A DNA stretch of 64,000 nucleotides. Origin: Lepraria neglecta (Eukaryota; Ascomycota; Lecanoromycetes; Lecanorales; Stereocaulaceae). Positions 1-64,000 of this stretch are shown here, piece after piece. The stretch is from the NCBI GenBank assembly GCA_033220425.1, contig CM065650.1, positions 2,232,001-2,296,000 on the forward strand. The letters are read 5' to 3'. The notes below the pieces were generated by a model. The model had not been told where the DNA came from, made no database searches, and saw only the letters and a program-made list of their open reading frames with translations. The position numbers and the translations under genes are program-made. Every line of letters starts with the position of its first letter. Within the stretch, counting starts at the first letter, position 1.

Positions 1-1
1 C

Positions 2-100
2 AGCAAACTCAAGCAAGTACATGAGGATGGAACAGCCCTCAATGAGCTCACCGAGCGGTTTGCAGCGTGGAGTCTCTCAAAACGAGCCATGTCGGATTGA
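2..100 (+). CDS. C-terminal end of an unidentified protein (partial)
   Basis: An open frame enters the window at base 2 and closes with TGA at 98-100, giving 32 residues that end ...FAAWSLSKRAMSD. The composition (charged, helical, Glu/Lys/Leu rich) reads like the tail of a real protein rather than noise, but there is no domain to name. The rest of the gene lies upstream of the window. Other open frames over this segment have unconvincing composition. Confidence 0.35.
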   Translation, partial: SKLKQVHEDGTALNELTERFAAWSLSKRAMSD

Positions 101-819
101 TACCTTGAATTCGAGGGCAACCCAATTCAGACTTGCCACTGGGTATATGTCCTGAGACTGGCTCCGCGGCTATCAACGCCTTTATCAGAAGCCTTCTACC
201 GCCTGGTTCGACCGACACATGTTCTCTCGGCGGCGACCTCTCAAAGCCTCGACGTGAACAAATGGAAGCCTTGAACAAGGGGACACGTCCAGAATATGCG
301 CACAAAGAGTTGCTGAGACATATCCTTCCCTTTCCGTGCCTAATTTGCACAAGCGGGGCCAGAGGAATCCATTGCCGGATGAAAGAGACTTAGATAACGT
401 CGATTCCGCTGCAAAGGGCCAGAAGACCGCCCGGAGCAATGCTGGAGTGAGAAGTTCCAATGGCGCCCATGATTTCGCCTTTGTACTCCAGCAGAGCTCT
501 CGAAACTCTGTATATAGAACAGCAAAAATGGTTAATAAGAAAATAATAGTCCAAAGTGAACCACCTACATGTTCTATGCCTTGAAGTTTCCCCACGCAGA
601 CACTCCTTGACTCTTTCCCCCTGTGCAATTCCAAATGCCCCAACCACTTCCATGGCTCGAAGTATCCCAAAACCAGCATCAAAGTTGCAGCACATCAGTC
701 TACGGAAGCATTCAAATTTTTAAGAGCATCAGTACCTCACCCTTCCCTCTTAGCATCAGCAAAGCATCTCAGAGTCCGCAAAGTCGAGAAGAGACAACAG
801 AGCAAGCAATAAAACCACA
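101..819. other. Intergenic, no supported gene
   Basis: Overlapping short open frames occur on both strands, the longest on the minus strand at 185-682, but none shows a domain, a signal peptide or protein-like composition, and they overlap one another. I see no RNA gene or repeat here. Confidence 0.4.
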
Positions 820-1851
820 ATGACACCAGCTAAGCCAATCACCGCACGCCCTACATCTATATCTCCGCAACTACGACGGAAACTCGACCCAAATGACATA
901 CCGACACCCACTAAGTCCACCGCCGGATGCCCTACATCTCAATCTCCGAAGTCAACGCCGGAACTCGATGCAGATGATATAACGACATCAGATGACTCGA
1001 GTCCCGAACGCCCTACATCTCAATCCCCGCAGTTAACACTGGAGGTCGACGCAGATGGCATATCGACATCAGATGACTGGACCACCGAGACCGAGCACCC
1101 TACATCTCCGGCCTCGCTGTCAAAGCCGAGACTGACACAAAGACTCCATCAACACAAAGCTCGAAGAGTGTTAAGCGGTCGCTATCGCCAATCTACAACC
1201 ATGCAGAAGCGAGCCGATGGCAGAGCTGCGCGCAAGCGCAAACCTAACAAGAGAACAATTCAGAGTACTGCCAGATCTGTTCCACTACCATACCAGCCCC
1301 ACGAAGCGGGCCGATGGAGGGTGTCGTTTACAACTTCCGAGACCGGAAACCTGGTGGAGGCGTTTCTGGCTACCACACTGTCACTCACGACCTCCTCCAC
1401 GAAAGAAGCCGGTACCCCCCTCGCGCGGTGCCTGTCATCCGAACACTTGCACAGCCACCCTCGTCAGCGTTCGACCCCAATAGCAGAGATTTCATCGCCG
1501 CGACCCTCACAACCTTGAAGAAAGGCGACCTTCCGATACCACATTCCCGGCCTTCCTGGCGCGGACCCGGGAGCTGTTGGAAGGATCCAGAGAGCGCTCA
1601 TGCTCACGTACATGGATTTGGTACTAAAGACTGGCGAGGACTATCCGTGGGACTTGGTGAATGCGTATCAAGGAGAGAGCTATACATCTCAATACCATCG
1701 ATTGCAAGAGAGATTTGAGGTGTTGTAGAAGGGTGACGGAGATGCGGCAGACCTTTATTTTTTGAAAAGGTGGATGGAGGGGTGGAGTTGGGTTGCCGAT
1801 GATGAGAGAGGGAGGGAGCTTGAGAGATTGGTGGAGGAGAGTGAGTGGTGA
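820..1851 (+). pseudogene. Decayed gene for a Ser/Thr/Pro-rich protein of unknown function
   Basis: The ATG at 820 opens 232 codons with two or three imperfect repeats of about 40 residues built round PTSQSP and DADDI/DADGI-STSDD. Protein-like sequence then continues in other frames: around 1217-1310 in one, about 1314-1520 in a second (VYNFRDRKPGGG, FDPNSRDFIAATL), and 1525-1851 back in the first (YHIPGLPGADPGAVGRIQ, LKTGEDYPWDLVNAYQGE), with an in-frame TAG just before KGDGDAADLYFLKRWMEG and a TGA at 1849-1851. Introns could explain one jump, but the TAG and the frame hops within short distances fit a gene in decay better. The family is not recognised. Confidence 0.45.
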
Positions 1852-2234
1852 GGAAGTGGTGTTTGTAGGTTGTGGTTGCGCTCTCTTGGTTGTTAGTGCT
1901 TAAATTGTGCTTCTGAAATTTTTCTTGTGGTAAAGAGCCTACTCTAATTCAGGTCTCTTTTCCTTTGTGAGGGTTCGAAACGCAAGTTTTCCTCTCATTT
2001 TCACTACTGCCACTCACTCTGAAAGAACACAATTGATAGACTGATGCAGGATTACCTATACGACTTACAAGTTTTACTAAACCGTACATTACTTACCACG
2101 AGAATATAAGAGACTTGAGTGCTCACCAATAATCACCTATCCACCGGGATCTAGGCTTCGATATCGTGCAGCTCATGCTGGCTTTCTCCGCTTTCCTTGA
2201 TCTCAATCCCTTTTCTAGCTTTTCTTCTTCGCCA

Positions 2235-2965
2235 TTAAATACCATACACCGCTAGCCTCGTATACGCCAAATATGCCACGACAATGATCCAAGAAATAGC
2301 ATTCTTGCCGCCATTCACATCTTCGCCGACATGTGTAACCAAAGTAGCCTGTGGGCAATAGCTGGACACATTTTCCATAACGTAAGGGCCCTCCACCTTG
2401 CAATCGAGCTAGATACCGGCTTGTACGATCCACTTAGTCCTATGACCGATATGACGAGACCGGTGAATAGCGAGATGTGTGAGATCATATGGAGAGCGAG
2501 GCAGATGAGGGCTTGGATGATGGAAAGGAGCGGCGTTATGCCGGAGTAGAAGACTATGGTTATGTGTGCCGGTTAGTGAGAGTTCGCGTGTGTATGAGGA
2601 GCGCTGAACTTACGCTGTGGAAGCAGGTTGTACATGGCGGTACTCATACGCGTAGGAGGTGTGGTCAATTTGTAAGTGAGCGATATAGCTGCCGTAGGCG
2701 CTGGATAGAGCTAGTTCGACGATGGAAAGGACGAGGATAATAGCCGTTGTATGAGTTGGATAGCGGAGAGGGCCAGTCCAGACGCTGCCCTGCTTTGGTT
2801 GTAATGTGAGCTGCATCTTGAGGGCTTGGCTGGCAGGTCCGATGATGTTTTGGCAAGGAAAGGTGCTTGATGAGATGGGTTTACACCAAAATGTTATGCC
2901 AATGCGAAAAACAACGGGAACGAAGAGAATAGAGGTGGTAACGCAGTTTGCAAAGCCATCTTATG
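2235..2965 (-). pseudogene. Remnant or unresolved multi-exon gene for an integral membrane protein
   Basis: On the minus strand, 2965-2625 reads an open frame with two hydrophobic stretches (TTSILFVPVVFRIGITF and TTAIILVLSIVELALSSAYG). After a canonical GTAAGT donor, a CTAAC branch site and a CATAG acceptor, a second stretch at about 2556-2400 encodes further membrane segments (SIIQALICLALHMISHISLF). A third frame (2410-2235) ends in NAISWIIVVAYLAYTRLAVYGI and a stop. The phases of the three pieces do not all agree with simple GT-AG splicing, so either an intron is missed or the gene is decaying. Four or five membrane spans are visible. The family is not recognised. Confidence 0.35.
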
Positions 2966-4047
2966 TGGTTTCTCACTCCTTCCAGGCAGAGGGCGGTAAG
3001 CTGTGTTTCACGTCAGCGCATGATGTAGATGGCACATTGCCAAGCAAGCACGTTCGAATTAGAAAGAGCACTGTTGTTGCAGGATCGAATGAATCCTTCC
3101 TGGGATGTAGAAAGACTGATACGAAGAGCGCAGAGTGCACAGCTAGGGCCTAACCCTTGGCGCCGGGCGCCTGGAGATGGAGACCCCGGAGCCACCCCAA
3201 ACGCCTTAGAGTTTGACATCTCCATCAGAAAGATACAACATCATTGACTTCATCATTGAGGCTGCTCTATCATTAGCAGCTAGCTGCTTCAATGCTGTTT
3301 CTCCTGATGTGAGAACTACTGTACCCTTTACCAGGCTGTGTCCAATAGCTGAATGACAGTGAGCACGAGGAGCTATTTCACGAAGGATTCCTTTGATTCT
3401 GTATTGCTGGCCCAACGCTCTGAGGTTCTCAAAATGTGGTCATGGCCCTTCCAATCGCATTCAGGTTGCTTTATGCCTGCTCACGCTGCCATCTAGTCGA
3501 GCTAATGTACAAACACTTCGGGTATCAAGTCTCCATTATTGCTTTGTAATGCTCGGTTCACGCCTTCATAATGACGTTAGCCAATACTGCATTTGTGCAA
3601 CGCCAATACCCATCTCGGGGGTTTCAGAGCCCGCTATGCTCTATTCCTTTTATATTCGAGGATAGTGCTTCCACATTTATGGTTATGCCAAGCATCTCAT
3701 GACGCCGCGAGATGGCGCTAAAATTTCCGGAAGGCTTGATGAATCCGCAGATTGCCCCGCTCGCATCCCACCTCGCAAGCAATACTCGAAGCCAGCAGCT
3801 CGCTGGTATCAAGGTCATCCAATCATCGGTTGAGCTTACCATCCGAGCGAGTCCGCGTAGGCTGTGGAGCCGTTGATCACTACGTCATTGCTTAGGCAAG
3901 GCGGCACGGATACACGGTCATGCGATTCCGTAAATCTTACCATCTAACAGGTATATAGATATACGAGCAGGAGGGATCTCTACCATAGCAGAAACCCAAT
4001 ATACCTGGATTGGACTCGACAATCGAACTGCAAAATCTTAGCTCACC
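2966..4047. other. Intergenic region upstream of the sugar transporter
   Basis: No supported gene. Only short open frames of irregular composition are present. A 25-base segment at 3180-3204 (beginning AGACCCCGGA) recurs at 36979-37003 with two differences. The 200 bases before 4048 should hold the promoter of the MFS gene, but I see no clear TATA element. Confidence 0.5.
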
Positions 4048-5794
4048 ATGGGAATCTTCCCCCAATCCAAGCATGCCGAGAATGCGAACCTGCCAGAGGG
4101 CAACGCCAATGCAGAGATACAAGTGTCTCCAGATCGCGAGAAGGAGGCAGGAGTATACGATGACACGCCAGCCAGATTCTTGACTGCCTGGTCGCTGGCA
4201 ATGGGCGTGCTCGTCTCGATGGGCGGGTTCATCTTTGGATATGATACTGGTATGCGCCAATGAGCTGAAGAGCAGGGAAGATACGATACTGAAAATAAGG
4301 TTATAGGTCAGATCTCGGGGTTCCTTGCTATGAAAGACTTCCAGCAGCGCTTTGGCGAGCTGCAGAGCGATGGGAGCTACAAATTCAGCAACGTACGCTC
4401 TGGATTGATTGTTGGTCTGGTCAGTCACCTACCCACCCTAGCCCGCATCATTCAATACTGACATCCATCAGTTGTCCATCGGCACCTTGGCTGGCGCCCT
4501 CGCCGTTGCCCCCATCGCAGACCACATTGGCCGGAAATACTCCATGACAGTCTGGTCCATCGTGTTCATCATCGGTGTGGTCATTCAAATGGCCGCTGAT
4601 ACTGTATGGCAGCAGATTGCCGTTGGCCGACTGATCGCAGGTGCTGGAGTCGGTGCTCTCTCGATTATGGTGCCCATGTATACCAGCGAGACCGGGCCTC
4701 GACATGTGCGTGGAGCGCTAGTCAGCACCTACCAACTCTTCATCACTGCCGGTATCTTCACGGCTGATGCGATCAACTTTGGGACCGAAGCTCGACCCAA
4801 CTCTGGATCCTGGCGCATCCCAATGGGAGTCGGCTTCATCTGGCCCTTGATCCTTGGTATTGGCATACTCGCCTTCCCAGAATCTCCACGTTATGCCTAC
4901 CGCAAAGGTCGCGTCGACGAGGCACGCGCAACCATGGCCAAGTTTTATGGCCTACCTGAAATTCACCGTGAAGTCAGGCGCGAAATAGCCGAGATCAAAG
5001 AAAAGCACGACCTCGAAGTCTCCCTCGGGAAACGACCATGGATCGAGCTGCTCACTGGCCCAAGAATGGCTTACCGAACCATGCTCGGCATAGTCCTTCA
5101 AGCGCTCCAGCAACTCACAGGTGCGAACTTTTTCTTCTACTACGGCACCACTATCTTCCAAGCCACAGGCATAAGTAACAGCTTCGTCACGGCCATGATT
5201 CTCGGAGGCGTCAATTTCGGCATGACATTCTTCGGCCTCTACATCGTCGAGCGGTTTGGTCGTCGCAAATCTCTCATAGTTGGTGGCATCGGCATGTTCG
5301 TCAATTTCCTCATCTTCGCCTCTGTCGGCTCCTTCGCCTTAGACTACGCTACCCCAACAAATACTCCCAAGGCCGGCGCTGCTATGATTGTGTTCGCGTG
5401 CTTCTTCATTGTGTTCTATGCCACAACATGGGGTCCTATTGTCTGGTGTATCGTTGGCGAGCTCTTCCCCAGCCAGTATCGCGCACGGTCAATGGCATTG
5501 GTCACATCATCGAATTGGATGTGGAACTTCCTCATCGCCTTCTTCACTCCTTTCATCGTTAGCAAGATTCAGTTCAAGTACGGCTATGTGTTCGCGGGAT
5601 GCAATTTCGCGGCTGTGCTTATTGTATATTTCTTCGTTTGTGAGACGCAAGGAAGGACACTGGAGGAGATTGATACGATGTATATCTCGAAGGTGAAGCC
5701 TTGGAAGAGCAGCAAATGGGTTGCGCCGAGTAGTGAGGATGAGGCGGTGGTGGATAGGGTGCCTTATAAGATGGAGGACGCTGATGTACAATAG
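4048..5794 (+). CDS. MFS hexose-type sugar transporter
   Basis: Plasma-membrane sugar:proton symporter of the sugar-porter family (TIGR00879/HXT type). There are three exons, 4048-4249, 4307-4419 and 4472-5794, with introns GTATGC..ATAG and GTCAGT..CAG, giving 545 residues, the usual length. Family marks in order: GGFIFGYDTGQISGF in TM1, IADHIGRKYS after TM2, PESPRYAYRKGR in the central loop, QQLTGANFFFYYGTTIF in TM7, VERFGRRKS after TM8 and ETQGRTLEEID after TM12, a variant of PETKGR. About twelve hydrophobic spans are present, with soluble ends of about 50 residues on each side. The substrate is inferred to be glucose or another monosaccharide and cannot be fixed from sequence. It lies only 350 bp upstream of the Lys2-like gene on the same strand. 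Confidence 0.93.
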
Positions 5795-6144
5795 ATAATG
5801 TAGACTGTATACAAGAGGCTTGAGCAATCCAAGTTTCAGACAGATCAAGTAGTATTCACCTCCTTTAAGTCACACGGTCCCATTGCTGTTCTGTACATGC
5901 ATGCCAAGACATGCAGGCGGAATTACCAGCGGGCCGGATGATCTGCGACAGGGATCCCCAACATGGAATTTTGAAGATTTTCGGCCTCACTCGCATATTA
6001 CACCAGCACATATCATGGAATATCTCGCTCGAACTTTTGGATATATATCTAATATCTAGCCATCTAGCCCGCTCATTTGACATTTCTCCTGGACAATAGC
6101 CAAAATAATTGCTCGATCTAGTTTTGCTTCTCAAGCTATGCACC
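5795..6144. other. Short intergenic spacer between transporter and LYS2-like gene
   Basis: 350 bp hold the 3' end of the transporter transcript and the promoter of the next gene. A TATATATC stretch at about 6041 lies some 100 bp before the ATG at 6145. The spacer leaves no room for the roughly 230 N-terminal residues that Lys2 proteins usually have. Confidence 0.5.
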
Positions 6145-9100
6145 ATGGAGAACGGGCATATACCGGAAGATGTGCGCCCTGATCCTACAGCAGACCTACA
6201 CTGGTCGTCCTTTGCTGGAGCAATTCAGGATATCTTTGCCAAAAATGCGGCGGCTCATCCAGAAAGACTCTGCGTCGTTGAGACAGCATCAAGCACACGA
6301 AATTTCACGTATAGGCATATTCAAGAGGCTTCTAATGTGCTCGCGCATAAATTGTTGAAAGATGGTGTGCAGAGGGGCGATGTTGTTATGATTTATGCGT
6401 ATAGGGGCGTTGATCTTGTGGTGGCGGTGATGGGAGTGCTTTTGGCTGGTGCCGCATTCTCTGTGGTATGTGATCTTCTGCAGATGTTATTGCTAAGGAG
6501 ATTGAAGTTTTGATATTACTTCTAGCTGGATCCCGCGTACCCTGATGACCGGCAGATTATCTATCTTGATGTACGTCGCTTACAAGAAAATACCTACTCG
6601 TTTCCTCCACAAGCACGGAAGTTAATTGGAGTAGGTAGCTCGACCGAGGGCATTAGTCGTGATCGACAAAGCATCTCGCGAAGAGGGAGGACTTTCTCCT
6701 AAAGTACGAACTTGGATCAAAGAAAATCTGGATCTCAGGACCGAAGTGCCGGGCTTAGAGCTCCTTGACGACGGTTCACTACGCGGCGGCTCCCTCGAAC
6801 ATGACGAAGTCGACGTTCTGGAGAAGCAACAGAGCTTGAAAGCTGAGCACCCGGAAGTCGTCGTAGGACCCGATTCTCAACCAACATTGAGTTTCACATC
6901 CGGAAGCGAAGGCATTCCCAAAGGTTGCAGAGGCCGCCATTTCAGCTTGACCTACTATCAATCGTGGATGGCATCCCAATTTAATCTGTCATCAGATGAC
7001 AAGTTCACAATGCTTAGCGGCATAGGTACGTATTTCCGGAGTACACACTTCCTCTTTTTGAGATGACATCTGAGCCTTGAAACATGTCTTAAGAGCTCTT
7101 AAGACATGTTTCAAGGCTCCAAAATTCTCCTCGATCAGACAATACTGACTCCAGATCTCTATCAGCCCACGATCCAATTCAGCGCGACATCTTCACGCCT
7201 TTGTTCCTCGGCGCTCAGGTACGTATTTTCGAAGCCCAAACGTCCTATTTTGAGGCGAAGTCTGAGTCTCGAAATATGTCTTAGGAGCTCTTGCCCTATA
7301 GACATGTTTCAAGGCTCCGAAATCCTTCTTGATCAGGCAACACTGACTCTGAATTCTTTATCTAGATTCTAGTTCCTGCAAAAGGAGACATACAGCACGA
7401 AAGATTAGCAGAATGTACGTCTTTTCGGAGTTGTTCTTCCCCTTTTAGTACCTTTTTGGGAGTCGTGAGACGTTCTACGAATATTTGCTCCTTAGACATG
7501 TCTCGTGACTCCTATTTCAACCCCGAAAGAATAATACTGACTCCGAAATGAGCATAGGGATGCGCGAGTACAAAGCTACGGTAACACACCTGACACCTGC
7601 AATGGGGCAAATCCTTGTTGGAGGGGCTGTTGCAGAGTTCTCCTCTCTGCATCACGCGTAAGCACCCTTTCTGAGCTATTTCCCCCCTCCATACCCCAAT
7701 CGAAGTTGTGAGACAGTTCTTAGGAGCTAGAGATGTTTTTCAGCTCCTGAGATATGTCTTTCGAGGCCCGAATCATTCTGAAAGAGAAATTCTGACTCCG
7801 AAATGGTGTAGATTCTTTGTGGGCGATATCCTGATCAAGCGGGATTGTCGTCTACTGCAAAATCTTGCGCCGAATGTCAGGGTCGTAAATATGCTGGGTA
7901 CCACCGAGACCCAGCGGGCGGTCAGCTACTATGAGATTCCCTCGAGGTCGGAAGATCCGGCGTACTTAGATCAGATGGGCGATGTAATACCTGCAGGGAG
8001 AGGTATGAAGGATGTGCAATTACTTATTGTTGATCGCGCCTCTTTGGAGGCAAAGACGCCGAGGATTTGTAATGTTGGGGAGTCGGGCGAGATTTATGTG
8101 AGGGCTGGTGGACTTGCGGAGGGCTATTTGGGCTCGGATGAGCTCAATCGCCAGAAGTTCATACCAAATTCCTTCCTTAAGAATCCGGACTTCTGGATTG
8201 AGGCTGATAAGAAACTGGCCGAAGAGGGAGGTCACAAGGAGCCCTGGCGAGAATTCTGGAAAGGCCCACGAGATCGATTGTATCGTTCTGGAGACCTTGG
8301 ACGCTATACTGAGGATGGCAACGTTGAGTGTACAGGACGCGCAGATAACCAAGTCAAAATTCGCGGCTTCCGAATCGAGCTCGGCGAAATTGATACACAT
8401 CTCTCACAGCATCCGCTCGTCCTGCAGAATGTTACGCTCATGCGGCGAGACAAGGACGAAGAGCCTACTTTGGTCTCCTATCTGGTTCCGCACATGGAGA
8501 ACTGGTCCAGCTGGTTGAAAGAAAAGGGCTTACAGGACGAATCTGAAGACGACACTATGGTTGGTATGCTTAAGCGCTTTCGAGCACTTCGAGACGATGC
8601 GCGGGCGGCGCTGAAGAAGAAGTTGCCGCATTATGCTGTGCCGAATGTTTTGATTCCTTTAAGAAAGGTAGGTGTTTGAGATATGCCCATTCTCGCAAGC
8701 TAATATATTCCAGTTCCCTCTAAATCCCAACGGCAAGATCGATAAGAAGGTCCTCCCGTACCCAGATGTAGTAGAGCTAGCAGCGGCCGCCACTGCTGGT
8801 AAGACAGCTAGATCGGCGTTCTCGCCCACGGAGAAATTCATGGGGGAGATTTGGGTGCAGCGTATCCCGGGCATTTCTGCTGATGTGATCGATTTGGACG
8901 ACAGGTTCTTCGATGTTGGGTGAATCTCCTTCCCAAGAATTCCTCCTAAAAATTTGCTAACGATCTTGTTCACAACAGTGGTCACAGCATGATAGGTAGA
9001 ACAGCACTCCCCCTCTTCCAACCGCTTGCGTTCTTTGCTAACATCACCGATAGGCCAGACAATAATCTTCGACGTCAAAAAGCAGCGCGGCATCGCCTTG

Positions 9101-10588
9101 TCAATGAACACACTCTTCCAAAACCCTACCCTCCGAGAGTTTGCATCAGTCCTGGATGCCGCTTCAAGCCTCCCCAGTGGAGACAAACCAGACAACACGC
9201 CGCCAGAAATGGATTACCACCTTGATGGTGAAGTTTTAGCCACCAAGTATCTCCGTGAGAGCATCTCCTCCGTCTCCGGAACCTATCAGCCGGAGACATT
9301 CCTCGTAACAGGCGCAAGCGGCTTCCTTGGCGCTCACATCCTAGCCGACCTCCTCAACCGCCCATACACCAAAGTCATTACTCTCGTCCGCGCCAAGAGC
9401 ACCATTGATGCTCTCCAACGTATCAGAGAAACATGTTTAGCCTACGGCATCTGGTCCAAATCATGGCTTGACTCCCGCCTCGAATGCGTGACCGGCGACC
9501 TAAGCAAACCTGGTCTTGGCGTTGAGCCAGCCGTCTGGCAACGCCTGCAAGACACAGTGGATGTAGTCATCCACAACGGAGCACGGGTGCATTGGATTCA
9601 CACGTTTTCTGAAATGAAACCAAGTAACGTCCTCGCTACTCTAGCATGCATCTCCCTCTGTTCCACAGGCCGGCCTAAACACCTAACCTTCATATCATCA
9701 ACGGCTGTGCTAGACACACCTGCTCACCTCAACAGCACTGTCCTTGAATCAGATGACCTTTCCGGCAGCCGCAAGGGCCTCTCGACTGGCTACGCGCAAA
9801 CGAAATACGTCTCTGAACACCTAATCCGCGAAGCCGGGAAGCGAGGTCTTCGCGGCAGCATTGTCCGCCCAGGCTACATTACCGGCAACCCATCCACCGG
9901 CATAGGCCCTACAGATGATTTCCTACTGCGTATGCTTAAGGGCTCAATTCAATTGCATTCGCGTCCAGATCTGAGCCCGAACACCATCAATCTCGTCCCT
10001 GTCTCGCACTGTGCTCGGATCGTCGTTGCTGCCTCCTTGCATCCACCAATTTCCGAAGGCGTAGGAGTAGTGCAAGTGACGCCGCATCCGCAGCTACCAT
10101 GGAACGATTTCCTAGGTACTCTTGAGACGTATGGCTATCAAGCACCAATCGTGCCTTACGAGCATTGGAAGGCAAAACTGGAGGAATACGTCGCCAACCC
10201 CTCCACTTCCTCTACAACCACCCAGCCAGACCCGGTCGATGGAAGTACCGCCAATGGCGTCAATGGAGCGCACAAAGTAGAGTCCGAACCACACGCCCTC
10301 CTCCCCCTCTTCGATTGGGTAACTGACGATCTCCCTTCCGAAACCGTCTCCCGCACTCTCGATGACAAAAACGCAGAAGCTGTTCTCCGCGCTGACGATC
10401 CTGCGTACCCAGTTCATGAGGCTAGTAGGGTGAGTGTGGAGACGGTGGGGGTTTATCTTGCTTTTATGGCCAAGGTGGGATTCATACCGCAGCCATCGTC
10501 AATGAGTCAAAGTAAGCAGCTGCCATCAACGGAAGTCACCAAGGAGCAGAGGGATGCTTTTGGGAAGGTCGGAAGGAGTGGCAAGTAG
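6145..10588 (+). CDS. LYS2: L-2-aminoadipate reductase (Lys2-type A-T-R enzyme), N-terminally short
   Basis: Activates alpha-aminoadipate as an adenylate, loads it on a carrier domain and reduces it to the semialdehyde (lysine synthesis). Ten exons: 6145-6465, 6526-6570, 6635-7025, 7166-7218, 7366-7414, 7558-7657, 7812-8667, 8714-8919, 8979-8995 and 9054-10588, for 1190 residues. Adenylation motifs: SFTSGSEGIPKG near residue 210, then AHDPIQRDIFTPLFLGAQ, THLTPAMGQ and NMLGTTETQRAVSY. The carrier site is DVGGHSMIG with the phosphopantetheine serine at about 677, partly on a 17-nt exon. The reductase has GASGFLGAHIL near 765 and YAQTK near 925. Conserved sequence begins where the S. cerevisiae protein is already about 230 residues long, so the N-terminal region is absent. 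Introns 3 to 6 are long and mutually similar (listed separately). It could be the housekeeping enzyme or a paralogue. Confidence 0.93.
7026..7165 (+). mobile_element. Introner-like intron A in LYS2
   Basis: A 140-bp intron, donor GTACGT and acceptor CTATCAG, placed exactly by the conserved protein frame SGI/AHDPIQRD. It contains a perfect 48-nt palindrome at 7072-7119 (arms starting GAGCCTTGAAACATG) and an ACTGACTCC branch-site block near its 3' end. Both features recur in the next three introns. The ordinary introns of this gene are 46 to 64 bp. Confidence 0.8.
7219..7365 (+). mobile_element. Introner-like intron B in LYS2
   Basis: A 147-bp intron, GTACGT..TCTAG, only 53 bp of exon downstream of intron A. 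It shares with A the start GTACGTATTT, the arms (GAGTCTCGAAATATGTCTTA and GACATGTTTCAAGGCTC) and the tail GATCAGGCAACACTGACTC. The hairpin is imperfect compared with A. Confidence 0.8.
7415..7557 (+). mobile_element. Introner-like intron C in LYS2
   Basis: A 143-bp intron, GTACGT..CATAG, 49 bp of exon after intron B. Its arms GGGAGTCGTGAGACG and TAGACATGTCTCGTGACTCC pair with interruptions. The tail AATACTGACTCCGAAAT matches introns A and D. It splits a Trp codon inside the conserved Lys2 sequence HERLAEWMREYKATVTH. Confidence 0.8.
7658..7811 (+). mobile_element. Introner-like intron D in LYS2
   Basis: A 154-bp intron, GTAAGC..TGTAG, 100 bp of exon after intron C. Same layout: a central arm with TTCTTAGGAGCT and a returning arm AGCTCCTGAGATATGTCTTTCGAGGCCC-like stretch at about 7742-7773, then CTGACTCCGAAAT before the acceptor. 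It is the most divergent of the four in its first half. Confidence 0.75.
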
Positions 10589-10826
10589 AAGGCCGCCGAT
10601 AGAATGAAGTTGTGGAGAGGTCGAGGTGTGGATTTGAGGGAAGAATATAGAGTAGAGTCCACGCTCTATTACACTATAGAACATATCCATGAACGTTCCT
10701 AAACTCCTCATCTCACCATTGCCTTTTCATTAGTAGGGTTGCCGACTGGCAAAACCAATGGGATACGCAGATCGAAAGATCTCGCTCTTTGTTTATGTCT
10801 ATTGCATGCTTCTATTTCCCCAAAGT

Positions 10827-13800
10827 CTACTGTACAGCTCTTTCCCTCTCCATCTCTTCTTCAGGCACTTGAGGTTCAGACTCAGTTTCCTCTCCCATAC
10901 GAGCATCTCGTCCCTCCATCGACGCCGGATTGTTCCCCATATTCGCCTTCTCCGCCTTCTCCTTTTCCCACTTCTCCGTATTCTCCTTTTTCCTCTTGGC
11001 CGCCTTGGTCTGACCTTTCCTCGCCTTCTCCGCCCTCTCAACCAGCTCAGCGCTCTTTACTTTATCAGCTTCTGTCATCCCCTTGCCCACCTCATTCTCA
11101 CTATCCGAAAACGCCTCTTTAGCAGCTCTCTTCGCTTTCTCGTCTTCCTCAGCTTCTTTGTAGAGTTCGCGCATAGCGGGGTTGAATTTCTCCAGGTGTA
11201 TTATATCGCCGACGCGGACGCGCATGTAGTCGAATGCGACGCTGATTTTCATGTCTGTGATTTGGGGCCTTGGGGGCGGTTTCATTAGAGAGGCGGTGGA
11301 GGTGAGGGAGGAGAAAGTGGATGTGTTGGGTGGGCCGGGTTGGTTTCGCTGGTTTTGGGTGTTGTTTTCGGGCTGCTTTTGGGCTGCCTCTTCGCTTGGG
11401 CCATTTGAGAGGTTGCTGGTAGGAGCTTGAGTCTCGACAGTTGGCTCGGTGCCTTCCATGGGCTGATCAGCATCCTCCGTTGGATCCGCATCTTCCAGCT
11501 TAACGCTCATGGCGTTCATCGAGCTCATGGATGGAATCTTCTGGTATCTCTGACTGAAATGCGTCAAGATCACCCTTTTGGCACCCATTGCCGCCCCGAC
11601 TCCAATCGCTTCGCTAGTTGTACTGTGTTTCTTTGCCTCGGCATCGCCTTTAAGCTCATCATCAAATGTAGCCTCGTGTAGCAGCACTGTTGTACCTTTG
11701 CCAATAGTAGCAAAGTCTCTGGATGGACGGCAGTCACCGCTGTAAGAGAACTTGAAGCCAGTGGGGAACGTCAGGGATACAGCTTGGGCGGCAAAGCAAT
11801 GATTGACAGTCACGGCAACGAGGTTGGTGAGACCAGTAGCTTTGCGGATTGCGGATTTGCTATGGGACGTTCGTTAGTCTTGATTGATGCGTCAAGGGCA
11901 AGCACCAGGGTCTACTTACACCCAGGAGTCTTTGGACGTTTTGAAACCCACGTCCAGGCCATTCCATTCAAGAGTGCATAGATCAGGATTTTTCCAATTG
12001 GTGGGACGTGACTCCAAGGGCACGATCTGATTGTAGCCGTAATCTTCAACAGACGAGTATTCCTCCAACCAACGCATCATGTTTCGTGTGCTGACAACGA
12101 AAAGCCGCTTTCCTTCCTCTAGAAACTTACCAGGAGCCAGGAGCGCTTCTGTAAGTGACGGCCGAGGACGGTTGGCAGGATCTTTGCCATGCACCTCTTC
12201 ATACCAAGCCTTTACGACTGATGTGGTTCCCAGATGATGATCAGCGTGCAAATGGCTGATCCAGATGAGCTTGAGATCCCGCAGGACTTCCGCCAATTGT
12301 TCTTCTGTGTAGATTCGCTTCAATTGACCAAGAGTGTTTTCGCCACAATCGAGTAGGTAGGAGCCGCAGCCCGGGACCCGCAGAAGAGTAGCGGAGACAT
12401 TGCGATGCTGCGATGGTAAAGCAGACCCTGTCCCTAAGCATATTATCTCAGCATCTTGGCTGGGAAGGTCTTGACTAGCAGTCTCAGCCTGGACAGCATT
12501 AGAGCGGACTTCCTGTTGGGCGGCTTGTCCAAGCTTGAGCACCTCCGGAGGAATCTCCTGGACTACCAGCGCGGTGTTAAGATGAGGAACGACCTCTTTG
12601 TCGGTCACTTCGAACCTTGGTTCAAGATGTATCTTTAGACCTCTGCTTGCTGGTAAGCGCGATTCAGACATAGTTTCCAACCCGTAATGTGCCTCTTCGA
12701 GGAGGGATGGTAGAGCATTGTTGTGAACAGGAATGGGATACCGTGTAGGATCAATGAGGTTGTGACGGATGGCCGAGGACGCTGCTGAAGTCATCGAAAG
12801 GTAGTTAGGGCATTGATCTGGCGATGAGATGACATGCTTCAGCTTTGAGTGTTCGTTAATAAACGCTGATAGCTTCTCATTATTAACCACACCAGGACCA
12901 AGAATCCATACGATTGCCCCAATTCCAGTCATGACCTTCTCAGACGCCCATTCAGGTCTGTTGACGAGGCTTTCCACGTAGTCTTGTGACGGAAGATCCA
13001 CTACCGCAATACCACCGCCATCTTTGCCTTTTTCCAAGACCATTTCTGGTGTTATAGTTTTCCCATCACTCGACTGGACCTCCGAGCCTGCGGCAAGAGC
13101 TGCCCACTTAGGCCCTGGGGGTACTTTCAACTCTTTCGCAACAGCCGGCCTGAACTTTCCCCGTTGCCTGTGGTTTCGGATGATGTACGACATTGCGACT
13201 TTTGAGGACTTTGTAGGAGGAAGGTGGTCGATCAATGCTCCAGGCCAAGGCTGTCGAACCAGCACATTGATGTTTGGCACAGGAGTCGTACCATCAGGCA
13301 CTGAGCCTGTATATTTCTCAAGCTTTTTGGTCACCGAGTTTTGAACGAAAATGCCAGCTGGTAGCTTGACTTGGTGTAACGGCGTCTCAACTAGATTGTC
13401 ATATCGCCATGATGAGCTGAACATTTCATTCACAACAAACTCCCGAATCTGTTGATCTCGTTCTGGTTGATCTTCGGGAGCACTGGGATGAATTGACCAT
13501 TGGTCGGCGACCTCTGCTGGAGTCGGACGTTGCCCCGTCATGAACTCGCCCAAGCTTCGCTTTCGAGGTTCTGGTCGACTACTTATAGAGTCCTCATTGC
13601 CGTTCGACGGTGCAATGGGCATCGCCCAGACTTGAATCCGGTTGTCGGCCCATGTTGGCTCCCAGTCTCGTTCTGTGTCATCTAGCTGTTCTTCCATGTG
13701 ATGCTCGTTGATTTTGATTGGGGTTCCTTTCCTAAAGATGAATGATCTGGCGGTGGCAAGAGTGTGGGTAAGATTGGGACCTCCGTGTAGTGTTACCGTT

Positions 13801-14495
13801 GGATCTTCCTCCACCAGCTCTGACCCTTTTGTGGCTTTTTGCTGTAAAGACTCAGAACTAGCCTTTTTGGAAGGCTTCTTTCTCCTGCTCTCCTCCTCTT
13901 CCCGGGCTTTCCGCCGTTCGACTTTGAGTCTAAGTGTCTCAGCTCTGGCGGCAGCACTTGATATGGCCGCATCAGCGAGAGTCAAAATCATTCCCATCAA
14001 ACCTCCAGTTGTACCCCATTCAGTCCGCCCTGTAAGGAAGAAGTCCTTAGCCTTGAAGAATTTTGCTCCAACTTGCAAGCCTGCCCGCTGTAGACCTTCG
14101 TGTATGTTTCCAATCAGATAACGCTTGTCGTCGAAATGTAGTAGGAGGGCTGTACCGGGCGTATCAGCGGTGGGGGTTGTGATGAACTGGATATGGGACT
14201 TCATTTTGACGTATACGGGGACCTGTGGTCGTGTCTTGGCTCTTGATTTGGTAGCAGATCGTACTGTCTTGAGTACCTTCGAAATCTTCTCCTGTCTTTC
14301 ACGGTATTTTGATGAAGCTTTCCCTGTAGCTAGAGGAACGAACTTCTTCAAGGTTCGTTTTGTGGGCGCCGCCACCTTGTGTAGGGAGGAGTCGCTGATG
14401 AGTCTTTTGCAGTCTGCGGTGACCGTTGGCGCTTTGACGCGCTGGGTGAGGAGTTGACCACTCTGGGAAGAGCTAAATCTGGGGACATGTCGCAT
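10827..14495 (-). CDS. TRZ1: tRNase Z, long form (ELAC2/Trz1 type)
   Basis: Endonuclease that removes 3' trailers from tRNA precursors in nucleus and mitochondria. Two exons on the minus strand, 14495-11920 and 11859-10827 (intron GTAAGT..CATAG), 1202 residues. The N-terminal half has the inactive lactamase-like domain starting near residue 97 (KSHIQFITTPTADTPGTALLL). The C-terminal half opens with EIICLGTGSALPSQHRNVSA and has the zinc motif HLHADHH at about 748. After the intron come FSYSGDCRPS, LLHEATFDDE and LTHFSQRYQKIP, the other catalytic blocks. A basic, Ser-rich N-terminus (MRHVPRFSSSQSGQLLTQRV) could target mitochondria. The last 110 residues are a charged Lys/Glu-rich tail. It converges on the LYS2-like gene with about 240 bp between stops. 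Confidence 0.93.
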
Positions 14496-15260
14496 TAGGC
14501 GGAGGTATGATTGGCCTCAAGCCTTTGGAGGATGGCTGGATGACTCGAACGGCTTAATCCATTGCGCAGGGTCTTACTATTCACAGCTATCGTGAGTTAG
14601 AAGTTATCCAAGCTGCAGCAGCTGTCCCAAGCAATTGCAATTATCCTGGTCTCAACGGGTCAGTAGCTGTCAACGCACATCAATCATGAAGGAGTCATAC
14701 CTTGTACTTCTTCTCTGTTGACGCGCTTCTCCAAAACTTTTCGACAGCCGTCATAGACTTAGTCATCCCGCCGCCAACGACCCCTAACTCCTCTCCGGTT
14801 TAGGGGCTCTTCTTGGGAGCTCCTCCCTAAAACATGTCAGCGATGCTTGCAGATAGAATCAGCGTCACCGCCAATGATAACACTGCGGAAGATCTCAGGA
14901 TCTACAGTACATGGCATACTCAACGTTCCTAGAAGTGTTGATCGATATGCATTCGGGTTCTTCATTTGCGTGTCTCACTCTGAGAATGCAGGGCAAGCTG
15001 CGCAATGTCACCAGATCTCCTTGCGGGCACTGGATACGGTGAAGCTATGGCTCAGTCTCCTCTCAATCGACAATGTGGGAAGTTGCTAGCCGTTTTTTCT
15101 TCTCTACTGCTTACTTGATTTCTTGTGTTACTGGGGGGACACTCTTTCCCGGTCTGCAATTGCTTGAATAATACAACTCGCTCTCTACCTTGAATAAATT
15201 TCTTCGTACAAATCCTATTATTCCCACTGCGAACATCCTTCTCCAAGCCTGCGATTGAAA
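14496..15260. other. Divergent intergenic region between tRNase Z and the chitin-binding gene
   Basis: Promoter space for both neighbours. The only structured element seen is the inverted repeat at 14797-14838 (separate entry). Short open frames here show no protein character. Confidence 0.5.
14797..14838. repeat. Possible relic of the introner-like family outside a gene
   Basis: GGTTTAGGGGCTC is followed after a short loop by GAGCTCCTCCCTAAAACATG. The arms pair imperfectly, and the right side read on the minus strand (ACATGTTTTAGGGAGGAGCTC-like) recalls the ACATGTCTTAGGAGCTC core of the LYS2 introns. No splice sites surround it. The similarity is short and may be chance. Confidence 0.25.
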
Positions 15261-16117
15261 ATGTGTCTTCTCACTTCTTCTGCGTTTGCTGTCGCCTTTG
15301 GCACTGCAACAATTGCTCAAAACTGTGGCTCTCAGTACGCCAACCAAGTATGTGCAGCCGGAAACTGCTGTACGTGGACTCAATTCTCTACCATGTTCAG
15401 TTCATTGCTTATGAACCGATACTGACAGTGTACAATTTTAGGCAGCCAGTATGGATGGGTAAGTGGTTTTCAACTATAGACCATATCCTTGGCCGAGGGT
15501 CGCTAGCGAGAGCAGCCCATGCAGTAGCAAATCATTGACTGATCATCTCTCCTACAGTGCGATACAGGCCCAGCTTACTGCGACCCTACCACATGTCTAG
15601 AGGCCTTCTCAGGACCTGGGTCCAGCTGTGCAGCCGCAACCTCTGATTCGACCTCCCCTAATGCTTCTTCCATCCCGAACATCGACGTGTGTGGTGCTGC
15701 TCCGGGTGGTATATCCTGTCCTGGAGCCGGCGTACCTCCTAGTGCCAACATTCTAGGATATTACTACCGTTGCTGCAGCGCAGCAGGTCACTGTGGGCCA
15801 AAGAACGACATCCAAGATCAGTCCCTCTACTGTGGTGCAGGATGTCAGCCTGGCTATGGCGACTGTTCTACTGATCGTACGCCAACACCTCTACCGACTG
15901 CTGCGCCGACTTTATCAGGGAATAGAGAGACTTGTAGGCCAATTGTTGATGCCAAATGTGGCGATGGTTTGTGTTGCTCCGGGAGTAATTACTCCGGTAT
16001 GTGGCGCGCTCGAAAACCTTGGAACATGGAATAGCACTGACGCCATGTGAAGGTACTGGGCCAGACTTCTGTGGAGCAGCAAATTGGTGCCAGCCGCGAT
16101 GGGGAGAATGCTCTTGA
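15261..16117 (+). CDS. Secreted protein with three hevein-type (CBM18) chitin-binding domains
   Basis: Small extracellular lectin-like protein, probably binding chitin oligomers in or near the wall. Four exons: 15261-15369, 15442-15458, 15558-15996 and 16053-16117, 209 residues. A signal peptide covers about the first 19 residues (LLTSSAFAVAFGTATIAQ). Domain 1 is NCGSQYANQVC..CCSQYGWCDTGPAYC, whose CSQYGW core is carried by a 17-nt exon. Domain 2 runs from CGAAPGGISCPG to CGAGCQPGYGDCS. Domain 3 runs from CRPIVDAKCGDGLCC to NWCQPRWGECS and ends the protein. No catalytic domain follows, so it is a binding protein rather than a chitinase or deacetylase. Such proteins can shield fungal chitin from host enzymes; that role is inferred only. 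Confidence 0.85.
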
Positions 16118-17710
16118 GGTTGTTGAAGCTCAATAGTAGAGTAGGGAGGCCTGGAAGATAGTGCAATTTTATGCAAGGGAAGAACCCAAGCACCTTATCC
16201 TATATTTTAATTCGTAGACCATTGCATTATCCCCACATCGTGGACCAGTACTATTTCCCAAATTGGAACGCACCCTAGCATTAGTTTATCTATCCCATGC
16301 TATCTACGCTAGACTGTACATCTGCCAAGGTGGCTTTGCGTCCAGTCGGAGATTAGTACATGTGTAACCAGTAGGGAAAGAGCGGTCAAAAAAGCTTGTC
16401 AACAGGACTATTTTCACCACCTTTATCCTTGCAAAATCTCATTTACCTCATCTACTCCATCCCATAGTTCCACACGTCCCCTCTCAACATCTCTTTCCTC
16501 TTACCATCTTCATTGCGTTGGCAGAAAACAGAAGTTCATATCATGTCATGACGTACATTACTTCTCTAACATCCAAAACCAAAAGACACTTCTAGCATCT
16601 CTGAACACCTCTGAAGCCTGCACAGCGTGGAAATGCACTGGGTTAAATACCATGTTCCTTGTGAGAAGAGCGTCTTACGTGATCGGATCTCTGATCAAGA
16701 TGTGTAATCAGCTATGCTGGTATCCTAGGAGGTGTTCATACGCAATAATCCAGACGTCAACGATCCATTGGTTCCTTCTGTGCTCGAATGGACTGCTTCC
16801 ACAAAGCGTATCGTCCTGGAATCGAATCAAGGTCAACGAAGCAGAAGCATCATCCGTACTACAATACCAGCTTGGACAAGATCCTTTGCCCTCGCTTTCT
16901 GTTACACATGTCCTTGTTTTATCCATTTGCTGTTTGATTGCTATCGCTGAACGCGTAATTCCCACTCTCATCGTACAATAAAACAAAATAAACCAATTGT
17001 TGCTCATGGTTGACTGTGATGGCACACTGTGGTGCGCATCTTTCACAAGTGTTCGGGCGGGCAAAACCCAGCATATTTTTCCACTCGGTCATTGCGTATC
17101 CTCTTCTGAGTGAGAAAATGGATCATTGTTACTACTATATATGAACTCGGCTGTTAACGATGTCGTGTTGTGGAACTGGATGCTATTAAAGGTATCATCG
17201 CTTATCATTGGCCACTGGATTATGGCTTGCAGGTACGAGACCAAAAGGTGAAAGCGTGGTTGCCTTATTATCTGGAGCCTCCCCGCCATGACTCTTCATC
17301 CATCATCTTACCGCAGTACGCATTACCCATCATTCCTATCCTCATAGTCTTTCGCCCTTTGTTCCCTAGGTCCCCGTGCGCCGTAGCGCTACGCCGAGAT
17401 ATACACTTCACCGACGATAGCCTCTCCGCTGCCTACGTCTGGTCTACCGCAAGTCCTGGATGCGACAGGTGCGGCTGGATACTTGAACCTCACACCATCA
17501 TTTACAACAGCAGGGAAGCTAGGAAGAAGGTATGTAGGTGGTCTACACCCGAAGAAAGGCATCTTTCGACGAGATTTGGCGCAGACTATCGTCAATTCGT
17601 CCCAAGTCCGGACATCCGCTTGCCTGCACGGAAACTTCGCGTTCAAATAGGGCTTCTACACGCAAGAGCAGCTTGACCAAATACCTCAGATCCAATACGA
17701 GGAAGTGATC
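16118..17710. other. Intergenic region upstream of the caspase-like fusion gene
   Basis: No gene is supported. The frame directly upstream of the ATG at 17711 is open from a stop at 17648 (reading GFYTQEQLDQIPQIQYEEV), and an AAATAG acceptor sits at its start, with a GTATGT donor at 17530. A short upstream coding exon of the next gene is therefore possible but not proven. Confidence 0.4.
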
Positions 17711-20546
17711 ATGGCTCGGCCGCAGCCCAATGGCCATGACATGGGTGTACCTCCTTTTGGGCCTGAGGAGATGCAAGATAAACTTGATCAATCTGCTCGA
17801 GCACGAGATCCAAGCCGGCCAATGTCTCCGTACAACAGCGTGGATGTACTACTTCTTCAATGGGAAGAAGACGATCTCAAAGTTGATGATGAGGTGACAA
17901 AGCTGGACAGGATCTTTGCTGCTAGGTGTAACTTCACGACGCAGCGGTGGAAAATTCCAAGTATCTATCCGGAAGACCAGCTGATACATCGAATCTTGAA
18001 CTTCAGGAAAGGCAAAACTGCGGATGATTTGCTCATACTCTTCTATGGAGGTCATGCTGGAGGGGACCCGCAAGAGTGCATCTGGGCGGCAAATAAAACT
18101 AAGGAATCTCCGGAACTGAACTGGCACAATGTCCAGAACACTCTCCTTGGATGTCCCGCTGATGTACTCCTGATCTTGGACTGCTGCTTTGCCACACTTG
18201 CAGCCAGAAACAATGGGGTAGGCGCTAATTGGTTTCTCGGAGCTTCAGCTAAGGAGTCACTCGCTACTGGAGTCTCGCGAGACTCGTTCACCAGCGCTCT
18301 GACGCGAGAGATCGACCGATGCGCACACCAATACTGGACACGGAGCGTGACTTTCACCGTGCAGTCCATCCACCATGGATTGGTTCTCTGGGATAGGGAC
18401 CTGGTGTACACACCCAATTTGCTTCGACTGACGGACCATGAGTGCCATCCGACGGAGCTGACGCCTCTGTTACACCCTCGCAAACGACCTCAAATACAGA
18501 ACACCACCACTGATCCGCCTGAACAGACCGTGCCTTATCCAACCAGCCCACCTCTCCATCTCAAGACCAGTTTCACGATGCCCTCGAACAATGCATCTAA
18601 CCACACATCGGATCGTAGCCCATCACGGCCGTTAGACAGCCATCACCGCATTTTAGAATTGTCTCAAGGAGAGACACAGACTCTACGAGTCACGGGTTTA
18701 CCACTTTCCGCAGGTAAAGTTGATGTTATACTATGGTTTGAAAACCGCCTAAATAGGGGCTCTCTTGTTTCGAAGATCGGTCCATTGACTGAGTCTCCGC
18801 TCAGAAGAGGGATGAAGGAAATGGCTATTACATTTTCGGGCGCTGCACTGGCAAAACAAGCCGCTACCATCAAGGACTTGGATTTTCAGGCAAAGGCTGG
18901 AAGCTACCCACGGAACATTACCATCGATGACCATTTCAATGGACTAACTTGTGTTTTCTCCTCTACCAAGGCTCCGGATAAGCATCCATCCGTGGATATT
19001 GTCCTCGTGCACGGTGTGTATGGACATCCAATCAACAGCTTTGCCTGCCACTACAATAATCCCGCAAGCGAGTTCATGTGGCCTTGCGATGCCTTCGCAA
19101 AAGCCTTGGAAGGCGTCGGTATCTACCCACGTATTATGACTTTTGGCTGGGATGCGGACGCTTGGTTGGATCCCAGCAAAGGCATACCTCATGCCTGCGA
19201 CGATTTGGTCCAAGCCCTGAAAGAAAGATCCCCAAAGTTCCAGCGCCCGTTGTTCTTCGTTGGCCACGGCGTTGGTGGGTTGCTTGTCAAACAAACTGTC
19301 AACGAAATAATAAACTTCAGGTTCAGCATTCAACAATTCCAGAACCCAGTGAAAGGATGCTTTTTCTTCGCAGTTCCTAATCAAGCCAAAGGTATCGATG
19401 ATGGGTACGCCAGAATGCTAGCAAATATGCGATCCGCGCTGAAAGAGGGCAGCCGGCCGGATGAAAGTCTTATCAGGGCCCTGAGGTCGCGAAACAGAGC
19501 CGTCGCATCGTTTTCTGAGGAATTTGACACTATTCGCCAGGAGTACGATGTCAAGTGCCTGACCTTCAACGGAAACCGCAAAACAGCTGGATGCACGATC
19601 GTCCCTTCCAACCAAAGTACCTTGACAGGCGGCTCCGACGCCGCCTACCACTTCGACGTCGACTATCGTGATGTTGTGAGACTTCCAAAAGGCGAGAGAG
19701 ATCTCGAAGCAGTCTTGAGTACATTGTGCGTCGTTATGCTCAAGAAGCTAGGTCTTTCGATTCCTTATGTCGCCACTCGCACCCTGAAGCCCAAAGCGAG
19801 CCAAATCAACCTGAGTCGTCACAAACGACTTTCAAGGCTCGTCCACCGGACAAAGAGAAAGTCTATGGGAAGCTCAAAAGGTACGATACAGCATTCCTCG
19901 TCGACGATTCGGACTCGATGTTTGGCGGACGCTGGGAGACAGCAAAGAAAGTCCTGGCCGACATTGCTGCCATTGCAGTCAAATACGACAGGAACGGTGT
20001 CGACATCCGCTTCTTCAACGCAGACCTCGACGATGATGAGCGACTCAATCTCAACTCGGCTGAAAAAGTTATGAAGCTGTTCGACAATGTGGAGCCAGAG
20101 GGTCCCACACCTACAGCAGATGTGCTTGAAATCGAACTCAAGAATTATATCTTCAAGTACAAACGGAACAGGAATACCAAATCCCTCAATCTCATCGTAC
20201 TTACAGACGGCGAGCCTGATAGCGATCAGCAAGTCGCGGATGTGATTGCCAAATATGCCAAGCTCTTGGAGGAATTGGAAGCCCCGCCGCTTCAGGTTGG
20301 GATACAATTTGTTCAGATTGGTGCGGATAAGGCTGCTAGTGAATTTTTGAGGTCGCTGGACGACGATTTGCAGGAGAAGTATAAGCTGGATAGAGACGTG
20401 AGTACCTTATCCCAAGTCCATATATTGAGGATAGAGCTAATGGCATGCAGATGGTCGACACGGTGCCGTGGGTGGGAGGCGACCAGACTCGGCTGTATGA
20501 GAAGATCCTCCTTGGTGGTATCCTGAAGCGCCTTGACCATGAATGA
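17711..20546 (+). CDS. Caspase-like / alpha-beta hydrolase / VWA fusion protein
   Basis: Three modules in one gene. (1) A caspase-like (peptidase C14) domain near residues 40-250, with YGGHAG (His about 115) and ILDCCFA (Cys 158/159), the usual His-Cys dyad. (2) From about 315, a linker and the DUF676-like alpha/beta hydrolase common at the N-terminus of fungal NLRs: DDHFNGLTCVF, DIVLVHGVYGHPINSF, FFVGHGVGGLLVKQ. The nucleophile elbow GHSLGG reads GHGVGG, with Gly at about 520, so the hydrolase is probably inactive. (3) A VWA domain in a second frame from about 19845 to 20397, with FLVDDSDSM and LTDGEPDSD as metal-site residues; the last exon is 20451-20546. The frame changes between about 19720 and 19840. 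Several GT-AG pairs there would fit; a frameshift is the alternative. No NB-ARC domain is present. Confidence 0.75.
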
Positions 20547-21795
20547 GATTGATTTGACTCCGTTCGGGTATTACTCTTGTCAATTCTTGAAACGTGGCGT
20601 GGGCTATGGTGATATTTTGTATGTTGGTCACGTTTGGTGTTCGAAATATGTGTGGTACCGCTATCGGGGACATATGGTAGGTGATCATTCTAAACATACT
20701 GGGTAGCAATGCTGACTAGACATGTACAGATTGCGCTACAACAAATGCTTGGAAGTAGGGTTAGCAATCGGCGTATGTGAATCACGAAATGGGCGTCTGT
20801 TAAGGGGGCAGGAATGATTCATGGCTCATGGGCGCACTGATGAATAGCGTAGCGAATATAATACCGTCATCTCATCTCTTATGTACTCCTGGACTACCTA
20901 CCTTAAACAGTATTTCGTTCGTTATATCGAAGAAAGAATTCGTACTCAGCAAACACAAGGGAGCAAATATGCGCCTGCGTATATTGAACCCCATTTCGAT
21001 GATTAGAAGTCTGGCTGAAGCCAACAGATAAGTCTAAGATGGGTGCGGAAAGTTGTTTAAGGAAGATTTGAAGCAAAAGGTAAGGCTTTGGAGTAGCGAA
21101 TAGGAACCTCGCTACTCGACTCTGAAGAAAAACGGAAAATTCCAGCTCAGATAAGTCTACTGACTTCGCCTCCCGGGGAGATGAAGCGCCAGGGAATGCA
21201 TCTACAAGTGACTGGTGACTGGTGAAAGCGTGAGCTCTGGCGATTGCATTGGCGGCCGAAGAGTTTCAGAGGCATTTTGTTCTATAGGAAGGAGCGGACT
21301 TGCAGGAAATGGATCATGAGGAGTGGTAACGTGGGCAAAAAGATCCTGAGCGGAGTCAATGTCGGAAGCGTATTTGGGAGAAAGGGGTGTTAGCAGGTCG
21401 GCTACGGTTGTGGCTTTCAGTAGCGAGGACTTGGCTGATACACAGCTTCGATAGAGTGGGAAAATTGAGGCGTGGAAAGATCACAGGGACAAGGGGTGTG
21501 TAATATGGTAAGGCCGTGGGTCTTTCTGACCGCGATGTGATGTCTGGTATCATGGAGATTGAATTTTGGACTTGCATAAGGTTAGCTATGATACGAATGC
21601 TATCTTCCCCATCATACGACCACATTGCTATCATGCGCCTTGTCCAATAGACATGAGACTACCTGTCAAACATAATGCCTGTGCATGACATTTGTCGTAA
21701 AAGAATAGTGGGTATATGTAATTCAAGACTAAGGAGACAAGAGAGACACATTGCTCTCAGTGGTGCCGTCTATGATGTGACAAAAAAGGGCGTGC
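20547..21795. other. Convergent intergenic region, with a small hairpin
   Basis: No supported gene. At 21091-21117 a 9-bp perfect stem GAGTAGCGA / TCGCTACTC surrounds a 9-nt loop. Its function is unknown; it lies between two convergent genes and could affect 3' ends. Confidence 0.4.
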
Positions 21796-24294
21796 TCATC
21801 GGAATCGAAACGACTTTTGAGCCAATGGCGAGCTAGGTGGTGGAAAGGCTGCTCTAGCTGGCTCTCGGACTCGCCCGCCTCTAATGTTTGGGGTCGAACC
21901 CACGCAGATTCTGCACAGATGGACGTTGGGTAGTTTGTTCGGATCTTGAGGAAGGTTGAGGCAACCAACGTGCTGCCATTTCCTACATGACTCGCTTGAT
22001 TTGGTCAGCAGGGTCCTCCATAGTCTAATGCGTTTCAAGGCTTACCATTGAATCATGAGCCGTCCGTCATCGTGACAGCTCTCATAGACACATCGCACAC
22101 TATCGCTGCTAAGATTGCTGCGACCTGTGCTAGGTGTAGCAAGATCAGGGTCGGTGATAGTTGTTGGTGAGATGTTGCTGTACGGATCGTTGTATCGATT
22201 TCCGGGCGTCATAGATTCGCTCATGTAGTATGGTCCTCCCGAAGAGCCTTGTGAGGGGTATGGACGGCGTTGGTCAGGAATGACGTGTCTTGGACCAGGA
22301 AGTATTGATTGTCTGCTGGGTTTCTTTTGTGAGGACCGCGAGCGAATGATCTTCTTTAGCTCGGATTGGGCGTCTCCCTTGTCGTCATCAGAGTCGATGA
22401 CAGTCGAAGCCTCGCTCTCATCCTCCTCCCCAGCCACACCATTGTAAGAGGCCTGGGAGTGTTGTGAGCTGGACTGCATAAACAGATTGGACGGCCTTCG
22501 CTGATTCGTGGCTTCTGGGAGTGTACGTGCACTACTGCTCGAAGCTTTGGTGGATGCGTAAGATGATTTCTGGGAGTGTGATTTCGGATCAGTGGTGAAG
22601 CGTCCCACGGTTGGCAGTTTCTGCTTTGGACGAGGGTATGCGAAGGATTGCGGTTGGCTCATCACCATTCCAGCACTCGAGGAAGAACTGCTTTCGCTGT
22701 CATCGTCACTGTCTACCGCCATTCGCAAGGATGGTCTTGATTCGTCCATGACCCTGGTTTCTGTCTTGGCTCTTCCGCTGGCGTTGATGGTTAGAGTGAC
22801 AGAAGTCCTTTTATAAGCCTGTGACCCGTCTCCAGACATATGGAGGTTGGTCCTGCTGCGTTGCTTCTGGAGAGGGAGTTGACCAGCGCCACGACTCCCC
22901 TTTGACCTAGATGAATTCCGGCTCCTGGCACGTCTGCTGGCTAGCTCATCAATGTCTCCCTTCTTAGCACCATCAATCCCATCTTCACGCAACGTCTGGA
23001 GGGCAGCCTTCACTGCTGGAGAGTCGCCGCTTTCTGGCCCCCGTTTTCTCTTTGGCCTCCGAGCATTCTGCATTTCCATCTCTATCTGGGCATCTCGAAG
23101 CTGAAGCGCATATGGCTTTAGGATGTCGTCCTGGATTGTCTGGGAAGAGGGAGGCATGCTCGACGCCTCGGCTGCATGGCTCGGCGAGCTGAAGAGCAGG
23201 CTAGGGTTTACTGCATGCCCTCGTGAAGGTATCCGTGCCATGTTAACGGAGGTTGCGGTACGGCTTGGAGTGTCTGCATGGGTAGAAGTGGACGTAAAGG
23301 CGGCCATCCTATCGCTGCTAGTACCGAGCAGGTTGAAGCCTGGCGACGTTGGAAACTGTGTGGCATTCCCGAAGTCTTCAGCTGATGAAAATGGATCCAG
23401 ATTTTTCTGCATGCCAAAGGCCGTAAATGTATCATCCATAGAAAAGTCCATGTTCATGGTGTCGCCACCTTGTTCAGGATCCCAGAAAAGCTTGTGCTGC
23501 GGGTATACCGGTGCAGTAGCAGGACCAGACATTGGGAATCCAAACCCTTCCGGGGAAAATTGTAGTGCTTGAAATTGCTGCGGTGATTCTTCAACTCGAG
23601 ATGACGGGGCCTCAACATGGTCCGGTTGTGCAAAGCTAGGGAATGTCATCCTCTTTCCTTTATCCGCCGATTCTTTGACTAGCCTAGCTACTTGAGCTTG
23701 TTGTGCCTTTCGTCGTGACGCAGACGTGCTTGTAGGAGGTGGAGTCTGCATAGAGCCTGCTGAGTTCATGGATGCGGTAACATTCGTGTCTAGTGTGGGC
23801 TTTTGTGGTGTGGTTAACGGCTGGGTTGAATCGAAATGACTATGCTTTGACTCAGTGGTCAGGGAAGGGTTGGGAGAGGACGAGAGTTGACGTCCCGGCT
23901 CGACGGGAGATAATGGTATATTTGGGTTGGGTGACAAGTGGTGAACATGAGAGGCTATCTCAGCTTCGAGATCTTGCCCTGTAGAATGCCTCGAAGATTG
24001 TGTGGGAGTGTGTGTAGGTGTTGTGAAGCTCAGGCGGGTTGGAGTCTTGAAGTCCGGACTTGTGGCGGCCGGGAAGTTAGGAGTCCATGGCGAGAACGGA
24101 CCATGGGATCTTGAGTCTTGCTTGGGTGTTTGGAAGGAGTTCAAAAAGAAATTTGGAGATGTTGGCGTCCTGGTTGGTGTGGGAGGTTCACCGCTGGGGT
24201 AGCTGAAGCTGGGAATAATAACTACGTTAACAAGTGCATGTCGTAGAGGGTTTGCATGAGGGCTGTACCTGTAGACTAGCTGTTCAAAACTCAT
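21796..24294 (-). CDS. PHD-finger protein, largely disordered
   Basis: Probable nuclear chromatin reader. Three exons on the minus strand, 24294-24269, 24208-22046 and 21994-21796, 795 residues. I start at the ATG at 24294 (MSFEQLVY) because the longer open frame upstream has only a TTG. Intron 1 (60 bp, GTACAG..CCCAG, branch TTAAC) has no stop and reads through. The N-terminal two thirds are Ser/Pro/Thr-rich with PTPTRTPTSP and a basic RRPKRKRG stretch likely to be a nuclear signal. An acidic serine run (DSDDDSESSSSSS) follows. The C-terminal PHD finger spans the last intron: CVYESCHDDGRLMIQ joins CESCRKWQHVGC and ends HLCRICVG, giving the Cys4-His-Cys3 ligands. The acceptor at 21995 is chosen because it restores this motif. 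Confidence 0.8.
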
Positions 24295-25547
24295 AGCAAC
24301 GCAGGTAGTGGTAGGCAAGACGTTCCGAGGAGCCGCCAGGTTCAAATCAACTCTTGAGCACTCGGGACAGTTCCAGAACTGCAATGTAGAAATCCAACTC
24401 TTGCTATAGGTCTGAGAGCCTCGGAATAAAGCAGCTTGGTTGGAGGCTGGAGTAGGGAACGGCAATTTGATCGTTGGGTCGGTCCTTTGGTATGGGGGAA
24501 ATGAGTCGTCTGGCAGAAGTGAATGGCTTGGCTTGTAGGATTGACCGAGATTACGGAGTGCTGATTTTCTTATAATCGTAAGGAGAGTGGGGGCAACAGA
24601 GGCAAAGCGAGGAGGAGTGAAGTCGAAGCCCGAGAATTTCCTAGGAGATGAGGTCAAGATCTAGTACGAGTTGTTTGCTAGTTTGGGGACTATCTTACAG
24701 TAGAGAGGCAGAATTGTTCTGTCTACGAAAAAGAAATCATAGGATGCGTGAGTGTCATGCAATGCGGAGGAAGCCTCCTGCATGGAGATGTACATTAGTA
24801 GTTAGTTGGTAGCATTCCAGGACCAGAACAAGATTCGTTCGAAGGCGGGACGGCATGCTGAATTTCGCCTATCATATCGGCAATTCTGATCTACCAATGG
24901 TTCACTACGGTGCAATTCAGCTTCTTACTAGCCATGTGGGACTTTTCTTTTTCTTTTTTCTACAGGTCGTTCCGAGGCCTCGCTCTTTATTACCACATTC
25001 TGTATGTGGAATTTTCTGGTACAGAGGACCGCTGTTCTTTAGCCACATGCGTGATGGAGATCTGCCCGCATATGCTTCTGGAGATGGAGTGCCTTACAGT
25101 TCAAGACGGACAGCTCCTGCGAGAAATCTTCAGACTTCCCGTTTGAAAAGGACAATAGGAGACCTTATCACCCTCATACTCCTAGGCTTCAGCTCCTCTG
25201 GGAGTCATAATCCTGCTACCACTACCGTCAGATCCGCCCCGCTAATGTTGCTTGGGCCAGTCAAAGTGCAGAATTGACGTTCGCCTGTTAAGCGCCAACG
25301 CATTCCCCAGGATGCAGGGGTCTGAGATAGGGCAACCGCCTTGGCTGCGGGTTGCTATTTTGGGTTGTATGGCGGAGAGACATTAAAATTATCTCTTGAA
25401 AGTTGGTAGGTAGGATATTGTATACCTGCATCGATGTACAGAAGATGAAGAGCCGGCCGCCAGACGCTTAAAATAATGCACAGCATGTTTCGCCAAATAT
25501 ACATACAAAGAATGAAACAAGAATCATCCCAATTCTCATAAAAAGTT
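24295..25547. other. Intergenic region, no supported gene
   Basis: Holds the leader of the PHD gene and the 3' flank of the PIS1 gene. Plus-strand open frames at 24855-25277 and 24910-25146 lack any domain or signal and overlap in different frames. A pyrimidine-rich run lies near 24945. Confidence 0.45.
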
Positions 25548-26578
25548 TCACTTCTTCTTTGGCAGGCCCTGCTCCGCTCTCGCCGCCCTATCCCCTTCAG
25601 CAAGCCATTTACTGGCCTTCAGCAACTGCACCACGTTGAGGAATTGCTTCGCAGCCATCACCGGGAAGGAGACCCCAGCAATGACCCATGGCCAGAAGCT
25701 GTCCATCTTGTTCGCCCTTGCTAATTCCATAGCCCATGCACTGCCTGGTGTAGCGAACAATGTAGACGCGGGATGGGATGGATTGCCTGGCTGAGCTGAT
25801 GATCCAGGCGTTTTGTCGGTTGGGAGTAATGACGGGGAAAGCATGGGCGAGGAGAAGGAGAGGAGGTAAAGGGCGATAAAGAAGACTTCGTTGAATGCGC
25901 AAAAAACGAAGAGAACGATCTGTGACGCTGTTAAGAGCCTTATCTTCAGTCCGCAGAAAATATACGACGTACCTTGTTGGTGTAGTAGAGATGGAGAAGC
26001 TTGCTCCTGCTCTCATCCACCTTCTTATGGCTCTGTCCAGCGCCACCCATAGACAATGTGGCATACATGTGTATGTAGTGGCTCGCCAGATCCAGGCTAA
26101 TCAACCCTTGGAACAGTATTGCCCAGCGTGGGAATGCCGAACTTAGAAATACAAGTAGGCAGGCAGTCGTGCAGCGATCTGTGACCATGTCGAGTACTGC
26201 GCCGAACTGTGTGGATTGGTGGAAATAGCGCGCGGCATATCCATCAAGGGCGTCGAGTAGGCATGATACACTGTAGAGGAGGGAACAGGTTCTTGGGTGG
26301 AGAGGCATGTAGTAGAGGGAGGCGAGGGCAAGGACGATACGGGAGTAGCCTATCACGATTGGGTGAACCCGTGTTCTCTAAAATCAGCAGGTTTGTTGTT
26401 ACACACCTATGATGTTCGGATAGAAGAGGAATATGTTCTCTGAGGTTTCTGGTCTCATAGTGGAGCTTCTTGGGTGGACGGAGCCATTCGCATGGCCGTT
26501 CATTTTTGGCTTCTCTGGGACTTGTTCTGCAGTTGCTGCCGCTTGTCTCCTTGTCCTCACGCCAGGTGAATCCGTCAT
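25548..26578 (-). CDS. PIS1: Phosphatidylinositol synthase (CDP-diacylglycerol-inositol 3-phosphatidyltransferase)
   Basis: Makes phosphatidylinositol from CDP-diacylglycerol and myo-inositol in the ER membrane. Three exons on the minus strand, 26578-26407, 26349-25973 and 25919-25548, with introns GTGTGT..GATAG and GTACGT..CACAG, 306 residues. The CDP-alcohol phosphotransferase signature is complete in exon 2 near residues 90-115: DGYAAR, eight residues, G, AVL, D, MVT, D. NIFLFYPNIIGYSRIVLALAS precedes it as in other PIS proteins, and KLLHLYYTNK lies between later membrane spans. It is longer than the 220-residue yeast enzyme because of a 50-residue soluble N-terminus and a Ser/Pro-rich loop in exon 3. 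It is divergent from THI4. Confidence 0.92.
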
Positions 26579-27341
26579 GATTTGTGTTGAGTTTGGCCAC
26601 AGTTTCCTCAAGCGGAGGCTCGTGCCACCTCTTTTTAGTCCCAAGGCGTGTGATTTACCTGCTTCCTGTGTATGTTCGTCCGAAGTGTTTACTTATCGCA
26701 GATAGGCCAGTCCTTGGTGTACGGATAAGCTCGGGAGCTCTCTCGCTGGGGATCGGAGGATATGAAGGTGTAGATGTAGGCCTGGACCTAATCCCTCGGC
26801 GACTGGTGCCTTGATAACGAAGAGGAGAATCTGTTGGTGCCTTGGTCCCTATGACGAGCCTAGATCGCTGCAGTGTTGCGATAAGGCGTTCTCCGGCCAA
26901 ATCTCAACCCGATTAGAGCAAAGAATTCGTGATGATGCTAGTGATCAGGAGAAACAGTAAGTCTGGTTCTCGGTGTCGCAGAATCAGTAATGATAGTGGA
27001 TACAGACGAGAAGGGAACAGGGAGCTGACTGGAAAATAATATTGTCTTGGCAGTCATTTCCGATGGATCTGCCAGCGATCTTACTCCGCCGCTAAAATCG
27101 CTTCCGCGGCTCTCCGCCAAGCCCCGCACTTATATAAACGGTCCCTATTCACCCCACCAAACTTCTCTGAACAACTACAAGTCACTCAGCAATTATCTAA
27201 GCACAACATCATCAAACTTATCAAGCTCAAGTGCTATCAATCTCGTGATATCTACCATCCTCCTCAATGCATGATTACAAGCTAACATTCTTTTGTAGAC
27301 GTACAACCAAGGTACAGAACGCCTCCGCAGAGACGGAAAAC
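26579..27341. promoter_or_regulatory. Divergent promoter region PIS1 / THI4
   Basis: A TATATAAAC box at about 27129 lies on the THI4 side. A probable leader intron ends with CTAACATTCTTTTGTAG at 27299, followed by leader exon sequence with a CAAG/GTACAG donor at 27312. No coding gene is supported in between. Confidence 0.5.
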
Positions 27342-27389
27342 ATGGCCATCCAACGCCTGGTTAATCCAACAATGATCAAGGTATCGTGA
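27342..27389 (+). CDS. Upstream ORF in the THI4 leader
   Basis: ATG at 27342 opens 15 codons (MAIQRLVNPTMIKVS) closed by TGA at 27387. A CAAG/GTATCG donor lies within it at 27381. If spliced from there to the acceptor at 27586, this ATG is in frame with the main THI4 ATG at 27599 and adds an N-terminal extension. If not spliced, it ends as a short ORF. If the donor at 27312 is used, it is removed altogether. Confidence 0.55.
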   Translation: MAIQRLVNPTMIKVS

Positions 27390-27398
27390 TAATCTGGT

Positions 27399-27548
27399 GC
27401 ATGAGCCGGTGTTCGAGCTCCAAGACTGCAGATATTGGCATCCACCTTTTCTAGAATACGAGAAGAGATGCCAATGCTCAGACTCGGAGCTCGATCTGAG
27501 AAATACGGTCATAACTTGATCTGGATAATACCAGCGCAAGGATCATGC
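27399..27548 (+). promoter_or_regulatory. TPP riboswitch (THI element) in the THI4 leader intron
   Basis: The aptamer core CTGAGAAATACGG (27497-27509) and TGATCTGGATAATACCAGCG (27517-27536) match the universal TPP-binding sequence, followed by AAGGATCATGC as in fungal examples. P1 is formed by GCATGA at 27399 and TCATGC at 27543. P3 is extended, with GAGCTC at 27415 pairing with GAGCTC at 27490, and an inner stem TTGGCATC/GATGCCAA. Donors at 27312 and 27381 and an acceptor CTAACATAG at 27586 place it in a leader intron. In Neurospora the same element controls alternative splicing of thiamine genes; the same mechanism is inferred here. Confidence 0.92.
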
Positions 27549-27598
27549 TTTCCATCCCTATTCCTCCACTGCACCTCCTAACATAGCATAGATCGGTC

Positions 27599-28635
<1,037 letters not shown>

Positions 28636-29762
28636 ACGTTCTCCCGCCAGAAAGCCGACTGATATTTTAGCGGAACTGGCGAACGTTGGGGTTGGAGAAG
28701 CTGGATGTGGACGAGAGCATGGATACATGGCTTTGCAGCTCACTGTCATTACCATCTATAATAAAGAGCAAACAGCAACTGCGCAATGGAGTGATCCGTA
28801 ATGCCGGTAATTGCTATTCTGTCTGGTCTACCGAATGTTCTAGGCCAACGCCAAAATGCGCCCCGCAAAAGGTGCCGCTAGCTTATTCTCCTAGTCCATT
28901 TGCTGATCACGCCATTGCCCACCGTTGGTCGAGTCTTTAGAAAACGTGCCGTCATTATTGATGGTGAATAGACCAATGATGCCTTTGCAGCCTTTGTAGC
29001 TTTGGCGCAGGGTCTCCGTTGAGCCGTGGTTCATGTTGGTCATGTTGGTCATGTTGGGCATGTTGGGGGACAATTGCCACCATTACACTGGAACTCCACC
29101 AAGCTCTTAGCAACAGATTTCCGATTTCAACTGCTCGACGTAAGTCAACAGCTTTCCTTCACCGATTGAAACAGTAGTTCTATCACTACGTAAGTCTCAA
29201 GCTCCACTGCTGATTGTGTGCGCCGAAAGGCGAGTACCTATTCGTTTCTGAGTACCCCTCAACATATTCTTCGTGTTCGCTCCATGTTTCTCTTTCCGTC
29301 ATAGTTTTCTAGCCATCGAGACGGAAGATCCTCCCGTCACCAGTCATGGACCACACCCTTTCTTAGATCCAGGAATATGGCTTTGCCTTCTTAGGACCAG
29401 CCGATGAATACGATCCACGTGTCGGGCTTCATGGTTGAGGTGAACACGAAAAGCTTACCCGAGAGCTTCACTAGCAGTAGCTTAGCAGGTAATAGCTCCG
29501 GAAGCCTTACTGACGATTGGCCTATCAGTGTTTAGTCTTTCGTCATCATCAACATTTTTCTTTTCCATTGCGCGCGGGGTCATCGAAATGGCGCAACCCC
29601 ACAGAGGAATAAATACTGGGGCTCGGCCTCTGCTGCTGGGTGCAAATCACTGCGTCTCTCGTTTACGCATACTATCGTTGACTGTCGCTATTCATTCGCA
29701 CACACATAATAATAATAATACAGACACAAAATAACAACAAAATAACATCGTCTATACTCAAC
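28636..29762. other. Intergenic region with a 9-bp microrepeat
   Basis: No firm gene. At about 29032-29064 the unit CATGTTGGT recurs four times with small changes. Read on the minus strand it makes the Asn-Met-Thr-rich start of a 60-codon open frame (29073-28891) without other support. The last 150 bp form the PIR gene promoter, with AATAAATA at about 29609 and an AATAATAATAATA leader run. Confidence 0.45.
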
Positions 29763-30782
29763 ATGGCGAGACTCATATACACCTCGATTCTCCTCTTCGC
29801 ATCTCTCTGTATAGCTCTTCCTCAGGTTTCCCAAGCAGGCGATGGCCAGCCCCAAGGTGCAACCGGCGTCTCTCAGATCTCCGACGGTCAAGTGCAAGCA
29901 CCTACCACTGCCCCAGTGAAGCAAATCAGTGATGGACAAGTCCAAGCACCCACAACAGCTCCAGTCAAGCAGATCTCTGACGGCCAGATTCAAGCACCCA
30001 CCACCGCCCCTGTCAAACAAATCTCAGATGGCCAAATCCAAGCGCCCACTACAGCCCCCGTCAAGCAAATCAGCGACGGCCAAATCCAAGCACCTACCAC
30101 CGCCCCCGTCAAGCAGATCAGCGATGGCCAAATCCAGGCTCCCACTACAGCCCCTGTCAAGCAAATCAGTGATGGACAAGTCCAAACACCCACCACCGCC
30201 CCCGTCAAGCAGATCAGCGACGGCCAGATCCAAGCTCCCACTACAGCCCCTGTCAAGCAAATCAGCGACGGCCAAATCCAAGCACCTACCACCGCCCCCG
30301 TCAAGCAAATCAGCGACGGCCAGATCCAAGCTCCCACTACCGCCCCTGTCAAGCAAATCAGCGACGGCCAGATCCAAGCACCTACCACCGCCCCCGTCAA
30401 GCAAATCAGCGACGGCCAGATCCAAGCTCCCACTACCGCCCCTGTCAAGCAAATCAGCGACGGCCAGATCCAAGCTCCCACTACAGCCCCTGTCAAGCAA
30501 ATCAGCGACGGCCAGATCCAAGCACCTACCACCGCCCCCGTCAAGCAAATCAGCGACGGCCAGATCCAAGCTCCCACTACAGCCCCAGTCAAGCAAATCA
30601 GCGATGGCCAAGTGCAAGCACCCACAACAGCACCCGTCTCCCAGATCACAGATGGCCAAGTGCAAGCACAGACTTCAGCACCAGCACCTGCAACCTTTAC
30701 TGGTGCCGCCGCTCCCGTTGCCTGGAACCAAGAAGTTCTTGTTGCGGCTGTTGGTGCTGCTGCTGGGTTCGCTTTGTTGTGA
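29763..30782 (+). CDS. PIR-repeat cell-wall protein with GPI-like C-terminus
   Basis: Structural wall protein. A single exon of 339 residues. The signal peptide is [20 protein letters not shown]. From residue 37 there are 17 head-to-tail copies of a 16-residue unit, [16 protein letters not shown], containing the PIR core Q-[IV]-x-D-G-Q-[IV]-Q whose Gln is ester-linked to beta-1,3-glucan in yeast. A degenerate copy ([10 protein letters not shown]) precedes them. The protein then ends [29 protein letters not shown], a small-residue stretch plus hydrophobic tail like a GPI signal. The four-cysteine C-terminal domain of classical Pir proteins is absent, and the only Cys is in the signal peptide. 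Repeats 3-6 and 8-15 are identical in protein sequence and nearly so in DNA. Confidence 0.9.
29871..30686 (+). repeat. 17 tandem 48-bp repeats coding the PIR units
   Basis: Seventeen 48-bp units in one frame. Neighbouring units often differ only at third positions (CCC/CCT, AAG/AAA), and two unit variants alternate in part of the array. This suggests expansion by unequal crossing-over of multi-unit blocks. Confidence 0.95.
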
Positions 30783-31300
30783 GAAGCTCGTTGATATGAA
30801 GACATGAAGTTGGAATGTTGTCAAAAATGGGAGAATGCCATGATTTGAAACGGTTTATGCATCTTTCTTAGTGTAACATTGGCGCATGAAGTGAAGAGGA
30901 TAATGAGGGCGAGGGATTATGTATACAGTGGTAATACTCCTCGGAGGGTTAATGATAATCTGTGAAAAGTCGGCAGACGGTGTTGCATACAAGAGCAAAT
31001 CTCGAATTCACAATTGAATATTCTCGTCCCTTGTGCTTTTGTCTCATTGTCACGACTGATTTGTAGATGGTTTATGTACGACTGATCTGCTAGAGCCCAT
31101 GGGTCCCCCGTAGCGCCTTAGACTTCCGCTGTCACGGAGTGTCATTGTTGACTTGGCTTTGCAGACCAAGGTACGATCGTCTATTCAAATGTCGAGTCCA
31201 AAAACATGATTTCGCGACATGGCAAGATGTTCAGTGCAGTTCACTCTCCACAATACTCGGGGGTCTCTTAAACCTCTCTCGAACTCGGCGGTTCAGCACC
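30783..31300. other. Convergent 3' region of PIR and CFEM genes
   Basis: Contains both 3' ends. No further gene or structured repeat seen. Confidence 0.5.
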
Positions 31301-32369
31301 TTAATGTAACTTTCCCACATCACGTATAATACCATCCACAGGCCCATTATGGACAGCCATACCTGGTGCTCCTTTATCCTCCATTCCACCGGTATCGTGC
31401 GCAATGTGCGTGACCGTCGCTCCTCCCTTCTCGGCCGTATCACCAGTATTATGAGAACTATTGCCCACCCCTGCAACGTTTCCTGAATGAAATGCGCGTG
31501 AGAATTGCTTGTGTCGCATGTGACGTAGGATCAGGAAGGTGAAGAGCGCTGTTGAAATTACTGCGAAGGGTATGCCGAGCCCGATACCTATTTTTGCGCT
31601 GGAGGTCAAGGATTGTGAGGGCTGTGGGATTGGTGTGGGTGTTGTGGAGTCGATGATGACGGTTGGGGTCGTGGAGGAAGAGCTTGAGGTCGAGGAAGTG
31701 GAGGATGAGGTGGTGATTGATCGGGCAGACGGGGAGGCTGATAGAGTGTAGGACGGGGTTGGAATTGATGGGGCAGAGGAGGCTGATTGAGACGAAGTAG
31801 ACGATGATATTGAGGGGGAGGATGCGAAAGAGCTTGAGCTGGAGGTGGAAGTGCTAAGAGTCACATTTTCAGCCAGAGTAGTCTAGTCAGGAAGTCTTTC
31901 ACGTACGATGAGCTTGCCGCGGCTGAGCCTGGAGCTGAAGGGCCGGAACAGCTTGCGGCAGAAGCTATTTGGACGTTCACCCTGTCGATGCCATACATCA
32001 GCACATGAACTCTTGTTTTTGTTAGAAAGATCTTTGATGGTAGACTCACGTATCACAAAGCTGTTGCAGAGTTTGCAGCGATTCTATGCACTCCCATTAG
32101 CAGGTTAATAACAAGTAATGGTGCCATCTTACGTTGCTGGTCGGACGGCGAGCATGCTTCGGATATGCAGCAGCTGACGCTTGCGATGAAGTCCTTGTCG
32201 GAGCATATGCATTGGACGCCAAGGTTGCATTGAGTAGGAGGGGTCCCTGCACAAGGGTTCTATCCACTGGGTCAGTACTTTCATACTTTCATGAAGGAAC
32301 TTTCAGAAGAGTGCGTACCGCACAACTAGGCAGACCGGAGACAGTCTGCAGCTGAGGCATGGCCGTCAT
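31301..32369 (-). CDS. CFEM-domain membrane protein
   Basis: Surface protein with an eight-cysteine CFEM domain, a family that binds haem or takes part in adhesion and virulence. Five exons on the minus strand: 32369-32319, 32259-32133, 32083-32050, 31981-31907 and 31838-31301; together 274 residues in one frame. CFEM: LPSCANPCAGTPPTQC, GVQCICSDKDF, VSCCISEACSPSDQ, with the Asp after CIC that ligates haem in characterised members. A Ser/Thr-rich stalk of about 90 residues follows, then one membrane span (IGIGLGIPFAVISTALFTFLI) and a basic cytosolic tail starting RHMRHKQ. The modelled start has no signal peptide. A further 5' exon is likely; MASFLSRLSICCPCILG at about 32631-32580 is a candidate whose phase I could not match. 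Confidence 0.75.
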
Positions 32370-34219
32370 TTCCTGATAATTCTGTGTTAGGAAGCACGAC
32401 AGAGGACAAACGTGATTAATAGCGGAATGAAGCTTCAAGTAGCAGAAAACAATGCGTAGCCTTGTACTTGCCAAGAATGCAAGGACAACAAATTGATAGT
32501 CTCGATAAGAAAGATGCCATGATTGGTCGAATAGTGGACTGCCCGATATGCAAGCTGCTTTGCTCGCCCCCCAATTTGAGGCTGGACAGGGACACGCTCG
32601 GAATCAGTCTTGATGAAGGAAAGTACAGCAACTAGTTGTGCTCCTCTTAGCTTGATTTCAGACCTGTCTCCAAATGGCAGTAGTAGCCAAGCTATTCTCG
32701 ACGCCAGTTATTGTATTCCTAGTCACTTCATGCATGCTGTTTTACATACGTTTTAATCAACGGTTTGCGACCCTTTTGCGCACTCCTGGGAGCTAAGACG
32801 TGATGAGGCGGGTGAACTTTGCCGCACGTTCTCTCCGCCGCCAATGGAGATACCGGGCTGTCTCATCTTAACGAGAAGGGAATTGACTTTTAGTCATAAA
32901 CAGAATCTTCGTATGGGTCAGGTCGGTAGTGGGTATGGTTGAGTTACTTTGTTGCGAAGCTCGGAACGCGCTTTCCACACATGACGTTGGGTTTCGGGTG
33001 TCAAGTTTCCAGGCATAGTGACAGGGCCCAGATAGGCTGGATTGGCTGCTAAACTAGACTGGCTCCAAGGGGCAATCGGGACCCGCTAAGTGGTCTAACG
33101 CAACGCCCAGCTGGAGAACCAACCTCCTCACTGATCACTCGTGTTGTCGGGGAAGTGGAATGTCAATCGCTGTTCGCTGCCAATCGAGATTGTCTATCAG
33201 GCTTACTTCCACAATCAAACGGCCCAATGGAAGATGATTCTAATTCCTCCCATCATCACCGAATCAAGGAATCCAAAAGGAACGACAGAGGCTTGGATTA
33301 TGAGTGTCGGCCGTCCTTTGTCCAATATGAACCCTACTTGCACTATCCAGTAGTGACGAACAGAACCTGGATTGGCTACTGAAAGCGTTGTAGAAGAATC
33401 ACGTTAAAGCGCAGCCTTATTCTGGCTTTTAGTCTTTAATCAACAGAAATATAAGCAATACATTTCTTGACAATTCAAATCTGTGCGTCTTTTTTCTTTC
33501 ATATTCGATCCTGATACTTCGAGTCTGATGCAAATGTAAAGTCCGTGATCTCCGCCGAACAAGGCCGCCTCTGTTTGTAGAAGTACGCGCTTGTCGTCAT
33601 TCCATCAGTACTCGATACTTTCTAGGGTTGATGCAGGGACCAGCGTCAAATAACGACCTCTCAATTTCCCACTCTACATATTGCAGGCTGTAGCCATTCA
33701 AGCCTGTCTCCTCAAGCCGAATTGGGTAAATCCCAGAGAAGAAAGCTGCGCCTTGAACACAACTACTCAACCTTCTCCAATGTCCATACCACATTCCGAT
33801 CTCGAGGAACCGATCTGTGTGCCTTCGCGATTGAGAGAGGTTGATGTCTGCAGCCACTTCGAGACACCAGAACACAGAATAATTCGAAGATATGGGAAGG
33901 TGTAGTGAGTAGGGTAGTCCATGATGCATAATAGAGGACGCCAATGGAGGATTAGCGCTTTTGGCGCTTTGGAAACACTACGAGATCTGGGTTTGTTGAT
34001 GTCCCGTGCCGTACAAGCAGCCTTGAACGACTTAGGCGGGCCGTAGACCAACGTAAGTCTAAGAGATAGGCGGGATATTGACCTAAGATGTCCAGATACC
34101 GTCTCTTTGTCTCCAGCTTAGCAGTTCCGCCACTTGAAATCTCTATATAAAGCATCATCAAGCCGGTGTTGAATTCTTGCACACATTTAACTCACGAAAA
34201 TTGCAAGACTTAACAACTA
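32370..34219. other. Long intergenic region, weak open frames only
   Basis: A minus-strand frame at 33944-33597 (115 codons, with YVEWEIERSLFDAGPCINPRKY) has somewhat protein-like composition and could be the last exon of an unrecognised gene. Another minus frame at 34182-33952 overlaps its start. Neither has a domain. TATATAAAG at about 34144 precedes the secreted-protein gene by some 75 bp. Confidence 0.35.
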
Positions 34220-34718
34220 ATGAAGCTCACTACCAAATCCTTCTCCTTCTTCCTCGCTTGCACCGCCTACACATCTGCTCTCCGTCTGCAGGTGCCACTA
34301 GCAGTAACCGAACGCCTCCCCCCTCCCCCCCCCCCGAAACACTATGCACTGACGACGGCAAATTGTAAGCGCTTTCAAACCCAGCTTCTCCTGCAAAGTT
34401 GAGACTGCCATCTTCCACCATCGTCGAATTTGTTTCTTACCTTCCCACAGAGTCGATCCCCGCTACGACCCTTCCCTTAAAGACTTCTGCATCGACAAAG
34501 CGGACATGAATTACGCACATCCTTAAAGCTGCACGCATTATCTTGTATGCGTAGCACACCACGTCCCGTATGACATGATATGCGCACTGAATATGGACGG
34601 GTGTCCTCTGTACTATGTCGCGTGGTCTGGACCGAATCCTGCGACGCGTCGTTGTGATTACACTGGATGTATCGCCGATGATATTGTCTGTCCTGAAGAA
34701 AAGAGTTTACCGCTCTGA
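34220..34718 (+). pseudogene. Decayed gene for a small cysteine-rich secreted protein
   Basis: The ATG at 34220 starts a clear signal peptide (MKLTTKSFSFFLACTAYTSA), 75 bp after a TATA box, followed by a proline run over a long C tract. Downstream, after one ordinary intron, the region encodes cysteine-containing segments typical of a small secreted protein (ADDIVCPEEKSL near its end at 34718). The reading frame is interrupted about twice, so it does not look functional as given; one interruption is at a homopolymer where assembly error is possible. No family is recognised. Confidence 0.5.
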
Positions 34719-35074
34719 TTCTTGGTCAGTATGTAACCATTTCACAGGATATAGACCAACAACGGAGCCAGCTTTCGATCATTTCAGTCATGCGGACAGT
34801 CATACATCATGCTTATCCTAACCGCTGGTCATCAAATTCTCTGGACTAGCAAGGTTTAGGAGAGGCAAGTTCGTAGAAAATCTATAAGCTCCAAGTCTAT
34901 CTACTCAATATAGCCTAACACTTAAAGAACAAGATCACTTACGCCAAACCTCTATGCGTCGCTCGCTTTTCATTATTTGAGGAATTTTTACCACCAAGGC
35001 CATGCGTATACCTGATCATCTAAGTTTCTATCACACCGACGACTACCTTATGTTCAAAATGTCGCAGGGAGATC
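34719..35074. other. Intergenic, nothing recognised
   Basis: 356 bp between a decayed secreted-protein gene and the stop of the FAD oxidoreductase. I see no open frame, repeat or structure of note. Confidence 0.5.
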
Positions 35075-36672
35075 TCACCCAGACCACATCTTGGTCACCA
35101 ATTGATCGGTATAGTTCCAGATCGCGGTAGAGCTCTGCGTCACGAACGCAGCGCCCGTCCAATACGTGTTTCTCTGGCCCTGCAGGGCAAAGAGCTTGTT
35201 GTAGAACCCCTTGGCGATCTGGTCCGAGGGCACGTACAGCTCGTACGGCGAGTGGCTCGTGAAATCGATGATGCTGAGGTCCTTTACGGGGCCTGATGAG
35301 TTGGGTATGACACCCGTGGCTCGCAAGCGGGTGAGGGTGTCTTGAAGGGCGGTCTCGACTTGGGACTCGGTGAAGGTTGGTTGAGAATCGTTGCCGGCGA
35401 AGAGAAAATAGTGGATGCCGGGCACTGCTGTTGCGTAGATGTTGTAGACGCCTGGTACGACCGGAATGTTGAAATTGTTGGTGTTCGTTGTTCCGTAGTT
35501 GACCAATGTTACGTTGTCGGGAACGCCAGAGTTGTTGACAAGGCCAACGTACCAGGAGTGGCCCCGGAACTTGTTGAAGATAGGGACCTCGGTCTTGTTG
35601 TTCAGATCGAAGCCGTTCAGATTGTCGATCACTGAGTAAATGGCAGAGTCAGCATGACTTCTGATGATCAAGGAAACGAGGCGTGAGGCACGGAAACGAG
35701 CCACGAGACAAGTCTTTAGAGCTGATGCTCCTAAGTCGTGTTTCCAAGAGCTCGCGATCATCTCGGATTCCAAGGGTGATTGGATAACTCAGAAATTCAC
35801 TTACGCGGTGGAATTGCAGAGATGAGCTTCTTGGCACGGATGAGCTTCTTCCCAGAGGGCGTCTGGACCGTGATTGTGACCCCATCCGCCGCACTCCGAT
35901 CCATGGAGATGACAGTACTGCTCAACAGCGCATAGGATCCCAGCTCTTGCGTGGCATTCCCGTAGATGAGGCTGTTGTCTTTGGCGGCCAAGGCTCCTGG
36001 TCCATCACCAGAGAGAGAAGCCGGGCTGAAGAAGTCCGGAGAAAAGTATTTGATGGCGAGAAGAGTCGGTAGAGTCACAAAGTTACCCCAACCTTCACCA
36101 TAGAGACTCAAGTAGGGCACTGCATCCTGCAATTCGTACTTCGTGATGAACTGCCCGAAGGGCAACAGCAGATCAGCAGGCACCGGGAACGGGACGTCGT
36201 CGAGACTGTAGAACAAGGACGGATATTTGGCGACCTGCACCTGGAACGCGTTCCAGGCACCCAAGAGATCGCCTTGCTTCGGGGTCGCAGGTAGGCCGGT
36301 TGAAAAGTCCGCATATTCTGAGGTGACGCCCGGTGTGGTGTAGTTGTATTGGTACAATGGCACCTGGAGACGGGCAAAAAACGCTCTCACGATAGGTGTG
36401 TCCTGGTACTCGGCCACGCCAAGCTCGATCACCTTCTTCGAAGCTGGGTCAACGTAGGTCTTGGTATGCCCACCAAGCCTATCTTGTTGTTCCACAACCG
36501 CTACCGATTTGCCCAGCTCCTTTGACTTGATCGCGGCGTATGTTCCGGCGGCACCTCCGCCAATCACGCAGACATCGACGTCGAGTGTGTTTTGTTGCGA
36601 GATATTGGCATCTCTCTGCGTAAGCGCTGCAGCTGCCCAGCCGATGAGAGCAAAGGAGGCGATGCTAAGCAT
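35075..36672 (-). CDS. Secreted or vesicular FAD-dependent oxidoreductase (amine-oxidase fold)
   Basis: Flavoenzyme of the fungal NAD(P)-binding/amine-oxidase-like group that includes beta-cyclopiazonate dehydrogenase. Two exons on the minus strand, 36672-35805 and 35631-35075, 474 residues. The ATG at 36672 is chosen because it begins a signal peptide (MLSIASFALIGWAAAAL); the upstream extension has only a TTG. The FAD-binding motif is VDVCVIGGGAAGTYAAIK near residue 34, followed by VAVVEQQDRLGGHTKTY, as in the family. Exon 1 ends SAIPP and exon 2 starts with LIDNLNGF. The C-terminus has SIIDFTSHSPYELYVP and NTYWTGAAFVTQSS, the conserved end of the fold. The substrate is unknown. The 173-bp intron is of the introner-like type. 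Confidence 0.85.
35632..35804 (-). mobile_element. Introner-like intron E in the FAD oxidoreductase gene
   Basis: A 173-bp intron on the minus strand, GTAAGT..TACTCAG. It shares with the LYS2 introns the core GACTTAGGAGC, a returning arm AAAGACTTGTCTCGTGGCTC and the block TGCTGACTC before the acceptor. It is the only intron of this gene and three times longer than the ordinary introns in the window. Confidence 0.65.
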
Positions 36673-37967
36673 GTTTCTGGACGCGCGACCCACGCTGTTC
36701 AAGACCGTCACGGCACCAAATCGCAAGAAGAGGCTCGGGATGGGGAGAGAGTGGAAGGGCGCACGACAGGGATTCGGATGATATTTATATTTCTATCTAT
36801 GCGGGCTATTATTGTAGCTATTCGATCGCTACGTTTATACCCAAGAAACCGGCCTAGGGCGGTGAGGCTGTCTGCGTCGCGTCGCGTCGCGTAGCGCTTC
36901 TCCCGGGCTCTGAAGCGTCTCATAGCTCGGATCGTCCATTGCCCAGCCTCGCCATAGCAAAAAACAAACCGAAATGTAGACCCCGGAACCACCCTAAACG
37001 CGGCATAGAGCATCCCCTAGAGCTTCGCATAAAAGGCTTCGCTAGGGCCCTCGCTAGGGCCTCGTTAGGCGGATTCACATTTCGTTTTTTTTTGGCCATG
37101 GCGAACCAGCTCCACCGGACTACCGTGAACGAAGGATCGACTACTACCTTAACCTCCTTCTGCGCTCTCGGAAAAGGTCAGCAAGATGGCTGAAGTTGCG
37201 CTGTCTATGGAAAACAAGTTTCGCCGGCGGGAAACTATCGACAATGCCTGCCTTGGCGGAATACAAGATAATCGTCTAGTGTAGCCGCTGATGTGGCAAC
37301 GCAAAGCTATGGTCCAACGAGAAGCTTGTCTCATCACCCACGGCTGTCAGCGTAGGTGTCCGTCGCAACAGCCGGATGGTCCTTCCATGTTGACTAGCAA
37401 GCCGTCCGATATCCTATCCTGCTAGCGTCAATTCTCCCCAAAGCCAAAATCATGCAGGACGGGAGAGATCCTTCCAGTACAATAGCGTACCAATGATATC
37501 AGACCCGTTCAAGCTTTCATCTTGACATCTGTAGTGCTGTTCAAGCACTATGGTAGGTTGGTCTTGATCAAGGATGAAGTTGAAGAGTTGGAGGAGTTCA
37601 CAGATTCTGGGATACATGGTTGCCGATGGGTCCAAATTCCGGACAATATTAATTAATTCTGGAGCCGGCGAGGGCATGATTAGCGGGAATCATAATAATA
37701 ATGATCCCATGTCGACCACCTAGTAAGGCCTCCGGGGTAATACTGCTTAGCACGCCACCAAACACTAGGGTTCTTTACATATCACTAGAAGTGTCTATTC
37801 GCTTAAAAGGATAGATATATACAACTGTTCCTATGTTAGAACTCAATCGAAGTTTTTAACATGCTATTATTTACGCTGTATTGCAAGGATATTATTAGCG
37901 GGACGCTAAGATTTATTATCGGTACCAGTAAGCTTAGCGCGAGTTAGATCGCCCCTCCGGATTCTGG
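36673..37967. other. Region between the oxidoreductase and the RIP-altered block
   Basis: Holds (GTCGC)n near 36877, the recurrent AGACCCCGGA segment at 36979, and a CGCTAGGGCC direct repeat near 37040. A minus-strand frame of 75 codons (37677-37450, with NIVRNLDPSATMYPRICELLQLF) is protein-like in composition but has no family; it may be a small gene or an exon. From about 37790 the base composition shifts to the TA-rich type. Confidence 0.4.
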
Positions 37968-38108
37968 ACTCGTCTCGGCCAAAAGTCTAGCAATACGCTA
38001 GGGTATGCCCACCAATCATTGCCGGCTGAAGAGAGTTCTATGGATGATCTGATTGGTGTCCTCGTGCTAAGATTATAGTATCTTGCTAGACTTTTGGCCG
38101 AAACGAGT
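37968..38108. mobile_element. MITE-like element with 26-bp inverted repeats
   Basis: 141 bp bounded by ACTCGTCTCGGCCAAAAGTC... (37968-37993) and its inverted copy (38083-38108), with one C/T mismatch. No coding capacity. A target duplication is not evident. It lies 20 bp outside the B2 repeat of the YR element. Confidence 0.6.
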
Positions 38109-38128
38109 AGGATCCTGCGAGACGACGC

Positions 38129-38258
38129 TTAGTATTCTCACTCCTGAAGCTATACACACCGGCACAAGTGGATATGTAAATACATGCTTAGGCGGTCTAA
38201 CGCCAGGGCTAGCAGGCCTAGAAAGGCTATAACAGGTGCCCCAGCGCTAGAAAACTCC
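38129..38258 (-). repeat. B2 repeat, presumed 3' terminus of the YR retrotransposon
   Basis: 130 bp, separated from A2 by 73 bp. It is less altered by RIP-type change than B1. Confidence 0.75.
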
Positions 38259-38331
38259 CATGCCTAGGCGGTATAGATCTGGAGTGTAGATAGGCTATAT
38301 ATAGACTATATATAGGGTACGGGTGGGCGGG

Positions 38332-38511
38332 AAAGAACTACTATAGCTCTAAAAGAGATGTACTCGACTGAAGAGCTAACTACTAGTAGGATATTTATAT
38401 AAATAGTGCTCTCAGGAAGCACGGATCTCTCGCTATAGTCTATAGTTATAGCGTATAGCTGAAACCGTATCTGATTATGAGATATACTAACCTATAGTCC
38501 TACTATAGCGA
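38332..38511 (-). repeat. A2 repeat of the YR retrotransposon
   Basis: 180 bp, directly adjoining B1 at 38512. Same orientation as A1. Confidence 0.8.
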
Positions 38512-38641
38512 TTAGTGTTCTTACTCCTAAAGCTATATATATCGATATAAGTGGATATATAAATAGATACTTGGGCGGTCTAACGCTAGGGCTAGCAGGC
38601 CTAGAAAGGCTATAATAGGTGCCCTAGCGCTAGAAAACTCC
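38512..38641 (-). repeat. B1 repeat of the YR retrotransposon
   Basis: 130 bp, same length and orientation as B2 at 38129-38258. Confidence 0.8.
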
Positions 38642-40007
38642 TAAATAATACCTAAATAACGCCCCCGTAGAGGGTTTCTGAGGAAGGCCTCGTAGAGTAG
38701 CTCCTGGCGAGTATCGCTAGTACTAGCGCTACTGGTACCGATATAATACTATAAGTATTCGCTTAGGATAAGTAACTATATATAGACGATAGGAGTTCGA
38801 CTTCTATAGCTCTAGTAGCTAGATTTCTTTATTACTAAGGCCTGTCTCTTATATAGAGATAGTAGCCCCCCTATAGAAGGAGTGTCCTAAATAATAACCT
38901 TCTACTCTAAATAATATAAGTACTTAACGAAGGTAACTTATAGTAATCTCCCTTATAAATATAGAGCCTCCTAGCTAGAAAAGGGGACTATTTAGTATAG
39001 TCTTCTACTTGAATAAATAGTATAACGCCTTAACTATATATACTCTATTATCGGAAGCTACGATAGTAAGGGTAATACCCTACCTAAAAGGGTCCGTTTT
39101 TAATACTAGAAGGGTAAGCTCTAGATAGTTCTTATATAGCCTTACTGAGCGACGAGTTAGGAACTACTAGCTGAATTTATAATTATTATAATCTTTTACG
39201 ATATAGGTAAACTCCCCTATATAGAGGAATATAGCGAATATAAGGTAAAAGGCTGTATATAATATTGAACTAGTCTCGTTATACTAGTTAAAATAAGAGA
39301 GGATTTATAGGAGTAGATCCTTAGTAATAGGATATCTTTCTTTTATCCTAGCCTCGCCCTATAGACGTTATATACCTACTATTATATATTCTAATTACGG
39401 GTTATAAAATACTACGAGGCCTTTATAGCCTATATCTATATATACTCATCTAACGTCTATTAAGTAAGCCTTAACTATCTTCGTCTTAACCCGTTTTATA
39501 CTAAGATCTACTATCTAACTAGCTAATAAGTTTACTATCGCTAGGAAGGGAGGTATAATCCCCCTAAGTATATAATAGGTAATATATAACTGCGCTAGTA
39601 TAGTATACGTTTTTCGGGTTTTCGTTACTAACCCCTACTATAGGAGTCGAGCGGCTTCTCGTAGTAATACGGTCTAACTATACCAAGATTATAGTAGGTC
39701 CCGCTCTGACTTAGTAGAGATATAGCTAGGTAACCTAGCTGAGGGTATCTATTAGCGATTTTTCGATACCGAAATCGCGAGAGGTTATCGGCTAGTTGGT
39801 TAGCCCCTATTAGGATCCATTCCGGAATTAAGTAGATATTATATCTAGCTATAAGTATAGCTATATCCCTTAATAGAGCTATAGCTGGTCTACGGATCGA
39901 GGATTTATATAGCCTATAGATATAGGTATTATTATCGCAATAAAGGGTTAATTTAGATCCCCGGAGTTATTCTAACTATAGCTAAATCGCGTGAAGAATA
40001 GCCTTTA

Positions 40008-40160
40008 TAGCAGGGTCTTAGTATAGATGAAATATACAACGCGTAAAGATCACAATAAACGAGTTATTAGGGTTGAATGAGTTATTGATTCTTTCTAGCT
40101 ACTAAGCGGAAGAAATATATAAGGCAAGCGTAAGCGCTTACTAATCTAGTAACTATAATA
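40008..40160 (-). repeat. Gypsy LTR (left end)
   Basis: 153 bp next to the CTTTA duplication at 40003-40007. It starts TA where the least altered copy starts TG. Confidence 0.85.
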
Positions 40161-43100
40161 GTTGCCCCCGCCGAAAGATACCGTTCGCCCACGAGGTATT
40201 AAGAAGTTAGAAGAAGCTAGAAGAAGCTCTATACATCAAGAGGATCGTATTACTAGGTTGAGATTCTATACGAGCCGACTATTATCCGGGGCCGCTATTA
40301 TAAAGAAAAGTAGGCGACTATTATTTAGGGTCGCCGTTATTAGGAATAAAAACTCGATAGGTAGAGTATTAGTACTATACCTTTTCTCAGGAATGAAAAT
40401 ATCGATAGGTAGAGTATTAGTACTATGCCTTTTTTCAGCTATACTTATTCGGTAGCGTATAGCTCCCCTCGAGTATTAAGCTCGATATTACTATCTTCTA
40501 CTAGCTTCCCGAAGTTCTCTAAAGGAGCTTATCTCTAGCTCTTAAATAAACTATTATAGAAGGTAATATACGATATAGTAGGGAAAGTATCGGTGAAAAG
40601 AATAATAGCGTCGTTAATACGTTTAGCGATACTATTATAGTATACCCGATTATCTATAAGCTCGTCTATTTCGTTCTTTGCAGCTTTAAAAGTACCCTAG
40701 ACCTTTGAAGTTTACGTAGGAACCTTCGTCTACGGTATAAATAATTTCTAGTATATAATAATCCTACTCTACTTGAATATACGTCCAGCGTAGCTGTTAA
40801 ATACCTTATAAAATCCTTCAAGTAGCTACGCTATAGCTACTACCTTTCCTTCCGCAATACGTAAGTTCTTCTTAAGATTTTTATTATCTAGAGTTAGGGT
40901 AGCGATAAGCTTATCCTTTATATTATTATCTAGTAGTAGCTCCTCTTTATCTTTATCGCTATTAATAAGAATTATATTCGGCTTCTACTTTGCGGGTATA
41001 GTATTTTTTAGAGGTAGTAGAGGCTCCTACGTAGGCTCCTAAGTAGGCTCCTTCCTTAGTATAGTCTTCTTGCCCTTTCCTTTTATCTCGGTTACTAACT
41101 CCTTTAGTAATATCTCTACCTTCTAACGCTTCGATAGCAGGCCCGGTATATTTTTTCCTCCCTTACACTTTAACTTCAAAGCCGTCTCCGTAGCCTTACC
41201 CGGCGCAGCCTGAATTTTATAGACTCGGCCGTTAACGATAGTATACTTATTATATACCTTTATCCAAGTAAAATCCTCCTAGTCTATATTATACGACCGC
41301 TCTCCTTTATCTCTATATATCTATATATATCCGAACGGAACTTTATAGACCCATTTTTCTATCTTACTATCGTAACGCTTTACTACCTAGCTATAATTTA
41401 TCTATTCCGAATACAGCGGGTCCCTTAAATAGAAGACCGTAGGCTATCTCTTATAGCGCTCTATCCGAGAGATTACTTTATTCTTAGTAATATTAGCTAT
41501 CTAAAGTAATAAAAGATTAATGCCAGTTAGCGGCTATATAGATTTGTCTACTATTATATTATAATTAGGCTCGTTATAAAGTAGAGGGTCGTTAACCTTC
41601 CGATCGCCTATCTAGTCCCCGTCTCCTTCTTTCTAGTAGGTATATACCGGAATACTAGAGCGTAGCTTTATTAAAGTAGGGGAATCGTTATTACTAAAGA
41701 GGATCTTAAGGGCAGGTAAATTAATATAAATAAACGGACTAGTAGGCTTACGGAAAGGAAGGACTAGAGTATCCTAGAGATCGTCGAGCTCCCTCTTTAG
41801 ATCTAGCCTCTCTTCTAGTTAATTCAGGTAGTTAGTATACTATAGTACTAGTTATAGAAAAAATATATAATTAATTTAGGGGGTATAAAGGTTAAGACCT
41901 TAGCACAAGTCCGAGTAAATAAATAGCTCTATATATAGGTTTTTATTAATAGGGCAAGCTAAAGGACTAATAAGTTCTCTAAAAGTTACCTTGAAAGGAT
42001 TATTTATAAAATTCTATAATACGTATACTAGCTCCTTAGGTTCTGTAATAATAGGTAGAAGCTTAGCGTTTACGGTAATAGGGTACCTCGGAATAATATA
42101 CACGTTAATTATTCTAACGATCTGATTAATATCAGGTCTAAGTCCTAACCTAACGGTCTCCTCGTTTTAGCGTTATAGATATTCTAATAGCTCGTTAATA
42201 GAGGGTAATCCGCTAAGAATAAACCGCGCGTCGTCGTCTTTAGATAGGTAGTACTACAAAATAGCTTCAGCGTAATAATAATCTTTTGGTTTAAAAGGTA
42301 TACCCTAGTAGCTATTATATAAGGGTAAGGGAATAATAAACTTAGCCTCCGTATCCGTTTCTTCCGTATTATCTTCTTGTAGCTCGAATTCATATTCGGA
42401 AAAAGATATAGGTTACGTTCGATACGATATTACGTATAAAAGGTATAGGGTATAGGTAAGTTAAGTAAGGTAAGGTATTATAATCTTCGCGAAGCAAAAC
42501 TAAGCGCGTTACTAGACCGTAATAAAGGCGTGAAAATTACTACCGAAAAATCTCTGCAGCCGCGTTACTTATTCGGCTTTAGAGCTATATAGATATATAC
42601 TAGATAAAGGCTATAGTTATAGCTAGATGCAAGTTCCTTCTACCTCTATTGGTAAGCCAGTTAACGTCCTCGTTGTCCTAAATATACTCCGGGCCTTTAG
42701 TAAACTCGCTACATTTAACGTCTAGCTTGACGGTACGCTAATAAGTAATACTTGTCGGCGTATAAGAAGAAGGTAGCGTTCAAGATTTCTTCTAAGCTGC
42801 GCTTTATTATCTCTTTCCTTTAGATTCTTTTCGAGACTCTATTTAGTAGCCTCGTACTAATTAAGGTCTATATTTTTCTTTATATTCCTCGATAAGCTCT
42901 CTTGCGTCTACTAAGTTATTAATACTATACTATTTATTCTAGACGGGTCCCTATCCTTTCTACTTGACTAGGTATTCTATTACTATTCGCTTTCTATAAC
43001 TAGGAAGTCTTCTCTCTCTTCGGTCAAGTAGATATTTAATCTCGTAGTAATTATTAGTACCTTCCTCGTCGTTATCGAATACCGGGCCCTAGCTAGTTTC

Positions 43101-46100
43101 CCTTAGTTACCTATACGGATCTTCTCTAGGCGGAGCGGGTTCTAGTACTATAACTAAAACGATAGGGTATATAGTTATTAATTCGGGGAGGTCGAGCTTA
43201 TATACAAGCCTTCCGTATCTCTTAAGGATCTTAAATAGGCCAGCTCGTTAGTTAGAAAGCTTCTTATTATCTAACCCTAGTAATTAATATCCGTTATAGA
43301 GTTTCAGGAAAACTATATCTCCTTCCTCTATAAGGAGTAGAATATACTTAGAATTATAGCGAATCTTTAATTCAGCCGCGGCAAAAGTAATTATATCTAC
43401 GGCTTCCTTTCGATTCGTAGACCTCACGTTAGTAATATCTATCTAATTCTTAGACGTTGAAACCGCAGCCGAAGTTCCGTTATTAAGCTTTATTCCGTAT
43501 ATAATCTTATTCGGTAATAATATTATAGAAGCGTTAGAAGAATTATTAAGTACTAAGCGAAGCGTTACGGTAAATTCATTCTATAGCTTATCTAGGAAAT
43601 AAGTAATATAGAACCTCAGGGCAATTTCGACTATCTGATTCGTTTACTCGGACTAACCGTCCGATTAAGGATAGTAGGTAGTAGAGACTATAAGCTTAGT
43701 GCCTAATACCTTAAAAATAGCCTTCTATAGTATAGAAAGGAACTTCGGATCTCTATCGGAGATGATTATATTAGGAATTCCCTAGTTAGCTAATATAGCG
43801 AGTAACCTAATAGCCTATTCCTCTATAGTCTAGGTATCCTTTCTAGATACTATAGTGACCTTCTTAGAGAATTTATTAGTAACTATAAGTATAGTATTAT
43901 AACTATTCCGTAGGATAGGTAATATAAGAATAAAATCAATAGTAATAGTATAAAAGACCTTGGGTAGGGTAACGATCGGTTTTATCTCCCTATAAGATAT
44001 ATACCTCTTAGTTTAGTTTAGCTAATAATTAGGACAATATAAAATATAGCGCTTAAGTCTTCGTGTAAGGTACCTTATATAATAATTTCCGATAATCTAC
44101 TTATATACGGTAATACCCTCTATAACTTCGCTTGTTATAGGCTAGCTCGAAGACTTCTTATTCTATAGTCTTGGGAATATAGAGTCGTTCCCGGTCGTTG
44201 AAACTATCCTTATAGTAGATAAGACTATCTCGTAGAAAGAATTAGATATTAGGAATATAGATATCATCCTCGGTACTTCCAGGATCCAGCTTCTTTAGTC
44301 TATCTTTTTCCTCGCAGAGAGTAATTATAATCTTAGACTATTTCTTATCCTCGGTATACGCCTATAGAAGCTATTTCCGGTAGTCCTCTAATATCTCGGT
44401 AAAGGTTATATTATAGGTGAATACCTTATCGAGCACCCCTAGTAAATCTATATCTACCTTTTCTTCTTTATTGCGGAGTAGCCTTAATAAGGTATTAGGA
44501 ACTATATTCTACTTCCCCGGTCTCTAATATACGTCCAAGTTATATTACGAGGTATACTAGGAGGCTCGGACTAAACGAAGGTTCATCCTATCAGAAGAGG
44601 ACGAGGACAAGGTAGTTTGCCGGGCGATATCTATAGTCGCTAAATAATCGGTAAAAATGATAACTTTCTTTATCGGCACCTGCACTAATAGGTATAGGAT
44701 CTTCTTTAGGGTCTAAATAAGACCGGTAACTTCAAGTTCTATAGGCTAATACTGAGCTTTAGTAGGGTTAAGAAGCTTCGATAGAAATAGAATAGGCTAA
44801 ATATTAGCCCTTAGGAAAGAATTGCCTTGCGGGTCTCCCTTTACGTAGTATACTATAGTACCGATACTATATCTCTTAGATATATTAATGTCAATATATA
44901 GTTAACGGGAAGGATTACGATAGTATAGGTATATTTCAGACGTTAACGCCTTCTGGAGTAGCTTGAATAACTCTAGCTCTTCTTCTATTAGGTCGAATCT
45001 CGCGTTCCGTAAGTATATCTTTCGTATATACCCCCCTTTTACTAGGGAGCTCTTTAATAACTCCGTCTTACAACGCTAGAGAGGCTCGGTAATCTAGGCA
45101 AAGTAACTAATATTACTTCGTAACCAATTTGCCATCCTAATATAAGTTTCTAGTACTTATAGTATATCCGGGAATCGAAGACTCTTAATAGCTACCACCC
45201 TTTCTATAGTAGTAGTTATACCGAAACTATCTACCTTCTACCTAAGTAGTATAACGGAAGGGTATACGAGGAAGGACTTCTTCGGTTCTAGTATAATCTT
45301 TAGGCTTATAAATAGGGAGAAAATAGTATTTAAATATTATAGGTATTCGTTTATTAATCGGGAAAAGATGACTATATTATCTATATAGTACCTCGTAAAG
45401 TATCAGTATAGTTGAAGGAAATTATCTATCTTCCTTTAGACGTAAGGTACTAATCCTTTAAATCCTATAGCGGCGACGTTATAGTATTCCGCCCCTCGAT
45501 ACGAGATAACCGTAAATTTATACCGATCTTCCTTCTTAACTAGGAAAAGATGGAATTAGCCGCTATAGTCAATAATACTAATCTAAGTATATCCCTATAC
45601 GGATAAGACGATATCGTTCTATAAGGGCAAGGGGTAATTATTAGAGATTATAATCTTATTAAGCCCACAGATATCGATAATAACGCGTCTCTTCTGTCTC
45701 GGGGTCTTCTCCGGACCTTCGTAGACGGTCTTCTATATAATAAATACCGGGAAGGCGAATAGCGAAGGTTTAGTAGACTATAATATCTTTTCTTACTTAT
45801 ATATTTTATCGAACTTCTTATTAATAAGTGCCCGAGTATTAGGGCTAAGAGGATATACCTTATTGCCGAGTTTGGCGTCCGAAGATTACCAGTCTATTAT
45901 TACCGGAATAGTAAGCTATTCCGATTCTAGAAGGTCGATCGTATCGCCAGAATCTTCCCAAATTCGTAGGTATCCTTTAGTAATTCTCTAAATAGCGATA
46001 ACTTCTTCTTCCTTGCCGTAGATAGTAATACCGTTAGTAAGTTTTATCTCTATAGTAGGGTTAATCTAAGTTCGTATTATAGCGGGCCTTGGGTCTAGTA

Positions 46101-49100
46101 TCTTGGTCAACTCGGAAACCACGGATTCTTCGCTATATATAGTCTTCGCTGCTAACGAATAATTATCTAGGTTAATAGGGTAGGTTTCTTCCGCCTTATA
46201 CTCTACTATCGAACCTATATATTATTAATAACTAATAATAAGAGGCGTATTATTTTCATTTCGGACGTTTATAAAGTCAACTCTAGAATCGATGAAATAA
46301 GTATATATACCTTCCGTATAGGGTTCGAAGAGGAAATCCCTATCAGGTAATAGTACCTTACTACTAACTATTATAGTAACCTAAGCTATAGACCGCGGTA
46401 GAACTTCCTGACGTTGTTCGGAGCGCACGATACGACGAATACGTATATTATCTCTAGCGGTAGTCTAAACTAGAACTGAGACGTTGTTATAGCTCCCGAA
46501 GATAACCTTATTACGTAGTAGGTTAATAGTAACCTATTTAGGTCCGAGGACATCTATTCCGATAAGCATATTTACCTTTAAATTATCTACAATATAGAAA
46601 TCTCGGGTAATCTTAATTATAACCGAGTCTCCTACTTCTGAATCTCCGTCTATATAGAAAGTAAGGGTAGTCTATTCGGCTATAGCGTGTCTATTTAAAC
46701 CGATTCCTCGTAGTATAATAGGTGATTTATATACCTTTACCTCGAAGGTAGGGATTCGCTTCTTTAGAAAGGTACGATCAATTATAGTCATTAGGCATCC
46801 TGTATCTAGGTATCTAGGCTCGCGAGGGGCGTTTAGGGATAAGGTAATTTGCCTAGTAAGATAGTACTATAAATAGAAAGATATACCGTTGAGTAATAAT
46901 AGAGGCGCCGTAGATTCGATCACTTCGCCTTTATTAACTACCTTCGTTAGTAGTAATACTTACTTAATTAATAGTACTGGTACCTCTTTGGCAGGTATAG
47001 GATTAACTAACTTCTTCGTAGAAGCCTTAGTACGGCGGTATATTTTCGCCTTAATATATATATAAAGTAGATTGTTTAAAGGAAAATCTGCCTTATAGTA
47101 ACGATATATAGAACGATATCCTATCTTCCTAGTTGATATATAGTATAATACCGCCACGAATCCTATATCGATATCTTCCTACTCCTTCTTCTCCTCGGGA
47201 GGGACTAATTCTTAAGCGTTATAGAAGTTCTTATCCGTGCCTATATAATAGGCGTAGGGATCCTAAGGATTATATTCCGGGCCAGCGAAATATCCTTCGG
47301 GAGATCTATCTGCTTCGTATCTATAGTTCTTATTCTGCAAGTCGTTAAAGTAGACTTCGTGACCGAAGTAGACCGGCTATATTAGGAGTACTAGTTAATC
47401 GTAATTCTAATTACCGTAGCTTCGATTACTATAGCCATATTGTCTCGGAGGGTAGTACGGGCGTCTACTACGGTTCCTATAGTTCTAATTCTATCGACTC
47501 GCGGAGTAAGGGTTTTAATTTAGCTATATATTTCCGGTAGTAATTATAAGGGGTTGCTTCGGAGGAGGAAGCGCGTTTCTTAGAGGCTAGTTCTAGCCTG
47601 CGGCTTAACTAGAAGCCTGCTAAGGTGGTTATATTATCTATATATTAGTAATATAAGCTGGCTAAGTATAAGGCGCTTGAGATAGATTTGAATAAAAAGG
47701 TTGTCCTAGCTACTAATATCTATATTGCGGAGGAAATCCTTCTATTATTATCGGTCTATTCTGCTAAAAAGGCCGCTACTAATATTACTATAGATAATAC
47801 GGTAATAAAGAGTACCTACCTTGCCGTCCCGGCGGCAAGAATTTCTCCTTACTAGAACGTTCGTGTTAATTATCTCTATCCTTTTTATATTCCCTAATTT
47901 CCTTTCGAGTATCCTTATACTATTACTCCTTCTATAACTATATTCGATACTATATTTCCTTCCTACTCTTCAGCTGCTCGATAAATTCTTAGAGGGTCGT
48001 ATTCGTAGTCGGAGGAGGAATCGTAGCCTAGAATTCTATATCAAGGTGATTCTATGCCTATATAGTCTATGCGTGTTCTTTAGTGATCCCGGCCTGTACT
48101 ATATATTTGGATACGTTCTAGACGTATACCGACGGGTTGTTTCGTTTACTCGTATCTCTCGAAGTATAGGACTATCGGCTTAGTTCTTCTAAAGCCGTAG
48201 ATATTATAATCTTGAAATAATCCTGTAACCTGGCAATTTGGCGTTGGAGGCCGGTTAGTAGCTATATTATAGTATCCTTCTCGTCCTAGGAAAGAATCTT
48301 AAGCTACCAGTTTACTGCCGCTCTACGGAAGTAACTATTTAGATTCTTTCTTACTATCTCTTCGCCTTTTATAATAGCGAAGTCTTAGGTACGACTATAG
48401 AAAGTATAGACTTCCCGGAAGATCAATTCTCTAGGATTCGGTATAATATTACTAGTACCCTAAGACTCTAGATAATCCGGGTAAAAGAAACCAAGTTCAT
48501 GGGCACGGAAAGCGCTACTACTAGATTGATTCGATTAACCGGCTTCTCCAGGTTCTCCGGTAGGGCCTAGTAGTCCTAGGGGTCTAACTGGACCTCAGAA
48601 CTCATATAGATTATAACTTGCCAGAGTATTATTTACCGCTTCTGGTACCGTAGCTCGTATAGCTTAAATTATAGCGTTATATAGTACAGTATCAACGCTA
48701 GGAGGGGCCTACGGTATCTCGCCATTTCCTTATTATTAGTTCCTTAGATTCTAAGGAGCTCTACGTTACTAGGGAGGAAACGGAGGCTAACCTCCCCTCT
48801 AGTTGAAATTTCTAAAGCCTAGTCCTCCTAATGAACTACTCTATCCGCTATTATTCCCTCCTATAGGTATTATAGTTGATCCGTTCGGGAATAAAACCCG
48901 CCTTATAATATTATCTATAGTATAGGTCTTATCTAGTAGAAGAAACTTCCTTAGGGCTAACGGACTAGCTGAAAGAGAACTAGATAGAGAGGGAACTAGT
49001 AAGGACCGCGAGGTTGATGAATACTAACGTGCTTTTCCTCGAGCTGCTTGTGAAATCCAAGGGCTTAGAAGCTTGTCTACGTCTTTAGGAGCTGGTTCGC

Positions 49101-50112
49101 TATAATATTATCCTACTTCCTTTTAGTCGATCTTCTAGACTTCGAAATATTTAGAGTCTCTATAAAATCTAACTCCCTTAATAAATATAGCGGAGGCCTC
49201 CGCGAGAGAAGAGGGATACTTCTAAGTAAGTAGAAATATAAAGGGATCTTCTTTCGCGTTAATTTCTAATAGATCGACTAAGAGAGCTCTACTATTTAAA
49301 CGACCACGTCTTATATAAGGTTCACTACCCCTAAGGATATCTACTGGCGGATTATATATATTAACGATTAAAAGAATAACTTGATAGTATAATATATTAA
49401 TGTTCTTTTCGTATACATCGACGTTATTCGCTAAGAAGGCGTTTAACTAGAAAGCAAGGTAAATAGTAAGGTCTAATAGCTTTGGCTTCTCCGCTTCTAG
49501 AGTAACTCCCGCTCGGCTTATAAGGAGCTCGTTATTAATAATTAACTAAAGAAGATATTTTCGTATTAAAGGAAAAGCTTTATTTAACGCAAGGTATAGA
49601 GGCGGTAACGTAATCTAGTAACTTAATTCTAGAAGAAATTCGTACCGCGCTAAGCGTTAGGGGCGAAATCCGGAAATGGAATAGCGCCCTAATAGAATTT
49701 GCTGGTATAGAACTATACGCAAAGTATACTAACGCAGAAGGTCGCTGGTATAGCTTCGTAGATATTATAGTTCTTGTAGCCTTATAGTATAGTTCAGACG
49801 GAAATAGATAAGGCGTCCTCGGCTCGGTCCGTTTGAAGTAGTAAGTGGTGGTAATAGTGCGATGATACACTAGTAATTTATAGCTACACTAAGCGAGTGC
49901 CTTTTAATAGCGTGGAATTGTAGGGATAGTTATAGATAAAGGCGAACTTAGTAGCGTAGGCCGTCTCGATCTACAGGAAGTGATTGGTACAGAAAATAGT
50001 ACTATCTTAGCGAATCAATAATGCTTAATAATTAATAATTCGTGATAGCGAAGGACTGGTGCCCTAAGGGCTGGTATACGGCGGGAATGAACATACTGCC
50101 GTTACTACCAAT

Positions 50113-50265
50113 TAGTAGGGTCTTAGTATAGATGAAATATACAACGCGCAAAGATCATAATAAACGAGTTATTAGGGTTGAATGAGTTGTTGATTCTTTC
50201 TAGCTACTAAGCGGAAGAAATACATAAGGCAAGCGCAAGCGCTTACTAATCTAGTAACCATAATA
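50113..50265 (-). repeat. Gypsy LTR, inner right copy
   Basis: 153 bp. On the minus strand its end is followed by TTGGTAGTAACGG (50112-50100), a TGG-starting primer-binding-site candidate. Confidence 0.85.
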
Positions 50266-50281
50266 GTTCGTTGCTACCAAT

Positions 50282-50434
50282 TGGCAGGGTCTTAGTATAG
50301 ATGAAATATACAACGCGCAAAGATCACAATGAACGAGTTATTGGGGTTGAATGAGTTATTAATTCTTTCTAGCTACTAAGCGGAAGAAATACATAAGGCA
50401 AGCGCAAGCGCTTACTAATCCAGTAACTATAACA
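50282..50434 (-). repeat. Gypsy LTR, outer right copy
   Basis: 153 bp with TG..CA ends, followed by the CTTTA duplication. A 16-bp spacer (50266-50281), which on the minus strand reads ATTGGTAGCAACG, separates it from the inner copy. Confidence 0.85.
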
Positions 50435-52952
50435 CTTTATTTCTTTGAATTATATACCTTTATAACGATAGCGTATAGTAATCGGTATACTAAAGACGTC
50501 CTAGACCAAGTATAAATAGGCTAGGTAATTAAGAATATAGCCTCCTATACCAAGCCTCCCCGAGACGTTAGTCTATATATACTACGATAGTTAACTAACG
50601 ACGTGACGTAATAGTTTAAGGCCATTCTAGTCCTTTAAGAAGGTATACTACTATAGTAGATTAGCTTTTATAGCTATAGTAATATATAGGATAGCTACTA
50701 GCCTCCGAATTATATTAAAAAGTCGCCTTAAGAAGGCCCTTCCTAGAACTATAATTTTGGTAGTAAATAATAGGAAACCGACTACTAACTCGAGCTCTAA
50801 ATATAGGATTATAGGCCTGTTAAGGAGGCCTTACGCTATAATTCTTGTTCTATCTAGCTTATCTAGAGGGAGTTATACCTATATAAGGATACTATCGAAT
50901 TCAATTCCTATAAAGTCGGCTTTTATACCTATCGCATCCTTCGAATAGTTAACTAACAGGCCTAATTCGTTATATACTTGATCGAATTGATAGCTATATA
51001 TAATAGTATTAGCTTATAGTACTAGAATAGCGAAGAAGTTATCTAAATAGTATAATACTATAGCCTATAGTAATAGTGCGGTTATAATCTAGTTAACCGC
51101 CTTTATAAATAGATTAAAGAGGAATAGTACTATACGTAAACTAAAGGGTAGATAGCGTTCTTTCTAGTAGAAACTATTATAGTAGAAACCTAGTAGCTAC
51201 TAGTCTAATATAGCTACTAGAATATAACGAAAGGCGTCTTTCAGGTCTCGCTTAACGAATTAAGCCCCTAGACCTTATTATAGCAGTGTATCTACGGTAT
51301 TATCGTATATTATATATTCTAGAGTACCCTAATCGTAAAGTATACCGTTATTAACTAAGCTGCCGTATAGGAATAAGAGGTTATAAATATATCTAACCCC
51401 TATCGTACTTTAGAACCAATCCTAGCAGCGAATAGACGTACTAAGGCTCCGTTTGATAGTCTACTTGAGTTAACTAGTTATACTAAAGCTATTTATGAAG
51501 GTCCGTAGTTAATATATCTAGTACTATACGTACTAATTAGTAGTTTTAACTGAGGTGTTAGAGGTCTATACCTCTATACCCGATTTTTGCCCCCTTCTAA
51601 AGAATAGCTACTAGGGTCTTGGCGAAGGTTCGATCGGGGTGATTCTTTAACTATTTATACTAACTATTAATGCGTAATAGGCCCTAATAGGGTAGATCTA
51701 GATCGGATAGGTCGATGAGTAAGTATAGAAAACCTTCTACTATATATAGTAGCGTTATAGGTATCTGCGGGTACTCTAGGAGTTATTTCGACTTGGAAAT
51801 TCGATTTACTAGTAGTATTAAATTAGTATTATTCGAGGCCGAGTTAGCCCTTGAGTACGTATTCGCTAGGTAATTTTACTAATATATAGAATAGATATAA
51901 AAATACCTATAGTAGTCACGTAGATAGTAGCCGCTATTGAATAATCTATATGTAAATAGGCCTGAAGAGGAGGGTTTTAAGGCGCTACTACCTATATATA
52001 ATCTAGTATTACCCTATACGGATATCCTTCGGACTAAGAGGTCTAAATAGTATCTATTATCAATCGACTAGGCTACTAGATTATCCTAGCTACTTAGGAT
52101 GTATATAGTAACGAACACGTGATAGTATACGCGGATAGAGTTAAATTTATAGTATATATATAGCTCTATAAGGCGAAAACGGTAGTCCGAAAGGGCTACC
52201 TATAACTATATACTTACTATAGAGTACGTATAGTAATAAACGGCCTAGCTATATACCTCGAAATACTATAGGAGGTATACTAACTCGTTAGTCTCCTAGA
52301 TTATATCGCTATCTATATAATTAGTATAGTTATAGACTAGCTTTATAAGGTATTCTATTTTAAATATTCTAAAGAAGATTTACTTAAAATACTTAATATT
52401 AATAGTATAATAGCGCTTATAAAGACTAAGAAAGGGTTTTTTACCTTCGGTATACCTAAAAGAGACTATTAGACTATTTCCCTCCTTCGAGTCTATACTA
52501 GAAATAGATAAATAGTAATAACGATAACGGCGACGGCGACTATATAACTTATAGACTTAATAGCGATCCTAGTAATCGCGCTGGTCCTTTAGCGCCGCTA
52601 GGTAGTATTTTAACTCGCGAATTTAATTATAGTAACTAGGAGGAGGTATTTCGTCGATAAGGCTTGGGCTGATAGTTCCCGAAGAGGTAGTAGATACCTA
52701 TAATTCGGGAGGGGGGTGTAGTATCCCTCCGAGTAGCTATTTTGGCTTGTTTGCAGTTCTTAGAGGAGGTCTTAGAGGCCGTCTTGGAGGCTTTCTTAGA
52801 GGCTTTCTTAGAGGTAGCTAATTTACGTATAGCGATAGCTATAACTAGATAATACTAAGGTATTTATACTTAGAAAGAGGGGGGAAGAATATAAGTATAG
52901 ATAGGATGAAAGGATAGATAGACTAATATATATATAGGCTTAATTACTATAA

Positions 52953-53132
52953 AAAGAACTGCTATAGCTCTAAAAGAGATATACTCAACTAAAGAGCTAA
53001 CTACTGGTAGGATGCTTATATAAATAGTGCTCTCAGGAAGCACAGATCTCTCGCTATAGCCTATGGTTATAGCGCATGGCTGAAACCGCATCTGATCATG
53101 AGACACACTAACCTACAGTCCCACTGTAGCGA
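52953..53132 (-). repeat. A1 repeat of the YR retrotransposon
   Basis: 180 bp, nearly collinear with A2 at 38332-38511. A1 keeps more CA and TG dinucleotides than A2. Confidence 0.8.
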
Positions 53133-53186
53133 ATTAAATGCGACTCGCTCCTTCCCCTGTTCAGGGACGATTGATGTACACTCCAC

Positions 53187-54679
53187 ATGGCTTCCAACCA
53201 AGGCTTCGGATATGACGGCCTGCTGCCTCCACCGCCTGGAGTGACGGTGAATTTTGTCAATCCACCCTCGATATCCGACCGTCTCATTATCGTCAGTATC
53301 ATCTGACCCATCTTGGCGGCACTTTTTGTAGCCGCACGTTGCGCCTCCAAGACATTGTCTGGGGGTTGGGGATGGGATGACTGTCAGTATCTTCCCTCCA
53401 GCGAAGCTATGCGCCCTTTCCTCGACTGAATTGACATTGTGCGATCAGACGCGGAAATCACTGGACTCGTACGTTACATATCGTCGATCCAATTCGATTG
53501 TGGAAGGTGACAGCTTATTATGCCAGGTTTTCTCCGTCGCATTATCCGTCGTCAGTATTGTCCGTAAGTCGAACATGCCTGCCCTGCTCTTTGCACCGTC
53601 GTCGCTCATCTGTCAATTAGCTGGTCAGCACTATGGAGTCGGACGTCATATTTGGGACGTACCGAAAACGTGGTTGGTCCCATATCTGAAGGTCAGTTCT
53701 GCCATGGGCCTGGACGTAGTCAGAAGGCTGACATGACGGCGTATCAGTATATCTACGCCCAGACTATCATCTATGCCGTTGGGCTGTACTTCGTGAAACT
53801 GTCGCTCCTGATTCTCTTGTATCGCGTATTCGGCGTCAACCGGCACTTCCGATGGGCCAATTGTGCCCTCGTGGCCTTCTGGACGGTATACTCTCTGACC
53901 ATTACTCTTGTTAGCTTCTTTCAGTGCACCCCGGTCCATAAGGCGTGGGCTCCGGAGGTAGATGGACACTGTCTCGACCTGGTCAAGCTTGGTGTCGCCT
54001 CTGGTTATATCAACATCGCTACTGATCTCTTAATTTTGCTCTTGCCAATCCCCATGGTCTGGTCCTTACAGCTTTCAGCAAAGATTAGATTAGCCGTTAT
54101 GGCCATCTTCGCTACTGGCATTTTGTGAGTCGGTGTCGATTCGCTTATGACATACCCCAGCCGGCTAACTTGGCTTACCAGTGTCATTGCCACGACTATC
54201 GTGCGCCAAATCCAGGTTGTCAAAACGGTTGGCGGCACAGACAGTACATACTTCTCATGCAACAGTGATATGTGGCTGTAAGTTGACATTCTCGGCTCGT
54301 AACTACACGGGAAGCTGACGGGGTGTACAGCGTTATTGAAGTCAACGTTTCCATCATCTGCGGTTGTATGCCGACACTGAAGCCCCTACTGCGGCATACT
54401 ATCTGGCGTAAAGAGACCAAAAATTCGCGGGGGTCCAATTACGACCACAAATCCCACTCGATTCCCAAAGTCTTCAATCCCAGGAAATCGAATAGGGATA
54501 CATTGATGGACGCCAGCTACATCGAGTTGGGCCCGCCCAGAACGAACAGGGACGTGCATATTACTGCTGACGACTCGTTCATGAAAACGTCGTCGTTAGA
54601 TCAGGACAACGGTGGGATCGTCAAGACGGACACTTTTGGACAGGTTGTACACTACAAGGGGCATGAGGGCTCCCCCTGA
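53187..54679 (+). pseudogene. PTH11-like rhodopsin-fold membrane receptor, interrupted
   Basis: Seven-span fungal receptor-type protein of the large PTH11/rhodopsin-domain family. The start is MASNQGFGYDGLLPPPPGV followed by NFVNPPSISDRL, the typical N-terminus, but an in-frame TGA follows at 53304-53306 and the frame changes soon after. Downstream exons are good: one ending 53691 (HYGVGRHIWDVPKTW), then 53748-54124 (YIYAQTIIYAVGLYFVKLSLLI, RVFGVNRHFRWANCALVAFW, FQCTPVHKAW), 54182-54277 and 54331-54679, joined by GTCAGT..CAG, GTGAGT..CCAG and GTAAGT..ACAG introns. The C-terminal tail is cytosolic and Ser/Thr-rich. It starts 55 bp from the RIP-altered element, so spill-over mutation of its 5' part is plausible; sequencing error is the alternative. 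Confidence 0.7.
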
Positions 54680-55147
54680 AGGGGGTTGGTTGGTGGAAGC
54701 AGTCTCCCAGTATAAAAGAATCCGGTGTTTTTTTTCCCCATTGTATACCACCATTGGATTTATTCTACTTGTGTATCAACGCGATTGAAGCCTGTCAACG
54801 ATCTGGGCCAACATCGTTAGGCCAACATCTGCGCGCATCTACCATTTCTGCTCCCCACGTGCCAATCTCGCCAACCGCCGTCCTATCAGCTGCTCTCAAT
54901 CCTAGCACAGTAGTATCAGTCCAAGTCTCCCAGCGGCGCTGTCACAATCGTCTAACAGACAGCTCCTGAAACGGGATTGGCCAGGGCTGATATCATGGTA
55001 TCGCACGTACGTAGTATGCATGCCACCCGTTATGCATGCCACCCGTTATGCATGCCACCCGTTGGTCTTCGGATTCCCACGCCGCGCCAGTATCAGAGAG
55101 CTCTACGATTGCCGCTTTCACCTTTACGGCGTCCACGGTCGCGTATA
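54680..55147. repeat. Intergenic with a 3 x 16-bp tandem repeat
   Basis: TATGCATGCCACCCGT is repeated three times exactly at 55015-55062; each copy holds the palindrome ATGCAT. No gene is supported in the rest. Confidence 0.8.
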
Positions 55148-55555
55148 CAGTAAACCTTCATTAATAGCGATATTCTAGAGAGCGATAACTTGGCTATAGC
55201 GATTAAATCTCGCTGCAAAACAGGAATCCTCACACATCCTACCGTTATCCTCCTTTTTTCGATTATCGTTAGCTTTTATGAAAAATTTGGTGGATATCGC
55301 TCTAAAGGAGGTGTATTTTATATAAATTACCATTAAGTTCTGGCGTATAGGACTGAATGTTATGGTATTTTTAGTAATTTTTATAGGTAGGCTAAGGTGG
55401 GCCAAGGTGGGTCAAAGTTTTGTTGGATTTTAGTCAGTTTTTAGCCTGTTATTTATTTAAAAAAGGACCCTGCCAAGACTTTCTTTATGGCGATAACTTC
55501 CATATAGCGATGCAATCCTTATGCAAAACACTATTGCTATAACCAAGGCTTACTG
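55148..55555. mobile_element. Tc1/mariner (pogo/Fot-like) MITE
   Basis: 408 bp starting CAGTAAACCTTCATTAATAG and ending with its imperfect inverted complement, CTATAACCAAGGCTTACTG. It is flanked by TA on both sides (55146-55147 and 55556-55557), the target site of this superfamily. There is no open frame for a transposase. The AGCGATA motif recurs in both subterminal regions. Confidence 0.7.
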
Positions 55556-56592
55556 TATGGCAAGGCGCCAAAATTGGCTGATATTGGTTGAAGACTGGTG
55601 GTCGCCAGAATTAGCTGATTGGCTGAAAGCTGGGTAGTCGGTTTTGAGACGTCCCGAGGTCTATCCCCATCGCCCCGAGGTTTGCCCCACAATCAAGGCT
55701 GTCCCACAGCCTTGGTCTAGTCCCTTTCACTGATGTCCATCCCTCACCCCCGAGATCCATCCCTCAGCCAAGGGCTGTCCCTCAGCCTTGGCCTATTCCC
55801 CTTTGTCGAGGTCCAGTACTGCAATGCGTGGGCTAGTCGCCGAATCTTGTTAATGTCCGTAATCATGTTCTCGCAGGATCGCCTCTCTAGATATGATTTA
55901 GTTCAAGCCATGAGGCTGAAAGTGCGGGGCTTGTATGAAGACGCTATTTGCAACATCTACCGACCTTCTGTACGCAATTTTGGTATCATATCGAAGCATG
56001 ATGTCCTCCCAACCACGACATGTCTTATCGTTTCCAAGCAATGCGTCAGAAGAATGGCCTTACACAAGCCGTTACTTCAATAGAGAGACCATGAGTGCTA
56101 GACAAGTCCAGCAAATAATCCAGAAGATGAAGTTCGAGGAGGGGCGGATACTCGATTGTTTACAGGTTAGGAGAGATGCGAGTCAGTACAGTACGTGATG
56201 TCTTTGGCAGTCATTGTAAATTTACAGTTAAGTGAGGAAGTCTTCAAAAGTAAACTCGACCTGAGTACGGGAGAGGCAAGAACGAGATTCTGGTAGTCTT
56301 CCCAAATAAGATATTTTCATATTTCACCTTGTTTATGGTCTTAGATAAAAGACCGAGGTGCCACAAGACAACGTGCAGTATGAAGTATTGTAAGTAAGAC
56401 CGTCATCTGACTGCATGAACGCTAAGGGAGCATAGCTTCATACGAGATAAAGGACGAGGTGGAGGAGACGTCTTAGAGATCGCCAAATCGTCATGGCTAT
56501 GGCTTCTCGAAGCAAAGGCCATCCACCCGCTTTTCATCAAAATGCTCTTCTATACAAAATGGATGGGCACCTACTGCACTTCTACGACTTAA
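55556..56592. other. Decayed region, no recognised gene
   Basis: Contains GAGGTC/CCAAGGCTG-type short palindromic repeats near 55660-55800 and a plus-strand frame at 55935-56198 (87 codons, with QVQQIIQKMKFEEGRILDC) without a domain. Confidence 0.4.
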
Positions 56593-56784
56593 GAAGCCGA
56601 GCGGATCCATCGACAAGCGTTGGCATTGAGGGAAAGGGTGCTGGGCAAAGAGCATCCTGATACGCTGACCAGCATGAACAATCTGGCAGAGGTGTTGCGC
56701 AGTCAAGGCAATCACGAAGAGGCCGAACGGGTCCATCGACAAGAGTTGGCGCTGAAGGAAAAGAAGGTCAGGACTGATAAATGA
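56593..56784 (+). pseudogene. Fragment of a tetratricopeptide (kinesin-light-chain type) repeat protein
   Basis: The frame AERIHRQALALRERVLGKEH, then PDTLTSMNNLAEVLRSQG and HEEAERVHRQELALKEK, is one full and one partial TPR of the 42-residue type used as the sensor of many fungal NLR proteins. A TAA directly precedes it and a TGA follows the second repeat, and no NB-ARC is nearby. It is a remnant. Confidence 0.75.
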
Positions 56785-57435
56785 GAGTAAAGTTTTCTTT
56801 GACAGCACAGCACCAAGCCAAAGCCTTCACCCTAGGGAGCTGGCCGTAGTCTATATGCGCTAGCAGCATCCAGTATAAAAATTACATTTAAATCTTTTAT
56901 AAGATAACTATATATAAAATGCATGACTTTGTAAAGGACGTACTTAATCTTACAATGAGGTAGTTACACAATATACTAAGTTGCTAGCTATCTATCTTAG
57001 CGTTTAAACAGAATACATAGGGGAATGACATCGTAGAATATTAATTGTATGCCCACTGAAGAGATTTTTCTGAAATATTCAATAATGACGCTTTAGAACG
57101 GAGCTCAAGTCGAGGCTTCCTGTACATTTGTGACATTTGCATACTGCAAAGCCATTTGATATCATTATTGCCATGCTTTTTATACATAGGACATCGAGAG
57201 TGTATGCAGCCTTAAGCAGCTCTTAAAACAGTCATTGCTCTTGAAACAGTCATTGCTCTTGAAACAGTCATTGCCGTCTTTCTCATGACAACCATAGGGT
57301 TTGGCCGATAACTTAGATCCGTTCCCTCACTGGCCGATGTTTACGTGGGCAGTATACTAGGTTCATATACCTATTTTACGGATATGACAAGAACTCATCA
57401 TAAAAACTGAAGCCGACGGTTCTTGGAAGCCCTCG
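56785..57435. other. Intergenic, AT-rich, nothing recognised
   Basis: Only a short direct repeat (TTGAAACAGTCATTGC, two and a half copies at about 57225-57272) is visible. Confidence 0.5.
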
Positions 57436-57753
57436 TTGCTTACGAATGAGGGCTCCTTATTTTCCTCTGCCGACGGCATGACAAATATCACGCAAATTGA
57501 TCTTTTCCGTGGCGGTTTAATAGGAGTGAGGCCAGCAATTGGACTATCACAACTACTACTAGCTGGAATGGCAAGCGCCGCTGCTTTAGGGCATAAAACA
57601 GTAATAGAGAGATTGCTCCGACAAAATGCCAATGTCAATGCTAGCAGAACGGCGTTTCAAGCAGCGGCAGGGGGTGGTCATCTAGCTGTGGTCGAAAGGC
57701 TACGCGTTGCAGGTGCTACATATAGAAGAAATCAACACATAAGAGGTGGCTAA
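57436..57753 (+). pseudogene. Ankyrin-repeat protein fragment
   Basis: About 105 codons with two ankyrin repeats: ASAAALGHKTVIERLLRQNA followed by VNASRTAFQAAAGGGHLAVVERLRVAGA. No proper start (first ATG at 57478 is inside) and no other domain. Together with the TPR fragment 650 bp upstream it fits relics of one or two NLR-type genes. Confidence 0.65.
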
Positions 57754-57891
57754 CTCAGCCAGCTTGATACCAGACCAAAGTATCTAAATGGCGACAACGA
57801 TTTGATCTTGCTTGCTCCTGAGATGCTCATCTTGAAAAACAAAATTTAAGATTTAAACCAGACAAACTATACACAAGGGCCGATATTCTGG

Positions 57892-58853
57892 ATTAAGTAG
57901 GTGTTTTATGTATTACTTCCGCATGATTTTGCAAGTGCATTTTGCCTATCAAGGTAGCATCGCACCTCGGATGGGGGCATGTAATTGGTTGATCTTCTGG
58001 ATGATAGCGGAGGTGTTTACGTTGGAAGTGCTTTTTCAGGTCGCCGCGGCTGTGAAAAGACCTCACGCGTGTCGCTGCCAGTAAATCTTCCTGGCCAAGG
58101 CAGAAAATACATTCAGTGGGTCTGCATTCGATCGGGAGAGAATCTGAAAGGCTCCGCCCTTTAAGGCCGGAGGGCAGTGTCCTATTCTGTTCGAGCTGGA
58201 TAGTCGAAGCGGAAGCTTTCGGGCGGCAGGGACGCTTGCCTTCCTACAAGCGGTATAAGGCTGTCAGAGCGTTGATCGTTTCTATCCGTCGTTTGCAATC
58301 TTCTTCAGAGGATGATGTCGCGAAGGTGAAGAGCGCGTCGATAACCCGGACACGCTCCATAAAGATATAATCCTCTACCGTTGCCGTCTCTGGTATAACT
58401 GACAGCAGTCCTTCCAGCTATCGTTGTTTATCGATTATTTGCTACTCCTTTTTGTACCTCGCTTTAACTTCTTGTAAGAGAGCCTTCTCCTGCCACCGTT
58501 TCATGTTGCGATAGGCGAGATAGGCTTTTTGATATTCGTAGTAGATAGGGGTCCCCTTTATACTGGCGATAGTTCTCTTCTTGTCTACGAACCACTACCT
58601 CTACGATTGGAGCCTCCGATATAGAAGCCTCACCTTAGGGTGACGGTTAACCTCTATTTATTGAGCGGTAGTGAGTTTCCTTAGCCGTCGTCGATCGATC
58701 GTGCGACTTATCCTACTGGCGGCTTAAGTATCGAGTATATACTTTAAGGCGTAGTTCTTCTAGAAGACGTTGGAGTTGTGATATTATAGGACTAGGTTCC
58801 GCTATGATTCGGTAATAAAGCCTGTATACCTATTAACCTAAAGCTCGAGTGTT
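57892..58853 (-). pseudogene. C-terminal half of a DUF3435 (FluG-type) protein
   Basis: On the minus strand, 58853-57892 reads the C-terminal part of a DUF3435 protein: RNMKRWQEKALLQEVKARYK, TVEDYIFMERVRVIDALF, then ECIFCLGQEDLL, FHSRGDLKKHFQRKHLRYHP and CPHPRCDATLIGKMHLQNHA, the terminal zinc-finger pair, ending KTPT and a stop. Several in-frame stops interrupt the upstream part, and the frame is cut at 58853 by the Copia element. The catalytic recombinase-like half is missing. DUF3435 is the superfamily that includes Starship captain recombinases, but many members are solitary; this copy cannot be assigned to either. Confidence 0.65.
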
Positions 58854-61110
58854 GTAATGGCAGAAAACACTCAATTGACTGACTAGCTAAGAGATAGAAA
58901 TCTATGGAGTACTAATAGATATCTCTGTCTATTTACTAATACTTCTACCTATAACTAGCGGAGAAGGACAATAGAATCATATAAAGAGTAATTAGGTAAC
59001 TAGATTGTAATACTCTCCTCGAGTCCATTTATAACGTAGCCTTGGTATTTCTATATACCTATATTTGTAACGAACTTCTGAAAGCTCGTCGCCGGTAGGG
59101 GCTTGGTGAGACTATCCGCAAGTATATCCTTAGTACTAATATATTTGATCCTAATCTTCCTATCTACCGCGACCTCTCTGACGTAATACTATACTATATC
59201 TATATACTTTATTCGGCGGTAAAACTTAGGGTTTGTAGAGAGAGTAATAGCGCTTTAGTTATCTATATAGAGAAGAATAGGATCCTTCTCCTTCCTTAGT
59301 CCAAGCTCGTTAAGTAAATAGTAGATCTAGATAGTCTCCTTTACAGCCTCTGTTATTACTATATATTTAGACTTAGTAGAAGATATAGTAACTATAGTCT
59401 AGCCCTTAGAAGACTATAAGATAGGACCCCTATTTAGTATATAGATATAGCCTCCGGTAGATTTTCTTCCGTTAATAACCCCTATATAGTCCGTATTAGA
59501 ATATCTAACCAAGCTCTTATTCCTAGCTCTTAAGTATATAATACCTTGTCTAAGCGTGCCTTTAATATACCGAAAAACGTAGTCTAGAGCTTGTATTTAT
59601 AGAGGATCTAGATTAGAATAGTAATAACTAAAGATAGAGACGGTATAGGTATAATTAGGTCTCGTTTCTACTATAGCGTATATAAAGTATCCAATAGCCG
59701 ATTGGTAGCGCTTGATAGTAGCTTTAGACGCTTATATAAGAGGAGGTATTATAAATCCTAGAACTTCGGTATCTATAGGAGTGGCGGTAGGGTAATAATT
59801 ATCTATCTTAAAATACTATAATACCGTTATTATATACGAACGCTAATATAGTATAATTCTAGTAGGATAACGTTCGATCTTAATATCTAAATAGCGAGTA
59901 GTAGAATCTATATTAGTTATTCTAAATTTGGTACTAAGTTACTATTTAAGCTCGTTGACTTTTATAATCTCTATACTAACTATAAATAGATTATTAATAT
60001 AAAGGGCGATATAGATAGTCTTGTCTATAGATATAAATATATAGTAGTCTATAGTTATTCTTATAAAACCTAGTTGGGAAATAAAGCTCTAAATAGTTAT
60101 ATACTAGATATAAGGAGATTACTTCAGTCTATAGAGAGCTTTTTATAGCTTGTAGACCTTATTCGTCCCGTCTTTAAACTCCGTAGGCTAAATGATATAG
60201 ATAAGCTTATTAAGAAGACCGTAGAGGAAGATAGTAACTATATCTATTTACTCTATATAAAGGTCTCCTTTAGCGGTAGTTGAGATTATTAATCTATAAA
60301 AGACTACCTTAATAATAGAGTTAAAAGTCTCTTTATAGTTAATATCCTATTCTTATCGATAGCTATAGACTATCTATCGAGCCTTTCGCTTAATAGAGCT
60401 ATCTTCCTTCTTCTTAATACGGAAGATCTATTTCCTAGTAAGAGGCTTATAGAATAGGTTATCTATAGAAGGATCGACGAGGTTCTATATAGAGTTCTCT
60501 ATTAGAGAATTATATTCTAACTATATAGCTTTTTTCTAAAGAGACTAATTAGCTATCTTTATAGCCTACCGAAGAGTCTATAGTTCTTAAGGCTAAGGGT
60601 TAAGAGTCTCCCCTTTAGATAAGACGCTAAGAACTTTTACTATATAGATATAAAACTTTAGCGTTAGTCCTTCTAAAATATTATTATCGCTAAATAGACG
60701 AATAACCGTATATAAGAAATTAGTATAGTACTCCCTAAATTTTGTGCCTTTAGATATTATAGTATCTCTAGGCTATATTACGAACCGTACGTATCGATAT
60801 CGTATTATAGATTGATTCTTAATAGGGATAGAGGTATAACTAGACAAGAGTATAAAGTAGGCTTCAAGTGATACTAAGCAGATCTGGTATATAATCGGAT
60901 AATATATATTTAGTACCTAGCCTAAGAGATCTATCGTATATAGTTTATATACGAATAAGGAGGAAGTTAAGCACGATACTCTAAGTAGTAAGTAGTACTC
61001 CGTATATATAGATATATGAAATCTATACCAAGAGCTCTTGATCGTACTAATCGCACTAATCGCACTACGCTTATTACGCTCATTGCGCTTATCGCTTAGC
61101 CTACTAAGCT
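58854..61110 (-). mobile_element. Ty1/Copia retrotransposon fossil, partial
   Basis: Minus strand, with reverse-transcriptase-like sequence (about 60.6-59.9 kb) and a clear Copia-type RNase H stretch (about 59.5-59.1 kb). The left edge near 58854 begins TGTAATGGC, a possible LTR start. Heavily RIP-altered and broken many times; gag and most of integrase are not seen. Its right-hand 450 bp is repeated in inverted orientation at 63370-64000. Confidence 0.65.
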
Positions 61111-61120
61111 TTTAGGGTTC

Positions 61121-61734
61121 ATCGCGCTTTCCCAAAAGATTATATCATTAGCGTTACAGCTAGTTTTGCGCTATTAGCAGGCCGCATGGCGATTAGGGTC
61201 TGCATCCCATGTCAATTGCGGGCCGAGAAATCAGCAGGATCAGCAACTCCGGTTACTGTCAATAACTCCAAGGTAACCAAGCAGCACCCAAAAATCATCC
61301 CCGAAGACATGCGACCGCGCGCAATGATTACGATACTGCGACGCCGCAACTAAACCCCTAGGGTAGCTACGAACATCACCCCCGCGAGAATTTGGGCCCA
61401 ATCGCACGATTCCGGGGTCCGTTTTCAGCTGGTGTTGATAGGGCTCTAGGGGAGTCGCTGCCGTCGATGGCGACGATTATAGAAAATCAACATTTTGCTT
61501 AGTTATCAATCACGTGATTCGCTAAATACTTACTGATCCTGCTAATCCTGCTATTAGCAAGCCGGAGTTGCTAAATACGCTGAAATCGCGCTGTTAGCGG
61601 GCGCTATTTGCTGATTACGCTGAAATCGACCCATCAGCGAGCGCTATTTGCTGATCCTACTGATAGGCTAATTTCAGCCCTATCCGCGCGTCTAGCAAAT
61701 TAGAAGTTCTCAGCAAGATTTGGGAAAGCGCGAT
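61121..61734. mobile_element. GC-normal non-autonomous DNA element with 16-bp inverted repeats
   Basis: 614 bp bounded by perfect 16-bp inverted repeats ATCGCGCTTTCCCAAA and TTTGGGAAAGCGCGAT. It has normal CpA content inside RIP-altered surroundings. Its right third carries two to three imperfect repeats of a unit around TTTGCTGATnnnGCTGAAATCG. No open frame of note. Target duplication not clear. Confidence 0.6.
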
Positions 61735-61739
61735 ATTCT

Positions 61740-63350
61740 ATCTAAGTCGGATACTAATTCGCTAACTCGAACCATAACGGGCGCTACGCTCCTTGAGTAT
61801 ATCCCTGATTATATTTCCTAATCGTAATATTAGCTCCCTCTCCTAGATTTCTCGTCCTAAAAAACTATCTATCCTTTATACTATCTTAATATACTAAATA
61901 TTTAGATAAACCGACCGTCCGCCGAACGGAACTGGCTAGTAAGCTATCCGAGGTCGTAATACGGCTATACTCCCGATATATCGCTAGTAGTAAATAGTAC
62001 TTGATAGGTATAGAGTCCGATAGATATTCTAACTATATAGATAGCGGTAGGAAATACGACTTTATAGTATCGCCCCTTAAAATACGTTATATCGAGAAAG
62101 AATAAAGGGAAGTATAGGCCTAACTAAAGACTACGTGTAAAGAGCTAGCTTATTATATAGAAGAGACTATATATCTTTAGACTAAATTAATATATCTCTA
62201 GATATAGTATAAATATACCGAAGATAAAAAGCGGAAGGTTATAGACTAGGAGATATAGAATATTAAGGAGTTAGAGGAAGACTAGAGGTCCGCTCTAAGT
62301 ACTTCTAATAATCTAATATTTAATATCTTATCTAAATAGTTTAACTTTCTAGATAGAATCGATTAGTCCTCTTTCTATAATACTCTCGGAACTCTTATAG
62401 AAGTTCCTAGTAGTTTATAAGATTCTTAAGTAGTTCCTAGATATTTTCGGTATTATTATACCCTTTCTATTTAACTAGATATTTCTAATTAATCTAATTT
62501 AGGATCCTCTTAACCTTAAATTCCGTTTCTTCTTTAATATTATAATAAAATATTTCCTATAAGAATATATTAGAGTCTACTAGCTCTAAAAGTAAGATAT
62601 AGAATATCGGATATACCTTAGCGTTAGGTAGGAGCTTAAGTTTATAGTTAATAGATCTCTTTACCCGTTTAATTAAGAATAGTCTAACCTTAATATAATC
62701 TAGTTTCTTATTTAATCTTATTGTTCTTATATTTTTTATTAGAAGATATACTTTATCCCCCTTCTTTAGCTAAGGAATATTCCTTCTTTTCTTATTAATT
62801 CGTTCCTTTAGTTTACTATTTAAGTATTTAATAGACCTTTATATATCTCTATATAAATTCTTTAGCTCCTCTACCTTTACTAAGGCTTTCTCTATATTAG
62901 ATCCCTCTATAGATTATAGAAATATATTTATATTCCTTCTATAATTAGTAAAGAATAGTATTAGCTTTATTATATCCGATATCTTATTATTATATACTAG
63001 TTATACTATTAGAAGTAGTAATATCTAGTTATCTTATTTCTAGTTAATATAGTATCTAAGATATACTTCTATTATTTAATTTGTATATTCTATTTATCTA
63101 TCTATCTATAGATAGTATACTATTAATATTCTTAGTTTCGTTCTAATTACTCTAATAAGTATTTTCTAGTAATTTAATATAAAGAGCTTATTTCTATCTA
63201 ATATAATTAACTTTAGTATACTATAATCTCTAATTAGCCTATCTAATAGTATAAATACTAGCCAATCTACTTTATAGATTTCCTTGAAGGGTACTATATA
63301 TTAGAACCGGCGGTTCTAATAGAACTATCGCGAAGGACAAGGACTCGGGA
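61740..63350 (-). mobile_element. Ty3/Gypsy fragment (integrase C-terminal region)
   Basis: Minus-strand traces of a Gypsy integrase tail and possible chromodomain at about 63.0-62.3 kb, in strongly TA-rich sequence. Broken throughout; no LTRs found. It lies between the two inverted Copia stretches. Confidence 0.5.
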
Positions 63351-63369
63351 TAGGATAGGAAACTAAAGC

Positions 63370-64000
63370 GATAGGCGTAATAGACTTAGAGCGACTATAG
63401 CGACTATAAACAATAGGCGTAATAGGCGCAACGCGACCAAGGCGACTATAGAAGGCTTGGTAGGATTTCCTATTACTATATATAGGAGTACTTACTTACT
63501 ACTTAGAGTATCGTACTTAACTTTCTATTTAATTATTTACTATATATAATAGATCTCTTAGGCTAGGCACTAAATATATATTACCTAATTATATACTAGA
63601 CCCGCTTAGTATATATTAAAGTCTAATTTATACTCTTACTCTATATACCTCTATCTAAGTAAGAATCAATCTATATATAATATATAGTATATAATATATT
63701 TATAATACTTTAAGTACCCTTAAGGATAAGTACTATACTAAGAGACCCTAGGGTATCTACTCTAAGCTCCTTAGAAGGGAGTAGATAATAGAGACGCCTA
63801 ATAATCGACGAAGGACTTAGTAGATATATTAAGATAGCCTAGCCCGATTTATACTATAGAGAGAGATATAAGCTCGAGGGATAGCTATCCTAGGTATTAC
63901 TATATTTAAAGTTTTAAGGAGACCTTATACCTATATAATAATATCTAACCTTTATAATTACCTACTTATATAGAAGAGCCTAAAAGTAGGTTAATCTATT
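63370..64000 (+). mobile_element. Second Copia-related stretch, opposite orientation, cut by window end
   Basis: 63480-63660 is the inverted counterpart of 61010-60810 (shared landmarks TACTTAGAGTATCGT, AGATCTCTTAGGCTAGG and AAGAATCAATCTATA). The similarity continues more weakly on both sides. Highly RIP-altered and broken. Confidence 0.55.

Follow-up and report, generated by a model that had tools for sequence, protein, structure and literature searches.

Five introns in two unrelated genes are very probably copies of a single family of introner-like elements. Four of them (I1 to I4) stand side by side in a LYS2-like gene and the fifth (I5) interrupts a flavin amine-oxidase-like gene elsewhere in the window, by which we mean the whole 64-kb stretch of DNA that was analysed (Table 1). 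The five share common descent, lie in the sense orientation of their host genes, have consistent intron limits, carry inverted symmetry and a common branch site, and are flanked by no target-site duplication beyond chance. We infer that all five were newly gained at their present positions, and in the cell they are presumably spliced out. This evidence covers five copies in two genes of one window, and it does not show ongoing activity.

Table 1. Genes, introner-like introns and control introns in the window; fold z compares the predicted RNA fold with shuffles.
Feature	Position	Strand	Length	Phase	Ends	Remarks
LYS2-like gene (L-aminoadipate-semialdehyde dehydrogenase family)	6145..10588	+	1190 aa			ten exons
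Introner-like intron I1	7026..7165	+	140 bp	1	GTACGT...CAG	perfect 48-bp palindrome 7072-7119; fold z -6.96
Introner-like intron I2	7219..7365	+	147 bp	0	GTACGT...TAG	in-frame stop if retained; fold z -4.23
Introner-like intron I3	7415..7557	+	143 bp	1	GTACGT...TAG	near-terminal stem 13/14 pairs; fold z -5.17
Introner-like intron I4	7658..7811	+	154 bp	2	GTAAGC...TAG	near-terminal stem 12/14 pairs; fold z -4.93
Regular short intron (control)	6466..6525	+	60 bp			fold z -1.75
Regular short intron (control)	6571..6634	+	64 bp			fold z 0.18
Regular short intron (control)	8668..8713	+	46 bp			fold z -0.03
Regular short intron (control)	8920..8978	+	59 bp			fold z -0.71
Regular short intron (control)	8996..9053	+	58 bp			fold z -0.22
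Flavin amine-oxidase-like gene	35075..36672	-	474 aa without I5			nearest solved relative beta-cyclopiazonate dehydrogenase
Introner-like intron I5	35632..35804	-	173 bp	1	GTAAGT...CAG	near-terminal stem 14/17 pairs; fold z -1.15

The initial annotation had read four consecutive introns of 140, 147, 143 and 154 bp, separated by exons of 53, 49 and 100 bp, and these coordinates and lengths proved exact; the coding sequence spanned comes to only 202 bp in total. Once nine introns are removed, the frame of the LYS2-like gene is open over 1190 residues, and its product matches the L-aminoadipate-semialdehyde dehydrogenase model TIGR03443 in a single stretch, from position 220 to 1386 of 1390, at 1597 bits against a cut-off of 1030.1 bits. 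The joints of I1 to I4 were placed at first by Lys2 motifs, and they are backed by the full-length TIGR03443 match and by an alignment to a bacterial adenylation domain that is only distantly related. In that one alignment the joints of I1, I3 and I4 are ungapped, and the joint of I2 has a one-residue gap one residue away. Counting along the exons puts the joints at residues 253, 270/271, 287 and 320; the adenylation domain covers residues 55-527, and their placement within it is thereby borne out. The protein is not a complete Lys2: the first 219 positions of the model are missing. If retained, each intron would bring an in-frame stop, after 13 (I1), 21 (I2), 45 (I3) or 1 (I4) codons, so that their removal is needed for the protein.

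Is the host LYS2 itself? Because the model match begins at position 220 and the start codon lies only ~350 bp from the stop of an upstream sugar transporter, the N-terminal part of the gene is missing here, and we may be looking at an additional copy of LYS2, short at its N-terminus, rather than at LYS2 itself. Extra lys2 copies are described in Fusarium oxysporum and N. haematococca in the available portion of PMC3270093. The introns are not affected by the short N-terminus. Relatives in which intron positions could be compared were sought with six peptide patterns taken from one 208-residue stretch, in collections where fungi are hardly to be expected: a bacterial and archaeal collection gave no fungal relative and one Lachnospiraceae match of 37 residues, of no use for the comparison, and viral contigs gave no match. 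At 10830-14516 on the minus strand is a probable tRNase Z gene of two large open frames, the short gap between them being probably a regular intron; its second part resembles a metallo-beta-lactamase model, at a score under the cut-off.

That the four introns are related, as the initial annotation had it, is confirmed with I5 included: all ten pairwise alignments score above the best of 200 shuffles, at identities of 58.7-81.3%, and when each copy is searched for in the window with a profile made from the other four, I1 is recovered at 65.2 bits, I2 at 67.8, I3 at 48.7, I4 at 34.1 and I5 at 29.2. The likeness spans the whole intron, parts beyond the hairpin included. The copies are also set apart by length, at 140-173 bp versus 46-64 bp for the five regular introns of the LYS2-like gene, none of which matches the family profile at E up to 10. 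The description of the other introns as 46-64 bp long and unrelated thus holds for the remaining five of this gene and fails for the window, which contains I5. A tree of the five copies joins I1 with I2 in 87% and I3 with I4 in 97% of 500 bootstraps. Its terminal branches measure 0.06 (I1), 0.16 (I3), 0.25 (I2), 0.38 (I4) and 0.53 (I5), and a longer branch tends to accompany a poorer fold, the pattern that decay of the fold over time would produce, in a series of five points with I2 and I4 out of order.

The moderate identity might also be read as that of old introns at ancestral positions, made alike by gene conversion or by convergence on a hairpin fold. However, the likeness takes in sequence outside the hairpin, it recurs in a gene at a distance of 28 kb on the opposite strand, and the regular introns of the LYS2-like gene have neither such sequence nor such a fold; we regard this origin as very improbable. 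Judged by identity, the family of introner-like elements is old or diverging, since 58.7-81.3% is far under the 98-99% given for introner-like families thought to be active (PMC4457414, in its available sections).

The copy outside the LYS2-like gene was found with a profile made from I1 to I4 only, which scored I5 at 29.2 bits (E 2.3e-8 in the 64-kb window), compared with a best score of 9.9 bits in 100 dinucleotide-shuffled windows from which the known copies had been cut out; the next non-family match of this profile in the real window reached 3.1 bits. The limits of I5 agree between profile and protein homology, since exact excision of the envelope leaves a 474-residue product that is ungapped at the joint in the alignment to a fungal flavoenzyme, beta-cyclopiazonate dehydrogenase (PDB 9kp8). 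The protein matches PDB 9kp8 and 9vex at E 1.5e-70 and 2.9e-70, and this nearest relative is a secondary-metabolite enzyme. The host of I5 is unrelated to the LYS2-like gene and lies 28 kb from it on the opposite strand, which means that the family is dispersed and did not arise by tandem duplication inside LYS2, as expected of fungal introner-like elements. The initial annotation had proposed an introner-like family and had named the absence of further members in the genome as what would speak against it; I5, which the window itself contains and whose host gene is unrelated and oppositely oriented, answers that point in favour of the proposal.

Repeated copying of one intron together with flanking exon would account for four introns in a row whose neighbours are their closest relatives. 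The intervening exons, however, encode a continuous conserved domain, the direct repeats listed in 6900-7900 stay within the introns or exceed them by at most 2 bases, and the intron phases differ (1, 0, 1, 2). With the exons unrepeated and I5 elsewhere, we reject tandem duplication within LYS2 as extremely improbable.

Searches for further copies covered the window. We discarded the weak profile matches at 27732-27832, 23942-23998, 6637-6711 and 304-360, because they score at most 5.4 bits and the shuffled best, from a control that used only the four-intron profile, is 9.9 bits. When a covariance model of all five introns was run over the 64-kb window with E up to 10, it returned ten rows, namely the five introns (by construction) and their opposite strands, and no further locus. 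In the window, short-word blastn turned up nothing but weak, scattered matches beyond the loci of I1 to I5, Rfam gave no match at gathering scores, and a tRNA search with the bacterial code gave none.

The window has several other features. I5 stands a few kb ahead of an AT-rich tract (40001-64000, GC 33-46%) in which TpA/ApT is 1.34-1.58, versus 0.65-0.68 in the first 32 kb, and (CpA+TpG)/(ApC+GpT) is 0.26-0.68 versus 1.30-1.36; by its composition the tract looks like the product of repeat-induced point mutation. Taken with the gene content, it points tentatively to a filamentous ascomycete. A 169-bp direct tandem duplication with 93% matches lies within it, at 50100-50432. At 29682-30779 on the plus strand, an open frame contains a 48-bp unit (16 protein letters) repeated 15.8 times, with DGQ occurring 18 times; its repeats recall those of PIR cell-wall proteins.

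All five copies of the family begin with GT, end with AG and share a CTGAC branch site, its A being 16-19 nt away from the last G; the ACTGACTCC block contains this branch site. A block before the acceptor had been described in the initial annotation, and it does hold the branch site, with CTGACTC common to I1 to I5, but in the form ACTGACTCCGAAAT it is exact only in I3. Likewise, of the GTACGT/GTAAGC start given for the four LYS2 introns, GTACGT is found in three and GTAAGC in one. The donor region is part of the family in at least I1 to I3. The nucleotides just before the acceptor differ among copies.

The copies are strongly symmetrical. Each of the five aligns to its own reverse complement better than any of 200 shuffles does; the string quoted in the initial annotation for a long inverted repeat, ACATGTCTTAGGAGCTC, occurs exactly in none of them. 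The predicted RNA folds of I1 to I4 are far stabler than those of shuffled sequences, the fold of I5 barely beats chance (26/200 shuffles fold equally well), and the five regular introns range from the -1.75 to the 0.18 of Table 1. A second element is a near-terminal stem, in which the sequence following the donor pairs with the stretch that runs from the branch site towards the acceptor. In I3, I4 and I5 a pairing as good turns up in 4, 1 and 10 of 1000 shuffles, respectively, and in these three copies the stem starts at nucleotide 4-6 of the intron, with the other arm at or beside the branch adenosine. The stem is not significant in I1 (7/8 pairs; 126/1000 shuffles) or I2 (875/1000), nor in the five regular introns (301-801 of 1000 shuffles).

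Covariation offers mixed support for a common hairpin, the candidate structure having been predicted from the same five sequences. In this structure 79.2% of cells pair, versus at most 48.7% in slid versions and 75.4% in shuffles (1/500), the covariation score is 0.251 versus 0.201 in shuffles (8/500), and 11 cells are changed on both sides versus 6.8 (14/500). Counted by pair, the signal falls within what shuffling gives: 7 pairs are changed on both sides against a shuffled mean of 5.9 (167/500 shuffles reach 7), and there are 25 further pair types against 23.3 (130/500 reach 25).

The edges of the introns bear on how they entered. Within 12 nt of both edges, a direct repeat beyond chance was found in none of the five copies; exactly at the edges, AG (2 nt) is repeated in I1 and I2, one nucleotide in I3, and nothing in I4 or I5. 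The absence of a target-site duplication speaks against a target-duplicating transposon, and it agrees with excerpts of PMC8469720 and PMC12403724, in which fungal introner-like elements and stwintrons are reported to insert seamlessly. The copies might nevertheless be short non-autonomous DNA transposons, bearing inverted repeats and spliced by chance, their symmetry being what remains of transposon ends. DNA transposition is the origin proposed for many algal introners, terminal inverted repeats are counted in 72 of 177 introner families in the part of PMC9860276 available, inverted symmetry is present in every copy here and is perfect over 48 bp in I1, and the variable stretch before the acceptor leaves room for one derived from the target. 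Against this stand the lack of edge repeats, a donor region that is the family's own in at least three copies, and joints that are ungapped in four of the five; moreover, the same portion of PMC9860276 treats the ascomycete families as an outlier with neither target duplications nor inverted repeats. On balance a transposon origin strikes us as decidedly unlikely.

A further point is the crowding of the copies. Four introner-like introns within 202 bp of coding sequence form an unusually tight cluster: when five copies are placed at random, clustering of this degree arises in 0.028% of placements for 8 kb of coding sequence, 0.003% for 15 kb and 0.0015% for 25 kb, in a simulation of 200,000 placements per coding length that was run after the cluster had been seen. 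One refinement of the introner-like reading is local spread, in which a single founder entered the LYS2-like gene and gave rise to the others there, its RNA being reverse spliced into the transcript it came from, or in which conversion between neighbours made the copies more alike. The tightness of the cluster favours it, as does a tree that pairs neighbour with neighbour. However, this tree shape is one of the 15 possible for five copies, so that neighbours would pair by chance about 7% of the time; the region was picked for being clustered, further copies in the genome could split the I1/I2 and I3/I4 pairs, and an insertion hotspot predicts an identical cluster. We consider local spread rather unlikely.

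How might such introns multiply? As introner-like elements, they would each be an intron that brings its own donor and branch site, and since the element is symmetrical across nearly its whole length, it could form a long hairpin. New copies would enter the exons of transcribed genes seamlessly, the excised intron RNA being either reverse spliced or ligated into breaks and then converted to DNA. The hairpin and the near-terminal stem may shield the excised RNA and hold its two ends together. For the spread through excised RNA, taken by itself, we have a slight preference. That the RNA re-enters its own transcript in cis, a single founder thereby seeding its neighbours in the same exon, seems to us decidedly unlikely. 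If it did, I1-I2 and I3-I4 in the LYS2-like gene would be the trace of a local series, driven by an RNA in which fold and near-terminal stem hold the branch-site region against the donor, a device shared with the stwintrons of another fungal order.

Among Dothideomycetes, introner-like elements are known from Fulvia fulva, Dothistroma and Zymoseptoria, the original study reportedly being that of van der Burgt in 2012. I1 to I5 match what has been published on such fungal elements, as given in the available parts of PMC4457414, PMC3443670 and PMC8469720. Like the elements of Dothideomycetes (Collemare 2015, PMC4457414), they have the form of canonical spliceosomal introns longer than the regular ones, occur as sense-oriented repeats inserted seamlessly in unrelated genes, have stable predicted folds, and tend to degenerate with age. 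The same source, as far as its accessible text goes, lists four genes with two introner-like elements each, near one another, and mentions no gene with four; the LYS2-like gene differs in carrying four in so short a coding stretch, without our claiming that such a case is absent from print.

The sister stwintrons and type-2 cropped sister introns of Hypoxylaceae and Xylariaceae, as described in the portions of PMC8469720 and PMC12403724 at hand, offer a second likeness, being near-palindromic and having spread without target duplication. In 2025, near-terminal elements whose 3' half lies between branch site and acceptor were reported in stwintrons of Xylariales (PMC12403724, in part), and a near-terminal inverted repeat so placed is significant in three of our five copies, where the stem has 12/14 to 14/17 pairs and starts at or beside the branch adenosine. 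Unlike sister stwintrons, I1 to I5 are single canonical introns and are not nested and donor-disrupted, although the type-2 cropped introns are canonical too; no internal intron splitting a donor was encountered, and one excision explains each joint. The 10-nt stwintron palindrome TTTCTAGAAA occurs in none of the five copies. The presence of a near-terminal stem beside the branch site in three plain introns, matching a stwintron feature, hints at a common requirement for copying.

With the algal DNA-transposon introners of PMC9860276, again in its available part, the family shares multiplication of introns in copies and inverted symmetry, but the target-site duplications of 3-9 bp found there have no counterpart beyond chance in I1 to I5. 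The symmetry of our copies also bears on the claim in that survey that ascomycete introner families lack terminal inverted repeats: all five copies are symmetrical, and end-to-end pairing, starting at nucleotide 4-6, is significant in three. Inverted repeats or stable folds were likewise seen in fungal elements by earlier authors (PMC8469720, in excerpt). Being free of duplications yet strongly symmetrical, I1 to I5 qualify the survey, which five copies do not contradict.

In conclusion, the origin of introns is a long-standing question, and four sister introns in one gene, together with a fifth in another, allow it to be asked whether such elements spread locally or at random. In their seamless, sense-oriented insertion they resemble the introner-like elements of Dothideomycetes, and three of the five, in the near-terminal stem beside the branch site, recall the stwintrons.
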